Assembly: GCF_000424005.1 (NCBI RefSeq) | Contig: NZ_AUJB01000013.1 | Span: forward strand, 1-64,000 | DNA length: 64,000 nucleotides | Direction: 5' to 3' | Source of the DNA: Pseudobutyrivibrio ruminis CF1b | GTDB lineage: Bacteria > Bacillota > Clostridia > Lachnospirales > Lachnospiraceae | The notes under the pieces: generated by a model | What the model saw: the letters and a program-made list of their open reading frames with translations, nothing else | The model's database searches: none | What the model was told of the DNA's origin: nothing | Part shown: in pieces, positions 1 to 64,000 of the stretch | How the letters are laid out: every line of letters begins with the position of its first letter | How positions within the stretch are numbered: position 1 is the first letter of the stretch | Translations under genes and position numbers: made by a program

Positions 1-1
1 A

Positions 2-3000
2 TTTGAGGCTTTTGTAAATGACGACACCCATACTGGTGAAGAAGCGGACAATTCTAAGGGATTTGTAAAAGAAAGACAGATACCTTTACTTATAGATATA
101 ACAGATGATATTCAGCAGCTGGAAACACTTCAGGACGAGATTATGTCGTCCTTTATTTCAGATGTTGATAATTCACCTAATGCCATAATTAAGACAGAGT
201 ACCTTGATAAGGTTACTCTTGATTTTGGTAAATATGAGGACTCACTCAAGGGCATTGGCGAGCAGATTGAAAATCTGGCTGCAGATTTGAATGCTACCTG
301 TTCCGAGGTAGGAAGTTATCTTGCACCAGATTACAGAAATTATTTCACCACAATGGAGACTCTTGCCAGCAATGATGGTATGAGTGGTGTTGCTCCTGAT
401 ACAAAAAAGAAGTTTGAGAACTTTGATTCCACACATGCAAATGATGTAAGCATGAGTGTTTACCAGACTCTTTACGATACCATCATGTCTAATATTGAGT
501 CATTTATTAATGGTATCGGAAATGGCACAAGCTATGATATCAGAACATATAATGGTAAGCACTTTGACCTTAAGTGGGACAGCCCATTAAACCACCTTTC
601 TGGTGCAGCTCTTGAAGAATACCTTAAGTATGTAGAAGACATGCATGCATACTTAAAGGGTAAGAAGGAGCGTTGCGAGGTTTACAAGTACGACCCTGTA
701 AACATGTGTAACGGTAACTACATCAATGAGCATACAGACATTACTCTTGGTGGAAGATATGAGCTTGAATTCAAGAGATTCTATAACTCTATTGCAAATG
801 AGCTTAAGGACCTTGGATGGGGCTGGACTCATAACTTTGAGGTTCGTATATACGATATCCAGGGAGCTGACAAAATCCGTATCGCATATGCGGATGGTAG
901 TGAGGGTACCTTCAAAAAAGAGAAAAACTTCTACGTGGAAGAGCACGGTGAACCAGGTATTCTTGAAAAGCTTGAGGATGGTATGGGATATATCATCAGA
1001 CAGGATGACGGAAGCTATGAGAAGTTTGACGGGGCAGGTCTTCTTGTATCCCTTGGCGATATCGATGGAGATCACACGGTAGTTCATTACGAAATTCTTG
1101 AAGACAGAGGCAGAAGACTAAAGAGCGTAGAGACAAAGAACGGAAACGCTCTTACATTCACATACTATGAGGATGGCGAAAATGCCGGACTAATCAGTAA
1201 AGTGACCGACCATACAGGCAGGTCTGTTTGCTATACCTATGATGAGAAAATGCAGCTTACAGAAATCACAGAGCTTGATGGTGCTGTAAGAAAGTTTACT
1301 TATACAGAAGATGGAAAGATTAAGGATGTAATTAATCCAAAGGGAATCGTTGCCATTACAAATGAGTATGATAAGCAGCATCGTACAGTAAAGCAGAGCT
1401 TCCCTGATAACTCTATAATGACTTACGAGTACGACGACATCAATAAGACTACTACAGCCACAGAACAGAATGGTAATAAGGTAGTCTATACCCATGATGA
1501 TCTGGAGCGTCATACAGCTACAGAGTACTATGACGGAACTGAGTATTACACTTATAATACAAGAAACCAGAAGACCAGCTTTACAGATAAGAGAGGCAAT
1601 ACAACACGTTTTGCCTATGATAACAAGGGCCACCTTACAAAGATTGTGGATGCCCTTGGTAATAAGACATTTATCACCTACAGAGCTGATGGCAAGCCTA
1701 TGGCTGTAAAGGGTCCTAAGGGTGAGGAATATAAGTACAGCTATAATCTTGAGGGTAAGCTTTTTGAGCTTAGAAACCCACTTGATGAGACTAACAGATT
1801 CTACTATAAGGATGGAAATCTTTATAAGACCAGAAATGCAAATGGTGGAGTGACTCTTTTTGATTATGATGAAAAGGGTAACGTAAATACCATAACTGAT
1901 CCTGACGGAGTTGTTACAGAGTACGCTTATGATGAGCTTAACCGTGTAGTGGAGACAACCACAGCTGACGGGGCAGTTACAACATACGAATACGATAATG
2001 CTGATAGAATCATAAAGACTACAGATGCTCTTGGTAACACAAGAGAGTATACCTATGATGAAATGGGTAAGGTGACATCTGTAAAAGAGGCAGACGGTAC
2101 AGTAAAGAACTTTGAAATGAATGTCATGGGACGTGTTTCAAAGGTTACTGATGAGGCAGGCTTTGTAACAGAAATCACTTATAACGTAATGGGAGAGCAG
2201 GAAAAGGTATGCTTGCCTAATGGTGGAACCATTCTTTATGAGTATGACCCACTAATGCGCCTTACTAAGGTTACTGATCCAGAGGGAAGAACAAGCGGTT
2301 ACGAGTATGATAAGAACGGAAATGTGGTAGCTGAGTATCTTGGAGATATCAGAGTTCGTACATTAGAGTATGATGAGCTTAATCGTGTAACAAAAGAGAC
2401 TGATGCTCTCGGTCATGAAAAGACTTATGAGTATGATGAGAACGGCCAGGTGATTTGTGCTACTGACACTCTTGGTAACAGATACACTAGAGACTACGAT
2501 TTACTTGGAAGAGTAGTAAAAGAGACAGATGCTCTTGGAAATGAGACATCATATACATATACAAAGCTTGGAAATATCGAAACTGTAACTGATCCAGCTG
2601 GAAGAGTTCGTAAATACGAATACACAGATGGTGGAAAGCTTAAGGCTATTTACTTCTGCGGAAGATTAGAGCAGAGCCTTGATTATGATACAGTAGGAAG
2701 AATTGTAAAGAGAAGCTTTGCTGATGGCTATGAGATTTCTTACAGCTATGATGTCTTAAGCCGTATAGCAAAAGTAGAAGGCTCGGATGGCCGTACAGTT
2801 TCATACGAGTATGATGCCATGGGACGTGCCACAAAGGTTGCAGATGGCAGAAGCACAACACTTTATACTTACACAGCTACAGGTCGATTAAAGAGCGTAG
2901 TGGATGCTCTTGGAAACGAGACAGCATACACATATGATGCACTTGATAACCTTAAGAGCGTTCACAGAGCTGAAGGCAGAGTTGAAGATGACAAGATGCC

Positions 3001-5281
3001 TGTAGTAGGTGAGGATGGTCACGTAACACTCTATTCTTATGATCTTTCAGGTCAGCTTACAACTATCACAGATGCCATTGGTCAGGAAGAGACTTATGAG
3101 TACGACCAGTACGGACGTCTTAAGACTAAGACTGACAGAGATAATTTTGCTACAAGCTACAGCTACAATAACCTTGGTGCAGTAACTAAGGTAGGCTATG
3201 GAGATGGCAGAAGCGTTGAGTTTGCATACAACGAATTAAATCAGCTTAATGAGATTAATGACTGGCTTGGTAAGACTACACTTGAAAACGATATTTTAGG
3301 TCGTCTTACAAAGGTAACAGATTACCAGAACAGAACTGTAGGTTACGAATACAATGCCATAGGAGAAAAGACAAAGCTTGTTTATCCAGACGGAAGAGTA
3401 GCAGCTTATACATATGATGCAGAAGGAAAGCTTTCAGGTATTTCTGGAAATGGCGAGGAGACTACATACTCTTATGATGAGCTTGGAAGACTCTCCCTTA
3501 AGCTTCTTCCAAACGGTGTATCTACAGAGTACTCATACCTTCCAGGTGGAAATCTTGAGAGCATGACAAGCTACGACAGCAAGGGCGAGCTTGATAAGTA
3601 TTTCTATTCTTATGACAATGCAGGACTTATCTCTGGAATCAACAGAAATAGACGCGATCTCGAGAAAGTTTCAGGACAGTATAAGTATAGCTATGATGCA
3701 ATAGGTCGACTTACACAGACCACACATGATGGAATGGTTAAGTCTGCTTATGAGTACGATGCATTTGGAAACAGAACATTACTTGCTGAACATGATTCTA
3801 GAACTTCGTATACATATGATGTATTAGACAGACTTGTTCAGGCTAAGGAACTTAATAACAGCCAGGCTATCGTAAAATCTTACGAATATGATAAGCGTGG
3901 TAACCAGACTAAAGAGTACGTGGATGGTCTTTTACAAAAGACCTTTACTTTTGATGCAACAAATATGCTATCAAAAGTGGTAGACTTAAATAAGGGAGAG
4001 GTAGAGAACCAGTATAATGGTCTTGGCTTTAGAGTAGCATCTACCCGACCAGAAGAGAAAATTGAATACTTATGTGACCTTTCAAGAGACTACTATAACC
4101 TTCTTGAGCGCACAGTTAACGGCGAGACAGAGTCATTCATCTACGATAATAATGTAGTAAGCATGAGCAAATCAGGCAATAACTACTATTATCTCCAGGA
4201 TGAGCTTGGTTCTCCAATGTACATGACTGGAACAGACGGTGTAGCAGTGTCATCTTATGCTTTTGATGACTTTGGAAGAAACGTAGATCCATTCACAGGT
4301 AAAATCAAAGAGCATAAACATGGCTACACAACAGATGGCAACATCATCCAGCCATTTGCATTTACAGGCTATCAGGAGGACGAGGTATCAGGTCTTAAGT
4401 TTGCTCAGGCGAGATTCTATAGTGCTGAGAATGGTAGATTTGTTGGGGAAGATCAGGTAAGAGGATTTGTAGAATTACCTGATACGATAAATCATTACGT
4501 ATACTGTATAAATAATCCTAAAAAGTTTATTGATAAAAATGGTAAGTTTTTAGCAACAGTAGCTATAGGTGCAGGCATAGGTGCTGCCGTTGGATTTATA
4601 GGAAGTGTTGCAGAACAAGTAGCTGATGGTAAAAGCTTGTCAGAAGTAAATTATAAAGAGGCAGGCAAAACTGCTGTAAAGGGGGCAATTGCAGGTGCCG
4701 TTGTAGGTACAGGAGTAGGAGCAGTTGCAGCCGTAGCTCAAGCCGCTACAGTTGTATCTGTTGGATGTGCGCTATCAAATGGAGCTGCAACTGCTGTTGG
4801 TTTGGCCACAGTTTTACCATCCACTGCTATTGGAGCGTTACAGGGTGATGCAGCGGCTAGACTTACAGGCGCAAGTAGATGGAATGGAGTATTTAGTGGT
4901 GCTATAAACGGAGCAGTTTCTAGTTCGGTTGAATATGTAACAAAGGGAAATTCATTTTTGGCTCAATTCGCTGGAGGATTTAGTGGAAATATTGCAGCAG
5001 ACATGTTTGACAATATGGATAATCCCAAAAATAAAAAAAGTGCATTCGACATAGGTATGAGAGGAGTCATGGCAGGTAGTTTGCAGGCGGGACTTGCTGG
5101 ACCAGGTGCATGGGGGCTATATTCAGCTGGAGCTTCGGCAGGACTTTCTAATTTTTGCGGAATGATTTTTGGATTCGGAGCAACTTTTTCAACTGTGGGC
5201 TCGAATTATATATATGATAAATTTAAGGAAAGAAATAACGCAGAAAAAACTATAGTTGAAAACAATTGTGTAGATGATTGA
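2..5281 (+). CDS. Rhs/YD-repeat polymorphic toxin, 5'-partial
   Basis: Large Rhs protein, probably an exported contact-dependent toxin. The frame is open from base 2 with no stop before the ATG at 143, so that ATG is internal and the gene starts outside the window. A helical N-terminal region (to about base 670) is followed by a DUF6531-like segment (DPVNMCNGNY, LGWGWTHNFE; about 680-850). More than thirty YD repeats of the YxYDxxGRL type then form the presumed beta-cage. The Rhs core (YYYLQDELGSPMYMT to RFVGEDQ) ends near 4456. After it comes a roughly 270-residue Gly/Ala-rich hydrophobic tip with several possible membrane segments and no recognised nuclease motif, so a membrane-acting toxin is plausible. 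The gene at 5290 follows by 8 bases and is the likely immunity partner. Rhs identity is strong; the tip activity is inference. Confidence 0.93.
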   Translation, partial: FEAFVNDDTHTGEEADNSKGFVKERQIPLLIDITDDIQQLETLQDEIMSSFISDVDNSPNAIIKTEYLDKVTLDFGKYEDSLKGIGEQIENLAADLNATCSEVGSYLAPDYRNYFTTMETLASNDGMSGVAPDTKKKFENFDSTHANDVSMSVYQTLYDTIMSNIESFINGIGNGTSYDIRTYNGKHFDLKWDSPLNHLSGAALEEYLKYVEDMHAYLKGKKERCEVYKYDPVNMCNGNYINEHTDITLGGRYELEFKRFYNSIANELKDLGWGWTHNFEVRIYDIQGADKIRIAYADGSEGTFKKEKNFYVEEHGEPGILEKLEDGMGYIIRQDDGSYEKFDGAGLLVSLGDIDGDHTVVHYEILEDRGRRLKSVETKNGNALTFTYYEDGENAGLISKVTDHTGRSVCYTYDEKMQLTEITELDGAVRKFTYTEDGKIKDVINPKGIVAITNEYDKQHRTVKQSFPDNSIMTYEYDDINKTTTATEQNGNKVVYTHDDLERHTATEYYDGTEYYTYNTRNQKTSFTDKRGNTTRFAYDNKGHLTKIVDALGNKTFITYRADGKPMAVKGPKGEEYKYSYNLEGKLFELRNPLDETNRFYYKDGNLYKTRNANGGVTLFDYDEKGNVNTITDPDGVVTEYAYDELNRVVETTTADGAVTTYEYDNADRIIKTTDALGNTREYTYDEMGKVTSVKEADGTVKNFEMNVMGRVSKVTDEAGFVTEITYNVMGEQEKVCLPNGGTILYEYDPLMRLTKVTDPEGRTSGYEYDKNGNVVAEYLGDIRVRTLEYDELNRVTKETDALGHEKTYEYDENGQVICATDTLGNRYTRDYDLLGRVVKETDALGNETSYTYTKLGNIETVTDPAGRVRKYEYTDGGKLKAIYFCGRLEQSLDYDTVGRIVKRSFADGYEISYSYDVLSRIAKVEGSDGRTVSYEYDAMGRATKVADGRSTTLYTYTATGRLKSVVDALGNETAYTYDALDNLKSVHRAEGRVEDDKMPVVGEDGHVTLYSYDLSGQLTTITDAIGQEETYEYDQYGRLKTKTDRDNFATSYSYNNLGAVTKVGYGDGRSVEFAYNELNQLNEINDWLGKTTLENDILGRLTKVTDYQNRTVGYEYNAIGEKTKLVYPDGRVAAYTYDAEGKLSGISGNGEETTYSYDELGRLSLKLLPNGVSTEYSYLPGGNLESMTSYDSKGELDKYFYSYDNAGLISGINRNRRDLEKVSGQYKYSYDAIGRLTQTTHDGMVKSAYEYDAFGNRTLLAEHDSRTSYTYDVLDRLVQAKELNNSQAIVKSYEYDKRGNQTKEYVDGLLQKTFTFDATNMLSKVVDLNKGEVENQYNGLGFRVASTRPEEKIEYLCDLSRDYYNLLERTVNGETESFIYDNNVVSMSKSGNNYYYLQDELGSPMYMTGTDGVAVSSYAFDDFGRNVDPFTGKIKEHKHGYTTDGNIIQPFAFTGYQEDEVSGLKFAQARFYSAENGRFVGEDQVRGFVELPDTINHYVYCINNPKKFIDKNGKFLATVAIGAGIGAAVGFIGSVAEQVADGKSLSEVNYKEAGKTAVKGAIAGAVVGTGVGAVAAVAQAATVVSVGCALSNGAATAVGLATVLPSTAIGALQGDAAARLTGASRWNGVFSGAINGAVSSSVEYVTKGNSFLAQFAGGFSGNIAADMFDNMDNPKNKKSAFDIGMRGVMAGSLQAGLAGPGAWGLYSAGASAGLSNFCGMIFGFGATFSTVGSNYIYDKFKERNNAEKTIVENNCVDD

Positions 5282-5289
5282 GGTATAAG

Positions 5290-5682
5290 ATGGATATAAG
5301 ATTAAAATATATGGTTTTATTTATAATTTTATTGATGGCAGACATTGTTTTGTCAATAGAAGCTATCCATTATTATAAAAATCGCGAGGAAAAAACAGTG
5401 TATGTTCCGAGTATAAATTTTATTGTGAAATTGCTTGTATATGGAGTTCCATCGCTTTTAAGTGTATGGCTATTATTGTTTGTATTTGATTTATCTCGTG
5501 TGATTACATCAAGCTATAAAACTGATGAAGGATATGTGACAGATATTAATTCGTCTGAGATTAATGTAGATGATAGTTTATTCTATTTTGTAGGTGATAC
5601 TTCAGAGGTTGAAGTAGGCGATTATGTTAGGATTGAATATTTACCATTTACAAGATTTGGCAATTTTGAGAGGTTAGATTGA
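5290..5682 (+). CDS. Putative membrane immunity protein, Rhs-linked family (copy 1)
   Basis: Protein of 130 residues with two N-terminal hydrophobic segments (about residues 6-25 and 42-66) and a short polar beta-type domain ending GDYVRIEYLPFTRFG. That ending recurs in the proteins at 6448, 14678 and 15691, which share the same layout, so I treat all four as paralogs. ATG 5290 was chosen because GAGGT lies six bases upstream; an in-frame TTG at 5278 has no ribosome site. It starts 8 bases after the Rhs stop, the usual place for an immunity gene. No database family is recognised. The immunity role is inferred from position and membrane location, which suits the hydrophobic tip of the preceding toxin. 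Confidence 0.7.
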   Translation: MDIRLKYMVLFIILLMADIVLSIEAIHYYKNREEKTVYVPSINFIVKLLVYGVPSLLSVWLLLFVFDLSRVITSSYKTDEGYVTDINSSEINVDDSLFYFVGDTSEVEVGDYVRIEYLPFTRFGNFERLD

Positions 5683-5686
5683 TATT

Positions 5687-5857
5687 ATGAATAAGCTGAT
5701 GATTTTATTTATTATGGCAATAATTTTGAATATTTCATTTCAAATTTATTTCGGTGTTAAGCTATCAAAACGTTTAACACAGAAGCAACTTATACAATTT
5801 TACATCATGCAAAATATTGCATTGTTATTAATCGTCTTTTTTATGATTGCGTTTTGA
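5687..5857 (+). CDS. Small two-helix membrane protein
   Basis: A 56-residue ORF beginning 4 bases after the previous stop. It is almost entirely two hydrophobic helices (about residues 4-22 and 40-56) joined by a basic linker (KLSKRLTQKQ). The upstream Shine-Dalgarno is weak, so translational coupling to 5290 would be needed. It may be a second immunity-module subunit or the remnant of a larger membrane protein. Function unknown. Confidence 0.45.
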   Translation: MNKLMILFIMAIILNISFQIYFGVKLSKRLTQKQLIQFYIMQNIALLLIVFFMIAF

Positions 5858-5970
5858 ATTATGGTATAGGAGTTTTGTCTGTTCAAAACCAAATAAAAGT
5901 GTCTGAACCCATAACGGAAAAATGCAATTAAAAAAATCGTAAAGGTGTCAGACCAGTGATGAGGAAAATT

Positions 5971-6121
5971 ATGAATTTACCTCCATATGTTACAATCGAT
6001 GATTTGAAAAGAGGAATGAGCATCGTAAGAACTATACTCTGCGAGAAACATTCTTAAAAGAATAGAGAAGGAAAATATACCTCTTTTCGACAAAAGAAAG
6101 ACAGACGAGAATAATACTTAA
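5971..6121 (+). pseudogene. Frameshifted remnant of a small unknown ORF
   Basis: ATG 5971 opens a frame reading MNLPPYVTIDDLKRG and stops at 6057. A second frame from about 6030 reads NILKRIEKENIPLFDKRKT and stops at 6121. The two pieces together look like one short soluble protein broken by an indel. It lies between two Rhs fragments, and the stretch just before it holds a sequence (AAAATCGTAAAGGTGTCAG) that recurs near 7108. Identity unknown. Confidence 0.3.
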
Positions 6122-6141
6122 TAAACCGATTCATGTTTAAG

Positions 6142-6174
6142 CTGCAAAGCCAATGTTGGGCTTTGCAGTTTTTT
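6142..6174 (+). terminator. Rho-independent terminator
   Basis: Perfect stem CTGCAAAGCC / GGCTTTGCAG with a seven-base loop and a run of T. Nearly the same hairpin recurs at 17303 after the diguanylate cyclase. Confidence 0.75.
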
Positions 6175-6188
6175 CATAGTTATAAATT

Positions 6189-6326
6189 AAAATCAAAGAG
6201 CATAAGCATGGCTACACCACTGATGGCAACATTAACCAGCCATTTGCCTTTACAGGTTATCAGGAAGATGAAGTATCTGGCCTTAAGTTTGCCCAGGCGA
6301 GATTGGTTGATAATTGCTCAGAGTAA
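6189..6326 (+). pseudogene. Rhs core remnant
   Basis: In-frame Rhs-core homology (HGYTTDGNI, PFAFTGYQEDEVSGLKFAQAR) that switches to unrelated sequence after QAR and stops at 6326. It matches the full-length Rhs core near 4311-4425 but has lost both the upstream core and a toxin tip. It marks the position of a lost cassette whose candidate immunity gene (6448) survives. Confidence 0.8.
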
Positions 6327-6447
6327 AATCGAATAAGGAGAATATAAAAAGTGGATAGAAATACTGCAAAAAAGCATTTTAGTAGATGTATATTTAACAG
6401 GCGAAGCTTTAGACTGTGGACAATAAAAAATATTAGGAGTATGTTTT

Positions 6448-6891
6448 ATGGATTATCAATATTTATTTAATCAAAAGTTTATAATATTAATTGTTATTTT
6501 GATAATTGGGTGCTTAGCACTATTATTCTTTTGGGTGAACAATTCTTATATGGACGAGTCGGATTATTTGAGAAACCATCCGTTTGCAAAATACATTATA
6601 AGAGTGTGTCTGTCATTGTTAATGCTTACTTACTTTTTGCTTAGTGCATTGCCGATTATTAAAGATAAAAAAATAATAGATAATCAACATTATGCTGTGG
6701 AAGAAGGCCAAGTCTTGCATGATGTTGATGAAGGCGGAATGTTTGGATTATCTAGGTCAATTAATATTAGTATTGATGGAAGTCCGTATGAGTTTAGTGT
6801 TGCATTCATTGATAACGATGTTAAAGTGGGTGACAAAGTAAAAGTGACATACTTACCAAATTCAAAGTATGCAGTTATTGAAAAAGAATAA
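6448..6891 (+). CDS. Putative membrane immunity protein, Rhs-linked family (copy 2)
   Basis: Protein of 147 residues with two hydrophobic segments (about 9-29 and 48-68) followed by a beta-rich domain ending GDKVKVTYLPNSKYA. This ending matches the C-termini of the proteins at 5290, 14678 and 15691. ATG 6448 has AGGAG eight bases upstream. It sits just downstream of an Rhs core remnant (6189-6326) and no longer has an intact toxin, so it looks like an orphan immunity gene. Molecular function is not established. Confidence 0.65.
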   Translation: MDYQYLFNQKFIILIVILIIGCLALLFFWVNNSYMDESDYLRNHPFAKYIIRVCLSLLMLTYFLLSALPIIKDKKIIDNQHYAVEEGQVLHDVDEGGMFGLSRSINISIDGSPYEFSVAFIDNDVKVGDKVKVTYLPNSKYAVIEKE

Positions 6892-6939
6892 ATTTGAGAT
6901 TATAAAGACGAATAGAATAATTGTGAGGAAAAGTAAAGA

Positions 6940-7104
6940 ATGGATAAATCAGCTTTTTTGTTTGATTATTTTTAAGATGTTTTGGTTCTATATATGTGGC
7001 CATGTGTGAGTTTGTATGCCATAATTCAGAACGATATTACAAAGAAAGCGGATAAGAATGAAATAAATGTTAAAGTACCCCATTACAAAATAATAACTCT
7101 GTAA
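6940..7104 (+). pseudogene. Small membrane ORF interrupted by an in-frame TAA
   Basis: One frame from ATG 6940 to the stop at 7104 is broken only by a TAA twelve codons in. Downstream it reads LYMWPCVSLYAIIQND, a hydrophobic segment followed by a polar tail. It ends 14 bases before the target duplication of the adjacent IS4-family element. It is probably a decayed member of the local small-membrane-protein set. The remnant call rests on the continuous frame only. Confidence 0.3.
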
Positions 7105-7128
7105 TAAAATCGTAAAGGTGTCAGGCAC

Positions 7129-8803
7129 CAATGTGGTCAACTTAAGCTGAAAGAGCTTGTAAAATCAAGCTTTTCAGCTTATTTTTTATTTTAAAATCTC
7201 TGCTTTTTTTCTGCAAAAATCTCTTGACATAACCTCCAAAAAATGCGGCGCTTCGCGCCTATTGATCAAGAAGATGATTCGTTTCCGAGGCGAATTAAAA
7301 TTGATCATTTTTTGGAGGTGTTCTTATGAAAAGAAACGAGATTTGTAGCTCTATTGTCCAAGCCATCAAGCAGTACATTGATTCTCCTGATTGTATGGAG
7401 ATTCATCGCGCACCGTCTAAGTTTATTAGAAAGCGTAAACTATCATTCCAGCAAGTAATTCTGTATCTTTTGTACTCTTCCAAAGCATCTATGAATCAGA
7501 ATCTTGCTATGATTAGACAAGAACTAATATCTATTTCTTTCCCTGACATTACCAAACAAGCCCTTTCGAAAGCTAGGCAATTTATCCATCCGTATCTATT
7601 CCGTGATCTTTTCAATATTTCTGTAGATATCTTTTACAGGAATATTGGCACCAGAAAAGACTGGCATGGATACCATCTTTTTGCTATTGATGGATCTAAA
7701 ATAGAACTTCCCAATTCTAAATCTAACTTTGAACATTTTGGCGAAATGTTTGGTTATCCTGATTCTAACAGAAAATTCACTATGGCACTAGCATCCACCG
7801 TTTATGATGTTTTAGAAGACTATATAGTTCATGCATCCATCAACAGATATCTAGCTGGTGAGCGTGCTGTAGCTATTGAGCATTTAAAAACGCTAGAGGC
7901 TCTTCGAATCTATGAAAATGCTGTAGTAATTTTTGATAGAGGATACTACTCTGAAGGAATGTTTCGCTATTGTGTTGAGCATAATCATCTTTGTGTTATG
8001 CGTCTAAGAGAAAATTTTAAGCTTTCCAAAAACTGTAAAGTTGAAACATTAACCACACTTCCTGGCAATCCTAAAGAAAACACTTACGATATCGATATCC
8101 GCGTCATCGAAGTATCTCTTGATGATGGAAGCAAGGAATACTTAGCAACTAATATATTTGATAAATCCATCACTGCACCTATGTTTAAGGAACTATATTT
8201 CAAGAGATGGCCAATCGAAATAAAATATCATGAACTTAAAAGCTCATTCAAACTGGAAGAATTCAATGGAGCAACACCTGTAGCTATCATGCAAGAGTTC
8301 TTCATTAACTTGATGCTCTCGAACATTGCTTCACTTATCAAAAATCATGTAGATGAGCTAATTGATGAAACTTCAAATCCTGCCAACAAATATAGATACC
8401 AAGCAAATCGTTCCTTTATTATTGGTCAACTAAAATATCGTTTTGCTAGATACATTAGTGCTCAACTTGATTTGAACACTTTTGATGACCTAATAGCTTT
8501 AGCTTACAAAAACAGATCTCAAATTCAACCAGGAAGGTCTTTCGCAAGAAAGAGAAATAAAGCCATCGGTCGAACTCACTTTAGGAATAAGAAAGTTGCT
8601 TTTTAACCTATAAAAATATCTATTACACTCATACCAGCTATGACATATGCTGCTGGCTTATTTTCTATGCCTTTGAGCTGCACTTTTTATTCTGTAAAAT
8701 GTGTAGCTTACGGATTTTCTTTCTATGCAATGAATGTGATACTATTAGTAAAAGTAAAATCTAATGAGATTTCCCTTAAGTTGACGTTTAGTTGACCACA
8801 TTG
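7129..8803 (+). mobile_element. IS4-family insertion sequence, complete
   Basis: A 1,675-bp element bounded by 14-bp inverted repeats, CAATGTGGTCAACT (7129-7142) and AGTTGACCACATTG (8790-8803). It is flanked by an 11-bp direct repeat GTGTCAGGCAC at 7118-7128 and 8804-8814, as expected for IS4/IS231-type target duplications. If the repeats are extended to 17 bp, the duplication becomes 5 bp (TCAGG). A strong hairpin (about 7145-7180) inside the left end could block read-through from outside. One intact transposase gene is present. The target is itself a near-palindrome (GGTG TCAGG CACC). Confidence 0.9.
7326..8606 (+). CDS. IS4-family transposase
   Basis: A 426-residue DDE transposase. The first Asp lies in FAIDGSKIELPN, the second in AVVIFDRGYYSEGMF, and the Glu in the YREK-type block YFKRWPIEIKYHELKSSFK that marks the IS4 superfamily. 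A basic C-terminus (FARKRNKAIGRTHFRNKK) fits DNA binding. The start is preceded by TTTTTTGGAGGTGTTCTT, a strong ribosome site. The gene is intact and lies within matched ends and a target duplication, so the element could still be active. Confidence 0.93.
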   Translation: MKRNEICSSIVQAIKQYIDSPDCMEIHRAPSKFIRKRKLSFQQVILYLLYSSKASMNQNLAMIRQELISISFPDITKQALSKARQFIHPYLFRDLFNISVDIFYRNIGTRKDWHGYHLFAIDGSKIELPNSKSNFEHFGEMFGYPDSNRKFTMALASTVYDVLEDYIVHASINRYLAGERAVAIEHLKTLEALRIYENAVVIFDRGYYSEGMFRYCVEHNHLCVMRLRENFKLSKNCKVETLTTLPGNPKENTYDIDIRVIEVSLDDGSKEYLATNIFDKSITAPMFKELYFKRWPIEIKYHELKSSFKLEEFNGATPVAIMQEFFINLMLSNIASLIKNHVDELIDETSNPANKYRYQANRSFIIGQLKYRFARYISAQLDLNTFDDLIALAYKNRSQIQPGRSFARKRNKAIGRTHFRNKKVAF

Positions 8804-8822
8804 GTGTCAGGCACCGGTTCTT

Positions 8823-9794
8823 GGTAGAAATCTCAATCCATTCACAGGCCAGAAAGAAAAGCCAGCGTACATAAAGAATGGTAATATCATCCAGCCTTTA
8901 GCATTCACAGGTTACCAGCATGATGAGATGACTGGCAGCTACTTTGCTCAGGCAAGATACTATGACAGTAATGCAGGTAGATTTGTTAGTGAGGATAAGG
9001 TCAGAGGATTTGCAGATAAGCCTGATACAATAAATCATTATTTGTATTGCCTAAATATGCCTTTAATTGCAATTGATTTAGATGGTAATATTTTAAATCT
9101 AGTTATCGGAGCAGTTGTTGGTGGTGTGGTAAATGGTGGTCTCGAGATAATTGATGCGAAGCTTAATGGCGAAGAAATAGATTGGAAAAAAGTCGGTTTA
9201 AGTACAGTACAAGGAGCAATAGAAGGTACTGCCATCGCAACTGGTTGCGTTGGGGCGGCAATGGTAGTTCAATTTGCGACTGATATAGTATTTAATACAG
9301 CTAAAGATTATCTTGATGGTAATCTTACCGCTGGTGAACTTGCAGGAAATGTTGTGGGGGCTGGTGTTAATGCGTTGGCTGTAGGAGGAGTTATGAAGGG
9401 CGCATCTATTCTGGCTGATAAAGCACCTAAAATTGCAAATAAACTATTTAGTAGCGGAAAACATCCTGTTTTAGAGAAAATTGCGTCGGAGTTCATAGCT
9501 CAAGGAGAGTTAGTTAATAATGTAAATGGAATTAAAGAAATCGGTAAGGGATTGGGAAAGAATTGTTTAGATTCATTGGCTAAATATGCATTTAGTGGTG
9601 CTCCAGATGCAATGGAGGCTGCAAAAATCGTAGGAATATATGCGTTGCAAGAAAACGTGATAGACTTTATGTATAATAGGATTACAGGATGGCTTGGGAA
9701 AGGAATAGATTATGCCTGTGAGAAAATTATTGATTTAGCGAATAGCCTAGTTGCTAAATCGACAGTCGTTAATCAATCTCAATGTGCTGCCTGA
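8823..9794 (+). CDS. Displaced Rhs tip, 5'-truncated, hydrophobic C-terminus
   Basis: The reading frame enters from the IS target duplication. It continues an Rhs core from RNLNPFTGQ through PLAFTGYQHDEMTG, FAQARYYDSNAGRFVSEDKVRGF and NHYLYCLNMP. The core is more diverged from the full-length Rhs than the other copies. After DGN comes a roughly 240-residue tip with several Gly/Val/Ala-rich segments (LVIGAVVGGVVNGG, AGNVVGAGVNALAVGG). ATG 8928 is the first possible start but falls inside the core, so this is an orphan tip rather than a full toxin. It could be expressed only after recombination with an upstream Rhs. The PH-like gene at 9841 is its likely immunity partner. Confidence 0.75.
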   Translation, partial: GRNLNPFTGQKEKPAYIKNGNIIQPLAFTGYQHDEMTGSYFAQARYYDSNAGRFVSEDKVRGFADKPDTINHYLYCLNMPLIAIDLDGNILNLVIGAVVGGVVNGGLEIIDAKLNGEEIDWKKVGLSTVQGAIEGTAIATGCVGAAMVVQFATDIVFNTAKDYLDGNLTAGELAGNVVGAGVNALAVGGVMKGASILADKAPKIANKLFSSGKHPVLEKIASEFIAQGELVNNVNGIKEIGKGLGKNCLDSLAKYAFSGAPDAMEAAKIVGIYALQENVIDFMYNRITGWLGKGIDYACEKIIDLANSLVAKSTVVNQSQCAA

Positions 9795-9840
9795 GGAAGG
9801 TGGCAATATTTTATGAACAGTAAGGTGGTTATTGAAAAAG

Positions 9841-10500
9841 ATGGATATCGAAAGAGTTTTAATTACTAAAAGATGTTTTTATTATGTAGCAGTAGTAGTG
9901 CTTATGATTATATTTATGCCTTTTTCACTGTATATTGGATTTAGATATAATGTGCTATTTTTGTACGTTATGATGGTGGTTTATCTTTTTTTGTTATTGA
10001 TTAATATTCCAGCATTACTGGCATTTATTAATGAGAGAATAATTATATCTGATGAAGGAATAAATCATATTTCTTCGCTTGGAAAAATGAAAAAGATAAA
10101 TTGGAGCTCTGTTCGTAGAATATACTTGTCTAACTGTGGACAATATACTAATTCTATGATAGTTCTTCAGTTGTATGACAAAAAAAAGATAAAAATACCA
10201 TATTATTTACCAGAATACGACAAATTAAAAATATATTTGCAAGAGCGAGGTATTTTGGGGATGTATTCAGATAGCCCATTATATGCTTATGCAAATATGG
10301 AAAAGCATTCTAAATATTCATTTTTGAAGTCAGCAAATATGCAAAGCTTTGATGGGAAGATGGTGGATATATCCGATGTCATAGATAAAGTTCAAACAGC
10401 TGATTATTTATATGCAGCTGATTTATTGAATAAACATACATCAATTGGTATGTATGAGTCATGCCTTTATATTAGACAAATTATGAAAATGAACAAATAA
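9841..10500 (+). CDS. Membrane protein with PH-like domain, putative immunity protein
   Basis: Protein of about 219 residues. Two hydrophobic segments (about residues 12-32 and 40-62) precede a segment resembling a bacterial PH domain (IISDEGINHISSLGKMKKINWSSVRRIYL). An unrecognised helical C-terminal region follows. The start is uncertain: the best ribosome site (AGGAAGG, about 9795) serves ATG 9813, which gives only an 18-residue frame, whereas the long frame starts at ATG 9841 or TTG 9832. This could be a leader peptide or a 5' frameshift. It follows a hydrophobic Rhs tip, supporting an immunity role. A ghost homolog of its N-terminus lies at 15480-15617. Confidence 0.6.
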   Translation: MDIERVLITKRCFYYVAVVVLMIIFMPFSLYIGFRYNVLFLYVMMVVYLFLLLINIPALLAFINERIIISDEGINHISSLGKMKKINWSSVRRIYLSNCGQYTNSMIVLQLYDKKKIKIPYYLPEYDKLKIYLQERGILGMYSDSPLYAYANMEKHSKYSFLKSANMQSFDGKMVDISDVIDKVQTADYLYAADLLNKHTSIGMYESCLYIRQIMKMNK

Positions 10501-10545
10501 CAAGATAGACATTATAACACATGGGGCTATCGTAGAATTTGGGGT

Positions 10546-10665
10546 TAAAATGCAGCCAAGGAAAGCTGCATTTTAATTTTGCTAAAGCAAAACATAGATT
10601 TCTGAAAGGGGTTTCAGAAATCTATGCCATGTACGGATTGAACTAATCTGATGATTAGTCCAATC
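10546..10665 (+). other. Cluster of three hairpins before an Rhs tip
   Basis: Three consecutive inverted repeats. AAAATGCAGC/GCTGCATTTT (10546-10574) resembles a terminator. ATAGATTTCTGAAA/TTTCAGAAATCTAT is a perfect 14-bp stem around GGGG. ATTGAACTAAT/ATTAGTCCAAT has one mismatch. Rhs homology begins abruptly right after the last stem, so these may mark an old recombination or insertion junction. Confidence 0.5.
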
Positions 10666-10666
10666 C

Positions 10667-12193
10667 TATGATAAGCGTGGCAACCAGACAAAAGAGTACG
10701 TGGATGGTCTTTTACAAAAGACCTTTACTTTTGATGCAACAAATATGCTTTCAAAAGTGGTAGACTCAAATAAGGGAGAGGTAGAGAACCAGTATAACGG
10801 TCTTGGCTTTAGAGTAGCATCTACCCGTCCTGAAGAAAAAATTGAATACTTATGTGACCTTTCAAGAGACTACTACAACCTTCTTGAGCGCACAGTAAAT
10901 GGCGAAACAGAGTCATTCATCTACGATAATAATGTAGTATCTATGTCTAAGGCTGGAAGCAACTACTACTACCTCCAGGATGAGCTTGGTTCTCCAATGT
11001 ACATGACAGGAACAGATGGTGTAGCAGTGTCATCTTATGCTTTTGATGACTTTGGAAGAAACGTAGATCCATTTACAGGCAAAATCAAAGAGGCAAACCA
11101 TAAGCACAGCTACACCACTGATGGCAACATCATTCAGCCATTTGCTTTCACTGGCTACCAGGAGGATGAGGTTTCAGACCTTAAGTTTGCACAGGCGAGA
11201 TTCTATAGTGCTGAGAATGGTAGATTTGTTGGGGAAGATCAGATTGGCGGATATACAGAAAAGCCAGATACAATAAACCATTTTGTATATTGCTGGAATA
11301 ATCCTAAGAACTTGATTGATAAAAATGGAAAGTTCCCACAGATTCTTATAGGAGCTGCAGTTGGAGGAATAATCGGTGCAGGCGTTGATGCTATATCTCA
11401 GGGGGTTGCTATAGCCAAAGGTGAGCAGGATAGCTTTAACTGGGGCGAATTGGCAGGGGCTACTGTTGAAGGAGCTGTTGTCGGAGCTGTGGCGTCAACT
11501 GGAGTTGGTGCAGGTCTTGCAGGTGCTATGCTTGCTGGAGGATTAGGAGCAGCAGCAGGAAATGTTACGACTCAGCTTATTAATACTGGCTCAGTAGATG
11601 GTGGTCAGCTTGCATTAGCAACAGGAGCAGGAGTTATAGGTGGAGCAGCCGGTTATGGAATAGGAAAGGCGATATCTAAAGTATCTTCTAAGGTAATGCC
11701 AAAAATTGCTAACAAGATTGATGATTTTGTTACAAAGCGACGAGTAGCAAGGGGCGGAGCTTCAGTAAACACAGTATCGCCAAAGCAATGTAGACTTGAA
11801 ATGGATTTACAGTTTTTTGCTGAGAAGAGTGGTGGATGTCCATATGATGGTGGAGCAGAAAGCAAATTTCGAGAAGTTTTTGATTTAGCAGATAATTATA
11901 AATTAAGTGATGAAACTTTTAATAATCATATTTTAGATAGACATGGACCTAATTCGGTATATGGAAATAAGTCACATTTTAACGCAAATTTTGATATTAG
12001 AGAAGGCATTAATAGTACATTGACAGGCAATAATTTTACCTTAGGCCCAAATACCGCAGGAAGAGATGGATACATTTTTGAACAAACCTTCACTAATTCT
12101 ATAGGAACAAGTAGTAATGGTAAATCATTAAATACCCTAAAAGTTGTCATGGATGGGTCCGGAAATGTAATTACTGCATTTCCAAAAAAATAG
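10667..12193 (+). CDS. Displaced Rhs tip with RNase-like (BECR-type) toxin domain, 5'-truncated
   Basis: Bases 10667-11242 nearly duplicate bases 3887-4456 of the upstream Rhs gene (YDKRGNQTKEYVDG to RFVGEDQ), then diverge completely. No good start codon or ribosome site is present; the first candidate is GTG 10700. A Gly-rich hydrophobic linker leads to MDLQFFAEK, a short motif I know from Firmicute pretoxin regions. The final domain has HILDRHG, SHFNANFDI and a terminal LKVVMDGSGNVITAFPKK. This layout, with a His in the first helix and a last strand reading V-x-x-G-x-x-x-T-x-F-P, is typical of the barnase/EndoU/colicin-type RNase fold. I infer an RNA-targeting toxin. Gene 12205 follows by 11 bases. 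Confidence 0.75.
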   Translation, partial: YDKRGNQTKEYVDGLLQKTFTFDATNMLSKVVDSNKGEVENQYNGLGFRVASTRPEEKIEYLCDLSRDYYNLLERTVNGETESFIYDNNVVSMSKAGSNYYYLQDELGSPMYMTGTDGVAVSSYAFDDFGRNVDPFTGKIKEANHKHSYTTDGNIIQPFAFTGYQEDEVSDLKFAQARFYSAENGRFVGEDQIGGYTEKPDTINHFVYCWNNPKNLIDKNGKFPQILIGAAVGGIIGAGVDAISQGVAIAKGEQDSFNWGELAGATVEGAVVGAVASTGVGAGLAGAMLAGGLGAAAGNVTTQLINTGSVDGGQLALATGAGVIGGAAGYGIGKAISKVSSKVMPKIANKIDDFVTKRRVARGGASVNTVSPKQCRLEMDLQFFAEKSGGCPYDGGAESKFREVFDLADNYKLSDETFNNHILDRHGPNSVYGNKSHFNANFDIREGINSTLTGNNFTLGPNTAGRDGYIFEQTFTNSIGTSSNGKSLNTLKVVMDGSGNVITAFPKK

Positions 12194-12204
12194 GAGGTAC
12201 TAAA

Positions 12205-12537
12205 ATGAATTTTTATATAGGTAATTCCGTAAATGAGGTAAATGTACAAGATTTCAATATAGAATTTAGTGATGAGTTGTTAGATTATATCTACAAAATA
12301 CATGGAGAAGCGCATATTGATATGAGTAAGCTGTTCCAAATTCAGCCATATGAGGACATGGAAATTTCTAAAGATGATTTACCATTGATTGCGAATATTT
12401 GTATATATATATTGGAGAATTCTATGCTTAAAAAATATGATGAACCAGATGAAGGTCAGAAAATGGTGAAAGATTTATTCGATATTATTCAAAAAGCTCA
12501 GGCAAAAGGCAAAGGAATTGTTTCAATCGGAGATTAA
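12205..12537 (+). CDS. Putative immunity protein for RNase-like Rhs tip
   Basis: A 110-residue, acidic, soluble, mainly helical protein (LLDYIYKIHGEAHIDMSK, DDLPLIANICIYILEN) with no membrane segment. The start has a strong TAGGAGG site 5-6 bases upstream and lies 11 bases after the toxin stop. An acidic cytoplasmic protein immediately after a nuclease-type tip is the classic immunity layout. I do not recognise a named family. The assignment rests on context. Confidence 0.65.
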   Translation: MNFYIGNSVNEVNVQDFNIEFSDELLDYIYKIHGEAHIDMSKLFQIQPYEDMEISKDDLPLIANICIYILENSMLKKYDEPDEGQKMVKDLFDIIQKAQAKGKGIVSIGD

Positions 12538-12549
12538 TCTAAGTGCCTC

Positions 12550-12879
12550 GTATTATATAGTCATAGCCATTCTTTACCTTTTCTATAGGTTGGGCTATGC
12601 TGGGTTAGATGCTGTGGATTGTTCAATTGGTGCCTACCGCATAGACGGTTCGGGTCAGGATACAACCACAGCCTCTTTGTATATTTGTTAATCAGTTAGA
12701 TACCGCTCGACGGTTTATGTAGAACGAGGTTACAATTGCAAGGAGTTCATGTGGTTCTATAGCAGTATCAAATATCTAATAGGAGGATGTTTCATGATTT
12801 ATGTGGGGATTGATGTTGCAAAAGATAAGCACAATTGCTTCATCACAAATTCTGATGGCGAGGTTTTATATAAACCTTT
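12550..12879 (+). mobile_element. IS110-family left end, truncated
   Basis: Non-coding DNA with strong secondary structure precedes a ribosome site (AGGAGG) and an ORF whose first residues, MIYVGIDVAKDKHNCFI, are the RuvC-like DEDD start of IS110-family transposases. Homology stops after about 29 codons, where toxin sequence begins near 12880. The element therefore keeps its left end but has lost most of the transposase and its right end. IS110 elements leave no long target duplication, so the outer boundary (about 12550) is approximate. Confidence 0.75.
12605..12780 (+). ncRNA. Candidate IS110 bridge RNA
   Basis: IS110-family elements encode a guide-like bridge RNA in the left-end non-coding region. 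Here that region contains a stem GCTGTGG (12611-12617)/CCACAGC (12666-12672) closing a loop of about 48 bases with an inner CCG/CGG stem. A second arm follows with CTCG/CGAG around the sequence ACGGTTTATGTAGAA. Two looped arms fit the target-loop/donor-loop plan. Position is the main evidence; I did not align it to a known bridge RNA. Confidence 0.4.
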
Positions 12880-13096
12880 AAATGCATTTGGTAGTCAGGC
12901 GAAACCAGGAACCATGTATGTAGAATTTGATGTTGATTCGTCAAGAATATATCAAGCAGGTAATGAAGGTTGGGGACAAATCCCAGGACCAGGATCTTTA
13001 TATGACCGACTTAATATAAAGAAAGGTTTGCCACCAATAAGTGACATGCCTAATGCATATAATATTTCAATAGGAGAACGAAATGATAAAAAATGA
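12794..13096 (+). CDS. Chimeric ORF: IS110 transposase N-terminus fused to Rhs-type toxin tip
   Basis: Residues 1-29 are IS110 transposase (VGIDVAKDKHNCF). From FGSQAKPGTMYVEFDVD the sequence becomes a toxin-like domain (EGWGQIPGPGSLYDRL, KKGLPPISDMPNAYNISI). This VEFDV-IPGP-KKGLP-NI layout matches Rhs C-terminal tips I recall being annotated as ADP-ribosyltransferase-like; that naming is uncertain. ATG 12794 has AGGAGG seven bases upstream, so the fusion has a working translation signal from the IS. The stop overlaps the next ORF by 14 bases, preserving the toxin-immunity coupling. It is probably the product of an IS110 insertion and deletion that removed the Rhs core. Confidence 0.65.
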   Translation: MIYVGIDVAKDKHNCFITNSDGEVLYKPLNAFGSQAKPGTMYVEFDVDSSRIYQAGNEGWGQIPGPGSLYDRLNIKKGLPPISDMPNAYNISIGERNDKK

Positions 13097-13415
13097 TTTT
13101 GGAGTTGAGGATGTAATTATTTTAGTAAAAGAGCTAATTAATTCGATTTATAACAAAAAAACACATGGAAATATAGAAGTTATCGTAGATAATCCAACTT
13201 GCTATAGAATTTTTCTTGATTATGAAAAATGTATAGGTGAAATAATAATCGAGCAATCGACTTTCGCTCCATATAGATATATTTCATTTAATGTGTTGCC
13301 TAGTGATACGGAAGATATTGCACCTATTTTTTATTGGAATGATGCAGCCGGGGATTCATTAGAATATATAAGAGAAAAAATTGAAGAAGGAATATTACTG
13401 GCTTCTAATTATTGA
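13083..13415 (+). CDS. Putative immunity protein for the chimeric toxin tip
   Basis: A 110-residue soluble protein with mixed helix and strand (VEDVIILVKELINSIY, CYRIFLDYEKCIGEI, ISFNVLPSDTED). Its ATG overlaps the end of the toxin-tip ORF (ATGATAAAAAATGA), so it is translationally coupled. The overlap, size and position directly after a toxin domain support immunity. The domain looks like those of small SMI1/Imm-type proteins, but I cannot name a family. Confidence 0.6.
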   Translation: MIKNDFGVEDVIILVKELINSIYNKKTHGNIEVIVDNPTCYRIFLDYEKCIGEIIIEQSTFAPYRYISFNVLPSDTEDIAPIFYWNDAAGDSLEYIREKIEEGILLASNY

Positions 13416-13514
13416 TAGTAATTTAAGCGCTTACCCCAAAATGATATCTTTAGCAGGAAAGTTTTGGGCTAAATATGGCTCTTTGCGTGGTTTTTTAGAG
13501 GAGAGTAAAATTAC

Positions 13515-13594
13515 CATAATGCTGTATCTATGTCTAAGGCAGGAAATAACTACTACTATCTTCAGGATGAGCTTGGTTCTTCAATGTACATGAC
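13515..13594 (+). pseudogene. Rhs core fragment, upstream half
   Basis: In-frame core homology (VSMSKAGNNYYYLQDELGS, MYMT) equivalent to full-length Rhs near 4155-4230. The frame runs into the 90-base insertion at 13595 and stops there. The matching downstream half resumes at 13686. Confidence 0.75.
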
Positions 13595-13684
13595 CAATTT
13601 CACGATTTTCTAGCATAAGCATTGAAAATCGTGAACAGCGACGAGCCCATCAGCGAAGCTGATTATAAATGGCGAGTCTCCCCG
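13595..13684 (+). repeat. 90-bp structured insertion within an Rhs core
   Basis: The sequence interrupts the core exactly between YMT and TDGVAVSS. It contains a perfect 12-bp stem TTCACGATTTTC (13599-13610)/GAAAATCGTGAA (13624-13635), then an imperfect GACGAGCCCAT/ATGGCGAGTC pair. No ORF is present. It could be a miniature element or an end fragment of an IS. No clear target duplication is visible. Confidence 0.55.
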
Positions 13685-13685
13685 A

Positions 13686-14663
13686 ACAGATGGAGTGGCT
13701 GTGAGTTCATACGCTTTCGATGACTTTGGAAGAAACATTGACCCAAGAACAGGAAAGCAGAAAAAGCACGGCTATACAACGGATGGTAACATCATTCAGC
13801 CATTTGCCTTCACAGGCTACCAGGAAGATGAGGTATCAGGCCTTAAGTTTGCTCAGGCGAGATTCTACAGCGCAGAGAATGGAAGATTTGTTGGCGAAGA
13901 TCAGGTAAAGGGATTAGTAAGTGTTCCTGAATCACAAAATCATTATGTGTACTGTGTTAATGCGCCAACTTACTTGATTGATGGTAATGGTAAATGGGTA
14001 CAATTTGCTATAGGTGCAGCTGTCGGATTGGTAACTGGAGTTGCCACTGAAGTTATTTCTGCAAAACTATCTGGACAGGAAATCAAAGCATCAGCAGTTT
14101 TTGGTGCTGCAGCAGGAGGAGCTGTTGGTGGTGTGATTGCTGCTACAGGAAATACAGCTTTAGCAGCAACTGTTTCTGGAGCTGTGTCAAATGGATTGTC
14201 AACATTGATTACAGATACTATAGATATTGCAACACATTCTAGTGATATGACAGCTTTGGATGTGGCAAAGCATGTAGCGGGTAATACCATTATTGGAGGT
14301 GTTACATCATTTGGATCATTCAAATTGGCTGATAAAGTTTTACCTAAGGTGATGTCTAAAGCTGATATTTTCAAAGTAGAGTATGCTAATAAAAGAATGG
14401 CTGAGGGAGCTTTTGCCCTAGGTGAAACGTTAAGAAGACATGGAAGTAAGTATTTAACATATTATGCGGTAAATGAAGGAATACCATTTGGGTTAGATAC
14501 AATTGTAGCCACAGGTCAAAAATGGTGGGAGAACATAAAGGGTAATATAAATCAAAAGGAAGATAAAACAAAAGAAGCTACTCAAAATGAAGATAAATAT
14601 AAGCCTACAGAATTAATCAATGAAAGAATTATTTCTACGGAAAAAGAGGAATATGATGAGTAA
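13686..14663 (+). CDS. Displaced Rhs tip, 5'-truncated, hydrophobic C-terminus
   Basis: Begins in frame at TDGVAVSSYAFDDFGRN, continues through PFAFTGYQEDEVSGLKFAQAR and RFVGEDQVKG, then diverges into a unique tip of about 245 residues. The tip has Gly/Ala-rich hydrophobic stretches (VQFAIGAAVGLVTGVATEV, FGAAAGGAVGGVIAATG) and a charged C-terminal tail (NQKEDKTKEATQNEDKYK). The first usable start (GTG 13695) has no good ribosome site, so this is an orphan tip rather than an independent toxin. Two candidate immunity genes follow (14678, 15132). A membrane-active function is suggested by composition only. Confidence 0.75.
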   Translation, partial: TDGVAVSSYAFDDFGRNIDPRTGKQKKHGYTTDGNIIQPFAFTGYQEDEVSGLKFAQARFYSAENGRFVGEDQVKGLVSVPESQNHYVYCVNAPTYLIDGNGKWVQFAIGAAVGLVTGVATEVISAKLSGQEIKASAVFGAAAGGAVGGVIAATGNTALAATVSGAVSNGLSTLITDTIDIATHSSDMTALDVAKHVAGNTIIGGVTSFGSFKLADKVLPKVMSKADIFKVEYANKRMAEGAFALGETLRRHGSKYLTYYAVNEGIPFGLDTIVATGQKWWENIKGNINQKEDKTKEATQNEDKYKPTELINERIISTEKEEYDE

Positions 14664-14677
14664 AGGAGAGGTAGAGC

Positions 14678-15139
14678 GTGAAGAGAATATACATAGTAAC
14701 TTTGATTGAAGTATTAATTATTTTACTCGGAATAGGGATATATGTTTTTTATACAATTAAAAAGCATGGAAATATTCTTGGAGAGAATCCATTTGGAAAT
14801 TATGGAGAGAATTTCTTTAAGAATCATAGTTTGTTAGCAAATGCAATATGTCATTTTTTAGTTTATGGATTATCTTTGTTTATTTTGATTGAGTTATGTA
14901 TTCCAGTAATAATGGATTTTCCAGCAGCAATGAAAGATGAATACATAGAAACATCAGGTTATGTTGTTAGATGGGATATTACTCAAGAAAATACAAATAA
15001 ATTAAGGCGAATTTCTATTACAGATGAGGAAAATGAGGAATTACATCTTAATGTTTATGGATATAGCATATATAAAGATGAGTATATAAAAGTTAGATAT
15101 TTTAAACATTCTAAATATGGGAAGGTTATTTATGAGTAA
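14678..15139 (+). CDS. Putative membrane immunity protein, Rhs-linked family (copy 3)
   Basis: A 153-residue protein with a GTG start served by AAAGGAGAGG. It has two hydrophobic segments (about residues 5-27 and 63-88), then a beta-rich domain ending DEYIKVRYFKHSKYGKVIYE. The ending aligns with those at 5290, 6448 and 15691. It starts 14 bases after the Rhs tip stop and overlaps the next gene by 8 bases, so tip and two small genes form one unit. The immunity role is inferred. Confidence 0.68.
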   Translation: MKRIYIVTLIEVLIILLGIGIYVFYTIKKHGNILGENPFGNYGENFFKNHSLLANAICHFLVYGLSLFILIELCIPVIMDFPAAMKDEYIETSGYVVRWDITQENTNKLRRISITDEENEELHLNVYGYSIYKDEYIKVRYFKHSKYGKVIYE

Positions 15140-15479
15140 CTTATTAGTTTTAGCAGTTTTGGATAAAATTCAAACAGCTGGTTTGATTACTTTTGGAGCA
15201 GGGTTAGGTATTTTTATAATTATTTTTGGTGCCTTTTTAGTATTAATACGGCTCAATAATTTTTATACATATGTACTGGAAGACGATAAAATTGTCATCT
15301 ATAAAATGTTTATTTTTAAAAGAGAAATCAGTTTAAAAGAAATTGATAAGATAGAACAAAAATCTGATGGTATAAAAATATATTTGAAGAGTCAAAGGAA
15401 GATTTTTATAGATTATATGTTTGATAACCAAGAATCTTTAATGAAAGAATTGCGTGGTAATGGAATTTACTTGTGTTAG
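15132..15479 (+). CDS. Membrane protein with PH-like domain
   Basis: About 115 residues from ATG 15132, which overlaps the upstream gene by 8 bases and has GGAAGG six bases before it; an in-frame ATG at 15117 is less likely. One or two hydrophobic segments (ITFGAGLGIFIIIFGAFLVL) are followed by a PH-like strand pattern (YTYVLEDDKIVIYKMF, REISLKEIDKIEQKSDGI). It resembles the PH-like part of the protein at 9841. It is probably a second subunit of this immunity module. Confidence 0.55.
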   Translation: MSNLLVLAVLDKIQTAGLITFGAGLGIFIIIFGAFLVLIRLNNFYTYVLEDDKIVIYKMFIFKREISLKEIDKIEQKSDGIKIYLKSQRKIFIDYMFDNQESLMKELRGNGIYLC

Positions 15480-15617
15480 GTATGGTATGAATTCAAAATT
15501 GGTAAGGACATAGCAAAAGGATTGTTTTCTAATGCAAATAAATGCTTGAAAGTTGAGGACTATGTAGTATTGATGATTGTATCGATACCATTCTGTTTAT
15601 ATGTTGGATTTAAATGA
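15480..15617 (+). pseudogene. Ghost fragment of a PH-type immunity protein
   Basis: Directly after the stop at 15479 the same frame stays open to 15617 and ends CLKVEDYVVLMIVSIPFCLYVGFK. This resembles the N-terminus of the protein at 9841 (CFYYVAVVVLMIIFMPFSLYIGFR), with the same Val-Leu-Met and Pro-Phe-x-Leu-Tyr positions. No start codon or domain remains. It points to a lost second copy of that immunity gene. Confidence 0.5.
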
Positions 15618-15690
15618 TATTATTACAAGTGGAGTTCAAATTTGCTAGTGCAGACGTAATGGATATAACTGTGCAGGAGGAGTGTTGCTA

Positions 15691-16131
15691 ATGAGTAAAG
15701 TAATAATATATAGGGAATATACAATAATATTGATGCTTGTAGGATGTTTGATTTTTATAACTGCAAAAATAATTATTAAAAAAAGGTTATTGACTAATTT
15801 GAAATTTACTAGTGAAAAAGCGAAGTTAATAATCAATATGATATGTATTCCTATTGTGTATGCTGCACTAATATTTTGTCTGTGGGAATATTATCCGCTA
15901 ATGTTAGATATACCAAATGCTATTTCAAAATCATATTGTGTAGATAACGCTATTGCCAGATCCTATGATCATAGTAATCCAGGGTTTGTTGAAAGACGAT
16001 ACATTGATATGGAAATTGATGGTAAAATTGAGCATATGACTTTATACGCATATGGAATAAACGAAGGAGAGAAATATACGGTTATATATCTTCCGCATAG
16101 TAAGATAGGACAGGCTGTACCAGTAGAATAA
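15691..16131 (+). CDS. Putative membrane immunity protein, Rhs-linked family (copy 4)
   Basis: A 146-residue protein from ATG 15691 (AGGAGG ten bases upstream; GTG 15682 is too close to it). Two hydrophobic segments (about residues 9-29 and 45-65) are followed by PNAISKSY and a beta domain ending GEKYTVIYLPHSKIGQ, matching the other three family members. No toxin tip precedes it directly, only the ghost fragment at 15480, so it is an orphan immunity candidate at the end of the island. Confidence 0.65.
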   Translation: MSKVIIYREYTIILMLVGCLIFITAKIIIKKRLLTNLKFTSEKAKLIINMICIPIVYAALIFCLWEYYPLMLDIPNAISKSYCVDNAIARSYDHSNPGFVERRYIDMEIDGKIEHMTLYAYGINEGEKYTVIYLPHSKIGQAVPVE

Positions 16132-16153
16132 TTTTTTTAGAAGGCAGAAAACA

Positions 16154-16181
16154 TTATTGGTTAACAAATTATTGCTATAAT
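16154..16181 (+). promoter_or_regulatory. Promoter of diguanylate cyclase gene
   Basis: TTATTG, a 16-base spacer and TATAAT, preceded by TGC (extended -10 type). The gene start lies 22 bases downstream. Confidence 0.5.
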
Positions 16182-16202
16182 AGTGCCCGAGGAGTCGTGA
16201 CT

Positions 16203-17291
16203 ATGAGAATTATAAATGGCGTAAGAATGATTATAGGTCTTTTAAGAGACCTAAGATTAATGAGTCATAAGGAAAAAGCTGATTTCTACAGGGCTAAGTG
16301 CGAATACTATCAGGGTATTGTCGAACTGAGTCTTATTGTGGCATGCCTTACTACTGTATGCTTTCTATATTCGGACTATATGATAAATGGGTCCTTCATC
16401 CCGACCCTATTGCCAAGATTATCCATTTTGGTATTTATTGCTATTTTTTTCATTGCTACTCATGTAAATAGTAGCACTAGCTTGCTGGTGTTCATGGATT
16501 ACTTCCTGGGGCATGGTACAGTCATTGCAGCAAGCTGGACAGCATACAATCTGGTTGATAATAGTAATTCTGTTACAGGAATTATAATAGTGAATCTCTT
16601 ATGGATTGTAATTGGATTTGTGTCTTCGCCTATAGACACTACTATTAATGGAATTGTGTTCATTATTGAAATCTGGATTACAAATATATTTAATCACTAC
16701 ACAAATTATGAAGTGATTTTGTCGCTGGAAATACCATGCATTATCGGTATAATGGTCGTTCATTATATTATGACAGCGTTTTATCTGGATCATTACAGAG
16801 TCACTCAGAAGCTTGAACTGTCAATGGTTACAGATCCTTTAACTCAGGTTTACAACAGGCATCTTTTGGAGGAGATTGTATCAAAGAACTCTTTAAAGGA
16901 TGTTTCGCCAATGGAGAATGTTTCAGTGTCGATGATTGATATTGATGATTTCAAGAAAATCAATGATGTAAACGGTCACTACACTGGGGACATAACCCTT
17001 TTCTATATCGGTCAGAAATTATCTGAGCGGTTTAGTGATGATGGCTATGTTATTCGTTATGGTGGAGAGGAATTTGTTGTAATCCATAAAAATTGCACAT
17101 TGGATGAGGCTCGAAACCGTATGGAAAAATTCAGAATGGATATTGAGAATGCAAGCGACACTCCAGTTCCATTTACCATTTCAGTGGGTGTAACCAGTTA
17201 TACCGGCGATTATGGCAAAACTATTCAAAGTGTGGATGAAGCTCTATATGAGGCTAAGAACACAGGCAAGAATAAAGTAGTTGTAAGGTAA
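16203..17291 (+). CDS. Membrane diguanylate cyclase (GGDEF family)
   Basis: 362 residues from ATG 16203 (GAGGAG seven bases upstream). Makes c-di-GMP from two GTP. About six membrane helices (residues 40-205) form an N-terminal sensor. The GGDEF domain (about 215-362) has DPLTQVYNR, the metal/substrate block DIDDFKKINDVNGHYTGD and the active site RYGGEEF. No canonical RxxD inhibitory site lies five residues before GGEEF; an RFSD occurs two residues too early, so product inhibition is uncertain. The gene is monocistronic with its own promoter and a terminator at 17303. It marks the end of the Rhs island. Confidence 0.92.
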   Translation: MRIINGVRMIIGLLRDLRLMSHKEKADFYRAKCEYYQGIVELSLIVACLTTVCFLYSDYMINGSFIPTLLPRLSILVFIAIFFIATHVNSSTSLLVFMDYFLGHGTVIAASWTAYNLVDNSNSVTGIIIVNLLWIVIGFVSSPIDTTINGIVFIIEIWITNIFNHYTNYEVILSLEIPCIIGIMVVHYIMTAFYLDHYRVTQKLELSMVTDPLTQVYNRHLLEEIVSKNSLKDVSPMENVSVSMIDIDDFKKINDVNGHYTGDITLFYIGQKLSERFSDDGYVIRYGGEEFVVIHKNCTLDEARNRMEKFRMDIENASDTPVPFTISVGVTSYTGDYGKTIQSVDEALYEAKNTGKNKVVVR

Positions 17292-17302
17292 ATTCAATTT
17301 TA

Positions 17303-17338
17303 AACTGCAAAGCCAACTTATAGGTTTTGCAGTTTTTT
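17303..17338 (+). terminator. Rho-independent terminator
   Basis: AACTGCAAAGCC/GGTTTTGCAGTT stem followed by T6. Nearly identical to the hairpin at 6142. Confidence 0.85.
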
Positions 17339-17368
17339 GTTATATAGCTGAGATAATGGGGTAGTATA

Positions 17369-17411
17369 TAAAAAAAGAACCTGCCAACAAGTTTATATGG
17401 TGACAGGTTCT
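17369..17411 (-). terminator. Terminator for the minus-strand gene 17485-17739
   Basis: AGAACCTG/CAGGTTCT arms (17376-17383 and 17404-17411). Read on the minus strand the stem is followed by a run of seven T. Confidence 0.6.
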
Positions 17412-17434
17412 AACATTATTTAAAGAAATATGTG

Positions 17435-17477
17435 AAGGTAGCTACTACTCAGTAATGAGAGGGCTACCTTTTATTTT
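17435..17477 (+). terminator. Hairpin terminator between convergent genes
   Basis: AAGGTAGC/GCTACCTT stem with a T-rich tail (TTATTTTT) on the plus strand. Confidence 0.5.
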
Positions 17478-17484
17478 TAGTATT

Positions 17485-17739
17485 CTAGAGTTTTCTATAT
17501 ACGTTTAACAGATCCATGAGTTTATTGCCCAGAGGGTCATTGTAATCCCATGCGTCTGATATTCCCTTTGGGTAGTAAGGGAAGAAGGTATCGGCATTTC
17601 TTACTTCACGCATCTTATCAAGTTCTTGTAAGGTCATTTCTAACTGTGATGGTAGCATATAGTAAGGAATAGTATCTGGATGGCTTAGTAGTTTATTAAT
17701 ATCCTTTTTTATATCTTCAATCAGAATATCCATATCCAT
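17485..17739 (-). CDS. Hypothetical protein, small acidic
   Basis: 84 residues starting at MDMDILIEDIKKD; AAAGGA lies upstream at good spacing, so the longer frame with a Lys/Pro-rich extension is rejected. Helical N-terminus, then YYMLPSQLEMTLQELDKM and FFPYYPKGISDAWDYNDPLG. No family recognised and no membrane segment. It stands alone on the minus strand with its own terminator at 17369. Confidence 0.55.
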   Translation of the reverse strand: MDMDILIEDIKKDINKLLSHPDTIPYYMLPSQLEMTLQELDKMREVRNADTFFPYYPKGISDAWDYNDPLGNKLMDLLNVYRKL

Positions 17740-17869
17740 AATTTTATTCCTTTCAATATAGAGTTCTATTACTGGAGGTTTTTTAGGAACCTTCTTTTTC
17801 AATTATAAGGTATTGGGTTTTCTTGTACCATTCCGAAATTTATCCATATGGTTTTTATTATTGGGAAAG

Positions 17870-18052
17870 GTTAGAATATATGCATATACAGAAGATTACA
17901 ATTTATCCAGTCAGCATCTTTGTGAAAAGCTTGGTATGAGAAAAGAAGGATTATTCAAAGAGTTTATTTCCTTTGTAAACAATCCTGATGGAACACCTAG
18001 ATATGAGAACACTTTACAATATGCTATTTTGAAAAAAGAATGGGAGGGTTGA
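17870..18052 (+). pseudogene. C-terminal fragment of a GNAT acetyltransferase
   Basis: Reads VRIYAYTEDYNLSSQHLCEKLGMRKEGLF then EFISFVNNPDG and ENTLQYAILKKEW. This is the typical last third of a RimJ/RimL-type N-acetyltransferase (Asn-x-x-Ser-x-x-x-x-x-Lys-Leu-Gly-Met-x-x-Glu-Gly). The acetyl-CoA binding region is missing, and the sequence upstream of 17870 does not fit the family. A 5'-truncated remnant, two bases before the EamA gene. Confidence 0.65.
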
Positions 18053-18054
18053 GC

Positions 18055-18468
18055 ATGTGGTTCATATTTGCTATAGGGTCTGCAATCTTTGCAGCATTGA
18101 CATCTATACTTGCTAAAGTAGGTATTGATGGCGTGAATTCCAATTTGGCTACTGCCATTAGAACTGTAGTTGTTGTACTTATGGCGTGGGGAATGGTTTT
18201 TATTACAAATGCCCAGTCTGGAATTTCTGAGATAAGTAAAAGAAGCTGGCTTTTTCTTATTTTATCAGGACTGGCAACGGGAGCTTCTTGGTTGTGCTAC
18301 TATAAGGCACTTCAGATGGGAGAAGCATCAAAAGTTGTACCAATTGATAAGCTTAGTGTTGTAATCACTTTGGTTATGGCATTTATATTTTTACATGAGC
18401 AGTTTACAGTACATTCAGTAATAGGATGTATTCTAATTGGAGCAGGTACATTGTTTTTAGTTATGTAG
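18055..18468 (+). CDS. EamA/DMT-family small transporter
   Basis: 137 residues, four to five membrane helices, one EamA domain (FAIGSAIFAALTSILAKVGI, GLATGASWLCYYKALQMGEA, PIDKLSVVITLVMAFIFLHE). This single-domain form probably acts as a dimer in export or uptake of small metabolites; the substrate is unknown. ATG 18055 is preceded by GGGAGGG. It follows a GNAT remnant, an arrangement suggesting a former drug- or metabolite-resistance pair. Confidence 0.85.
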   Translation: MWFIFAIGSAIFAALTSILAKVGIDGVNSNLATAIRTVVVVLMAWGMVFITNAQSGISEISKRSWLFLILSGLATGASWLCYYKALQMGEASKVVPIDKLSVVITLVMAFIFLHEQFTVHSVIGCILIGAGTLFLVM

Positions 18469-18483
18469 GGGGATATAGTTGTT

Positions 18484-18570
18484 GCCTTCAGCCAGTACGA
18501 GTATTATGGGATGTCTCAGGAAGAAATTGAAAAAAGGATTTTTGACTCAATAAAAAGCAGAAGTGTATAG
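18484..18570 (+). pseudogene. Short C-terminal ORF remnant
   Basis: Open frame AFSQYEYYGMSQEEIEKRI...DSIKSRSV ending at 18570 without a ribosome site or plausible start. It looks like the tail of a lost gene. Unidentified. Confidence 0.2.
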
Positions 18571-18584
18571 AACACAATATTTTT

Positions 18585-18654
18585 GCAAAAAAAAAAGACT
18601 TATTACTGGGGAGAGAAAAGACACACACATCCAATGTCCTCAGTAATAAGTCTT
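18585..18654 (-). terminator. Terminator of the Lys-rich protein gene
   Basis: Perfect 14-bp arms (AAGACTTATTACTG at 18595-18608, CAGTAATAAGTCTT at 18641-18654). Read on the minus strand they are followed by ten T. Confidence 0.8.
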
Positions 18655-18666
18655 ATTTAAACGATA

Positions 18667-18915
18667 TTATAAATCTACAGAGCCAACGCAGTCGGTATTA
18701 GCTACAAAGTAAATTTTGCTTTCTTCTGGCTTGATATAGATATTAATTGATTCAAGCTCTTGGCCCTTAAACTGCTTTTTAAAGCCAGACTGTGCTTTCT
18801 TTAAGCAAGCTTCTTCGCTGAATTCAATGTTGCCATACTGAACTACTGCTGAAGATTTAACTGCTTTCTTGCGACCAGCTGTTTTCTTAGTTGTACTAGT
18901 TTTCTTAACTGCCAT
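18667..18915 (-). CDS. DUF6465-like small protein
   Basis: 82 residues starting MAVKKTSTTKKTAGRKK, a basic low-complexity tail. A compact alpha/beta domain follows (VQYGNIEFSEEACLKKAQ, LESINIYIKPEESKIYFVAN). This layout fits a small family common in Lachnospiraceae that I recall as DUF6465; function unknown. The second of two adjacent ATG codons fits the GGGGAGG spacing best. Monocistronic with a strong terminator, so probably well expressed. The Lys-rich tail suggests nucleic-acid or envelope contact, which is speculation. Confidence 0.75.
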   Translation of the reverse strand: MAVKKTSTTKKTAGRKKAVKSSAVVQYGNIEFSEEACLKKAQSGFKKQFKGQELESINIYIKPEESKIYFVANTDCVGSVDL

Positions 18916-19013
18916 CATAAACCTCCCCAAGCTTAACGATTGTCTAAAAGTTGATAGTTACTTACAAATAATTATAAGCAAATACAGGAAAAATGCAACT
19001 TTAATACTCAATA

Positions 19014-19043
19014 TTGCAAACATAGGGCGTATAATTTTATAAT
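19014..19043 (+). promoter_or_regulatory. Promoter of gene 19095
   Basis: TTGCAA, an 18-base spacer and TATAAT, about 50 bases before the start codon. Confidence 0.5.
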
Positions 19044-19094
19044 AGTGGACAGATATATGGTGTTTTGTTTTCTGTAGAGAAGGGGGATTTTTCA

Positions 19095-19310
19095 ATGGCA
19101 GATATTAAAGACATTATCAAACAGTTAGGTGGTAATAAGGATTTGATGAAGCAGATTTCTACTGCTGATTTAAGTCAGGCAAAGGACCTTTTGAAGAAGG
19201 CTAACATTGACATTTCTGATGCGGATATCAAAAAGGTTCAGGCAGCTCTTGCTGATGGAAAACTTGATTTTGGCGAGATCAAGGATTTGGCTGGGGCTTT
19301 TATGAAATAA
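19095..19310 (+). CDS. Small helical hypothetical protein
   Basis: 71 residues from ATG 19095 (AGGGGG upstream). It is fully helical and polar with a repeated pattern (IKDIIKQLGGNKDLMKQ, LSQAKDLLKKANIDISDADI, VQAALADGKLDFGEIKDLAG). It has no Cys, no signal and no membrane segment. Own promoter and strong terminator (19326) indicate a single-gene transcript. Function unknown. Confidence 0.75.
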   Translation: MADIKDIIKQLGGNKDLMKQISTADLSQAKDLLKKANIDISDADIKKVQAALADGKLDFGEIKDLAGAFMK

Positions 19311-19325
19311 TTCAATATGCTTTGC

Positions 19326-19355
19326 ATGGCTACCCCTACAGGGGTAGCCATTTTT
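19326..19355 (+). terminator. Rho-independent terminator
   Basis: ATGGCTACCCC/GGGGTAGCCAT stem with a TACA loop and T5. Confidence 0.9.
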
Positions 19356-19522
19356 AATATGACATTTATCATTTAAGAAGTGACAATACTCAATGGTTTG
19401 ATGATATGAGATACAGTACAATTATCCTATCTTAATCAAAGCGGGAAAAATATTATGGAGCGATTTGGGATATCAATGATTTGCTTTTGGATTTTTGATT
19501 ACTAGATAGAAGGTATGAGATT

Positions 19523-20395
19523 ATGGATGAAAAGATTTTGAAAAAGCCAGTTGCATCATGTTTAACCATATTTGCGATATTGATTATGGTGCATGGTTTC
19601 GAGGCGATTGTCCTTCGAATGGACGAAACAGTTATTGGTGAAAATTTCATAAACAAAGTATTTGGGATTGTTCTGCTCTGTATTGTCTTAAATCTAATTA
19701 ATTGGAAATGGTCGGATATTGGTTTTGCAAGAAATGGATTTACCAAAAGTATATGTTTGGGATTTGCTCTTGCTATTATTTCATTTATTGTTTCTTATTC
19801 TATTGAGATTTTTATCTTAAGAAGCCAGGGCAAGGTTACTGATTTTGGCGTGTTTACCACGGGATTTTCACTTACCGGAGAGGCGGAAGTGCATAGAGGG
19901 ATAGGCTTTATACTGATGTGTGTGTTCTTCAATATAATCAATGTTCTTATGGAGGAAGGGACTTTTCGTGGATTATTTAATAAGCTTGTTGCGACAAATC
20001 ATTCCATAAAGTTTGCACTTGTTTTTCAGGCAGTATTGTTTGGAATCTGGCATATAGTAACCCCGCTCCATAATTTAATTGATGGCGATATAAATTTGGT
20101 AGCGTTTGTTGGACTTGGAGTAGGATATATTATTCTTGCCGGACTGATGGGAATAAAATGGGGCTTGATGTATCAGATGACCGGCAGTCTTTATGCTGGA
20201 ATGGCGGATCATTTTTTTAATAACTGTATAGCAACGAATCTTTTGCATGTGGTTACAGAGTCAGGAATAGATGAGATGATGATTATCCGCGTGATGGTAG
20301 CACAGCTTCTATCTTTTGTTATTGTCCTGACTGGGTGGAAGAGGTTGAAGAGAGATGCAATAAAATTACCATATCCTAACGAAGAAGAAAATTAG
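19523..20395 (+). CDS. CPBP-family intramembrane metalloprotease
   Basis: 290 residues with about eight membrane helices. The CPBP (Abi) signature is present: EEGTFRG (EExxxR, motif 1), FGIWHIV (motif 2 His) and MADHFFNN (motif 3). The family cleaves within membranes or modifies prenylated peptides; in bacteria it is often linked to bacteriocin maturation or self-immunity. No peptide gene is visible nearby. Start ATG 19523 has a weak AGAAGG site. One of three CPBP genes in the window (also 25373, 53698). Confidence 0.85.
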   Translation: MDEKILKKPVASCLTIFAILIMVHGFEAIVLRMDETVIGENFINKVFGIVLLCIVLNLINWKWSDIGFARNGFTKSICLGFALAIISFIVSYSIEIFILRSQGKVTDFGVFTTGFSLTGEAEVHRGIGFILMCVFFNIINVLMEEGTFRGLFNKLVATNHSIKFALVFQAVLFGIWHIVTPLHNLIDGDINLVAFVGLGVGYIILAGLMGIKWGLMYQMTGSLYAGMADHFFNNCIATNLLHVVTESGIDEMMIIRVMVAQLLSFVIVLTGWKRLKRDAIKLPYPNEEEN

Positions 20396-20481
20396 GACAG
20401 CTTATTTCTCCAACAGCAGTATGTATTTCATGTACCAGTAGCACTATCATATAATCATCAAAGGAAAGAGAGGAAATTCTT

Positions 20482-20679
20482 ATGGGAAAGAAATTATATA
20501 AGAGTAGAGATAAAAAGATTTGTGGTGTATGCGGAGGCATAGCAGAGTATTTTGACATTGATCCAACAATTGTTAGACTGTTATGGGTAGCATTCATCTT
20601 GGGTGGTGGTAGCGGAATCTTGGCGTATATTATTGCTGCTATTGTAATGGATGACAATCCATGTGATGTTGTTAACTAA
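20482..20679 (+). CDS. PspC-domain protein
   Basis: 65 residues containing a complete PspC domain: [34 protein letters not shown] and a C-terminal membrane helix ([17 protein letters not shown]). PspC proteins sense envelope stress. The stand-alone form in Firmicutes is short, as here. Start has AAAGAGAGGAAA upstream. The small membrane gene 20703 follows closely and may be co-transcribed. Confidence 0.9.
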
Positions 20680-20702
20680 AGAATATGTATGGAGAAAATG
20701 AT

Positions 20703-20960
20703 ATGAAGAATAGAGAATCTCTTAAGACAGTTGGTTACATAGTATTAATTTGTTTATCATTTTTTATTGCTACAAGGTATTGTTTAGCAGATTATAAATT
20801 CTTAACTATATGCTGGATTGTCATTGGTTTAAGAAATGTATATGATCTGGTTCGCAGAATCAAGGCTTCAAAAAAAGAAGATTATGAAAGAATTTCAGAT
20901 GATAATCACACAGATGACATCCACTTTATCAAAAACATTTTTCCTTGGATACATAAATAA
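20703..20960 (+). CDS. Small membrane protein, hypothetical
   Basis: 85 residues from ATG 20703 (GGAG nine bases upstream). Two hydrophobic segments (VGYIVLICLSFFIATRYCL and FLTICWIVIGLRNVYDLV) and an acidic, His-containing tail (ERISDDNHTDDIHFIKN). Begins 23 bases after the PspC gene, so probably the same operon. No family recognised. Confidence 0.65.
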   Translation: MKNRESLKTVGYIVLICLSFFIATRYCLADYKFLTICWIVIGLRNVYDLVRRIKASKKEDYERISDDNHTDDIHFIKNIFPWIHK

Positions 20961-20969
20961 AACCTCAAT

Positions 20970-21293
20970 CTAACCACAGATTGCTTCTATCGGCATATTT
21001 CTATCATCTATGTAAATATCACATGTAATCTTTCTGGAATTGTTGCCATATAGTTCTATGATTTCTGGAAGATTATCATTTATTGCATCAAACGACAGAC
21101 CTTGATCGTGGCACCAGTCTATTGCATCACTTAGAGCTTTCCCAGCACGGCAGGTCCATAAGATTAGCTTGTTTCCTGAAGCTTGTTCTTTTAGTAAATA
21201 ATCAATCAATTTTTTGTTTGCTTCACCTAATGCAGGCCATTCTGAATAGCAAAGTGTTCCATCGAAATCTACTGCAATAATCTTATAATCCAT
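20970..21293 (-). CDS. Small HAD-superfamily hydrolase, SOS-box promoter
   Basis: 107 residues from the second of two ATG codons (GAGGT six bases upstream). HAD motifs: nucleophile DFDGTLCYSEWP, motif II region LILWTCRAG, and acidic C-terminal DIYIDDRN. The family comprises compact HAD phosphatases with N-x-P and YIDDRN patterns (BT_0820-like); substrate unknown. The promoter carries a perfect Firmicute LexA site, so the gene is probably DNA-damage inducible, which is unusual for this family. Confidence 0.8.
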   Translation of the reverse strand: MDYKIIAVDFDGTLCYSEWPALGEANKKLIDYLLKEQASGNKLILWTCRAGKALSDAIDWCHDQGLSFDAINDNLPEIIELYGNNSRKITCDIYIDDRNMPIEAICG

Positions 21294-21311
21294 AGGCATA
21301 CCTCAAAAAAT

Positions 21312-21365
21312 AAAACATTTGTTCTGTAGTGATAATAATATACCACCGCCGAACAAATGTTTCAA
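21312..21365 (-). promoter_or_regulatory. Promoter with two LexA (SOS) boxes
   Basis: On the minus strand TTGAAA (21365-21360), a 17-base spacer and TATATT (21342-21337). The spacer contains CGAACAAATGTTTC (21350-21363), an exact match to the Bacillus-type consensus CGAACRNRYGTTYC. A second site AGAACAAATGTTTT (21325-21312, 12/14) lies near the transcript start. The two boxes are inverted relative to each other. Confidence 0.7.
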
Positions 21366-21524
21366 TCGAACAAATTATTAAATTTCTGAGACTTGGTTAT
21401 TTAGCTGAGATAAAAGGCTATGCCCTCATCCAGACAAACCTGAAGTTGTTAATCTTGCTGCCTTCTATTATACAGAATCCACATCCAGCAAGGAATACAC
21501 AATTCAAAAGTGATATTTTTCTAC

Positions 21525-21724
21525 TCCCGAGCAGTACTAACTTCATTTTTCTTTCTAGCACTGCTCATTTCTCTTCTTCCGAGCAGTGCTGCATTCATTT
21601 TTGCTTCTAGCACTGCTCATTCCTCTTCTTCCGAGCAGTGCTGCATTCATTTTTGCTTCTAGCACTGCCCATTTCTCTTCTTCCGAGCAGTGCTGCAAGC
21701 TTTCTCTTCTCTAGTACTGCCTGC
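21525..21724. repeat. Tandem array of inverted repeats, 52-bp period
   Basis: Four units. Arms GAGCAGTGCT start at 21529 (one mismatch), 21581, 21633 and 21685. Complementary arms AGCACTGCTC start at 21557, 21609, 21661 and 21713 (the last two degenerate). Arm-to-arm distance is always 28 and period always 52. The filler is pyrimidine-rich on the plus strand (TTCATTTTTGCTTCT, ATTTCTCTTCTTCC). The period is not a multiple of three and stops occur, so it is not coding. The rest of 21366-21842 shows no convincing gene. Confidence 0.9.
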
Positions 21725-21742
21725 CCCCACAAAACTCTTCAC

Positions 21743-21771
21743 AAAAAAGCAGCTATCTTGCGATAACTGCT
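21743..21771 (-). terminator. Terminator of gene 21843-22148
   Basis: AGCAGTTATC GCAA GATAGCTGCT on the minus strand, followed by T5. Confidence 0.8.
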
Positions 21772-21842
21772 ATGTAACGTTCAGTATTCAATTAGAAAGA
21801 GGTCGACAAATTTGAATTTGTATGAAAAAAACTTTTACGAGG

Positions 21843-22148
21843 CTATTTTTTTTCGCTCCCATCCAATAGTGGATTAAAAATTTCTTTCACGATTATTGTC
21901 CCTATTTGTTTTGAACCATCAAATGCCTCTATACATTTGCCCGGCCACAATGAATTCGGATAATACTCCGGACTGATCAGTTGAACTGAAATCAAGTCTC
22001 CATCATTCAACGGATCGTTGCATTCAATCTTTCCCGAAGTCATGTAGTTCTCTAATATTTTAAAGGCCGGTCTCATTCCTGAGCAAATTGTTCTTGAATA
22101 CTCTGGATTTTTTTGCCATATACCATTGAATTCATTTTTCAGATTCAT
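21843..22148 (-). CDS. Hypothetical protein with EF-Tu domain-II-like barrel segment
   Basis: 101 residues with TGGAGGT before the start. The N-terminal half is helical (EYSRTICSGMRPAFKILENY). The C-terminal half reads NDGDLISVQLISPEYYPNSL, PGKCIEAFDGSKQIGTIIV and KEIFNPLL. The alternating pattern with a final 'G-x-x-x-I-G-x-x-x-V' resembles the small beta-barrel (domain II) of elongation factor Tu. No GTPase part is present. Function unknown; the resemblance is by eye only. It has its own terminator, with the hairpin array just beyond. Confidence 0.6.
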   Translation of the reverse strand: MNLKNEFNGIWQKNPEYSRTICSGMRPAFKILENYMTSGKIECNDPLNDGDLISVQLISPEYYPNSLWPGKCIEAFDGSKQIGTIIVKEIFNPLLDGSEKK

Positions 22149-22315
22149 ATATTACCTCCACCATATCTATTTCAAGAACTCTGACTTGTTGAGTTCAATT
22201 ATACTTGATTGGGAGATTGATAACTATATGAAACGCAAAAAAGAAGAGGAGAGCAGAGCTCTCCCAAAGTGTGACAATAATTTAACTACTGCATTAAATT
22301 AAAAGATTCTGCCAA

Positions 22316-22379
22316 GCATACATATCGTTGTTAATAGTTTTAACATAGTTTGATGATACCATAAACTAAGTATGTATGC
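22316..22379. promoter_or_regulatory. Inverted repeat upstream of gene 22401
   Basis: GCATACATA (22316-22324) and TATGTATGC (22371-22379), perfect 9-bp arms 46 bases apart, ending 21 bases before the start codon. The first lies where a promoter is expected, so an operator pair is possible. The rest of 22149-22400 is AT-rich with nothing else convincing. Confidence 0.35.
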
Positions 22380-22400
22380 GATTGCAGAGGAGGCTAATTT

Positions 22401-22748
22401 ATGTTAATGATTAAAGATATTACAGCGGCAGAGTGTAAATCTATTGTTGAAGAGCATCCAGAGATAAAAGAAAATGGCTGGAAGGTTGCTATAGAGATGG
22501 AAGAGGAGATGAATAGTAATATTTCCACAGACAAGCCTTTTCAAAAAATAGTTGATGAAAATGGAAAATGTGTTGGTCTTGCCATAATCTCTTATCATCC
22601 TAAAAAATTGTTCTCAAAGCCAACAACTAATATTTTCAGTTTAGATATATGGGACGAGAATTATGATAGAGCTGACGTGGATGAAGCAATCATGAGGCGG
22701 TATCCTGACACTAATAAAATTACAATGGGAAGAAGATCATGTCAGTAA
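22401..22748 (+). CDS. Hypothetical protein, GNAT-like pattern
   Basis: 115 residues with AGAGGAGG before the ATG. Acidic and soluble. Strand-like blocks (FQKIVDENGKCVGLAIISYH, TTNIFSLDIW) suggest part of an acetyltransferase-like fold, but the acetyl-CoA loop is absent. Its end overlaps the next gene (ATGTCAGTAA), so the two are translationally coupled. No family named. Confidence 0.6.
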   Translation: MLMIKDITAAECKSIVEEHPEIKENGWKVAIEMEEEMNSNISTDKPFQKIVDENGKCVGLAIISYHPKKLFSKPTTNIFSLDIWDENYDRADVDEAIMRRYPDTNKITMGRRSCQ

Positions 22749-23062
22749 GAAGAGAAATGCATACAATCTACGCATATTATGAGAATAAATATAAAGTAGC
22801 CTGGGTACCAAATGAGGACTTTGGCTATGAAGGTGAGCCTAAGTACTACGAGGAGAGTCCAGTTTTAATAATATATTTCTCGAAAAGTAAGCAGTATGCT
22901 ATATTGGCAAATGTTGATGTGTGTAGCTTATACAAAAAGGTACGTCGTTTTGGAAAAGAAAAATGGATTTCCGTGACACACAATCACCCCGAAGGAGATT
23001 TCACAGAGGATGGATCTGAAGTCATAGCATGTATAGATAAGTTGATTGACTTCGCTAAATAA
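22739..23062 (+). CDS. Hypothetical protein coupled to 22401
   Basis: 107 residues, overlapping the upstream gene by 10 bases. Strand-rich and aromatic (HTIYAYYENKYKVAWVP, SPVLIIYFSKSKQYAIL, EKWISVTHNHPEGDF). The HNHPEGDFTEDG segment is striking but too isolated to assign. No membrane segment or signal. A weak hairpin at 23062 ends the unit. Confidence 0.55.
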   Translation: MSVRREMHTIYAYYENKYKVAWVPNEDFGYEGEPKYYEESPVLIIYFSKSKQYAILANVDVCSLYKKVRRFGKEKWISVTHNHPEGDFTEDGSEVIACIDKLIDFAK

Positions 23063-23092
23063 AACCACTAACTCAAATAGAGCTAGTGGTTT
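23062..23092. terminator. Hairpin at operon end
   Basis: AAACCACTA/TAGTGGTTT stem, weak T-tract on either strand. Confidence 0.4.
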
Positions 23093-23265
23093 AATCATTA
23101 GTATTAAGCAAAAATTAATTAAAGCAGCAAATAATAGCACTACTGAAAAAAACATAACTGTTGGCAACCGTTTATAACAATCATATTTATATTGTCTATG
23201 ATTCATTCTGCACCCCTCTGTACAAGAGCAGTGCTCTCCCGTACAAATTGTTTTACTCGATTAAA

Positions 23266-23883
23266 TTAAAAATAATTCCAACAATAAATACTTAAACCAA
23301 GATTGAAAGCAAAGAGGAGTATCATAGGAAACCAAAAAATGATTCCAGGATTGATTGGTTTTACATCAGTTCTTTCGGCTACATATAAGACTTCATCACT
23401 TGCTAGACTGATAAAAAAAGCTTTAATAAATCTAGGCATAAAAAGGCCAGAGGCAACCTTTATTACATCTCCATAAGAAGAAACATACTCATTATTGGAG
23501 TGTGAGAGGGCTTCCCCGATGCTGTAACTGGTAGCTAGATTTCCAGCAGTACGCGAAATTGCTTCGCTATTTTCAAAGTCTCCAAGAGTGATTCGTGGAC
23601 CTCCACCAAGCTTTTTTCTGATTATAAGCCACTTATGAGTATTCATTAATATGCCAGGAATAAATATCATTAGGATGCCAATAACAATAAAAGCCAGAAC
23701 ATATATAGAAAAATCTGTAGCATAGTCTGGTCCTTCATATTCATAAAGAACATAGCCAAGCATATCCAAAAAGGTTACGAATAAAAAATTAATTAAAGGC
23801 ACGACAATCAGTGTAATGTATATTGTTGGATATGATAATAATCTTTTTATAAATCTGATTTCACTGTTTGTTAATTCATTCAT
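23266..23883 (-). CDS. Uncharacterised membrane protein
   Basis: 205 residues with four hydrophobic segments (ITLIVVPLINFLFVTFLDML, FSIYVLAFIVIGILMIFIPG, one near FMPRFIKAFFISL, and FWFPMILLFAFNLGLSIYCW). A polar Gly/Ser-rich loop lies in the middle (KKLGGGPRITLGDFENSEA). The gene starts two bases after the stop of the preceding gene on the minus strand, so the two form an operon, probably of interacting membrane proteins. No family recognised. Confidence 0.7.
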   Translation of the reverse strand: MNELTNSEIRFIKRLLSYPTIYITLIVVPLINFLFVTFLDMLGYVLYEYEGPDYATDFSIYVLAFIVIGILMIFIPGILMNTHKWLIIRKKLGGGPRITLGDFENSEAISRTAGNLATSYSIGEALSHSNNEYVSSYGDVIKVASGLFMPRFIKAFFISLASDEVLYVAERTDVKPINPGIIFWFPMILLFAFNLGLSIYCWNYF

Positions 23884-23885
23884 AT

Positions 23886-24701
23886 TTACAAAATACCATC
23901 AGCTTTCTCAATAATATTTTCATTGGTAAGATTGTCTGGGGAAGATACCCAGTAATCAAGATTATAAAGACCTGTATCCCTTACTTTAAAGTGTGTCATA
24001 TATACTGATTCTTCAGATTCTCTGGCAAGGACTATGATAAGAGTGGGTTCACCTAAGTAATCTTTTTCACCGAACACGTAGTAATAGGTTTTCTCATCAT
24101 CAAAGTCTTCACGAAGTTTATCTAATGCAGCATCGAAATTTCCAGATTCCTTATTAGCTTCTTTGAGAAGCTCTGCCTGTGCAAGATGCTTTTGGAGTGA
24201 CTTACTTCTGGAAGCCGAAATATTATCCGCCAAGTTGATTGCAAAAGGACTGACGAGTGCTATTACAGTAAAACCTACACATACTATGGTCGTTATCAAT
24301 GATTTTAGATCTAAGTCAAGATTAGAGGAGTTTAAGATATTCATGATTAACTGAGTTTTTTCTGGCAGGATATAATTTGGAGATAGAACAACCTGTCTTA
24401 TTTCCGCCATACGTCTTCCTGACCTACATATAAACCCTAAAGTTAGAGACGCGGGCAAACTAATTATCATAAGCCCTGTTGACATCAAAATAATAAATAG
24501 AGAAGAATCTGCATCACAAAAGTTTAGTAGATATGCCGCTCCGCCAATAATACATGCTAGTAATGGCATAAAAAAAGGTAATAGCTGGATAAATAGCATA
24601 ATCCTTTTATTTTTTAAATATTTTTTGAAGTCATCAATAGTGATGTAATCAAATACATATAAATTTCTAAAGAAAGCATCTAATTTTAAATAATAGAGCA
24701 T
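23886..24701 (-). CDS. Uncharacterised membrane protein with C-terminal soluble domain
   Basis: 271 residues. Hydrophobic segments at about 36-59, 66-90 and 138-160 surround a basic loop (FICRSGRRMAEIRQV). A soluble C-terminal domain follows with a coiled-coil-like stretch (SLQKHLAQAELLKEANKE) and a strand-rich end (TYYYVFGEKDYLGEPTLIIV, YMTHFKVRDTGLY). It is the first gene of the two-gene unit with 23266. Function unknown. The 140 bases upstream are AT-rich with no recognised site. Confidence 0.7.
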   Translation of the reverse strand: MLYYLKLDAFFRNLYVFDYITIDDFKKYLKNKRIMLFIQLLPFFMPLLACIIGGAAYLLNFCDADSSLFIILMSTGLMIISLPASLTLGFICRSGRRMAEIRQVVLSPNYILPEKTQLIMNILNSSNLDLDLKSLITTIVCVGFTVIALVSPFAINLADNISASRSKSLQKHLAQAELLKEANKESGNFDAALDKLREDFDDEKTYYYVFGEKDYLGEPTLIIVLARESEESVYMTHFKVRDTGLYNLDYWVSSPDNLTNENIIEKADGIL

Positions 24702-24889
24702 ATTTCACACCTTTAAATCCTAAAATTCACTGTAATCATATCATCAATCTGTGTTAATCCTATTAACGCCTGAAGGTAAAAAGAAAATGTTATAACACAA
24801 AAAAGCTTATTATGTGTAATTATTATTGAAATATATATTAAATTTAATGTAAAATAGTGCCAATGTTATTGCTAGTTGGAGGCATAGTC

Positions 24890-24994
24890 ATGGATAGTAT
24901 AAATTTAATAAATATATTATGGACATTAGGAAATATAGCTCTTTGGATTTTTATACTTATTTTTCTTATTAAGCTAATTAAGAGATCAAAATAA
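24890..24994 (+). CDS. 34-residue single-helix membrane protein
   Basis: Short ORF with a good ribosome site (TTGGAGG, 8 bases before the ATG). It reads MDSINLINILWTLGNIALW then IFILIFLIKLIKRSK. One transmembrane helix with a basic C-terminal tail. An immediate hairpin (24994) closes the transcript. It resembles small membrane regulators or type-I toxin peptides in design, without proof. Confidence 0.5.
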   Translation: MDSINLINILWTLGNIALWIFILIFLIKLIKRSK

Positions 24995-25021
24995 AAGGAG
25001 AGCACAGTGATGCTCTCCTTT
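24994..25021 (+). terminator. Hairpin after small ORF
   Basis: AAAGGAGAGCA/TGCTCTCCTTT, 11-bp stem, short T-tract. Confidence 0.6.
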
Positions 25022-25037
25022 GGTACTTCAGAAAACT

Positions 25038-25250
25038 TTATGCAGTTTTGCATTCACAGCCACATAATTTGATTAAGGCATCAATATATTCATGTGCTTC
25101 AATCCATGTATTGAACTGGCCGATATGGAGTTTGTTAACGAAGACATGGCAACCATCATCGGCAAATACTACAATTCCATTCTTGTAAGCATTATAAGAA
25201 TAATTTTTGATCATCTCTTCAAAGTTATTATTGTGTACATATACTAACAT
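25038..25250 (-). CDS. Small hypothetical protein, Cys-rich end
   Basis: 70 residues from MLVYVHNNN (AAAGGGGG upstream); the longer frame has no ribosome site. An alpha/beta pattern (GIVVFADDGCHVFVNKLH, TWIEAHEYIDALIKL) ends in CGCECKTA with three cysteines, possibly a metal site. No family recognised. Confidence 0.55.
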   Translation of the reverse strand: MLVYVHNNNFEEMIKNYSYNAYKNGIVVFADDGCHVFVNKLHIGQFNTWIEAHEYIDALIKLCGCECKTA

Positions 25251-25372
25251 TCTTTTGTCCCCCTTTTCTAATAACATTTTATCCGTTGATTAATACGGAA
25301 GAAATTGGAAGACTTTCCTATTATTTATTTCGGATATTTTTTTATATATTATTACTGGTTGGAGGATTTGTT

Positions 25373-26224
25373 ATGAGTAAAGATTTTTTAACAGGCAAAA
25401 AATATGGCAGAAAGGCAGTTATAGTCTTTTTTACAATGGTGATATTGTTCTCAGGGGTATGTGAGACACTTTACTGTATGGGTGGCTCTGAGTGGCTGGT
25501 AGCTATTTTGATGTGGATACCTGCAATATCTGCTATTGTTGCATCCCTTGTAAGCATCGCAGAGAGTGGAGAAAGATATTCTTTTAAAAATCACAGAAGT
25601 CTTATAGGTATAAGATTCAGCCATATTAAATATATACTGATGGGAGTTCTTATTCCATTTGTTTATCTATTTATTCCTTACAGAGTTTATTGGACAATGC
25701 ATCCTGAAAATTATGCATACAATGGGGTGGCCTTTTCATTAATACTAAAGGATTTGGCTCTCTATACAGTAATCAGTGTATTAGTTTCTTTACTTACCGC
25801 TTTAGGAGAAGAGATTGGATGGAGAGGATTTATGCTTCCTGCTCTTTTAGAGAGAATTGGTGTGATTAAAGCTTTTGCCATTGTAGGATTGTTTTGGTGT
25901 TTATGGCATTTTCCACTACTTATTTGGGGCGGATACATGGAAGGGGCATCTTTATTGTATAGTCTGATTGCCTTCCTGCTTTGTATTTTTCCAGTGAGTA
26001 TAATTGCTGCAATACTTACAATTAAAAGCCAAAGCGTGTGGCCTGCAGCATTTCTTCATGCAGCACATAATGCATATGATCAGGCCGTTTTTGCTGGACT
26101 TACTGGAGGCAATGACAAAATGTATTATGTAAGCGAGACAGGATGTATCACTATTATTTGTGCCTGGGCTATAGCGATTATAATGCTTTTTTTGTATAAA
26201 CCTTGGAAGGATGAGAAGTGCTGA
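25373..26224 (+). CDS. CPBP-family intramembrane metalloprotease
   Basis: About 284 residues, many membrane helices. Motifs: GEEIGWRGFMLP (EExxxR), FWCLWHFPLL (His) and FLHAAHNAYDQ (third motif). Start ATG 25373 has TTGGAGG eight bases upstream. The frame extends to a TTG at 25286 that would add a hydrophobic segment but has no ribosome site, so the start is not settled. The family acts in membrane proteolysis, sometimes bacteriocin-related; the target here is unknown. Confidence 0.85.
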   Translation: MSKDFLTGKKYGRKAVIVFFTMVILFSGVCETLYCMGGSEWLVAILMWIPAISAIVASLVSIAESGERYSFKNHRSLIGIRFSHIKYILMGVLIPFVYLFIPYRVYWTMHPENYAYNGVAFSLILKDLALYTVISVLVSLLTALGEEIGWRGFMLPALLERIGVIKAFAIVGLFWCLWHFPLLIWGGYMEGASLLYSLIAFLLCIFPVSIIAAILTIKSQSVWPAAFLHAAHNAYDQAVFAGLTGGNDKMYYVSETGCITIICAWAIAIIMLFLYKPWKDEKC

Positions 26225-26306
26225 AATTGTCCTATCAAATATTAAGAATGATATTGTTGCAGTCAGATGAACACTGTATGGAAAATAATTAGTTATTAAA
26301 AATAAA

Positions 26307-26339
26307 GGGAATCACTCAGAAGAGCGATTCCCATTTTTT
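26307..26339. terminator. Bidirectional terminator
   Basis: GGGAATC/GATTCCC stem with T6 on the plus strand and a T-rich tail on the minus strand. Serves the converging genes 25373 and 26374. Confidence 0.75.
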
Positions 26340-26373
26340 ATGTGGTTATAAACTTTAGATCATTAAGTCCTGC

Positions 26374-28725
26374 TTATTTTACGTTTGACCAGATTTTGTA
26401 TTCTACGTTAGGATTTACACCCTTCATTTCGAATAATTCGCTTACAGTTACGAATGTGTAACCCTGGTTCTTAAGACCTTCGATGATCTGTGGAAGAGCT
26501 GATACAGTCTGGCTGTTGCCCTGGAAGTCGTGAAGGAGAATAATGTCGCCATCCTTAGCTGAGCTAAGAACAGAGTTTACTCTCTGAGAAGCTGATATGC
26601 TTGACTCCCAGTCGTTGTGCATGCTTCCCTGAATGAAAGGAAGGTCGATGTTCTGGTACATTGTGTTGTTTACAGAAATGTAAGGTGGTCTGAAGAACTT
26701 CACATCAACACCAGCTGTGTTCTTGATAGCAGAAGCTGTCCAGTCAATCTGGTTTCTAATCTGTGAAGCATTCATTTTTGTCATGTCCTCATGTGTGTAT
26801 GAGTGACAAGCAAGCTCACAACCCATCTTTACCTGTCTCTGTACGATAGAAGCTGTGTTAGAGTTTACGTTCTGTCCAATAAGGAAGAATGTAGCCTTAA
26901 CATTGTACTTCTCGAGAACGTCAAGTACCTGGCTTGTTGTGCTTGAAGGACCATCGTCAAATGTAAGAGCAATAAGCTTCTGGTTCTGTGTGTTTGTACC
27001 TGAGTTATTGCCTGTGTTAGAAGAGCTTCCAGCACCAGCGCCTGCTCCGGCACCAGCTGCACCTGCTCCACTAATTGTTAAGTAATCAAGGTAAGCATCC
27101 CACTGACCATCATCAGCTGTAACAACAAGCTCGATTGTCTGATTGCCTGTGCCGTGGCTTACGTTCTTGATTGTGTACTCTGCAGGATAAGAATCTCCAT
27201 AGTAGAAGGTTCCCTTTGTCTGTCCACCGATTTTTAAATCTACACGAGCCATCTTGTCATTGTTAGAGCAAGCGCGAAGTGTGAAATCGTGTGTACCTGA
27301 TGTAAAGTTCTGTGTATATTTTACTGCGTCATTATTAGCATAGAGGGCTACTCCGTTGAAAGGAGAAGAGATGCTGCCAGTGTACTGGCCACTCTTTGTC
27401 ATCTTTTCGCATTCAATCTTTGTAGAGCCTGAAGTCTCTGTTGAAGCACCTGTGTTTCCAGACTGCTGCTCTGTAGAGCCTGTGTTACCTGTCTGGCTGC
27501 CAGTGTTTCCTGTATTTCCTGTGTTGCCGCCCTGTGAAGAAGAGCCGCTGCCTGATTTACCTTCAGAGCTGATACCGCCAATTCCGAGCCAGTCAAGATA
27601 AGCATCCCACTGACCATCATCAGCTGTAACAACAAGCTCAACTGTCTGATTGCCTGTGCCATGGCTAACGTTCTTAATTGTGTACTCTGCAGGGTTAGCA
27701 TCGCCAAAATAGAATGTTCCCTTATTCTGACCGCCAATCTTAAGATCTACACGAGCCATGTTGTCATTGTTTGAGCAACCGCGAAGTGTGAAATCATGAG
27801 TTCCCTTTGTAAAGTTCTGTGTGAACTTAACTGTGTCGTTATTTCCATAGAGAGCAACGCCACTGAAAGGAGAAGAGATACCGCCTGTATACTGGCCACC
27901 CTTTGTCATGGTCTCGCACTGAATCTTGTCAGCATCTGCTACTTTTACAAGATTGTTACCAGCGTTTTCATTTCCAGTGTTTCCACCCTGGTTTCCGCCT
28001 TGGTTGCCTGAGCTGCTAGAGCTGCCAGAAGAAGAACCACCAACTGTCATGTTGTTCTTGTATACGCTGGCTGAACCGCTACTCTGATAACCTTCGATAT
28101 TCAATGCAGCTTCATAAAGCTTACCGCATCTCATACCCATTCTTTCCCAAGCCTTAAAGTGCTCAGATACGCTAATTGTACCGCTGGTTCTCTTAGAGGT
28201 ACGAACGCTAAAGTACTGTTTAAATGTTGTGTCACCCTGAATAGAAGGTGCATTGTATCTTGTTGTTTCATAGACATCATATGTGCCACCATCTACCTGG
28301 ATTTGACCCTTTGGTGTGCCTCCTGGTGGACGCCATGTTCCCCAACTGTCTACGATGTAATACTCAACAAGCGGGTCTACAGTCCAGCCATAGACGCAAA
28401 GATAAGAATTACCGTTAGGTCTGTAATCACAGCCGTAATCAAAGGTAATATTTCCTATCTGCTGATAAGTCTGTGTACTATCGAATTTCTTACCTTTACG
28501 GAAAAGAGCATTGTTGATGTTGCTCCATGAGCAATCGAACGTTCCCCCAGCGTTCAATGTCATGCTAGTGTTTCCCGTATCTTTCCATAACTCGTAATCG
28601 TAACCATCCTGGTTACCTGTCTTATTGTTGTAGATTGTGTCGGCTGCTTTTACAGTCATGGATGGAACCAAGAGTGTAGCAGACATAACAATCGCCAACA
28701 ACGCCGCTGTTAATTTGTTTTTCAC
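26374..28725 (-). CDS. Secreted GH11 xylanase / CBM36 x2 / CE4 deacetylase
   Basis: About 783 residues. The GTG at 28725 is chosen because AGGAGG sits six bases before it; the ATG at 28740 lies in the ribosome site itself. Signal peptide ends near VKA-AD. GH11 endo-xylanase (about 30-230) has nucleophile Glu in [12 protein letters not shown] and acid/base Glu in NIEGYQSSG. Ser/Gly/Asn linker. Two CBM36-like xylan-binding modules (about 268-388 and 436-555; [37 protein letters not shown]). C-terminal CE4 (about 580-783): [27 protein letters not shown]. It would cut acetylated xylan and remove acetyl groups. The layout fits what I recall of XynT from Pseudobutyrivibrio xylanivorans. Confidence 0.95.
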
Positions 28726-28947
28726 TAATAACCTCCTCACTTTTTCATATACATTAATATGTTATAACCACATAAATATTGTAATTGTGGAATAAAAGGG
28801 TAAAAACAGGACAAATTATATATTTAACCCGAAAAATTATATAAATATTTCGGAGAAGTTACAATAATGTTACATCTATATAAAATAGTTTAGGAAAATC
28901 TAAAGAATAATCAGAATTATTTATACAAAATTAAATCACATTTATAC

Positions 28948-28976
28948 TTTAACTCGCTAAAGTGATATGATACAAT
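28948..28976 (+). promoter_or_regulatory. Promoter/operator of the TrpXYZ-type operon
   Basis: TTTAAC, 17 bases, TACAAT. The -35 region lies in a palindrome ACTTTA-N6-TAAAGT. The same architecture occurs before aspartokinase at 31915. Confidence 0.55.
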
Positions 28977-29063
28977 GATGCTAAATGTCGAACGCAGTGA
29001 AGATATTTAGTATCAGGAGCACTTTAGTGCGACGATACAATGAAGCTAAATGTCAAACGCAGT
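28969..29063 (+). repeat. 30-bp direct repeat in the transporter leader
   Basis: Bases 28969-28998 and 29034-29063 match at 28 of 30 positions, starting GATACAATGA and ending AACGCAGT. The first copy includes the -10 box; the second lies in the leader after a GCACTTTAGTGC palindrome, so a promoter segment has been duplicated. Nothing else stands out in 28726-28947, which is AT-rich upstream DNA of two divergent genes. Confidence 0.75.
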
Positions 29064-29080
29064 ATTGAGGAGGACAACTT

Positions 29081-30133
29081 ATGAAGAAGAAAATAATTTC
29101 AATGCTTATGATTATGACCATGGCAGCAGCGTGCTTCGCAGGTTGTGGCGGCAACAAAGCAGAAGACAAGAGTGCAGGTGCAGACACAGCTGCTGATGGA
29201 AAGGTATATAAGGTAGGTATTATCCAGTACGTTGATGATGCATCTCTTAACCAGATTGTGGACAATCTTGAGAAGCAGCTTGATGCCATCGCTGAGGAAA
29301 AGGGCGTTACCTTTAATTACAAGGATTACTATTACAATGGTCAGGCTGATTCCACTACAATCAACCAGATTGTTACAGAGCTTATCAATGACGAGGTAGA
29401 TGTGCTTGTTCCTATCGCTACACCTACAGCTATGATTTGTCAGTCAGCTACAGAGGACAATCAGATTCCAGTTGTATTTGCAGCAGTATCTGATCCAGAA
29501 GGCGCAGGCCTTGTTGCCAGCAATGATGCACCAGGTGCAAATATCACAGGTACATCAGATGCGCTTAATACAGAAGCTATTCTTGATTTGATGCTTGAGC
29601 AGGACAGAGATTTACAGAAGGTTGGTCTTCTTTATGATAAGTCACAGGATGCTTCAACAGCTCCAATCAAGGCAGCTAAGGAATACCTCCAGAATGCAGG
29701 TATCGAGGTTATCGAGAAGACTGGTACTACAAACGACGAGGTTATGCTTGCAGCAGATGCTCTTTGTGCAGAGAAGGTTGGCGCAGTATTCACACCGACT
29801 GACAACACAATCATGACAGCTGAGCTTGCTATCTATGAGAAGTTCATCGATGCTGGAATTCCTCACTATTGCGGTGCTGATTCATTTGCTCTCAACGGAG
29901 CTTACCTTGGTTACGGTGTAAACTACGCTACACTTGGCGTTGAGACAGCAAAGATGGTTGCAGAGGTTTTAGTGGATGGCAAGGAGCCAGCTTCACTTCC
30001 AGTTAAGACTCTTGATAACGGTACAGCTACTGTTAACACAGAGACAGCTGCAGCACTTGATTTGGATTACGAAAAGCTTCGCGATATGTGCGACGGCTTC
30101 GTAGAAATCCAGACTTCAAAGGAGTTCGAATAA
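29081..30133 (+). CDS. ABC transporter substrate-binding lipoprotein (TrpX-type)
   Basis: 350 residues. Lipoprotein signal MKKKIISMLMIMTMAAACFAGCG with the lipobox at AGC. Mature part reads KVGIIQYVDDASLNQIVDNL, VPIATPTAMICQSATE, PVVFAAVSDPEGAGLV and GAVFTPTDNTIM, the ABC_sub_bind (PF04392) pattern. In streptococci this family with its permease and ATPase is TrpXYZ, linked to aromatic amino-acid uptake. Substrate here is unproven. Ribosome site GAGGAGG. First gene of a three-gene operon; no T-box element is visible in the about 100-base leader. Confidence 0.9.
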   Translation: MKKKIISMLMIMTMAAACFAGCGGNKAEDKSAGADTAADGKVYKVGIIQYVDDASLNQIVDNLEKQLDAIAEEKGVTFNYKDYYYNGQADSTTINQIVTELINDEVDVLVPIATPTAMICQSATEDNQIPVVFAAVSDPEGAGLVASNDAPGANITGTSDALNTEAILDLMLEQDRDLQKVGLLYDKSQDASTAPIKAAKEYLQNAGIEVIEKTGTTNDEVMLAADALCAEKVGAVFTPTDNTIMTAELAIYEKFIDAGIPHYCGADSFALNGAYLGYGVNYATLGVETAKMVAEVLVDGKEPASLPVKTLDNGTATVNTETAAALDLDYEKLRDMCDGFVEIQTSKEFE

Positions 30134-30153
30134 ATAATTAGGGGTTTAATGTA

Positions 30154-31101
30154 ATGTCAGGTATTTTTACAATTTCGATTTTTCAGAGTGCTTTAGAACT
30201 AGGGTGTATATACGCCCTAGTTGCTTTAGCACTTTTTATTTCATTTACAATTCTTAACATCGCAGATCTTACCACAGATGGCTGCTTCACTTTAGGATGT
30301 GCTGTTGGTGCAATGGTCACACTTGCCGGCCATCCATTCCTTGCTCTTATTGCAGCATTGATTTCAGGTGCCATGGCAGGATTTGTTACAGCCTTCCTCC
30401 AGACCAGACTTGGTGTGGAATCCATCCTTGCAGGTATTATCGTAAATACGGCGCTGTATACCATCAACATCGCAGTCATGGGATTTTCATCTCTGATTAA
30501 CCTTTTCGGTTGCGATACAATTTTCTCTTTGGGAAAAGATGGATTCGTAAATGCGATATTTGGTGACTGGTACAAGGTAGTGACAGTAGTTTTGATTTTG
30601 GCTGTTATCGCACTGGCTCTCTGGTGGTTCCTTGGTACCACACTTGGTATGTCCATCCGCGCCACAGGTGATAATGCAGAGATGGTAAAATCATCATCTA
30701 TCAATCCTACATTTACAATCACTGTTGGTTTATGTCTGTCAAACTCACTTACTGGTCTTTCAGGTTGTCTCATTGCCCAGTACCAGAAGTCAGCAGATAT
30801 CAACATCGGTACAGGTATGGTTACAATTGCGCTGGCTTCGCTTATCATCGGCCAGACTCTTATTGGAAATAAGGGAAGCACTATCCGCAGAATCTTAGGA
30901 ACAATTCTTGGTTCTGTTCTTTACAGATTTATCGTGGCAATCGCCCTTAGAATGAGTGTGCCAGCAGAGGCATTAAAGCTTGTTTCTGCAATAATTGTTG
31001 CAGTTGCAATCGCAATGCCTTATGTTAGAAAGAAGGCGGCTCTCAAAAAGCGTGAGTTTGCCAACTATAGAGGTAACAGGGAGGTGAAGGATAATGCTTA
31101 A
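30154..31101 (+). CDS. ABC transporter permease (TrpY-type)
   Basis: 315 residues, eight to nine membrane helices, branched-chain/TrpY-type permease fold (ALELGCIYALVALALFISF, LNIADLTTDGCFTLG, GMSIRATGDNAEMVKSS). The N-terminal DLTTDGCFTLG and RATGDN motifs are typical. Forms the channel for the binding protein at 29081. The stop overlaps the ATPase start by 8 bases. Confidence 0.9.
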   Translation: MSGIFTISIFQSALELGCIYALVALALFISFTILNIADLTTDGCFTLGCAVGAMVTLAGHPFLALIAALISGAMAGFVTAFLQTRLGVESILAGIIVNTALYTINIAVMGFSSLINLFGCDTIFSLGKDGFVNAIFGDWYKVVTVVLILAVIALALWWFLGTTLGMSIRATGDNAEMVKSSSINPTFTITVGLCLSNSLTGLSGCLIAQYQKSADINIGTGMVTIALASLIIGQTLIGNKGSTIRRILGTILGSVLYRFIVAIALRMSVPAEALKLVSAIIVAVAIAMPYVRKKAALKKREFANYRGNREVKDNA

Positions 31102-31894
31102 GATCGACAACATTTCAAAGACCTTCAATCCTGGCACCGTCAATGAAAAGGCGGCACTTACCAATCTTTCATTAGATTTAAAGAATGGAGATTTTGCCAC
31201 AATCGTTGGTTCCAACGGAGCGGGCAAATCCACCATGTTCAATGCCATCGCAGGCACCTTCATCGTTGATGAGGGAAACATCTATCTGGATGGTGAGGAC
31301 ATTACATTTAAAAAGGAACATGTTCGAAGCAAGGTGATTGGTCATCTTTTCCAGGACCCTTTGAAGGGCACTGCGCCAAATATGACCATCGAGGAAAATA
31401 TGGCTCTTGCATATCTTCGTGCCAGCCATGCTTCGAGTCAGTATTTTTCAAGAATCAGTAGCAAGGACAAGACGAAGTTCCGCGAACAGTTAGCCCTTCT
31501 CGGCATGGGACTTGAAGACAGAATGAAGCAGCCAGTAGGATTATTGTCAGGCGGTCAGCGTCAGGCTCTTACACTCTTGATGGCTACATTTGTTACACCT
31601 AAGCTTTTGCTTTTGGATGAGCACACAGCGGCTCTTGATCCAGCTACAGCTGAAAAGGTGTTGGAGCTCACAAAGAGCATCGTGGCTGAGCGAGGCATCA
31701 CTTGCCTTATGGTTACCCACAATATGCACCAGGCACTTGACGTAGGTAACAGAACACTTATGATGAATGCTGGACGCATCGTCTTCGATACTTCAGGAGA
31801 AGAGCGAGCAGGACTCACTGTAAATGACCTTCTTGAGAAGTTTAAAGTGGGCGCTGGAGAAGAATTAGATAATGACAGAGTATTATTGAGCTAG
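31094..31894 (+). CDS. ABC transporter ATPase (TrpZ-type)
   Basis: 266 residues. Walker A GSNGAGKST, Q-loop FQDPLKG, signature LSGGQRQAL, Walker B LLLLDEHTAAL (the acidic residue is followed by His where Pro is usual), H-loop VTHNM. Drives the permease at 30154. Start has AGGGAGG upstream and overlaps the permease stop. The DEHTAALDP form is normal in this subfamily. Confidence 0.93.
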   Translation: MLKIDNISKTFNPGTVNEKAALTNLSLDLKNGDFATIVGSNGAGKSTMFNAIAGTFIVDEGNIYLDGEDITFKKEHVRSKVIGHLFQDPLKGTAPNMTIEENMALAYLRASHASSQYFSRISSKDKTKFREQLALLGMGLEDRMKQPVGLLSGGQRQALTLLMATFVTPKLLLLDEHTAALDPATAEKVLELTKSIVAERGITCLMVTHNMHQALDVGNRTLMMNAGRIVFDTSGEERAGLTVNDLLEKFKVGAGEELDNDRVLLS

Positions 31895-31914
31895 TTTTTT
31901 GGGTAATTTAGTGC

Positions 31915-31943
31915 TTTAATTTACTAAAGTAATCGTGTACAAT
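31915..31943 (+). promoter_or_regulatory. Promoter/operator of aspartokinase gene
   Basis: TTTAAT, 17 bases, TACAAT, with CTTTA-N6-TAAAG across the -35 region. It matches the promoter at 28948 in both palindrome and spacing. Confidence 0.55.
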
Positions 31944-31993
31944 AGGCTTTGTTATTTCAGAATAAAAAATAGAACGACGAGGATTTTGTTATT

Positions 31994-33316
31994 ATGAAGA
32001 AGGTAGTTAAATTCGGCGGTAGCTCATTGGCAGACGCCGGCCAGTTTAAGAAGGTTGGCGATATCATTCGCGCTGATGAGAATCGTGTGTTTGTAGTTCC
32101 ATCTGCACCAGGTAAGCGTAACAGCAAAGATACTAAGGTTACAGACATGCTTATTGGCACTTATGAAGCTGCCAAGGCAGGCAAGGATGTAAAGAAGAAT
32201 CTTGCGGATATCAAGGCTCGTTATGACGAGATTATCACAGGACTTGAGTTAAAGGATTTCTCTCTTGATGAAGATTTCAAGGAGATTGCAGCTCAGATTA
32301 AAGAGGACTTATCTCTTGATTATCTTGCAAGCCGTGGTGAGTATCTCAACGGAAAGATTATGGCTAAGTATCTTGGCTATGATTTCATCGATGCAAAGGA
32401 TGTTATCTTCTTCAATGAAGAAGGAATGCTCAATTCATATAAGACAGAAAAAACTATGGCAAAGGTTCTCGAGGAGCACCCACGAGCTGTCATCCCAGGC
32501 TTCTATGGCTGTGGTAAGGACGGTAAGGTAAAGACATTCTCACGTGGTGGTTCTGATGTGACTGGTTCTATCGTTGCCGGCGCTGCGAAGGTAGATGTTT
32601 ACGAGAACTGGACTGACGTTTCAGGATTTTTGATTTGCGATCCACGTATCGTTAAGAATCCAGTAGGAATGCAGACAATCACATATCGTGAGCTTCGCGA
32701 GCTTTCATACATGGGTGCAGGCGTTCTTCACGAGGATGCTATTTTCCCAGTTCGTTCAGCAGGTATTCCTATCAATATTAAAAATACAAACAAGCCAGAG
32801 GATGATGGCACCTGGATTGTAGAATCTACAGCTCAGAAAAATGAGTACGTTATCACAGGTATCGCTGGTAAGAAGGGCTTCTGTACAGTACTTATCACAA
32901 AGTCACTTATGAACTCAGAGGTTGGTTTCTGCCGAAAGGCTCTTCAGGCATTCGAGGACAACGGAATCAGCATCGAGCACATGCCTTCAGGTATCGACAC
33001 AATGACAGTTGTTGTTCACGAGGATGAGTTCATCAACAAGGAGCAGGCAGTAGTTTCTGCTATTCACCGCAACTGCTCACCAGATTCTATCGAGATTGAA
33101 TCAGACCTTGCACTTATCGCTGTTGTAGGTCGTGGTATGAAGAGCACACGTGGTACTGCAGGACGTATCTTCTCTGCACTCAGCCATGCACATGTAAATG
33201 TCCGCATGATCGACCAGGGTTCTTCTGAGTTGAACATTATCATCGGAGTTCAGAACGAAGATTTCGAGGCTGCGGTGAAAGCAATTTACGATATTTTTGT
33301 ACTTACAAAACTTTAA
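31994..33316 (+). CDS. lysC: Aspartate kinase
   Basis: 440 residues. Phosphorylates aspartate, the first step to lysine, threonine and methionine. Kinase motif VKFGGSSLAD at the N-terminus, FSRGGSDVTGS substrate loop, YENWTDVSGF. Two C-terminal ACT domains (ITGIAGKKGFCTVLITKSLM, LALIAVVGRGMKSTRG) give feedback control. Single gene with its own promoter, shared in design with the upstream transporter, and a terminator at 33324. Enzyme identity is secure; which end-product inhibits it cannot be read. Confidence 0.93.
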   Translation: MKKVVKFGGSSLADAGQFKKVGDIIRADENRVFVVPSAPGKRNSKDTKVTDMLIGTYEAAKAGKDVKKNLADIKARYDEIITGLELKDFSLDEDFKEIAAQIKEDLSLDYLASRGEYLNGKIMAKYLGYDFIDAKDVIFFNEEGMLNSYKTEKTMAKVLEEHPRAVIPGFYGCGKDGKVKTFSRGGSDVTGSIVAGAAKVDVYENWTDVSGFLICDPRIVKNPVGMQTITYRELRELSYMGAGVLHEDAIFPVRSAGIPINIKNTNKPEDDGTWIVESTAQKNEYVITGIAGKKGFCTVLITKSLMNSEVGFCRKALQAFEDNGISIEHMPSGIDTMTVVVHEDEFINKEQAVVSAIHRNCSPDSIEIESDLALIAVVGRGMKSTRGTAGRIFSALSHAHVNVRMIDQGSSELNIIIGVQNEDFEAAVKAIYDIFVLTKL

Positions 33317-33323
33317 ATAATAC

Positions 33324-33352
33324 GCCACCCTAGTTACAGGGTGGCTCATTTT
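33324..33352 (+). terminator. Terminator of aspartokinase gene
   Basis: GCCACCCT/AGGGTGGC stem with a T-rich tail. Confidence 0.75.
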
Positions 33353-33361
33353 ATGTCTTTA

Positions 33362-33370
33362 TGATATACT
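33362..33370 (+). promoter_or_regulatory. Extended -10 promoter of the pyr operon
   Basis: TGATATACT, an extended -10 box, 40 bases before pyrC. The short leader has no room for a PyrR attenuator. Confidence 0.45.
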
Positions 33371-33410
33371 ATGAAAAGTTTCACACAGATTCAAAATCGA
33401 GGGAGAATGT

Positions 33411-34697
33411 ATGAGCTTAATTATTAAAAATGGCAGGGTTTTGAACCCACCTACAAATACAGACGAAATATTGGATATAAAGATAGACGGGAACATTATC
33501 TCAGCTGTTGAGGCTGAGATTGTTCCCGTCTTTTCTGATAATGTGATTGATGCAGCTGGCTGCTATGTCATGCCTGGCTTCATCGATATGCATGTTCATT
33601 TCAGAGATCCAGGACAGACAGCAAAGGAAGATATCGAGACTGGCTCAAAGGCTGCAGCTCGTGGTGGTGTCACTACAGTTCTTGCCATGCCAAACACAAA
33701 ACCGGTTGTAGACAATCCTGAGTTGGTAAAGTATGTTCACGAAAAGGGCGCAGCTGTTGGCCTTACAAGAGTGCTTCAGGTTGGCTCTGTTACAAAGGGC
33801 ATGGAAGGCAAGGAGCTTTCTGATTTACAGGGAATGATTGATGCGGGGATCCCTGCAATTTCAGAGGATGGTAAATCTGTTATGGATTCTGGGCTCTATC
33901 GCGAGGCCATGAAGATTGTGGCTGAGGCAGATGTGCCAGTGCTTGCTCACTGCGAGGATATCAATCTTGTTCAGGGCGGCGTTATGAACATGGGCGCCAA
34001 GTCTGATACAATGGGAGAGAAGGGCATCAGCAACGCTGTGGAGAACATCATCGAGGTTCGCGATATCATGCTGGCAGAGGAGACCGGCGCCACACTTCAC
34101 TTGTGTCACTGCTCTACAAAGGAGAGCTACGATATTATTAAAGAGGCAAAGGCAAAGGGCATCAAGGTGTCTGGCGAAGTTTGCCCACATCATTTCACAC
34201 TCACCGAGGATGACATTGTGCCAGGAGATGGCAATTACAAAATGAATCCACCAGTTCGTACAAAAGAGGATAGAGAATCTCTTAGAAGAGGTTTGGCTGA
34301 GGGCGTTTTTGAGGTCATTTCTACAGACCATGCCCCACACACTGCCGAGGAGAAAGCTAAGGGTTTTGCTTCGCCATTCGGTATTGTTGGCCTTGAGACC
34401 TCTGCAAGTCTTACATTCACAGAGCTTGTTTTATCAGGCCTGATTACACCACTTACAATGGCAGCTTACATGAGCAGCAATCCAGCTCGTATTCTTGGCC
34501 GCGACGATTTAGGAAACATCGCACCAGGCAAGGCCGCCGACATCACTATTTTTGACCCTACAATTTCATACGAGATTCACGCTGCTGATTTTGTTGGTAA
34601 ATCTAAAAATATGCCTTACGAGGGCCGTCAGGTTCAGGGTAAGGTTTTAAAGACAATATATGGAGGTAATGTTGTATATGATTCAGAAGCTAATTAA
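33411..34697 (+). CDS. pyrC: Dihydroorotase
   Basis: 428 residues. Interconverts carbamoyl-aspartate and dihydroorotate, step three of pyrimidine synthesis. Zinc ligands in DMHVHFRDPG, a segment TVLAMPNTKPV, LAHCEDINLV, LHLCHCSTKES and ISTDHAPHT: a complete class I (PyrC type 2) amidohydrolase. AGGGAGAA precedes the ATG. Its end overlaps pyrF by 20 bases. Confidence 0.96.
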   Translation: MSLIIKNGRVLNPPTNTDEILDIKIDGNIISAVEAEIVPVFSDNVIDAAGCYVMPGFIDMHVHFRDPGQTAKEDIETGSKAAARGGVTTVLAMPNTKPVVDNPELVKYVHEKGAAVGLTRVLQVGSVTKGMEGKELSDLQGMIDAGIPAISEDGKSVMDSGLYREAMKIVAEADVPVLAHCEDINLVQGGVMNMGAKSDTMGEKGISNAVENIIEVRDIMLAEETGATLHLCHCSTKESYDIIKEAKAKGIKVSGEVCPHHFTLTEDDIVPGDGNYKMNPPVRTKEDRESLRRGLAEGVFEVISTDHAPHTAEEKAKGFASPFGIVGLETSASLTFTELVLSGLITPLTMAAYMSSNPARILGRDDLGNIAPGKAADITIFDPTISYEIHAADFVGKSKNMPYEGRQVQGKVLKTIYGGNVVYDSEAN

Positions 34698-35598
34698 CCA
34701 AATCAAGGAAAAGGATGCGCCAATCGTTGTAGGTCTCGATCCTACAATGAAATTAATGCCAAAGAGCTTAGTTGATAAGTACATCAACGAGTACGGCCAG
34801 ACCTTGGAAGCAGTGGGAGAAGCCATGTTTGACTACAACCGTCAGATTATGGATGCCTGCGCAGATTTAATTCCAGCAGTAAAGCCACAGATTGCCATGT
34901 ATGAAAGCTATGGCATCCCAGGCATGATTGCATATAAGAAGACAGTTGATTACGCTAAGGAGCTTGGACTCATTGTCATAGCTGACATCAAGCGTGGTGA
35001 CATTGGTTCCACATCTACTGCATATGCTCTTGGTCACCTTGGCTCAGTTCAGGTAGGGGATTACAAGTATCAGGGCTTTGATGCTGATATGGCTACTGTT
35101 AACCCATACCTTGGTTCAGACGGTGTTCAGCCATTCGTTGATGTTTGCAAGGAAGAGGACAAGGGTATCTTCGTACTCTGCAAGACTTCTAATCCTTCAT
35201 CTGGCGAGTTCCAGGACAGACTCATCGACGGCAGACCTCTTTACGAGCACATGGCCGAGAAGATTGAGGACTGGGGAATGGAGACAAGAGAAGGTTACTA
35301 TTCAAATGTAGGTGCAGTTGTAGGTGCAACATATCCTGAGCAGGGCGCGAAGCTTCGTAAGCTTATGCCTCACGCATACATCCTTGTTCCAGGCTACGGC
35401 GCACAGGGCGGAAGAGGTAAAGACCTTGTACACTTCTTCAACGAAGATGGTCTCGGCGCTATCGTAAATTCCAGCCGTGGAATCATAGCAGCATATCAGC
35501 AGGAGAAGTACGCATCATACGGCGAGGCAAACTTTGCAGGTGCCAGCCGTGCAGCAGTAGAGGATATGCTTGAAGATATCAGAGGAGCTTTGAAGTAA
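34678..35598 (+). CDS. pyrF: Orotidine 5'-phosphate decarboxylase
   Basis: About 306 residues from ATG 34678 (MIQKLINQIKEKDAPIVVG); upstream in-frame ATGs crowd the GGAGG site. Decarboxylates OMP to UMP. Active-site block IVIADIKRGDIGSTSTAYA with the catalytic Lys/Asp set, VNPYLGSDGVQPF, and a GAIVNSSRGI phosphate loop. This is the longer PyrF type 2. Its stop overlaps the pyrK start (TAATG). Confidence 0.95.
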   Translation: MIQKLINQIKEKDAPIVVGLDPTMKLMPKSLVDKYINEYGQTLEAVGEAMFDYNRQIMDACADLIPAVKPQIAMYESYGIPGMIAYKKTVDYAKELGLIVIADIKRGDIGSTSTAYALGHLGSVQVGDYKYQGFDADMATVNPYLGSDGVQPFVDVCKEEDKGIFVLCKTSNPSSGEFQDRLIDGRPLYEHMAEKIEDWGMETREGYYSNVGAVVGATYPEQGAKLRKLMPHAYILVPGYGAQGGRGKDLVHFFNEDGLGAIVNSSRGIIAAYQQEKYASYGEANFAGASRAAVEDMLEDIRGALK

Positions 35599-36362
35599 TG
35601 AAGATAAAAGAAAAAGCAGTAGTATTATGGCAGGAGAAACTGGCCGAGGGCGTTTACAGCCTCACACTTGAAACAAGCATTGTTGACCATGCAATTCCAG
35701 GCCAGTTCATCAGCATTTTTTCAAATGACGGCAGCAAGCTTTTGCCACGTCCAATCAGCATCTGCGAAATCAACAAAGACTACGGCACACTTCGCGTAGT
35801 TTACCGTGTAGTCGGCGCAGGTACAGAGGAGTTTTCTCAGCTTAAGATGGGCGATAAGATTGAGGTCATGGGTCCTCTTGGAAATGGCTTCCCACTTGAG
35901 GGTAGAAATGCGATTGTTGTTGGCGGTGGTATCGGCGTGCCTCCAATGCTTGAGCTTGCAAAGCAGCTTCCAGGCACAGTCACAGCTGTCATGGGATATC
36001 GCAACAATGATCTTTTCCTTACAGAGGAATTTGAAAAGACAGTGTCAAATCTTTTCATTGCCACAGATGACGGCTCTGTAGGTGTGCACGGTACAGTTGT
36101 GGATGCTATGAGAGAAAATGATTTGGTGGCAGACGTAATCTATGCCTGCGGTCCAAAGCCTATGCTTCGCGCAGTGGCAGATTTCGCCTTGGAAAATCAA
36201 ATCAAATGCTATGTTTCCATGGAAGAGCGCATGGCTTGTGGAGTTGGCGCATGCCTTGGCTGCGTTTGCCAGTCAAAGGAACAGGACGACCACAGTCATG
36301 TTAACAATAAGAGGGTTTGTAAGGATGGCCCAGTATTCTTGTCAACGGAGGTGGTACTATAA
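35598..36362 (+). CDS. pyrK: Dihydroorotate dehydrogenase B, electron-transfer subunit
   Basis: 254 residues. FAD-binding segment RPISICEINKDYGTLRVVYR, NAD-binding GGGIGVPPMLELAK, and the 2Fe-2S cluster Cys set MACGVGACLGCVCQSK. Passes electrons from PyrD to NAD. It overlaps pyrF by one base and pyrD by one base, a tightly coupled PyrK-PyrD pair. Confidence 0.95.
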   Translation: MKIKEKAVVLWQEKLAEGVYSLTLETSIVDHAIPGQFISIFSNDGSKLLPRPISICEINKDYGTLRVVYRVVGAGTEEFSQLKMGDKIEVMGPLGNGFPLEGRNAIVVGGGIGVPPMLELAKQLPGTVTAVMGYRNNDLFLTEEFEKTVSNLFIATDDGSVGVHGTVVDAMRENDLVADVIYACGPKPMLRAVADFALENQIKCYVSMEERMACGVGACLGCVCQSKEQDDHSHVNNKRVCKDGPVFLSTEVVL

Positions 36363-37270
36363 TGAACACAAAGGTTACCATTGCAGGAGTTGATTTTCAG
36401 AATCCTATCATGGAGGCTTCAGGCACCTTCGGTTCTGGCATGGAGTACTCAGAATTCGTTGATTTGAATAAGCTTGGCGCTGTTGTTACAAAGGGTGTGG
36501 CAAGCGTGCCATGGCCAGGAAATCCAACACCTCGAATCACAGAGGTGCGCTCGGGAATGCTAAATGCAATTGGCCTCCAGAACCCTGGTGTGGAAGTTTT
36601 CTGCGAGAGAGATTTAAAATTTCTTGAACAATATAAAAACACAAAAGTTGTGGTTAATGTTTGCGGTCATTCCGCCGAAGAATATATTGAAGTGGTAGAG
36701 AGATTGGCAGACGAGTCAAGGGTTGATATGTTGGAAATCAACATCTCTTGTCCGAACGTAAAAGAGGGCGGTATCGCCTTTGGACAGGACCCTAAAGCCG
36801 TTGAGGAAATCACTCGTTTAGTCAAGGCTCGCGCTAAACAGCCAATCGTTATGAAGCTTTCGCCAAACGTTACCGACATTAAGGTTATGGCTAAGGCAGC
36901 AGAGGCCGGTGGCGCAGATGCTATTTCACTTATCAATACTCTTACAGGAATGAAAATCGATGTAGAACGTCAGAACTTTGTTCTCGCGAATAAGACCGGT
37001 GGTATGTCAGGCCCGGCAGTTCATCCAATTGCAGTTAGAATGGTTTATGAATGTGCAAACGCAGTATCAATTCCAATCATCGGAATGGGTGGAATCACCA
37101 CCTGGGAAGATGCAGTAGAAATGATGCTGGCAGGTGCTACAGCTGTCTCTGTTGGCACAGCAAATTTCTTTAATCCAACAGCTACTTTGGATATTCTTTC
37201 AGGCATTGAAGACTACATGGTTCGCAAGAATATTGAGGACATCAATTCAATCATAGGTATTGTTAAGTAG
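36362..37270 (+). CDS. pyrD: Dihydroorotate dehydrogenase B, catalytic subunit
   Basis: 302 residues, FMN enzyme oxidising dihydroorotate to orotate. MEASGTFGSG, NAIGLQNPGVE, INISCPNVKEGG with the catalytic Cys of class 1B, and IIGMGGITTWEDAVEMMLAGA. Last gene of the operon; pyrE and pyrB are not in the window. 37271-37540 downstream is AT-rich with no gene and no clear terminator. Confidence 0.96.
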   Translation: MNTKVTIAGVDFQNPIMEASGTFGSGMEYSEFVDLNKLGAVVTKGVASVPWPGNPTPRITEVRSGMLNAIGLQNPGVEVFCERDLKFLEQYKNTKVVVNVCGHSAEEYIEVVERLADESRVDMLEINISCPNVKEGGIAFGQDPKAVEEITRLVKARAKQPIVMKLSPNVTDIKVMAKAAEAGGADAISLINTLTGMKIDVERQNFVLANKTGGMSGPAVHPIAVRMVYECANAVSIPIIGMGGITTWEDAVEMMLAGATAVSVGTANFFNPTATLDILSGIEDYMVRKNIEDINSIIGIVK

Positions 37271-37540
37271 GGAGGTAAGTCAGAAAGTCCAGCTATAATC
37301 TGTCTGTGAAAAATGGTAAATTAAACATAGGGGTCTGCTTGTGAAAATTTTGGTAATGTACAATGTATAGATAATTGTGTCGTAGTTCACGGATTGTGTT
37401 GCAATTCACCGAATGTTCAGACAATATACTCAGAATTATCCGTGACACATCTAAATCTATTTGCTACACTTTAGATACACTCACACAAAAATTATCTTAT
37501 ATATAACGGTTTTACTTAGATTTTGAAAGGAGGGGAGCTG

Positions 37541-38239
37541 ATGAAGTTCAAGAAGATAGGTGAGGACAAAATTCGTTGCGTCATCACCAAAGAAGAAATG
37601 GAACAGAACGGCATGGAGCTTGGAGATTTCGTCAGTGACCAGGAAAAGACCCAAAGCTTTATCAGGGATATATTAGCAGAAGCGTGTGAGACCCTCGGAA
37701 TCGAGACTCACGCTAAAGCATATAGCGTACAGATGACAGTTATGCCTCAGGGTGATGTAGCATTACTCATATCCCCAGATTCAAGTTCAGGACTTGCAAC
37801 GGCTATTGAAGAATTAAAGAAACATCTTACAGGTTTGCAGGAGACATTATCTACCACCAAAAAGGAGCAGGCAGTCTCAGGCAGCACAGCAGATGTACCA
37901 GTACAGCCAGTTAATAAACTCAGAGATGACAAGGATGAAATCACATCCCAGTATCTGGATACCCCATTGTGGGCAATCCTTCCTGATTTGGATGCATCCA
38001 TTGAACTTTGCAGACACATTCCAAAGTTCGACGGCATTCAGAGTGTGCTCTACCGCTATGGCGACGACTACTATGTAAAGCTCAACTTCGAGTTGACCCG
38101 CCGCCAGATCTCAGCAGTTATTCTTGTTATTGCAGAGTACGCCACCCAGATGTTCACTGAAAGCTTCGACGGAGCATTCCTTTTAGAACACGGCGACGTG
38201 ATCTGCGAAGACTGTGTAAATGTACTGTCACAGATTTAA
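37541..38239 (+). CDS. mecA: Adapter protein MecA
   Basis: 232 residues. MecA delivers substrates to ClpCP protease. N-terminal substrate-binding domain MKFKKIGEDKIRCVITKEEM, a linker with charged and Gln/Ser-rich sequence, and a C-terminal ClpC-binding domain (LDASIELCRHIPKFDGIQS, YYVKLNFELTRRQISAV). ATG 37541 has AAAGGAGGGG upstream; an in-frame TTG at 37523 is rejected. Single gene with a strong terminator. Confidence 0.92.
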   Translation: MKFKKIGEDKIRCVITKEEMEQNGMELGDFVSDQEKTQSFIRDILAEACETLGIETHAKAYSVQMTVMPQGDVALLISPDSSSGLATAIEELKKHLTGLQETLSTTKKEQAVSGSTADVPVQPVNKLRDDKDEITSQYLDTPLWAILPDLDASIELCRHIPKFDGIQSVLYRYGDDYYVKLNFELTRRQISAVILVIAEYATQMFTESFDGAFLLEHGDVICEDCVNVLSQI

Positions 38240-38254
38240 TTAAATAGAAATACC

Positions 38255-38284
38255 AGGGCTACCTCATGTGAGGTAGCCCTTTTT
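38255..38284 (+). terminator. Terminator of mecA
   Basis: Perfect 12-bp stem AGGGCTACCTCA/TGAGGTAGCCCT, two-base loop, then T4. Confidence 0.9.
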
Positions 38285-38344
38285 GGGTGAGTATCTTTTA
38301 TCTAAGCCTTTTTGGGTGAGTATCTTTTATCTAAGCCTTTTTGG
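38278..38344 (+). repeat. 29-bp tandem repeat, two copies plus partial
   Basis: Units begin CCTTTTTGGGTGAG at 38278 and 38307. A third start at 38336 diverges after nine bases. It overlaps the mecA terminator tail, so it may have arisen by slippage there. Confidence 0.85.
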
Positions 38345-38393
38345 AGAACATCTTTTGAGGTCTTTACCTTTTTGTGTATTGCTTGTCTCGTTT

Positions 38394-38518
38394 TTGTCAA
38401 AACACCCTTGTTCAGGCTGCATTCATTCATTGCCCTTTGACACAATTAGGTGTTTTAACATGTTATTTTGTCAAAAGGAAGCTTTTGAGCCCGCGTACTT
38501 CCGTTGGTCATTGACAAA
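38394..38518 (-). repeat. Hairpin-repeat array B, left part (two units, minus orientation)
   Basis: TTGTCAAA starts at 38394 and 38468. Its partner TTGACAAA (first copy one mismatch) starts at 38437 and 38511, so arm-to-arm distance is 43 and period 74. Read on the minus strand the interiors (GACCAACGGAAGTACGCGGG) align with those at 39783-40051. It lies downstream of the PD-(D/E)XK-like gene. Confidence 0.8.
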
Positions 38519-38566
38519 AAAATCTCTGCTGGATGCGCCTAATAACCCCACCATAATATCCTAGCT

Positions 38567-39271
38567 CTATATATGCATCTGAACCAAAGCGGCTTCTGCA
38601 TCCTTATATGTGAATGGGTGCTCGCTTGATTCAAATGTTAGTATAAGATTTTTTCCAGCAATAAGCCCATGCTCTTGAAAGGTTTTTATTTTAGCTAAAG
38701 CATTCTTGCTGTAATTATAGTCATCCATTTTTCCAAAATGCTCCCAGTAAAATAGCTGCTTTGTGATAGGATGAAGAATAGTGAAATCTGGATAAAATGT
38801 CACATTACCTATGACTAATTCACATTCATATCTATAGGGAATATTATGTTGAGAAAGAACAATATCTATTAGTTGCTCAGATTTTGATCTAACCCTATTT
38901 CCAGATGGACAAACGTATGTTAAATGTTCAGCATATTTAGGATTAGATATAAATTTTTCGGTCATCCAATCATGATAGTTATCATTATTGCATGTAGTAG
39001 AAGATAGAAGCTGCGAATAACCTGATTGTGTTAGAAATTGTTCAAGTGCCAATTCTTTCTCTTCAATATCTTCATAATACATTTGCAGGAATTTATATTC
39101 CGCTAATAAATATGAATTTTTTAATGAAAGATATTTTTTCCTGGAGAGTTCCTGCGCTAAATCTTTTTTTGACTTGTCAAGAAAAGTTGTTTTACCATCT
39201 TTTGAGTAGTACCACCTATAGTATTTACCATTTGGATATATTCGAAGTTCTCCTTCAGGAAGGCTGGACAA
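38567..39271 (-). CDS. PD-(D/E)XK-like nuclease-fold protein of unknown role
   Basis: 234 residues from TTG 39271. N-terminal LPEGELRIYPNGKYYRWYY, a helical middle (KKDLAQELSRKKYLSLKNSY), and a C-terminal domain with VRSKSEQLIDIVLSQHNIPY, VTFYPDFTILHP, FYWEHFGKMDDYNYS and NLILTFESS. The E...PD...WEH spacing fits a PD-(D/E)XK fold, and this family is widespread and uncharacterised in Firmicutes. The frame stays open upstream to 39365; family members I recall start with a coiled-coil that here lies in that extension. An AAAGGAG site (39346-39352) faces an ATC codon at 39337 where ATG is expected. The true start may be non-standard or lost. The gene is flanked by inverted hairpin arrays. Confidence 0.75.
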   Translation of the reverse strand: MSSLPEGELRIYPNGKYYRWYYSKDGKTTFLDKSKKDLAQELSRKKYLSLKNSYLLAEYKFLQMYYEDIEEKELALEQFLTQSGYSQLLSSTTCNNDNYHDWMTEKFISNPKYAEHLTYVCPSGNRVRSKSEQLIDIVLSQHNIPYRYECELVIGNVTFYPDFTILHPITKQLFYWEHFGKMDDYNYSKNALAKIKTFQEHGLIAGKNLILTFESSEHPFTYKDAEAALVQMHI

Positions 39272-39782
39272 TTCGCTGTTTATTTCGTTAAGCTCTTTTT
39301 TTATATTATTTATTCTGTTACTAATATATTCTTTGATAGTGATTTCTCCTTTGTATAGAAATTGTTAATTATTTTGTTGTAGTTAAATTGGAAAATTGAA
39401 TTTGAAAATCATTATATTTAAATGTAAAAGTATTGCATTCATAAAAACATGGACTAAAAATTTATAAGGTTCAGCTTATTATGCGAAATACTTTGAAATA
39501 ATATGAGGTAATAGAGATTATTTAATTTGTTTAAGATGTATACATAGTGTCAATATAGATTCTTGTTTTATCAGAAAATCAAGAACCAGGGTTGGACCAA
39601 TATTTTATGAAAGAAAATATTGCCTGGCTAAAGTCAGATTCTTGTGGGACTTTTCATTATGATGCCCACATGAAGTCATAGCATTGAACTAGTGGTTATT
39701 ATATAAATTATTTTGAAAAAAGACTTAAATTTTATAACATTAATAGCTTGTAATGTCAATCTATAAATATATTTTTGAATCA

Positions 39783-40051
39783 TTGTCAAAGACCGACGGA
39801 GATATGCGGGCTGAGGAAGGTGTATTGACAAAATGAAGAGAAAAAAGTGTGATTTTGTCAAAATTCAACGAAACCAAGCGGCCTGCCGAGGTGCTTTTGA
39901 CAAAAATCAATGTAAATGTCCTGATCTTTGTCAAAGGCCAACGAAACCAAGCGGTCTTCCGAGGTGCTTTTGACAAAAAACCAATGTAAATGCTCTGATC
40001 TTTGTCAAAGGCTAACGAAAATAAGCAGTTTGCATAGGTGTCTTTGACAAA
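39783..40051 (+). repeat. Hairpin-repeat array B, right part (four units)
   Basis: TTGTCAAA starts at 39783, 39855, 39928 and 40002. Partner TTGACAAA starts at 39825, 39897, 39970 and 40044. Arm-to-arm distance is 42 in all four, period 72-74. Interiors share the pattern CCAACGAAACCAAGCGG...GAGGTGCT. Short spacers also repeat (AATCAATGTAAATG). The region 39366-39780 before it is AT-rich with one perfect hairpin (CAATATTTT/AAAATATTG at 39598-39622) and no gene. Confidence 0.9.
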
Positions 40052-40060
40052 ATCCTATGC

Positions 40061-40211
40061 AAAGTAAAGAGGACGCCGGCGAAGGGACCAAAAGGCATCC
40101 TTGCAAAGCAAGGAACTTTTGAGTCCTAGTAAGCGGAGCTTACATCAAGCCAAGGAGACAAAGACAATAAAGTTTAGATAAAAGTAAAGAGGACGCCGGC
40201 GGGGCGTCCTC
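40061..40211 (+). ncRNA. Candidate structured RNA with two alternative stems
   Basis: A 21-bp sequence containing GAGGACGCCGGCG occurs at 40061-40081 and exactly at 40181-40201. GGCGTCCTC (40203-40211) can pair with either copy of GAGGACGCC: the near copy gives a tight terminator-like hairpin, the far copy closes a 140-base domain. Inside lie a long nested hairpin (GGAC-CAAAAG, CCTTGC AAA GCAAGG, CTTTTG-GTCC; 40085-40126) and GTAAGC GGA GCTTAC (40129-40143). No ORF is present. I do not match it to a named RNA family and strand is uncertain. Confidence 0.5.
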
Positions 40212-40407
40212 TTCAAAAAGGGAGAATAATGTTATGAAAAAAATGGTTCATCGCTTCTGTCTTGCGATGTAATTATAATACTAAGTTAGTTTGAAGGAAC
40301 AATGGAAAATATGTGAATAAAATTGTAAAAGAAAAAGATAATTTGTGAATTGCTTACCACCTTATATTTAAGCAGGGAATAGGTTAAAAAATTTAACTTT
40401 TGGGCAT

Positions 40408-40436
40408 GAAAAAAGGACCTAAACGGTAGGCCCTTT
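40408..40436 (-). terminator. Terminator of the YjfB-like gene
   Basis: On the minus strand AAGGGCCTA CCGTT TAGGTCCTT then a T-run (one internal mismatch). Confidence 0.7.
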
Positions 40437-40467
40437 TCATATCGTAAAACCCAAATACATTTATAAC

Positions 40468-40665
40468 TCATATGCGCATATCAATCATGGTACCAGAAGT
40501 AGGATAGACCAGACTTTCAAGTGATGGTGCATTCATATCAATGCCTTCAGTTAAAAGCTGCGCCTGTCCCTCCATGACATCTAATGTCTTACCAAGCATT
40601 GCTGTCCCCACAGCTGAAAGTAGCTTGTTCTGACTTAAACTCATAGAAAGCTCTGATATATCCAT
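40468..40665 (-). CDS. YjfB-family putative motility protein
   Basis: 65 residues: MDISELSMSLSQNKLLSAVG, TAMLGKTLDVMEGQAQLL and a Pro-containing end (PTSGTMIDMRI). This is the pattern of the YjfB (PF14070) family of small proteins linked to flagellar regulons. GGGGAGG precedes the start. Single gene with its own terminator. Role in motility is by family only. Confidence 0.8.
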   Translation of the reverse strand: MDISELSMSLSQNKLLSAVGTAMLGKTLDVMEGQAQLLTEGIDMNAPSLESLVYPTSGTMIDMRI

Positions 40666-40725
40666 AATTAGCGCCTCCCCTAAAAAAGACTATGCTTTTT
40701 CAACTACTCTAGAATTCTACCATTA

Positions 40726-40768
40726 CTTGTTCACAAATTGGTGCCAAACTGTGTCTAAATTGTGAACA
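40726..40768. promoter_or_regulatory. 10-bp inverted repeat upstream of the YjfB-like gene
   Basis: TTGTTCACAA (40726-40735) and TTGTGAACAA (40759-40768), perfect arms 33 bases apart, about 60 bases before the minus-strand start. Possible operator. Each arm is itself nearly palindromic. Confidence 0.45.
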
Positions 40769-40910
40769 AACTGTGAATTATGGATATTTTGGCACTTTAG
40801 ATAGAAAAAGCCCTTTGTTTTTGTATGACGTGTTGATAATTAGATTAGATAACCCTTGATGGATATTGAAATATTCATATTTTTTTCATCCTTGTTTCAT
40901 ATTTTACATA

Positions 40911-40939
40911 TTTAAAAATCAGTCTAGAATTACTATAAT
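40911..40939 (+). promoter_or_regulatory. Promoter of the esterase operon
   Basis: TTTAAA, 17-base spacer, TATAAT, 34 bases before ATG 40973. Confidence 0.55.
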
Positions 40940-40972
40940 AAGCTTATATCAGTATGATTTCATGGAGATGCT

Positions 40973-41893
40973 ATGGCCTTATTAAACTTGAATCTTAGTG
41001 ACCCTCTTATGAAGGCGCTGAAAGCAGTAAATTCAATAGCCGGAAAATCGCTGACAGAAGAAGATTTGCGCAAACAGCGTTCGGCCATGGAACTGGCTGG
41101 AAGGCTGGCGGCTCCAACTGGGGGCGTAAGCCTGAAACCATTCAAGGTTGGAAAGATTCCATGTGAGTGGGTGACGCCTGATCTGGCACACAATCCACAG
41201 TACGTGATTCTATATGCCCATGGAGGTGGATATACCTGTGGTGGCTTGGCATATGCCAGAATATTGGCAGCAAAGCTTGCAGTGTCCACAGGTTTTTCAG
41301 TGGTTTCCTTTGAGTATAGACTTGCTCCAGAAAACAAATTTCCGGCTGCCTTAGAGGACGGCGAAGAAGTCTGGAATTATCTGATTGATCAGGGCTATAA
41401 AAATGACCGGATTATTTTGGCAGGTGATTCTGCCGGTGGCAATTTAATGGTATGCCTTACCCAAAGGATTTTGCAGGAGGGCAAAGAGCCACCAAGAATG
41501 TTGTTGCTGTTTAGTCCATGGACTGATATGACAGCAAAATCAAAATCATATCAACAGTATGATGGCAAGGATCCAATCCTCACAAAGCACTATGTAGAAT
41601 CAGTGAGGGATGCAGTAATTGGAGAGGACGCCGAACCATCAGACCCTATATATTCACCATTGTTTGGTGAGTTTCAGCATTTCCCACCTACTCTGGTGCA
41701 GTGTGGGAAAACAGAAATCCTCTATGAGGACAGCGCCTCTCTTGTGAAGCAGATTCAGAAGGCAGGAGGCAAAGCAAAGCTGGACGTAGAAAAGGATGGA
41801 TGGCATGTGTATCAGCAAATGCCATTGCCTGTGGCTGGCCGCGCGATGAAACGTCTCGCGGACTACGTCTCAGAGGAAATTTATAAGGATTGA
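40973..41893 (+). CDS. Alpha/beta hydrolase, HSL-type esterase
   Basis: 306 residues. Hormone-sensitive-lipase family: oxyanion YAHGGGYTCG, nucleophile Ser in LAGDSAGGNL, an Asp near KTEILYEDS and catalytic His in KDGWHVYQQM. Hydrolyses carboxyl esters, probably short-chain; cytoplasmic, no signal peptide. First of a three-gene operon with an acyltransferase-like gene (41900) and a DUF6320-type gene (43147), an order I recall from other Lachnospiraceae. Confidence 0.9.
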   Translation: MALLNLNLSDPLMKALKAVNSIAGKSLTEEDLRKQRSAMELAGRLAAPTGGVSLKPFKVGKIPCEWVTPDLAHNPQYVILYAHGGGYTCGGLAYARILAAKLAVSTGFSVVSFEYRLAPENKFPAALEDGEEVWNYLIDQGYKNDRIILAGDSAGGNLMVCLTQRILQEGKEPPRMLLLFSPWTDMTAKSKSYQQYDGKDPILTKHYVESVRDAVIGEDAEPSDPIYSPLFGEFQHFPPTLVQCGKTEILYEDSASLVKQIQKAGGKAKLDVEKDGWHVYQQMPLPVAGRAMKRLADYVSEEIYKD

Positions 41894-41899
41894 AGATAA

Positions 41900-43147
41900 A
41901 TGAGTAGAGAAAATTGGTACAAAGTCGACAATGTCGCCAAGGTTTTTTTGGCCACTGCCGCAAAACGAGATACACGAACCCTTAGAGTCAGTTGTACTCT
42001 TTGGGAAGACATAGACCCAGAGCTTTTACAGCAGGCAGTGGAGTCAGCTATTCAGCTTCGACCACAGTTTAATGTGCGAGTTCGCCGAGGTATTTTTTGG
42101 CACTACATGGAGGACACAGACCTTCAGCCAGTAGTAGAAAAGGAGCATGGACGTGTTTGCCCATCTCTTTATCACCCAGGCAGAATGATGCTGCACTATA
42201 AGGTGACTTACTATCACAAGAGAATTAATCTTGATTTGTTCCATGCTATTTCAGATGGAACAGGTGCATTAGAGTTTTTAAACATTATTGTTTTTGATTA
42301 TTTGAAGCTTAAATATCCTGATGAGCTTGAAGAGCTAAATATTCATTCAGGCGCTTCATATGATGATTTGAATCAGGACAGTTATAGACAGTTTTTTGGA
42401 AACTTGTCCTTGAAATCATCGGCATTAAAGGTGGCTTATCACCCAAGCGGATTGAAGCTTCCATATGATCAACTTCAGTTTTTTGAGATTCAGGTGCCAA
42501 CAGATGATATCCTTCCAAAGGCTAAAAATATCGGAGTTGGAATGACCAGCTATATTGGCGCAAAGCTTATGCTTGCTATCAAGGATGATATGCCTCCACG
42601 TAAAAAGCATATGCCAATCAATGTGTCTATGCCTGTAAATCTAAGAAATTACTATCCAAGTCAGACTTCACGTAATTTCTTCAACAATGTAAATGTTGCC
42701 CATGTTTTCGATGAGGAGATTTCCTTTGAGGATTTGGCAAAGGAATTTGATGCCAAGCTTAAGGAAAACCTTACAGAGGAAAACATTAAAAAACAGATGG
42801 ATAACTTTGAGACTATGGAATACTTTATTCCAGTTAGAGCGGTGCCACTGTTCATTAAGCAGATGGTTGTTCGCTATGGCTCAAAGATTATGGATAAAAA
42901 GGTGTCAGTTGTTCTTTCAAATCTTGGAGTGCAGCGTCCTCCAGAGGAGATTATTCCAAAGATTAGAAACTATAATGGTTTCTGTAGCTCATCAAATCTC
43001 TTTGTAGTTATGAGTAGCTACAACGGTAAGATGACCCTTGGAATCAGCTCACCATATTCAAATACAAAGGTAGTAAAAAGCTTCGTTAGAGGCCTCAGTG
43101 AGGATGGCATGAAGGTTACTGCTTATGCGACGGAGGTGATTCGCTAA
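41900..43147 (+). CDS. Condensation/alcohol-acyltransferase-like protein
   Basis: 415 residues, CoA-dependent acyltransferase (condensation) fold. Active-site motif HxxxDG is present as LFHAISDGTG near residue 115; the second landmark is the region around NVSMPVNLRNYYPSQTSRNF. Related proteins include alcohol acetyltransferases and wax-ester-type enzymes; the substrate is unknown. Starts 6 bases after the esterase and overlaps 43147 by one base, so the three act together, perhaps making and breaking an ester lipid. Confidence 0.8.
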   Translation: MSRENWYKVDNVAKVFLATAAKRDTRTLRVSCTLWEDIDPELLQQAVESAIQLRPQFNVRVRRGIFWHYMEDTDLQPVVEKEHGRVCPSLYHPGRMMLHYKVTYYHKRINLDLFHAISDGTGALEFLNIIVFDYLKLKYPDELEELNIHSGASYDDLNQDSYRQFFGNLSLKSSALKVAYHPSGLKLPYDQLQFFEIQVPTDDILPKAKNIGVGMTSYIGAKLMLAIKDDMPPRKKHMPINVSMPVNLRNYYPSQTSRNFFNNVNVAHVFDEEISFEDLAKEFDAKLKENLTEENIKKQMDNFETMEYFIPVRAVPLFIKQMVVRYGSKIMDKKVSVVLSNLGVQRPPEEIIPKIRNYNGFCSSSNLFVVMSSYNGKMTLGISSPYSNTKVVKSFVRGLSEDGMKVTAYATEVIR

Positions 43148-43815
43148 TGAAGAATTGTCCATATTGTAAGATTGATGTTGGAGGAAATTTAAAGAAATGT
43201 CCATTGTGCCAGAGCCGTCTGGTAGGCGAGGATGAGGAAAAATATTTCCCAACACAGTTAAAATTAAAGTTCCAGTCATTTTTCTTCAAGCTGCAACTGT
43301 TCATTGTTTGGATAGTGATTATATCAGCGCTTTGGCTGGATTACATATTCAAGCTTCCATTCGGAAAATACGGTGGATTCCATTGGAGCCTTTTGGTGCT
43401 GATGTGGTTATTTGCCTTCGAGTTCAGTATCATCCATGTATTTAAAAAGGGAATGGATGCCTCCAGGATTATGTCCATAGTAGTGGTAATTGTAATGGCT
43501 ATGGTGAGTGTTACTGCTTATTATTTTGGTTACCTGCTTTTCGTTTTGCAATGGGTTATTCCTATCATGGTTATGTGCACAATTGTTGCCAACTTTGTGC
43601 TGTGCATGGTGGATAAAAGTGGTAACGCGATGGTATATCTGTTGACAGATTTACTTGTGGGAATTATTCCATACTTTGTTTGCATAACATTAAAGAAGGA
43701 TTGTCCAATCGAGTGGATGATTTGCTTACTTGTTAGTTTCATTATTTTTGTGGGAGCAATAATTTTCAAAGGGAGAGAAGTTGTTGGCGAGATTCAGCGC
43801 AGGCTGAGCGTATAG
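43147..43815 (+). CDS. DUF6320-type membrane protein with zinc ribbon
   Basis: 222 residues. N-terminal zinc ribbon MKNCPYCKID...KCPLCQSRL (CxxC twice), then six membrane helices. Fits the uncharacterised DUF6320 family. It overlaps the acyltransferase gene by one base, pointing to a shared membrane function. Its role is unknown. Confidence 0.8.
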   Translation: MKNCPYCKIDVGGNLKKCPLCQSRLVGEDEEKYFPTQLKLKFQSFFFKLQLFIVWIVIISALWLDYIFKLPFGKYGGFHWSLLVLMWLFAFEFSIIHVFKKGMDASRIMSIVVVIVMAMVSVTAYYFGYLLFVLQWVIPIMVMCTIVANFVLCMVDKSGNAMVYLLTDLLVGIIPYFVCITLKKDCPIEWMICLLVSFIIFVGAIIFKGREVVGEIQRRLSV

Positions 43816-43860
43816 CAAGTTTTGCAGCAGTGGTAGTGCGACCTTACGGAGGTTATTTGC

Positions 43861-46437
43861 ATGAATACCGGAGATAGAATACCTGATAAGAGGAAATATT
43901 TATTAGAGAACTTTGGAAGGGCAATGCAGGAGGGCTGGCTGGAGGTTTACTATCAGCCGATTATCCGTGGTTCTAGTGGTAGAGTATGTGGTGAGGAAGC
44001 TTTAGTGCGCTGGGACGACCCTATGCTTGGCGTGCTTAATCCAGCTGAGTTTATTCCTATCCTTGAGTCTGTCAATTTGATTGACAGATTGGACCTTTAC
44101 GTTCTAGAACAGGTTATTGCAAAGCTTGAAAAGTTCGAGAAAATTGGATTATACAGAGTGGTTCATTCTGTAAATTTCTCTCAGATAGATTTCTTCTCAT
44201 CAGATATTGTTTCCGAGGTGAAGCAGCGACTGGAAGGTACATCTGTGCCCCCTTCATTGATTGCTATTGATATCATTGAAAGTGCCTGTGGAACGAGAAA
44301 CGAGACAGTATTATCAAAATTGCAGGAATTTCATGAGCTGGGTTTTCAGATTTGGATGGACGATTATGGAAATGGTGATTTAGCGCCTATTCTTCTTCAG
44401 CAGATTCATTTTGATTTGCTGAAAATTAACATGAGTCTGGTTAGCCAATTGCGATTTAATAAAGGTGCTAGAGTAGTTTCAACAGAGCTTGTAAGAATGG
44501 CTATGGGACTTGGAATTGAGGTGGCAGCAGAGGGAGTTGAAGCAGAGGAGGAAGTAGAATTTTTAAGTGAGATTGGCTGTGCCAAGCTTCAGGGATTCTA
44601 TTTCTGTAAGCCAGTTTCATTAGCAGAGCTTCTCGATAGATATGATAAGGGTATTCAGATAGGTTTTGAAAATCCTGATGAGCGCGAGTATTATTCGACA
44701 GTAGGTCATGTCAGCCTTTATGATTTGTCCTTTACAAGTAATGAGGAAAATGGATTTATAGATTATTTTGATACACTTCCGATGGCTATTTTGCAGGTAA
44801 ATTCTGAGGAAATTTCTCTCCTTCGCTGCAACGGTAATTTTAGAAAATTCTGCTATGCGAATTTTACTGATCAAAGGGGCGTATCCACCTATTATTTCAA
44901 AAGCTCGGAAAATTTTGTGGGATTATATGCCATGAATGCTGTACGTCAGTGCGGAGTAGATGGAAAACGAGTTATTGTAGACGAGCGTACTAAAAATGGC
45001 AAAATGGTCCAGATACTTGTAGACAAAATTTCTCAGAATCCTGTTACAGGTATGTCCGCTGTTGCTGTTGTAGTCTTGTCTGTTACCGATATTCCTAATT
45101 CAAGCGAAGATTTGACCTACAATTATATCGCAAGAGCTCTGGCAGAAGATTACATAAAGCTATATTTTGTAGATATGGAAAAGGATGAATTTGTAGAATA
45201 TGTTTCTGATGGAAAAAATCGAGATGTATCAGTTGTAGACCGTGGTACTAACTATTTTGACCAGCCTGAACTAGAGAAATACAAATTCGTTTACAAGGAA
45301 GATAGACCACGATTTATAGATTCCTTTACAAAGGAAAATGTTATACGTGACTTAAATCAGTACGGCAAGTACACACTTACCTACAGAACAGTTATGGATG
45401 GAAAGCCTACTTATGTAAACTTGAAGGCTGTTCGTGTAAGAACAGATAACAGGCATATTATCATAGGTATTAGTAATGTTGATGCTCATACACGTGAGCA
45501 GGAGGCTTTCCAGAGAATTAAAGAAGAACGTATAACCTTCAATAGAATAGCAGCTCTTTCCAGTGATTTCATTAATATATATAGTGTTGATCCTGAGACG
45601 GGATTCTATGAAATTTTTAAGATGAATCCTGAAAATATGCTATATGAGTTGGAGCCAGAGGGTAAGGATTTCTTCAAAGAAAGTAGAGATAGACTTAAGG
45701 AAATTGTTTACGAAGAAGATGTTGATGCTCTTATGAAAGTGTTCACTAAGGAACATATTTTGGAGTCTATCAAACAACGTGGATTATTTACATACACCTG
45801 CAGAATTAAGAGGATAAAAGGTGGTTTAAGATATGTAACCATGAAAACTGCCCTTGTAGAAGAGTTGGATGGTCCACAGCTTATTTTTGGTCTTATTGAC
45901 GTTGATGAGCAGGTTCGAAAGGAAAAAGAATTCGCTGAAAAGGTTTCTGAAGCCGAGGATAAGGCTATTCGAGATGAACTGACAGGTGTTAAGAATAAGC
46001 ATGCTTACGCAATTGCCGAGGAAGAATTTAATGTAAAAATTGAAGCAGGAAAAGCATCTGAGTTTGCTATAGTAGTTTGTGATTTGAATGGTCTTAAGGA
46101 CGTTAACGATAACTTTGGGCATCAGACCGGTGATGAATTTATTAGAGCGGGCTGTAAAATTATCTGTACTGTATTTGCCCACAGTCCTGTTTACCGAGTC
46201 GGTGGCGATGAGTTTGTGGTAATAGCTCAGGGTGCTGATTATGGAAATATAGATAAGCTTCTTGAAAACTTAGAAAAGGTTAATGTCCGTAATAAAAAGA
46301 AAAAAGAAGTTACTATAGCTGTTGGCGTATCCAAGTTTGATGGACAAAGTGAAATGAGTGAGATTTTCGATGATGCTGATGCCAAGATGTACCTGAATAA
46401 AAAGCGTATGAAAAAAGGTGAGCCAACACATCATTAA
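43861..46437 (+). CDS. EAL-PAS-like-GGDEF c-di-GMP protein
   Basis: 858 residues with EAL first and GGDEF last. EAL (about 13-255) retains catalytic residues: EEALVRW, VNFSQ, IDIIES, WMDDYGNG, LKIN, AEGVE and LQGF. A middle region of several PAS-like segments (about 290-690) has recurring 'YVNLKAVRVRTDNRHIIIGI' and 'VTMKTALVEELDG' patterns. GGDEF (about 695-850) has DELTGVKNKHAY, DLNGLKDVND and RVGGDEF. Both activities look intact, so the net output must be set by the sensory middle. No membrane helix. GGAGG precedes the start. Confidence 0.92.
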   Translation: MNTGDRIPDKRKYLLENFGRAMQEGWLEVYYQPIIRGSSGRVCGEEALVRWDDPMLGVLNPAEFIPILESVNLIDRLDLYVLEQVIAKLEKFEKIGLYRVVHSVNFSQIDFFSSDIVSEVKQRLEGTSVPPSLIAIDIIESACGTRNETVLSKLQEFHELGFQIWMDDYGNGDLAPILLQQIHFDLLKINMSLVSQLRFNKGARVVSTELVRMAMGLGIEVAAEGVEAEEEVEFLSEIGCAKLQGFYFCKPVSLAELLDRYDKGIQIGFENPDEREYYSTVGHVSLYDLSFTSNEENGFIDYFDTLPMAILQVNSEEISLLRCNGNFRKFCYANFTDQRGVSTYYFKSSENFVGLYAMNAVRQCGVDGKRVIVDERTKNGKMVQILVDKISQNPVTGMSAVAVVVLSVTDIPNSSEDLTYNYIARALAEDYIKLYFVDMEKDEFVEYVSDGKNRDVSVVDRGTNYFDQPELEKYKFVYKEDRPRFIDSFTKENVIRDLNQYGKYTLTYRTVMDGKPTYVNLKAVRVRTDNRHIIIGISNVDAHTREQEAFQRIKEERITFNRIAALSSDFINIYSVDPETGFYEIFKMNPENMLYELEPEGKDFFKESRDRLKEIVYEEDVDALMKVFTKEHILESIKQRGLFTYTCRIKRIKGGLRYVTMKTALVEELDGPQLIFGLIDVDEQVRKEKEFAEKVSEAEDKAIRDELTGVKNKHAYAIAEEEFNVKIEAGKASEFAIVVCDLNGLKDVNDNFGHQTGDEFIRAGCKIICTVFAHSPVYRVGGDEFVVIAQGADYGNIDKLLENLEKVNVRNKKKKEVTIAVGVSKFDGQSEMSEIFDDADAKMYLNKKRMKKGEPTHH

Positions 46438-46522
46438 AGTGATTGACAAAGTTTTAACAATACACTATGATAGTAAACAGTAGAAAATAATTGGGGCGAA
46501 CCCAGCATAGGAGGATTTTGTG

Positions 46523-47326
46523 ATGAGCGAATTCAACAATTTAAAGCTTGAGGTTGCAGACGAGATTGCCGTACTTACAATTTCACGTCCAGCAGCACTT
46601 AATGCACTTAACAGCGAGACTCTTGATGAGTTAAACGTTGCACTTACAGAGATCGAGGCTAGAGACGACGTAAAGGTTCTTATTCTTACAGGTGGTCCTG
46701 ATAAGAAGGATAACGCATTTAAGTCATTTGTTGCTGGTGCTGATATTTCTGAGATGGTTAACTTTACAGCAGCTGAGGCACGTGCTTTCGGTATGAGAGC
46801 ATCAGTTCCTTTCTTCAAGCTTATGAACATGAGACAGGTTACAATCTGTGCAGTTAACGGATTTGCTCTTGGTGGCGGTTGCGAGATTTCTATGGCTTGT
46901 GATATCCGTATCGCTTCTGAGAATGCTACATTTGGTCAGCCAGAGTGTGGTCTTGGTATCATTCCTGGTTTCGGTGGTACACAGAGACTTGCTCGTCTCG
47001 TAGGTATGGGACGTGCTAAGGAGCTTATCTTCACATGCGATTCTATCGATGCTAACGAGGCATACAGAATCGGTCTTGTAAACAAGGTTGTTCCATGTGA
47101 GGAGCTTATGGATACAGCTAAGGCTATGGCTAAGAAGATTGCTTCTAAGGGAAGCTATGCAGTATCTATCGCTAAGGCAGCTATCAACAACGGATACGAT
47201 ATGGATATCAAGAATGCAGTAGAGATGGAGGCTAACCTCTTCGGAATTACATGTTCTACACATGATAAGGCTGAAGGAATGGGTGCTTTCCTTGAGAGAA
47301 GAGCTGCAAACCTTACAGATTTCTAA
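46523..47326 (+). CDS. crt: Enoyl-CoA hydratase / crotonase
   Basis: 267 residues from ATG 46523 (AGGAGG eight bases upstream). Hydrates crotonyl-CoA in butyrate formation. Oxyanion and CoA site SFVAGADISEM; catalytic Glu in FALGGGCEISMA and in FGQPECGLGIIPGFGGTQRL. Single gene; the usual thl-hbd-bcd partners are not adjacent. Very regular codon choice suggests high expression. A strong terminator follows at 47341. Confidence 0.93.
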   Translation: MSEFNNLKLEVADEIAVLTISRPAALNALNSETLDELNVALTEIEARDDVKVLILTGGPDKKDNAFKSFVAGADISEMVNFTAAEARAFGMRASVPFFKLMNMRQVTICAVNGFALGGGCEISMACDIRIASENATFGQPECGLGIIPGFGGTQRLARLVGMGRAKELIFTCDSIDANEAYRIGLVNKVVPCEELMDTAKAMAKKIASKGSYAVSIAKAAINNGYDMDIKNAVEMEANLFGITCSTHDKAEGMGAFLERRAANLTDF

Positions 47327-47340
47327 TTTATCGCAATTTT

Positions 47341-47367
47341 GACCCCTCGCAAGAGGGGTCTTTTTTT
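47341..47367 (+). terminator. Terminator of crt
   Basis: GACCCCTC GCAA GAGGGGTC followed by T7. Confidence 0.95.
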
Positions 47368-47449
47368 GCGCCCTTCTCTTGATAAAAAATACGTAAACAG
47401 TTAGAATATTTAAGATTAGGTGAAATATATTTATTTTTAAGGAGAATTC

Positions 47450-47941
47450 ATGGGATACGACTACTATTACACCGATGATGTGGAAAGAGAAATTAAGAAT
47501 CTTCAGAATGGTGATGCACCAGCAAACTACGGTCTTGCTATAGCTTCACTTATACTGGGTGCAGTTTCATTAGTATTTTTCTTGTTTCTTTTAAATATTA
47601 TTTCAGCAATTATTGCAATTATCATGGGCTTCATTTTCATTGGAAGCACAAAGGCTGGTGCAAAGGGCAGAGAGCTAGCTATTGGAGGTATTATCACAGC
47701 TGTTCTTTCTATTGTTTTATGCATAGGAAGCTATGTGGTGATTTTCCAGAACGCTGACAACATCAGCAAGATGTTTGAAAATGAGCTTCAGAATGGCGAT
47801 TCTCCATTTTATTACTATGAGTACAATGGGGAAGATCCAGATATTTTCAGGGATTTTGATGATATAGAGGATTTCTACAATTTTGATGGAAATTCAGATG
47901 ATTTTGAAGACTTCCTTAAAGAAAAGGATGACACACTTTAA
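47450..47941 (+). CDS. DUF4190-like membrane protein
   Basis: 163 residues. Two hydrophobic segments (about 27-65 and 80-100) separated by KAGAKGRELAIGG, the typical DUF4190 'superinfection-exclusion-like' pattern. Very acidic C-terminus (DIFRDFDDIEDFYNFDG). Tyr/Asp-rich N-terminus. Function unknown. GGAG precedes the ATG. Confidence 0.75.
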   Translation: MGYDYYYTDDVEREIKNLQNGDAPANYGLAIASLILGAVSLVFFLFLLNIISAIIAIIMGFIFIGSTKAGAKGRELAIGGIITAVLSIVLCIGSYVVIFQNADNISKMFENELQNGDSPFYYYEYNGEDPDIFRDFDDIEDFYNFDGNSDDFEDFLKEKDDTL

Positions 47942-48044
47942 TTTGGATGAAAGCGTGAAGGCCTAACCATCCTTCATTCTTTACATATAATAATAAGGAT
48001 TAGGTGACGAGAAAGCCTAGTCTCACAGAAAGGAATTACTTTAT

Positions 48045-51000
48045 ATGTACAACAAAGTAGACGCAAGTTTAAATTTCGTTGAGCGCGAAAAGCAGGTGCT
48101 CAAGTTCTGGAACGAGAATGACATCTTCCAGAAGTCAATGGATTCAAGAAAAGAGGGGGAGACTTACACATTCTATGATGGCCCTCCAACAGCAAACGGC
48201 AAGCCTCACATCGGTCATGTTGAGACTCGTGCCATTAAGGACATGATTCCTAGATACCAGACAATGAAGGGCAAGTTCGTTCCTCGTAAGGCTGGTTGGG
48301 ATACACATGGTCTTCCAGTAGAGCTTGAAGTTGAGAAGCTTCTTGGTCTTAACGGAAAAGAGCAGATTGAAGAATACGGTATGGAGCCTTTCATTAAGCA
48401 GTGTAAGGAATCCGTATGGAAATACAAGGGTATGTGGGAGGATTTCTCTGGAACAGTTGGTTTCTGGGCAGATATGGACAATCCTTACATCACATATGAT
48501 GACAATTTCATCGAGTCTGAGTGGTGGGCACTTAAGACAATCTGGGACAAGAAGCTCCTTTACAAGGGATTCAAAATCGTTCCTTATTGCCCTCGTTGTG
48601 GTACTCCACTTTCAGCACAGGAGGTTGCTCAGGGCTACAAGACAGTTAAGGAGCGCTCAGCAATCGCTCGCTTCAAGATTAAGGGAGAGGATGCTTATTT
48701 CCTCGCATGGACAACAACACCATGGACACTTCCATCAAACCTTGCACTTTGCGTAAATCCAGTTGAGACTTACATCAGAGTAAAGGCAGCTGATGGTTAT
48801 ACATACATTCTCGCAGAGGCACTTGCTGATAAGGTTCTTGGCAAGCTGGCTTCGGAAGAAGGCGAGAAGGCTTACGAAGTTCTTGAGACTTACAAGGGAA
48901 CAGACCTTGAGTACAAGGAATACGAGCCACTTTTCGAGTGCGCTGGCATTGCAGCTGAGAAGCAGCACAAGAAGGCACACTTCGTAGTATGCGATGATTA
49001 CGTTACTATGTCAGATGGTACTGGTATCGTTCATATTGCTCCTGCATTTGGTGAGGACGATGCTAAGGTTGGCCGTAAGTACGACCTTCCATTCGTTCAG
49101 TTCGTAGACGGTAAGGGTGAGCTTACAGAAGAGACACCATACGCTGGTCAGTTCGTTAAGGATGCAGATCCAAACGTACTTAAGGACCTTGATGCTAAGG
49201 GACAGCTCTTCGAGGCACCTAAGTTCGAGCACGAGTATCCACACTGCTGGAGATGCGACACTCCACTTATCTACTACGCTAGAGAATCATGGTTCATCAA
49301 GATGACTGAGGTTAAGGATGACCTGATTAAGAATAATAACACTGTAAACTGGATTCCAGATTCAATCGGTAAGGGACGTTTCGGTGATTGGCTTGAGAAC
49401 GTTCAGGACTGGGGTATCTCACGTAACCGTTACTGGGGAACTCCACTTAACATCTGGGAGTGTCCAGACTGTGGTAAGCAGATTTCAATCGGCAGCCGCA
49501 AGGAGTTAGCAGAGCTTTCAGGCCGTGCCGATGCAGAGACAATCGAGCTTCATCGTCCATACATCGATGAGGTTACATGCACATGTCCTGAGTGTAAGGG
49601 CACAATGAAGCGTGTTCCTGAGGTTATTGACTGCTGGTTCGATTCAGGTGCTATGCCATTCGCTCAGCATCACTATCCATTCGAGAATAAGGAAGTATTT
49701 GAGCAGCAGTTCCCTGCTAAGTTCATTTCAGAGGCTGTTGACCAGACTCGTGGTTGGTTCTACTCGTTGATGGCTGAATCAACACTACTTTTCAACAAGG
49801 CTCCTTACGAGAACGTAATCGTACTTGGTCACGTTCAGGATGAGAATGGACAGAAGATGTCTAAGTCAAAGGGCAACGCTGTAGATCCATTCGATGCACT
49901 TGAGAAGATGGGTGCAGATGCTATCAGATGGTACTTCTACACCTCATCAGCTCCTTGGATTCCAAAGAGATTTGGTGAGAACGCTGTTATGGAAGGCCAG
50001 AGAAAGTTCCTTGGAACACTTTGGAATACATACGCTTTCTATATTCTTTATGCAAACATTGACGAGTTTGATCCTACAAAGTACGAGCTTGATTTCAGCA
50101 AGCTTGCAGTTATGGATAAGTGGATTCTTTCTCGTTTGAATTCAGCAATCAAGGCTGTTGATGAGAACCTTGGCGCTTACAAGATTCCTGAGGCAGCACG
50201 TGCACTTGATGAGTTCGTTGACGATATGTCAAACTGGTACGTTCGTCGTTGCCGTGACAGATTCTGGGCAAAGGGAATGGAGCAGGATAAGATCAATGCT
50301 TACATGACTCTTTACACATGCCTTAAGGATATCGCACTTGCAGCAGCACCAATGATTCCTTTCATGACAGAGGAAATCTACCAGAACATGGTTTGCTCAG
50401 TAGATAAGACAGCTCCAGAGTCTATCCACCTTTGCGACTTCCCAGTTGTAAACGAGCAGTTCATTGACAAGAAGCTTGAGGAAGATATGGACGAGCTTCT
50501 CAAAATCGTAGTTCACGGTCGTGCATGTAGAAATACAGCAAATATCAAGAACCGTCAGCCAATCGGTCAGATGTACATCAAGGCTGAGCATGAGCTTGAT
50601 GAGATGTATGTTTCTATCATTGAGGATGAGCTTAATGTTAAGAAGGCTACATTTACAGATGATGTTTCAGCATTCACATCATACAGCTTCAAGCCACAGC
50701 TTCGTACAGTAGGACCTAAGTACGGTAAGTTCCTTGGTGGCATCCAGAAGGCACTTTCTAGCCTTGATGGAAACGCAGCTTATGCAGAGCTTAAGGCTAA
50801 TGGAGTTCTCAGACTTCCAGAGGTTGATGCTTCTATCGAGCTTGCAGAGGAAGATTTACTTATCTCTATGGCTCAGACAGAGGGCTTCGTAGCAGACGGT
50901 GACAACTACGTTACAGTAGTTCTCGATACAAACCTTACAGAGGAGCTCCTTGAGGAAGGTTTCGTTCGTGAAATCGTATCTAAGATTCAGACAATGCGTA

Positions 51001-51203
51001 AGGAAGCAGATTTCGAGGTAATGGACAGAATCACAGTTTCTTACGAATCATCTGATAAAATAAATGACGTGTTTAAGAGAAATATGGACACTATCGCTGG
51101 TGAAGTACTTGCAGACTCTATCGTTACAGGTGCTACAGGCGACCACGTAAAAGAGTGGAATATAAATGGTGAGAAGGTAACGTTAGCAGTAACTAAAAAC
51201 TAA
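48045..51203 (+). CDS. ileS: Isoleucyl-tRNA synthetase, type 2
   Basis: 1,052 residues. Charges tRNA-Ile. HIGH motif GKPHIGHVETR, KAGWDTHGLPVELEVEK, CP1 editing region with LAWTTTPWTLPSN, the Rossmann/KMSKS half (WFYSLMAEST, KMSKSKGNAVDP) and anticodon-binding helices. Length and the IEYG/CKESVWKYKGMW-type N-terminal blocks point to the eukaryote-like type 2 class, usually less sensitive to mupirocin. GAAAGGA precedes the ATG. No T-box (AGGGTGGNACCGCG) is visible upstream. Confidence 0.95.
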   Translation: MYNKVDASLNFVEREKQVLKFWNENDIFQKSMDSRKEGETYTFYDGPPTANGKPHIGHVETRAIKDMIPRYQTMKGKFVPRKAGWDTHGLPVELEVEKLLGLNGKEQIEEYGMEPFIKQCKESVWKYKGMWEDFSGTVGFWADMDNPYITYDDNFIESEWWALKTIWDKKLLYKGFKIVPYCPRCGTPLSAQEVAQGYKTVKERSAIARFKIKGEDAYFLAWTTTPWTLPSNLALCVNPVETYIRVKAADGYTYILAEALADKVLGKLASEEGEKAYEVLETYKGTDLEYKEYEPLFECAGIAAEKQHKKAHFVVCDDYVTMSDGTGIVHIAPAFGEDDAKVGRKYDLPFVQFVDGKGELTEETPYAGQFVKDADPNVLKDLDAKGQLFEAPKFEHEYPHCWRCDTPLIYYARESWFIKMTEVKDDLIKNNNTVNWIPDSIGKGRFGDWLENVQDWGISRNRYWGTPLNIWECPDCGKQISIGSRKELAELSGRADAETIELHRPYIDEVTCTCPECKGTMKRVPEVIDCWFDSGAMPFAQHHYPFENKEVFEQQFPAKFISEAVDQTRGWFYSLMAESTLLFNKAPYENVIVLGHVQDENGQKMSKSKGNAVDPFDALEKMGADAIRWYFYTSSAPWIPKRFGENAVMEGQRKFLGTLWNTYAFYILYANIDEFDPTKYELDFSKLAVMDKWILSRLNSAIKAVDENLGAYKIPEAARALDEFVDDMSNWYVRRCRDRFWAKGMEQDKINAYMTLYTCLKDIALAAAPMIPFMTEEIYQNMVCSVDKTAPESIHLCDFPVVNEQFIDKKLEEDMDELLKIVVHGRACRNTANIKNRQPIGQMYIKAEHELDEMYVSIIEDELNVKKATFTDDVSAFTSYSFKPQLRTVGPKYGKFLGGIQKALSSLDGNAAYAELKANGVLRLPEVDASIELAEEDLLISMAQTEGFVADGDNYVTVVLDTNLTEELLEEGFVREIVSKIQTMRKEADFEVMDRITVSYESSDKINDVFKRNMDTIAGEVLADSIVTGATGDHVKEWNINGEKVTLAVTKN

Positions 51204-51225
51204 TCGTATAGGGGGTTTTTAGAGT

Positions 51226-53682
51226 ATGAAGAGACAGATGCCAAGCACTAAAGAGCTTGAACGCGAGATCAGAGACCGTGTTAAGTCTATGTTCCGAAAG
51301 GATTTTGAGGAGGCCACCAAAGAAGAGATTTACCGCGCTTGCGCCGAAGTTGTAAATGACGTGGTAATCGACAACTGGCTCACTACCCAGAAGGAATTTA
51401 CCAAGCAGGATCCTAAGTGTGTTTACTACATGTCAATGGAGTTCCTGATTGGACGACTTCTCGGTAACAACATGATTAACATGCGAGGCTACACAGAGGT
51501 TATGGATGCTCTTGCTAATCTTGGAGTAGATATAAACCTTATCGAGGACCAGGAGCCAGATCCAGCACTTGGAAATGGTGGTCTTGGTCGTCTTGCAGCC
51601 TGCTTCCTGGATTCACTTGCTACATTGCAGTATCCAGCATATGGCTGTGGTATCAGATATCACTATGGTATGTTCAAGCAGAAGATTGAGGATGGATATC
51701 AGCGGGAGGTTCCAGATGACTGGCTCCAGACCCGTTATCCATTCGAGCTTGAGCGTTCAGAGTATGAGTTCGAAGTTAAGTTTGGCGGTTGGGTACGCTA
51801 TGAAAACCAGCCTGATGGTACTACTAAATATATTCATGAGGGTTACAACTCTGTATTAGCCACACCATACGATATGCCAATCACTGGCTTTGATAATGGT
51901 ATGGTAAACACTCTTATGATTTGGGATGCTAAGCCAAAGGAAGTATTCAGACTTGCATCCTTTGAGCGTGGCGACTACAACAAGGCTGTTGAGGACATGA
52001 ATTTGGCCCGCAACCTTACAGAGGTTCTTTATCCTAATGACAATCACATTCAGGGTAAGGAGCTTAGATTAAAGCAGCAGTACTTCTTTGTATCTGCATC
52101 TCTTCAGCGAGCAATCGCAAAGTATTTACGTTATCACAATGATATTATGCGTCTGCCAGAGAAGGTGGTATTCCAGATGAATGATACCCACCCAACACTG
52201 ACAGTTGCTGAGCTTATGCGTCTTTTGATGGACGAGCATGGTCTTGGTTGGGACGATGCCTGGGAGGTTACTACTCATTGTGTAGCCTATACAAATCACA
52301 CCATCATGGCAGAGGCTCTTGAGAAATGGCCAGAGGATATTTTCAAAGGTCTGTTACCACGTATTTACATGATTGTTGAGGAAATCAACCGTCGTTTCTG
52401 CGAGGAAATCAGAGCTAAGTTCCCTGGTGATGATGAAAAGGTTCACCGCATGGCAATCCTTGCTGATGGTCAGGTAAAAATGGCTCATATGGCTATTTGC
52501 GCCAGCTTCTCAGTAAATGGTGTTGCTGCTCTTCATACAGAAATCTTGAAGAACGTTTCTCTTCATGATTTCTATGAGATGTATCCTGAAAAATTCAACA
52601 ACAAGACCAACGGTATTACTCAGCGTAGATTCTTGATGCATGGTAATTACAAGCTATCTGACTGGGTTATCAAGAAGATTGGTCGTGGTTGGATTACAGA
52701 TCTTTCTCAGATGGAGAAGCTTACTATACTTCTTGATGATAAGAAATCACTTCAGCAGTTTATGGATATTAAGCTGGAGAACAAGAAGCGACTTGCAAAA
52801 TATATCTTTGACCATAATGGTATAGCAGTTGACCCTAACTCAATTTTTGATGTTCAGGTTAAGAGACTCCATGAGTACAAGCGTCAGCTTCTCAATATTT
52901 TGCATGTAATGTATCTGTATAATCAGATTAAAGAGGACCCAGAGATGGATTTCTATCCAACGACATTTATCTTTGGCGCAAAGGCATCTGCAGGTTATGA
53001 GAACGCTAAGCTTATTATTAAGCTTATCAACAATGTAGGTGCAGTAATTAATAATGATAAATCTATAGATAATAAGCTTAAGGTTGTATTTATCGAGGAT
53101 TACCGAGTTTCCAATGCAGAGTGGATTTTTGCAGCAGCAGATGTTTCTGAGCAGATTTCTACAGCATCAAAGGAAGCTTCAGGTACAGGTAATATGAAGT
53201 TTATGCTTAATGGTGCTGTTACTATCGGTACTATGGACGGTGCTAATGTGGAGATGTACCAGGAGCTTGGCGGGGAGAATATTTTCATCTTCGGAATGAG
53301 CTCTGACGAGGTTATTGCTCACGAGCAGAATCGTGACTACAACCCTGTTGATGAGATGAACAAGAATCCTCATATTCAGAAGGTTCTGTCTCAGCTCGTT
53401 AATGGCAACTACAGCATAGACAATCCAGAACTTTTCAGACCTATCTACAATTCACTTCTTAATACAGAGTGTACAGAGAGAGCTGATACATACTTCGTTC
53501 TTAAGGATTTCGCATCTTACTGTGAGGCTCACGAGAAGATTCAGGAAGCTTATAAGGACAGAGATAAGTGGGCTAGAATGGCCCTTTCAAATGTTGCTCA
53601 TGTTGGTAAGTTCTCTTCAGACAGAACTATCCAGGAATATGTAGATGATATTTGGCATCTGGATAAGCTTGAGCTTAAATAA
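51226..53682 (+). CDS. glgP: Glycogen/starch phosphorylase
   Basis: 818 residues. Releases glucose-1-phosphate from alpha-1,4-glucans. PLP-binding block EASGTGNMKFMLNGAVTIG with the Schiff-base Lys, FQMNDTHPTL, VKRLHEYKRQLLN and GNGGLGRLAACFLDS. Complete family length. GGGGG lies upstream of the ATG, 22 bases after ileS, so read-through is possible. Confidence 0.96.
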   Translation: MKRQMPSTKELEREIRDRVKSMFRKDFEEATKEEIYRACAEVVNDVVIDNWLTTQKEFTKQDPKCVYYMSMEFLIGRLLGNNMINMRGYTEVMDALANLGVDINLIEDQEPDPALGNGGLGRLAACFLDSLATLQYPAYGCGIRYHYGMFKQKIEDGYQREVPDDWLQTRYPFELERSEYEFEVKFGGWVRYENQPDGTTKYIHEGYNSVLATPYDMPITGFDNGMVNTLMIWDAKPKEVFRLASFERGDYNKAVEDMNLARNLTEVLYPNDNHIQGKELRLKQQYFFVSASLQRAIAKYLRYHNDIMRLPEKVVFQMNDTHPTLTVAELMRLLMDEHGLGWDDAWEVTTHCVAYTNHTIMAEALEKWPEDIFKGLLPRIYMIVEEINRRFCEEIRAKFPGDDEKVHRMAILADGQVKMAHMAICASFSVNGVAALHTEILKNVSLHDFYEMYPEKFNNKTNGITQRRFLMHGNYKLSDWVIKKIGRGWITDLSQMEKLTILLDDKKSLQQFMDIKLENKKRLAKYIFDHNGIAVDPNSIFDVQVKRLHEYKRQLLNILHVMYLYNQIKEDPEMDFYPTTFIFGAKASAGYENAKLIIKLINNVGAVINNDKSIDNKLKVVFIEDYRVSNAEWIFAAADVSEQISTASKEASGTGNMKFMLNGAVTIGTMDGANVEMYQELGGENIFIFGMSSDEVIAHEQNRDYNPVDEMNKNPHIQKVLSQLVNGNYSIDNPELFRPIYNSLLNTECTERADTYFVLKDFASYCEAHEKIQEAYKDRDKWARMALSNVAHVGKFSSDRTIQEYVDDIWHLDKLELK

Positions 53683-53697
53683 TATTGGAGACAAATA

Positions 53698-54579
53698 ATG
53701 AATCAGAATAATACTGACAGAAGATATATTCCATGGATTTTTCTGCCAACCATTTTTGCAATTTTAATTCAGACAGCCGCATCTATCATAGCTCTTGAGT
53801 TTTACATAGTTGCAGAGATGAGCACCTATAAGGGTGATGACTACATAAGCTTCATGGTCCAGGTGATTAATGATTATTCCACCGGAGACGGTACGGCATG
53901 GACATCTATAATCTATGCAGCGGTTACAGCATCAGTGGCCTTTTGGGTGTATAAGAAATATTGCAGAGAAGGAAAGCTTTCTTGGCTTACAGGCAAATCC
54001 AATAATTTACCACTTACAATCTGTGGAATTTTGCTTTTCTCATGTGGAATGCAGTATGTGACTTTATACCTTATGAATGCATTGGCTTCATCATTCCCTT
54101 CATGGCTGGAGGAATACGAGGAACTCATGGAGTCAGCAGGAATCAGTACTACCATGACACCCTTGATGATCGTTTATGCAATCATTTTAGGCCCTGTTTG
54201 TGAGGAGCTTATATTCAGAGGAATTACTTTCCATGCAGCAAGAAAAGCCATGCCAGTATATTATGCTATTCTGGTTCAGGCTATTATGTTTGGCGCTTTC
54301 CATATGAACAAGCTTCAGGGAATATACGCCTTTGTTTTAGGCTTGGGTTTAGGCTACATAATGTACCTTTACGACAGCCTTGTTATTACAATTATTATTC
54401 ATATTCTGTTTAATTTTATCGGTACCATTGGTTCAGAATTCATGCCATCAGGAGGAGACTCTATCCTGTCATTCTTCCTTTGCACATTGGCATCACTGGT
54501 GGTTTCATACGGAGCCATTCTTTTGCTGAAAAAGACATCGGCAGTGGTTAATAATAACACCGAATCAACCGATATATAA
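53698..54579 (+). CDS. CPBP-family intramembrane metalloprotease
   Basis: 293 residues, about eight membrane helices. CEELIFRGITF (EExxxR), FGAFHMNKLQG (His) and HILFNFIGT (third motif). It begins 15 bases after glgP with its own TTGGAG site and ends at a terminator. Third CPBP gene of the window. No nearby peptide substrate. Possibly co-transcribed with glgP, which is not a known functional link. Confidence 0.85.
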   Translation: MNQNNTDRRYIPWIFLPTIFAILIQTAASIIALEFYIVAEMSTYKGDDYISFMVQVINDYSTGDGTAWTSIIYAAVTASVAFWVYKKYCREGKLSWLTGKSNNLPLTICGILLFSCGMQYVTLYLMNALASSFPSWLEEYEELMESAGISTTMTPLMIVYAIILGPVCEELIFRGITFHAARKAMPVYYAILVQAIMFGAFHMNKLQGIYAFVLGLGLGYIMYLYDSLVITIIIHILFNFIGTIGSEFMPSGGDSILSFFLCTLASLVVSYGAILLLKKTSAVVNNNTESTDI

Positions 54580-54599
54580 TTACACGGACGAGTATCATA

Positions 54600-54639
54600 G
54601 AGACCAGGAAGGCCCATAGGTTTTCCTGGTCTTTCTTTT
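54600..54639 (+). terminator. Terminator of the glgP/CPBP unit
   Basis: AGACCAGGAA/TTCCTGGTCT stem, then TTTCTTTT. Confidence 0.85.
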
Positions 54640-54741
54640 GTTTCAGGTATCAGTGCCACCTGAAATAAAAGAGTCTATGAGGGCAGAAAAGGGACTTTCT
54701 TCTTTTTAACGCTATTTGGTTTTTACGAAGGAGGAAAGCGG

Positions 54742-55770
54742 ATGGTAATTAACAATTCAGAGGTTTCTATGGCCTCAACCACTAGTTACACTAGTGGAAT
54801 GCGTCTGACTGTTCAGTCAGAGACAAAACCCGTCTTTAATCTGAAGGAGATTACCCTTTTAGGGGATGAGCTTCAGGCAGATGAAACTGAAAAGGAGGAA
54901 AAGACTGAGGCTGTCGATAACAACAATGAAATCAAAATCGACAGTACAAGCAAGCTAAGGCTTAAGACCATCGAGTATCTTTTGAAGATGTTTATGCTTG
55001 GAAGATATTTTGATGAGGACAGTGCCTTTGGACAAATGCTGAGAGAAACATTTGGTTCTATGGATGAGCTTGGGGACATGTCTACTGGGGAAACTGGAGC
55101 ACTGTTTATCCAGACTACTTCAGTATCTTACGAGCGGTGGGAGAGTCAGAGTGTAGAGTATTCATCTACAGGAACAGCTGTCACAGCAGATGGACGGAAG
55201 CTGAATTTTAACTACAGCTTTGCATTGTCAGATTCATTTGTAGAGAAGTATGAAACTGTAACTACAGCAATCAGAAACTGCGTGGATCCACTGGTAATCA
55301 ATCTGGATGACTGTCCAACATCGATAGCTGACCAGACCTTCTTCTTCGATTTAGACGGGGATGGAGAAGAGGATGAGATTCATAATCTTGGCAAGGGCTC
55401 AGGCTTTTTGGCGCTGGATAAAGATGATGATGGATTCATCAAAAATGGCCTGGAGCTGTTTGGCGCAAGAACAGGAGATGGTTTTAGCGAACTTGAGGAT
55501 TTTGATGAAGATGGCAATGGCTGGATCGATGAGAATGATCCTGTATTTACAAAGCTTCGAATCATGACCATCAATGAGAAAGGAGAGCAGGAGCTATATG
55601 GACTGAAGGAGTCTGATGTAGGAGCTATTTTCCTTGGCCGACTAGACACCCAGTTCATCCACCGAACAGAAAATTATGACGCCACCGGAGTTACCCGCAA
55701 ATCCGGAATGTTCCTTCATGAAAGTGATGGTCATGCAAGTGGCGTGCAACACGTTGATTTTATGACTTAG
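54742..55770 (+). CDS. EF-hand-like calcium-binding repeat protein
   Basis: 342 residues with AAGGAGG before the start. No signal peptide. Residues about 195-290 hold three Asp-rich loops typical of EF-hand/dockerin-type calcium sites: DLDGDGEEDE, DKDDDGFIKNGLELFG and DEDGNGWIDENDP. Related proteins in Firmicutes and proteobacteria carry the same LALDKDDDG-LFGARTGDGF-FDEDGNGWID layout. The N-terminal part (YEKYETV, VEYSSTGTAV) is unrecognised. Role unknown; extracellular use is uncertain without a signal. Confidence 0.7.
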   Translation: MVINNSEVSMASTTSYTSGMRLTVQSETKPVFNLKEITLLGDELQADETEKEEKTEAVDNNNEIKIDSTSKLRLKTIEYLLKMFMLGRYFDEDSAFGQMLRETFGSMDELGDMSTGETGALFIQTTSVSYERWESQSVEYSSTGTAVTADGRKLNFNYSFALSDSFVEKYETVTTAIRNCVDPLVINLDDCPTSIADQTFFFDLDGDGEEDEIHNLGKGSGFLALDKDDDGFIKNGLELFGARTGDGFSELEDFDEDGNGWIDENDPVFTKLRIMTINEKGEQELYGLKESDVGAIFLGRLDTQFIHRTENYDATGVTRKSGMFLHESDGHASGVQHVDFMT

Positions 55771-55844
55771 TTTATTTATAATATTTTAAGTTAGCAAATA
55801 ACAAAGAAATATTTGGGGGTTATTTGCGGGAGAAGTAATGTATT

Positions 55845-56897
55845 ATGAAATTAGGCGGGAACAAAATTAAATTAAAGAGCAACAGTGCACTTGTCATTGC
55901 GGCAGGTTGTACTGTTGCTTTTATGTTTTTAACCACCATTATTAGCTTCGTTTTGTTCCATCAGCGTATGCGCGAGGCCAATAATCTTCTCAAGGAAGCC
56001 AAGTACAGCCAGTACGATTCCTATGTGGTTCTCATTGCCTCTAATGATAAAAGTGATTTCTGGCAGAACGTGTATCAGTCGGCCAGCGAGTATGGTATAG
56101 AACATGGCGTCTATGTGGATATGATTTCTGATAATGTAGATGTCAATTACAGTAAGACCGAGCTTTTAGAGATGGCTATTGAATCAGGCTGTGATGGAAT
56201 CATGCTTGAGGGAGATGATGAACCAGAGACTCTCGACCTTCTTACAAAGGCATATTCTGCCCATATCCCAGTTATTACTTTGGAGACTGACATTGCCTCT
56301 GAGAGCCGTGTCAGCTTTGTAGGTGTGAACAATTACACTATTGCAAACCTTTATGCTGATGCTATCAAGAAAAATCTTGTGAAACAGAAGCACGTGATGG
56401 TAATCGCCAACAACACCTATGATGACAATACTCTTAATACATTCGTTAACAACATTCAGGGGGCTTTTTCCGATGAGGAACTTCCAAACGGACCTCTTGA
56501 ATTTGAAATTAGAAGAATCGAAAGCAATGATGCTTTCGCAACAGAAGAATACATTCAGAATCTGTTCCAGAAGAATGAGATTAAGCCAGTGGTAATCTGC
56601 CTAGATGAGCTTTCTACTGAGAGCTTCTATCAGGCCATGATTGATTACAACAAGGTTGGTCAGATTTTGCTTTTTGGAAACTATGAGTCTCAGTCTATTT
56701 ATACTGGAATCAAGCAGGGGGTTATCAAAAGCACAGTTACAATGAATGCTTCAAGCATGGGACAGGCTGCAGCAAAAGCTTTTGTTGAGTATAGACAGAC
56801 GGGCCATGTTTCTGATTATGTCAATGTTGAGCCGGAGATTATTGATGGCACAAACATTGAGGATTATCTGAAGGAGGTGGAAAATGCAAACCATTAG
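55845..56897 (+). CDS. Membrane-anchored sugar-binding sensor protein
   Basis: 350 residues. One N-terminal membrane helix (SALVIAAGCTVAFMFLTTII), then a type-I periplasmic-binding fold: YVVLIASNDKSDFWQNVYQS, DGIMLEGDDEPETLDLLTKA, IPVITLETDIASESRVSF, ILLFGNYESQSIYTGIKQG. This is the sensor arm of many YesM/LytS-type sugar-responsive systems. It overlaps the kinase gene by 14 bases, so it probably reports ligand to that kinase. GGGAG precedes the start. Confidence 0.85.
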   Translation: MKLGGNKIKLKSNSALVIAAGCTVAFMFLTTIISFVLFHQRMREANNLLKEAKYSQYDSYVVLIASNDKSDFWQNVYQSASEYGIEHGVYVDMISDNVDVNYSKTELLEMAIESGCDGIMLEGDDEPETLDLLTKAYSAHIPVITLETDIASESRVSFVGVNNYTIANLYADAIKKNLVKQKHVMVIANNTYDDNTLNTFVNNIQGAFSDEELPNGPLEFEIRRIESNDAFATEEYIQNLFQKNEIKPVVICLDELSTESFYQAMIDYNKVGQILLFGNYESQSIYTGIKQGVIKSTVTMNASSMGQAAAKAFVEYRQTGHVSDYVNVEPEIIDGTNIEDYLKEVENANH

Positions 56898-58356
56898 ATC
56901 ACTCTCCTTAAGAAAAAAGATGATTATCGTATTCTGTCTGCCTATTATTTTGCTGTTTATGGTAAACATTGTTTTGTACATGGGTACCGACAGAATGCTT
57001 ACTTCATTGGATGAAGTATATGCCAGCAACAATTCCCTTAACGAGCTGACAGGTGCGTTGGATGGACTTCAGGGTGCTACTATGGTCTACCTTGGAACCA
57101 AGACCAGTAACGCTCTCGAGGAATACTATATTGCTGAGCAGAACTACAGGGATTTACTTAGAGATTTAGATGACAATAACGATGTAAATGAAAGCCGCGT
57201 GCTTGAGCGCAACATCCTTAAGATGTCGGCAAATTACCTTGAGCTTACCAATCATGCAGTGGAAAGTAAGCGTGGTGGTAATGTTGAAAAGTATAAGAGC
57301 TACTACGAGGAAGCCACAAGAACCTACGGCTATATCGATTCAAATATCACAAGCCTGAACAATCAGCAGTTCATCAACAACTCAAAATCATACAGCACAA
57401 TGATGTCTGCCTTGCAGACTCTTGAAGAGCTGAATATTTTGACACTGATTATTATCGGCGTAGCTAACCTGTCCTTCGTAGTTTTGATTGCCTCTACAAT
57501 CACAAGTCCACTTGTAAAGCTGGCTCAGGCTGCAAACAGAGTGTCTGATGGTGATTTTGATGTGGCACTTCCAGCGGTAATCAATAACGATGAGGTAGGT
57601 GTTGTGACTCGTGCCTTCAACAAGATGGTAGTTTCACTGAAGGCCTATATCACCAAGCTTACCGAGTCTATGGAGACAGAGCGAAAGCTTAAGGAAAATG
57701 AGCTGATTATGGCAAATCATATTAAGGATGCGGAGCTGAAATATCTTCAGTCTCAGATTAATCCGCATTTCCTTTTTAATACTTTAAATGCAGGCGCACA
57801 GCTTGCCATGATGGAAGGGGCAGACCGCACCAGCGAGTATATGCATAACGTAGCCAATTTCTTTCGTTACAACATCAAGAAAAATAAAGATGCTGTTACT
57901 TTGAAGGAAGAAATCGAGCTTGTAGATATCTATATTTACATCATCAATGTTCGTTTCGCAGGAGAGATTCAGTTTGAAAAGCAGATTGATGAAAGTCTTC
58001 TGGATGTAAAAATACCTAGTATGATACTTCAGCCTATTGTTGAAAACAGTATCAACTATGGTGTCAGAAACATTGAATGGAAGAAGAAAATCAGCCTTTC
58101 TGTATACGAATTAGGGGATTATATCTGCGTCAGCATCAAGGACAACGGAATCGGAATGAGCAGTGAGACAATCACCAAGATTCTCGAGGGCAGCTACGAA
58201 GGCAATCCAGAGAAAACAGATTCAAACGGAGTGGGCCTTGCCAACTGCATCGAACGTCTGAACATCTTCTATGAGAGAGATGATGTGCTGGATATTATTT
58301 CGGAAGGTGAAAATAAGGGAACGGAGACAATATTGTATTTGCCATGTATAAAGTAA
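56884..58356 (+). CDS. LytS/YesM-type sensor histidine kinase
   Basis: 490 residues. Membrane helix (about 15-37), an extracytoplasmic helical region (38-180), a second helix and HAMP domain (about 183-255), then His-kinase domain with the phospho-His in QSQINPHFLFNTLNAG and ATPase boxes PIVENSINYG, DNGIGM and NGVGLANCIERL. Stop overlaps the regulator gene by 13 bases. Pairs with 58344 and the upstream sugar-binding sensor. Confidence 0.93.
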   Translation: MQTIRSLSLRKKMIIVFCLPIILLFMVNIVLYMGTDRMLTSLDEVYASNNSLNELTGALDGLQGATMVYLGTKTSNALEEYYIAEQNYRDLLRDLDDNNDVNESRVLERNILKMSANYLELTNHAVESKRGGNVEKYKSYYEEATRTYGYIDSNITSLNNQQFINNSKSYSTMMSALQTLEELNILTLIIIGVANLSFVVLIASTITSPLVKLAQAANRVSDGDFDVALPAVINNDEVGVVTRAFNKMVVSLKAYITKLTESMETERKLKENELIMANHIKDAELKYLQSQINPHFLFNTLNAGAQLAMMEGADRTSEYMHNVANFFRYNIKKNKDAVTLKEEIELVDIYIYIINVRFAGEIQFEKQIDESLLDVKIPSMILQPIVENSINYGVRNIEWKKKISLSVYELGDYICVSIKDNGIGMSSETITKILEGSYEGNPEKTDSNGVGLANCIERLNIFYERDDVLDIISEGENKGTETILYLPCIK

Positions 58357-59933
58357 TGTTAGCAGACGACGAGGGAATCGTCATCGACTCCCTCAAATTC
58401 ATAATTGAAAAAGAGTTTGGTAGCGGATGTGAAATCCGCGTTGCCAAAACGGGCCGCCAGGTTATTGAGCTTGCAGAAGAGTTCCAGCCGGACATCGCCT
58501 TTATGGATATCCAAATGCCAGGTATCAACGGCATCGAAGCCATGCGCGAAATCCGTCGTACTAATAAGCATGTGGTGTTTATTGTAATGACAGCTTACGA
58601 CAAGTTTGATTACGCCAAGGAAGCCATTTCTTTAGGTGTTTTGGATTATCTCAACAAGCCTGTGAGCCGTGAGGCTATCATCGATATCCTCCAGAAAGCC
58701 ATGGGAAGAATCGATGGCGAGCGCACAAAGCGCAGCAACGATTTAAAGGTTCGCGAGAAGCTGGAGATAGTTGTTCCTATTATAGAAAATGGTCTTATTC
58801 AGGATCTTCTTTTTAAAGAGTACTTCAAAGAGGATATTGATAACTACAAGACTCTTCTTGGTATCGACTGTGATTACGGCTACATGGCATGCATGACCTT
58901 TGGTCGCGAGCTTGTGGGCAACTACATGACCAGTGCTGTTGCTGCATCTATCCAGGCCCAGAAATCCTACAAGGAAATTCACACTATCACAGATGATTAT
59001 ATCAGGGGAATTATGGGAAATGTTATGTCCAACAAAATCCCAATTCTCATTCCATGCCACAACGACACTCTTTCATATAATGAGAGAAATGAGATTGTGG
59101 AAAACGCCAGAGCTCTTTGCAGAAAGCTGGCAGACCGCTTTGATATGGACTTCAGAGTGGGCTTCGGTTCTGTAAAGCCACTTGAAAGAATGTGCGAATC
59201 CTACGAGGAAGCAAACTCAGTGTTGATAAGTAACACCAGCCACGTAGCTCATGTGGATGACATGCCTGTTGCCTGTCAGTACGAGGAAAATTATCCAATG
59301 GATTTGGAGAAGCGACTTTTCGATGAGATTAATCTTGGAAATGTCAGCGAATCTGTATCCATTGCCCAGACCTTCTTCGACTGGATGGAAAGTACATATG
59401 CAAATGATAACGACAGTGTTCGTCTGAAGTGTCTTGAGTTTGTTCTTTGGGCAGAGCATCTTGCATATGAAAAGACAGGTCGTATGTACGAATTTAAAAG
59501 CAGGGCAAATTATCTTTCAGAACTTATGAGTTTAAGTGGTTTGGCAGATGAGAAAATCTGGTTTACAGAAAAGATTAAGGATGCAGCCTTCTGGGTATCA
59601 AACAAACATGAAGAGCAATCCATGAGTGCTGTAAATCAGGCAAAGCAGTATATAGATGAGAATTATATGAAGGAACTTACTCTGGATGATGTATCAAGAG
59701 TGGTTAACATCAGTTCATATTATTTTTCAAAGGTATTCAAGGAAGAAACGGGAGAGAACTTCATTGATTACCTTACCAAGCTTAGAATTGAGGCAGCTAA
59801 AAAGTTGCTTAAGACTACAAATAAGTCTATGAAAGAGATTTCTGCAGAAGTTGGTTATTCAGATCCAAATTACTTCTCACGAAATTTCAAGAAGTATACA
59901 GGCAAGACACCTACGGACTACGCCCGTGGATAA
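58344..59933 (+). CDS. YesN-type AraC-family response regulator
   Basis: 529 residues. Receiver domain with phospho-Asp in IAFMDIQMPGING and switch Lys in LDYLNKPVSRE; a long middle region (about 120-420); a C-terminal AraC DNA-binding domain with two helix-turn-helix units (LTLDDVSRVVNISSYYFSKV, MKEISAEVGYSDPNYFSRNF). Activated by the kinase at 56884. Direct repeats before chvE (61589, 61609) are its likely binding site. Confidence 0.94.
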   Translation: MYKVMLADDEGIVIDSLKFIIEKEFGSGCEIRVAKTGRQVIELAEEFQPDIAFMDIQMPGINGIEAMREIRRTNKHVVFIVMTAYDKFDYAKEAISLGVLDYLNKPVSREAIIDILQKAMGRIDGERTKRSNDLKVREKLEIVVPIIENGLIQDLLFKEYFKEDIDNYKTLLGIDCDYGYMACMTFGRELVGNYMTSAVAASIQAQKSYKEIHTITDDYIRGIMGNVMSNKIPILIPCHNDTLSYNERNEIVENARALCRKLADRFDMDFRVGFGSVKPLERMCESYEEANSVLISNTSHVAHVDDMPVACQYEENYPMDLEKRLFDEINLGNVSESVSIAQTFFDWMESTYANDNDSVRLKCLEFVLWAEHLAYEKTGRMYEFKSRANYLSELMSLSGLADEKIWFTEKIKDAAFWVSNKHEEQSMSAVNQAKQYIDENYMKELTLDDVSRVVNISSYYFSKVFKEETGENFIDYLTKLRIEAAKKLLKTTNKSMKEISAEVGYSDPNYFSRNFKKYTGKTPTDYARG

Positions 59934-59965
59934 TTGCTATAGAGGATGTAAGGAGACTAATAGGT

Positions 59966-60994
59966 ATGAAGGGTTTTTTGAAAAAGGTGACGGTCTGTCT
60001 GTTGATGGGCACGCTGCTTTGCGGATGTAGCAGCAGAGCCGGAGAGGCTGCCCAGACCCAGCCAGAGGAGGACGAGCTGGAGATAGGAATGTGCTTCGAC
60101 TCCTTTGTAATCGAGAGATGGGAAAAGGACAGAGACGTATTTGTTGATACGGCTTCGTCTCTAGGAGCCACAGTAAATGTTCAGAATGCAAATGGGGATG
60201 TTGAAAAGCAGATTGAACAGATTCAGTATTTAATAGATAAGAAGGTAGATTGCATTGTTATTATCGCCATAGACGCAGAGGCTCTTACTGATGTGGTAAT
60301 AGATGCTAAAAAAGCTGGGATTCCAGTAGTGTGTTACGACCGACTTATTCCTAACGTAAATGCGGATTTATATATTTCCTTTGATAATGAAAAAGTTGGA
60401 AGTATGCTTGGTAATGCCATAGTTAGTTCAGGTGCTAAAAAAGTTATTATGATTTGCGGACCATATACAGATATGAATGTTCCTATGGTAAACCAGGGCT
60501 TCACCAAATTGATGAACGCAAACAGCATAGATATCCTTGATACATATAATTGTGAGGGTTGGAAAGCTGAGCTTGGTGGAGCATATGTATATGATCACAT
60601 GGATTTAGTACGTACTGCCGATGCTATCATGTGCGGAAATGATGATGTAGCAACTTCTGTAATCAAAGCTCTTGCTGTTGCACAGCTTGCTGGAGAAATC
60701 CCAGTAGTTGGGCAGGATGCAGATCTTCCAGCATGCCAGCACATAGTGCAGGGCACACAGCTGATGACAGTGTATAAGCCAGTAGGCAAGCTTGCCGAGG
60801 AAGCAGCAAAGCTTTCAGTACAGTTGGCTCAGGGGCAGGATCTTTCTGTAATGAATAGCATTAGCGACGGCGAAAACACAATTCCATATGTAGCCATCGA
60901 ACCTGTGGCAGTCAATAAAGACAATCTTGATGAAGTCATCATAGATGGAGGCTTCCACAGCCGTGAGGACGTATACTTAAATGTGGGTGAATAA
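59966..60994 (+). CDS. Sugar-binding lipoprotein
   Basis: 342 residues. Signal with lipobox LLCGCSS. Type-I sugar-binding fold: VEKQIEQIQYLIDKKVDCIV, GIPVVCYDRLIPN, MICGPYTDMNVPMVNQGF, CGNDDVATSVIKALA, PVVGQDADLPACQHIVQGTQ. Resembles ChvE-type binding proteins and the one at 61677, but ends differently. Follows the regulator by 32 bases (AAGGAG). Possibly a second ligand-sensing or uptake protein for the same sugar system. Confidence 0.88.
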   Translation: MKGFLKKVTVCLLMGTLLCGCSSRAGEAAQTQPEEDELEIGMCFDSFVIERWEKDRDVFVDTASSLGATVNVQNANGDVEKQIEQIQYLIDKKVDCIVIIAIDAEALTDVVIDAKKAGIPVVCYDRLIPNVNADLYISFDNEKVGSMLGNAIVSSGAKKVIMICGPYTDMNVPMVNQGFTKLMNANSIDILDTYNCEGWKAELGGAYVYDHMDLVRTADAIMCGNDDVATSVIKALAVAQLAGEIPVVGQDADLPACQHIVQGTQLMTVYKPVGKLAEEAAKLSVQLAQGQDLSVMNSISDGENTIPYVAIEPVAVNKDNLDEVIIDGGFHSREDVYLNVGE

Positions 60995-61008
60995 TGGTAA
61001 TTGATATA

Positions 61009-61040
61009 AGGCCGGATGAGGTGTCTCATCTGGTCTTATT
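61009..61040 (+). terminator. Terminator-like hairpin
   Basis: AAGGCCGGATGAG GTGT CTCATCTGGTCTT stem with a short T-tract. Ends the sensor operon. Confidence 0.6.
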
Positions 61041-61081
61041 AATGCATCCCAAAACAATAAAGGTTGGAGTTGGGATGCATT
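61041..61081. repeat. Isolated 12-bp inverted repeat
   Basis: AATGCATCCCAA (61041-61052) and TTGGGATGCATT (61070-61081). Perfect arms, start-to-start 29, the same distance as in the neighbouring array C but a different motif. Confidence 0.85.
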
Positions 61082-61101
61082 CTAAGTATGAATTACAGGT
61101 A

Positions 61102-61424
61102 TTTTACGGGTGAAACCAGGAGATGGATTATTTTACCCGTAAAAATATATTGCAGTAAAATTACATTACGGGTATAGATTAGAATTTTCTATTATCACCC
61201 GTAAAAAATCTTCATTTTTAAAGACTTTTACGGGTAGAAAATTAGAAAGCTATAATCTACCCGTAATTCGTATTCACAGAAACCACAATATGGGTAATAA
61301 CTTTTGAAAAATACGGGTATTTTGGAACCTTTATTAGATATACCCGTAATTTAGAAAAAACATTGATTTTTAAATTGGAAATTTACGGGTGTAATCTAAC
61401 TAAACTAATCATTTACCCGTAAAT
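61102..61424. repeat. Array C of TACGGGT/ACCCGTA inverted pairs
   Basis: ACGGGT starts at 61106, 61168, 61230, 61313 and 61385. Partner ACCCGT starts at 61135, 61197, 61259, 61342 and 61415. Arm-to-arm distance is 29, 29, 29, 29 and 30. Pair-to-pair distance is 62, 62, 83 and 72, with a degenerate ATGGGT at 61290 in the wider gap. The first pair extends to TTTTACGGGT/ACCCGTAAAA. Filler is AT-rich and unique. No ORF. 61425-61525 shows nothing further. Confidence 0.92.
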
Positions 61425-61525
61425 AAGTAACATGGCGCCGCCATAGCCCCATTTATATCATGTGGCAAAAGCAGGTTGAAAAACAAATAGTGGATAGAAT
61501 AGCATATTATTGTAATTACGATATA

Positions 61526-61557
61526 GGACTAGCACAAAAATGTGCTAGTCCTTTTTT
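61526..61557 (+). terminator. Strong hairpin terminator before chvE
   Basis: GGACTAGCACA AAAA TGTGCTAGTCC then T6. Confidence 0.9.
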
Positions 61558-61588
61558 AATCGTAAATACGGATTAGACAAAAATGTGA

Positions 61589-61617
61589 AGAAAGTGACAA
61601 CCATTTTCAGAAAGTGA
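61589..61617 (+). promoter_or_regulatory. Candidate AraC-type operator before chvE
   Basis: AGAAAGTGA at 61589-61597 and 61609-61617, exactly 20 bases apart, ending about 60 bases before the chvE start. Direct repeats two helical turns apart are typical of AraC-family sites. The only nearby AraC regulator is at 58344. Confidence 0.5.
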
Positions 61618-61676
61618 AATGATATATTATCTACAGTAACAAACATAACCTAATTGAAAGGGAGGTTTTTTAGGAA

Positions 61677-62795
61677 ATGAAAAAGAAATTATTAAGTGTA
61701 CTCTTAACAGGTGCTATGGCAGCTTCTATGTTAGTAGGCTGTGGTACAAGCACAGAGACAACAGATTCAGCTCCAGCAGCAGATGCAGGTGAGGCTACAG
61801 AGTCTACTACAACAGCTGGTGGCACAAAGGTTGGTGTAGCAATGCCTACAAAGGACCTTCAGAGATGGAACCAGGATGGTGCTAACATGGAGAAGGAGCT
61901 TAAGGCAGCTGGATTTGATGTTGACCTTCAGTACGCTTCAAACGATGTTCAGACACAGGTTTCTCAGATTGAGAACATGATTAACTCAGGATGTAACGTA
62001 CTCGTAGTTGCAGCTATCGAGGGTTCTTCACTTGGTGAGGCTATGGATATGGCAGCTGAGAAGAACATCCCAGTTATCGCTTATGACCGTCTTATCATGA
62101 ACTCAGATGCAGTTTCTTACTACGCTACATTTGATAACTACAAGGTAGGTCAGGTTCAGGGTCAGTACATCATCGATCAGCTCGACCTTGAGAACACATC
62201 TGATACATTCACACTTGAAATCACAGCTGGTGATCCAGGTGATAACAACGCTGGTTTCTTCTACAACGGTGCTATGGATCTTCTTAAGCCATACATTGAA
62301 AAAGGAACACTTGAAGTTAAGTCTGGTCAGGTAGAGTTCGCAGAAGTTGCTACTCCAGCATGGGCTACAGAGACAGCTCAGTCACGTATGGAGACAATCC
62401 TTTCTTCTAACTATGCTAGCGATGACCTTGATATCTGCCTCTGCTCAAACGATTCTACAGCACTTGGTGTTGAGAACGCACTTGCAGCAAACTACAAGGG
62501 TAAATATCCAATCATCACAGGTCAGGATTGCGATATCGAGAACACAAAGAACATGATCGCTGGAAAGCAGTCTATGTCAGTATTCAAGGATACACGTACA
62601 CTTGCTTCACAGGTTGTTAAGATGGTAGGTCAGATTCTTAATGGTGAGACAGTAGATGTTAACGATGAGAAGACATATGACAACGGAACAGGTATCATTC
62701 CTTCTTACCTTTGCGAGCCAGTATTCGCAGATGCTAACAACTACAAGGAGCTCCTTATCGATTCTGGATACTACACAGAGGATCAGCTTCAGTAA
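61677..62795 (+). CDS. chvE: Multiple-monosaccharide-binding lipoprotein (ChvE-type)
   Basis: 372 residues. Signal with lipobox MLVGCGT, Ser/Thr linker, then ChvE fold: VGVAMPTKDLQRWNQDGANM, LVVAAIEGSSLGEAMDMAAE, IPVIAYDRLIMNSDAVSYYA, TAGDPGDNNAGFFYNGAM, CSNDSTALGVENALA, ITGQDCDIENTKNMIAGKQ. Imports several monosaccharides with the MmsA ATPase downstream and a permease presumably beyond the window. Very regular codon use suggests high expression. GGGAGG precedes the start. Confidence 0.93.
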   Translation: MKKKLLSVLLTGAMAASMLVGCGTSTETTDSAPAADAGEATESTTTAGGTKVGVAMPTKDLQRWNQDGANMEKELKAAGFDVDLQYASNDVQTQVSQIENMINSGCNVLVVAAIEGSSLGEAMDMAAEKNIPVIAYDRLIMNSDAVSYYATFDNYKVGQVQGQYIIDQLDLENTSDTFTLEITAGDPGDNNAGFFYNGAMDLLKPYIEKGTLEVKSGQVEFAEVATPAWATETAQSRMETILSSNYASDDLDICLCSNDSTALGVENALAANYKGKYPIITGQDCDIENTKNMIAGKQSMSVFKDTRTLASQVVKMVGQILNGETVDVNDEKTYDNGTGIIPSYLCEPVFADANNYKELLIDSGYYTEDQLQ

Positions 62796-62934
62796 TTAGG
62801 TGATAAACATCTAAAACCAAAACAGTTTTATAGGGCAGGGAAACCTGCCCTATTTTAAAGGTTTTCACTAGAGAATATTTTGAAGAGAATACACATAAGT
62901 TATTCTAAAGTTTTTTTATAGGGAGGAAATACAA

Positions 62935-64000
62935 GTGGGAAAAACAATACTTGAGATGGTCAACATCACCAAAGAGTTCCCAGGCGTAAAGGCCCTTGAT
63001 AACGTTAATCTTAAAGTAGAAGAAGGTGAAATTCACGCTCTTGTAGGCGAGAACGGTGCTGGTAAGTCTACTCTGATGAATGTATTAAGTGGTATTTACC
63101 CATTCGGTTCTTACACAGGCGACATTGTTTACAATGGAGAGGTTTGTAAGTTCCAGAAGATCAAGGACTCAGAGGAAAAGGGAATCGTAATTATCCATCA
63201 GGAATTAGCTCTTATTCCTTACATGTCAATTGGTGAGAACATGTTCCTTGGAAATGAGCAGGGAAAGAAAGCAGCTATTGATTGGGACAAAACATATGCA
63301 GAGGCTGACAAGTATCTGAAGATGGTAGGTCTTTCAGAAAGCAGCCGTGTATTGATTAAAGATATCGGTGTTGGTAAGCAGCAGCTTGTAGAAATTGCAA
63401 AGGCACTTGCTAAGAACGCAAAATTACTTATCCTTGATGAGCCTACTTCATCTCTTAACGAGACAGATTCAAGGGCACTTCTTGATTTACTTCTTGAATT
63501 CAAAAAGCAGGGAATGACATCTATCATTATTTCCCACAAGCTTAATGAGGTTTCTTATGTAGCAGATAAAATCACTGTTATCCGTGATGGTTCTACAATT
63601 GAAACACTTGATAAGACAAAGGATGATATTTCTGAAGACAGAATTATCAAGGGCATGGTTGGTCGTGAAATGACAGACCGTTTCCCAAAGCGTCATGATG
63701 TTAAAATCGGTGACATCGCTATGGAAGTTAAGGATTGGACAGTATTCCATCCACAGTTCTCAGAGCGTAAGGTTGTTGATGGCGTATCAATGAACGTTCG
63801 TAAGGGCGAGGTAGTAGGTATTGCCGGACTTATGGGTGCTGGCCGTACAGAGCTTGCCATGAGTATCTTTGGTAAGGCTTATGGAACAAACATCTCAGGA
63901 CAGCTTTTCTTGAACGGAGAAGAGGTTCACCTTAAGAATATTAAGGATGCTATCAAGCACAAGATTGCATACGTTACTGAGGATAGAAAGGGTAACGGAC
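62935..64000 (+). CDS. mmsA: Monosaccharide ABC transporter ATPase (MmsA-type), 3'-partial
   Basis: Frame open from GTG 62935 (GGGAGG eight bases upstream) to the window end, at least 355 residues; the family is about 510. First ATPase half is complete: Walker [11 protein letters not shown]-loop VIIHQELAL, signature region [14 protein letters not shown] in place of LSGGQ as usual here, Walker [13 protein letters not shown]-loop IIISHKLNE. The second half begins with [19 protein letters not shown]. Powers the ChvE system. Confidence 0.93.

Follow-up and report, generated by a model that had tools for sequence, protein, structure and literature searches.

The window analysed here, 64,000 nt of the Pseudobutyrivibrio ruminis CF1b genome (positions 1 to 64,000 of contig NZ_AUJB01000013.1), contains a small nuclease gene flanked on both sides by arrays of short inverted repeats, together with two further arrays that have no such gene beside them (Table 1). 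The six repeat units beside the gene are 51-52 nt long, end in TTTGTCAAA and TTTGACAAA, and place arms of like orientation 72-74 nt apart. A sequence-only reading of this DNA had described two hairpin-repeat units downstream and four upstream of the gene, with a period of 72-74 and opposite orientation on the two sides; all six were found at 38393-40051 with that spacing, and the left pair is indeed reversed relative to the right four. The shared interior that it reported (CCAACG..AAGCGG) was likewise recovered, with 7 matches to the interior consensus vs. a mean of 0.6 in 20 shuffles, a count that is not an independent test because these arrays were among those from which the consensus had been compiled by eye. 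At up to 2 mismatches per pair, the other TTTGTCAAA/TTTGACAAA pairs listed for the 64 kb are just two, which bridge neighbouring units of the same array. Across the 3.27-Mb genome, a search restricted to two exact, narrow patterns located the pair at one further place, the cut end of contig C9 (reversed-pattern control, 0). A second TTTGTCAAA-type array is cut off there by the contig end (L002:1501-1601), and may be an orphan array or a piece of an unassembled locus.

Table 1. Features of the nuclease locus and of the orphan arrays in the window.
Feature	Position	Strand	Basis and remarks
Nuclease gene	38567..39271	-	234 aa from TTG at 39271; family alignment and structure
C-terminal PD-(D/E)XK-like domain	38570..38970	-	about residues 101-234; invariant residues, fold neighbours
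N-terminal domain	38971..39271	-	about residues 1-100; three-stranded sheet and long helix 33-82
Cis array downstream of the nuclease gene	38393..38518	-	two units, 38393-38444 and 38467-38518, reverse type
Cis array upstream of the nuclease gene	39782..40051	+	units 39782-39832, 39854-39904, 39927-39977, 40001-40051
Orphan array, arms AGCACTGC/AGTACTGC	21531..21720	.	assigned to paralogue L010 (contig C2)
Inserted segment with the 61 kb orphan array	60983..61482 (approximate)	.	absent from congeners; junctions judged by eye
Single ATGCATCC..GGATGCAT unit	61042..61080	.	arm of another family member; abuts the 61 kb orphan array
Orphan array, arms TTACGGGT/ACCCGTAA	61093..61428	.	cognate of paralogue L009 (contig C7)

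The gene is a member of an unnamed nuclease family, in which an N-terminal domain of a sheet plus a long helix precedes a C-terminal PD-(D/E)XK nuclease with an invariant core. More specifically, E132, E149, D162, E177, H178 and E214 are invariant in all 145 full-length members, and position 194 is K in 142 and R in 3. The catalytic domain aligns with PD-(D/E)XK nucleases among its fold neighbours; TnsA (Tn7), I-Bth0305I, Bax1 and VRR_NUC show moderate Z and 10-15% identity to it, which indicates the fold only. Scanning 32 members against Pfam and NCBIfam returned nothing beyond one chance-level hit each, that in Pfam being DUF2812 at 0.0091.

The window genome holds nine paralogues, and the family is present in 28 of 29 genomes of the genus, with 1-12 copies each. 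Matches were obtained in 113 of 299 Lachnospiraceae genomes (a sample of about one per genus, weak hits counted) and in 19 of 398 genomes of a phylum sample. Full-length matches were seen in five of these 19 genomes, all of them Lachnospiraceae, and the other 14 match chiefly the nuclease part, several inside open frames of about 650-1270 aa. Relatives by record name include Roseburia, Agathobacter, Treponema and Baileyella. Among 50,697 phage records only two matched, both partially, and no relative was confirmed among viral contigs.

The frame of the window gene stays open to about 39364, with an AAAGGAG Shine-Dalgarno-like motif, and an ATC codon at about 39337 is a possible non-canonical start. 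In-frame ATG, GTG or TTG codons ahead of the conserved region are missing from 13 of the 145 full-length genes. By eye, several genes (window 39271-39364, L047, L016, L017, L018, L019) show a strong Shine-Dalgarno motif followed by ATA, ATT or ATC, a pattern that suggests non-canonical starts and low expression.

Genes of this family are associated with arrays. Self-comparison and reading of the nine paralogous loci of the window genome revealed arrays with differing arms, and a significant array of inverted 8-bp arms was detected at 117 of 148 distinct gene loci, the best 8-mer found on both strands having to beat all 40 dinucleotide shuffles. Flanks of MecA-like genes from the same genus served as controls (27 considered, 5 too short, 22 used); two of the 22 gave an array, in both cases an orphan array of this type (arms AGGTAGTA and GGGATGCA). 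The 31 gene loci without a significant array include degenerate arrays recognized by eye (L005, L010) and truncated flanks. The proposed link between a nuclease-fold protein and its own repeats is supported by the 117 homologue loci. Bracketing by inverted arrays, which the sequence-only reading described for the window gene, is not supported as a defining feature: the 97 strong arrays lie upstream only in 52 cases, downstream only in 16 and on both sides in 29. Two-sided arrays, as judged by eye, may share one orientation (L093) or mix orientations (L018).

The arms co-vary with the protein, a point that the sequence-only reading had proposed to check. Within the 97 of 148 loci that are full-length and score above 15, the arm was common to 17/17 pairs at protein identities of at least 90%, 15/18 at 70-90%, 14/25 at 60-70%, 21/119 at 50-60%, 6/439 at 40-50% and 3/4038 below 40%; neither the arrays within one locus nor the protein pairs are independent. 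The arm follows the N-terminal domain. At C-terminal identities of 75-85%, mean N-terminal identity was 0.72 for same-arm pairs (n=11) vs. 0.36 for different-arm pairs (n=10), and over the range 55-85% the contrast reached p = 4e-8 in a rank test on 50 vs. 197 non-independent pairs. By this correlation the N-terminal domain (about residues 1-100) determines the arm, and we infer that it is the specificity domain. At loci L118 and L079, both flanks are syntenic and the nuclease domains near-identical, with divergent N-termini, different arms and a sharp change-over between the two parts. Where loci are syntenic, a change of arm can go along with a change of N-terminal domain, the nuclease domain being kept. 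The arrays of one clade (L003, L018, L084, L051, L052, L095) have a common asymmetric interior (about CAACGGARANATGCGGGCT) despite differing arms, hinting at a second recognised element.

The geometry of the arrays follows the DNA helix. Neighbouring arms at distances below 60 nt have opposite orientations in 582 of 672 cases, and same-orientation intervals cluster near 42, 52, 63, 73, 84, 94 and 105 nt, those of about 105 nt being in part sums of two intervals. A scan of periods from 7 to 16 peaked at 10.55 bp (R=0.77, n=587 intervals). Phasing persisted on 229 distinct-per-locus values (R=0.68; 500 random sets peak at 0.23) and after removal of the two main interval classes (R=0.59, n=108; 0/5,000 random sets as high). 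The orphan arrays, which had no part in finding the period, are phased as well (R=0.94, n=54 intervals from 8 arrays; 0/20,000 random sets reach this value). If the arms paired as an RNA stem, an excess of G-U mismatches would be expected; the mismatches of 749 inverted arm pairs show no such bias (96 GT vs. 114 AC, p=0.24). With spacings at multiples of 10.5 bp and no G-U bias, the sites therefore most probably act as double-stranded DNA and not as RNA hairpins, and we are highly confident that the protein recognises the arrays in this form. The idea that the repeat works as a structured hairpin is not supported by the same two observations.

Cognate arrays also occur in trans. Six strong arrays were found in 465.6 kb (the window, twenty 20-kb stretches and L002; the reversed-arm control gave one cluster), each with the arm of one of the nine paralogues, and five of them have no adjoining gene. 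Extrapolated, this corresponds to about 35 orphan arrays per genome. Both grounds on which the sequence-only reading would have fallen, repeats scattered genome-wide without a link to the gene and homologues lacking flanking repeats, were checked: homologues do carry arrays in their flanks, and in the sampled parts of the genome the repeats have the arm of a specific paralogue. The five sampled orphan arrays overlap no open reading frame of at least 100 aa, and three are situated between convergent genes. The array of L010, the paralogue to which the 21 kb array is assigned, is degenerate and missed the shuffle test; its upstream flank contains 8 such arms with at most one mismatch (4 exact), vs. 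a maximum of 4 (1 exact) in 20 shuffles. For the arm of the 61 kb array, 15 exact TTACGGGT pairs were counted in the whole genome, at five arrays of which one is cis (reversed control, 0).

The link in trans extends across the 29 genomes of the genus. At least four exact ATGCATCC pairs are present in 8/11 genomes with a cognate N-terminus (at least 67% identity) vs. 2/18 without (Fisher p=0.0013), and any exact pair in 9/11 vs. 10/18. This link is not absolute: G007 and G016 have a cognate N-terminus yet no exact pair, and G012 and G013 hold 9 and 8 pairs with no cognate N-terminus detected (G012 is 81% complete). In the window genome, no cognate ATGCATCC N-terminus above 49% identity was found. 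Its only two exact ATGCATCC units (G000:C1:159806-159844 and that in the window) both adjoin arrays of the TTACGGGT type, a position that would fit the overwriting of one type by another.

The arms of orphan arrays are conserved beyond their surroundings. Between the arrays at 61 kb and at C1:159 kb of the same genome, 77/80 arm positions are identical vs. 116/236 others, and between L235 and L135 of G027 the counts are 70/72 and 92/153. In these two compared pairs, arms are thus 96-97% conserved and the rest 49-60%, which suggests that selection acts on the arms. The 61 kb array has been gained: it is located in a 682-nt intergenic stretch that measures 213, 189 and 212 nt in G027, G019 and G001. 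Across 27 measured orthologous loci from 26 congeners, 23 intergenic lengths are 171-303 nt, two are 361-394 nt and two are 839-849 nt. No array is present at any of the 27, where the top motif score is 13.4 vs. 50.8 in the window and no locus has two TTACGGGT-like arms.

Gene and array can also be found together at a new place. GGTATAAC-type genes with their arrays in G003 and G007 (L080/L104) are 97.5% identical over 932 nt within unrelated flanks. A 15-bp direct repeat, TATTTACGAAATAAA, was seen by eye on either side of the relocated gene-plus-array (L080, about 1525 and 2790) and may have served for attachment or as a target. Neither target-site duplications nor terminal repeats were found. 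Downstream of the gene in L104, about 110 nt of hairpin-rich sequence appear by eye to have been inserted into the arm of an array unit (GGTAT/AACC), interrupting the unit. Among the loci retrieved from 10 genomes, 32 of 45 pairs of genes from different species with at least 60% identity have a common outer flank; therefore the genes mostly keep their places, where their arms can change. One hairpin module holds different array types in G000, G019 and G027, and its outer parts are 80-87% identical across differing genomic places and species. Three orphan-arm types were seen within or beside this one large-hairpin module (L235:6454-7050, L135:2298-2988, L136:2258-2866 and the left part of L239, about 1215-1435). 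From these sequence comparisons, the module around the orphan arrays may be the real mobile unit.

To explain these patterns, we propose, with a probability of about 0.55, that the members of the family are site-specific DNA nucleases, each encoded by a single gene and provided with site arrays of its own, mobilisation of the arrays included. The N-terminal domain would recognise, in double-stranded form, a site of about 8-10 bp that differs between lineages. Copies of the protein would line up next to each other along one helical face, on sites of alternating orientation at whole-turn spacing, both on the array beside the gene and on cognate arrays elsewhere. The C-terminal PD-(D/E)XK domain would cut or nick the DNA at the array or close to it. 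When the cut DNA is repaired or copied, arrays, and occasionally gene plus array, would spread to new intergenic sites, as has been proposed for RAYTs and their REPINs; the gene-side array probably also restrains expression of the nuclease. Binding, cleavage and mobilisation by the nuclease are what we infer, and array mobilisation is favoured by analogy with RAYT/REPIN.

The main rival to mobilisation is a role as hub, sensor or defence, which we consider rather unlikely. The arrays would then serve as binding hubs, be it for storing, sensing or restraining the nuclease, for organising the chromosome or for controlling expression. The nuclease would act on incoming DNA or competing elements, and an arms race like that of restriction specificity subunits would underlie specificity switching. 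Such a role agrees with the largely syntenic gene loci whose specificity switches in place, with the resemblance of the nuclease domain to the C-terminal domain of PDC-S68/S69 (PADLOC) in 32/32 members, with the positions of the five sampled orphan arrays, and with the weak start codons, which fit tight control. It is at odds with the gain of arrays at new places, with the occupation of one common module by different types, and with the two partial matches among phage records and the viral contigs devoid of confirmed relatives. A drive like that of homing endonucleases appears improbable: the protein would cut array-free or differently armed alleles, and repair would copy its own cassette, giving in-place switches of N-terminus and array. 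Homing destroys its own site upon insertion, whereas here the element itself carries many copies of the sites that it recognises, and orphan arrays in trans are left unaccounted for.

An RNA system, in which transcribed hairpins serve as a type III RNA antitoxin or as guides for an RNA-using nuclease, is very unlikely. Inverted arms could form stems, and 52 of 97 arrays lie upstream only, where transcription is possible; against this stand the helical phasing of the arms, the lack of a G-U excess, the orphan arrays without a gene, and the absence of any Rfam match in the window at gathering thresholds. A type III toxin-antitoxin system in particular is disfavoured, indirectly, by the DNA phasing, the mismatch counts and the Rfam result. 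As to a toxin of the ToxN endoribonuclease fold, the observation is that the catalytic domain aligns with PD-(D/E)XK nucleases. That ordinary dispersed REP or MITE-like repeats lie near the gene by chance has a negligible probability. Copies do occur away from the gene, but chance proximity is refuted by the 117/148 gene loci vs. 2/22 controls, by arm-protein co-variation and by the 6/6 sampled strong arrays that match a paralogue of the same genome.

Among known systems, the nuclease-array system appears by analogy to work most like RAYT/REPIN, sharing none of their parts. Excerpts of the published accounts describe a RAYT nuclease gene flanked by its own palindromic REP repeats, with a different gene for every repeat type, further cognate repeats of a non-autonomous kind in other intergenic regions, and co-evolution of protein and repeat (PMC3116915, PMC6006769). 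The present genes are similarly flanked by their own repeat type, with cognate repeats dispersed in trans. They differ in fold, which is PD-(D/E)XK where RAYT is an HUH/Y1 transposase, in their long arrays of many phased, probably double-stranded sites where REP forms single-strand hairpins with a guide tetranucleotide (GTAG type), and in the small number of trans arrays (for the single arm type counted genome-wide, 4 in addition to the cis array). The exchangeable N-terminal specificity domain and the 1-12 paralogues per genome further set the family apart. An HUH/Y1 (TnpA-REP) identity is excluded by the family scan of 32 members, the PD-(D/E)XK core and the fold neighbours.

In HsdS of Type I restriction, a swap of the recognition domain with the rest of the protein kept changes the DNA word that is read. 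Our family likewise exchanges a recognition domain on a constant remainder, but is a single-gene nuclease whose own sites are amplified in arrays beside the gene. TIGR-Tas, in the excerpted description, pairs a gene with an adjacent array of short repeated units that are palindromic in some clades (PMC12045711). The gene adjoining such an array is a common trait; unlike in TIGR-Tas, the arms are phased as DNA sites and lack the wobble signal of RNA pairing, and the Pfam scan of 32 members contained no Nop, HNH or RuvC domain. TIGR-Tas identity is ruled out by the lack of a Nop domain in these 32 members. The nuclease domain is homologous to that of the candidate defence proteins PDC-S68/PDC-S69 (32/32 members match, best 7.5e-34). 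The PDC-S68 profiles span 1202-1273 positions vs. 234 aa here, and the match of the window protein covers no more than about 100-125 profile positions close to their end. Membership in PDC-S68 is rejected on this length and on a match confined to profile positions 1088-1212 of 1221.

Literature searches found no published description of such a nuclease-array system. It has the look of a self-recognising DNA system of a new type, and comprises an unnamed nuclease family, abundant in Lachnospiraceae of gut and rumen, tied to repeats that bear its own recognition words. Whole helical turns and alternating orientation predict a cooperative nucleoprotein assembly, and the naturally occurring pairs of N-terminal domain and 8-bp word would make a protein-DNA code legible and provide a case of specificity switching that can be tested. 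If the proposal is true, RAYT/REPIN logic arose independently on another nuclease fold. A bolder version, which we hold tentatively, is that of a new class of self-recognising DNA element, in which a compact nuclease with an exchangeable DNA-reading domain would assemble on phased arrays of its own sites and in this way move or rewrite them around the chromosome. Dozens of natural specificities would switch as N-terminus-plus-array cassettes, and overwriting by rival-word arrays in the shared hairpin module would represent competition within the genome.

Additional features were noted near these loci. Some paralogues are spaced about 30 kb apart on one contig (G027:C10 at 77.9, 109.9 and 139.9 kb; G000:C7 at 23.0 and 56.0 kb). 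In the 61 kb orthologue of G011 and G022 (L270, L271; intergenic, about 2514-3364), an inverted-repeat-rich stretch of about 840 nt, free of arrays, was seen by eye. Between the MecA-like gene and the downstream array of the window gene, at 38278-38335, lies a 29-bp tandem in two exact copies (CCTTTTTGGGTGAGTATCTTTTATCTAAG).
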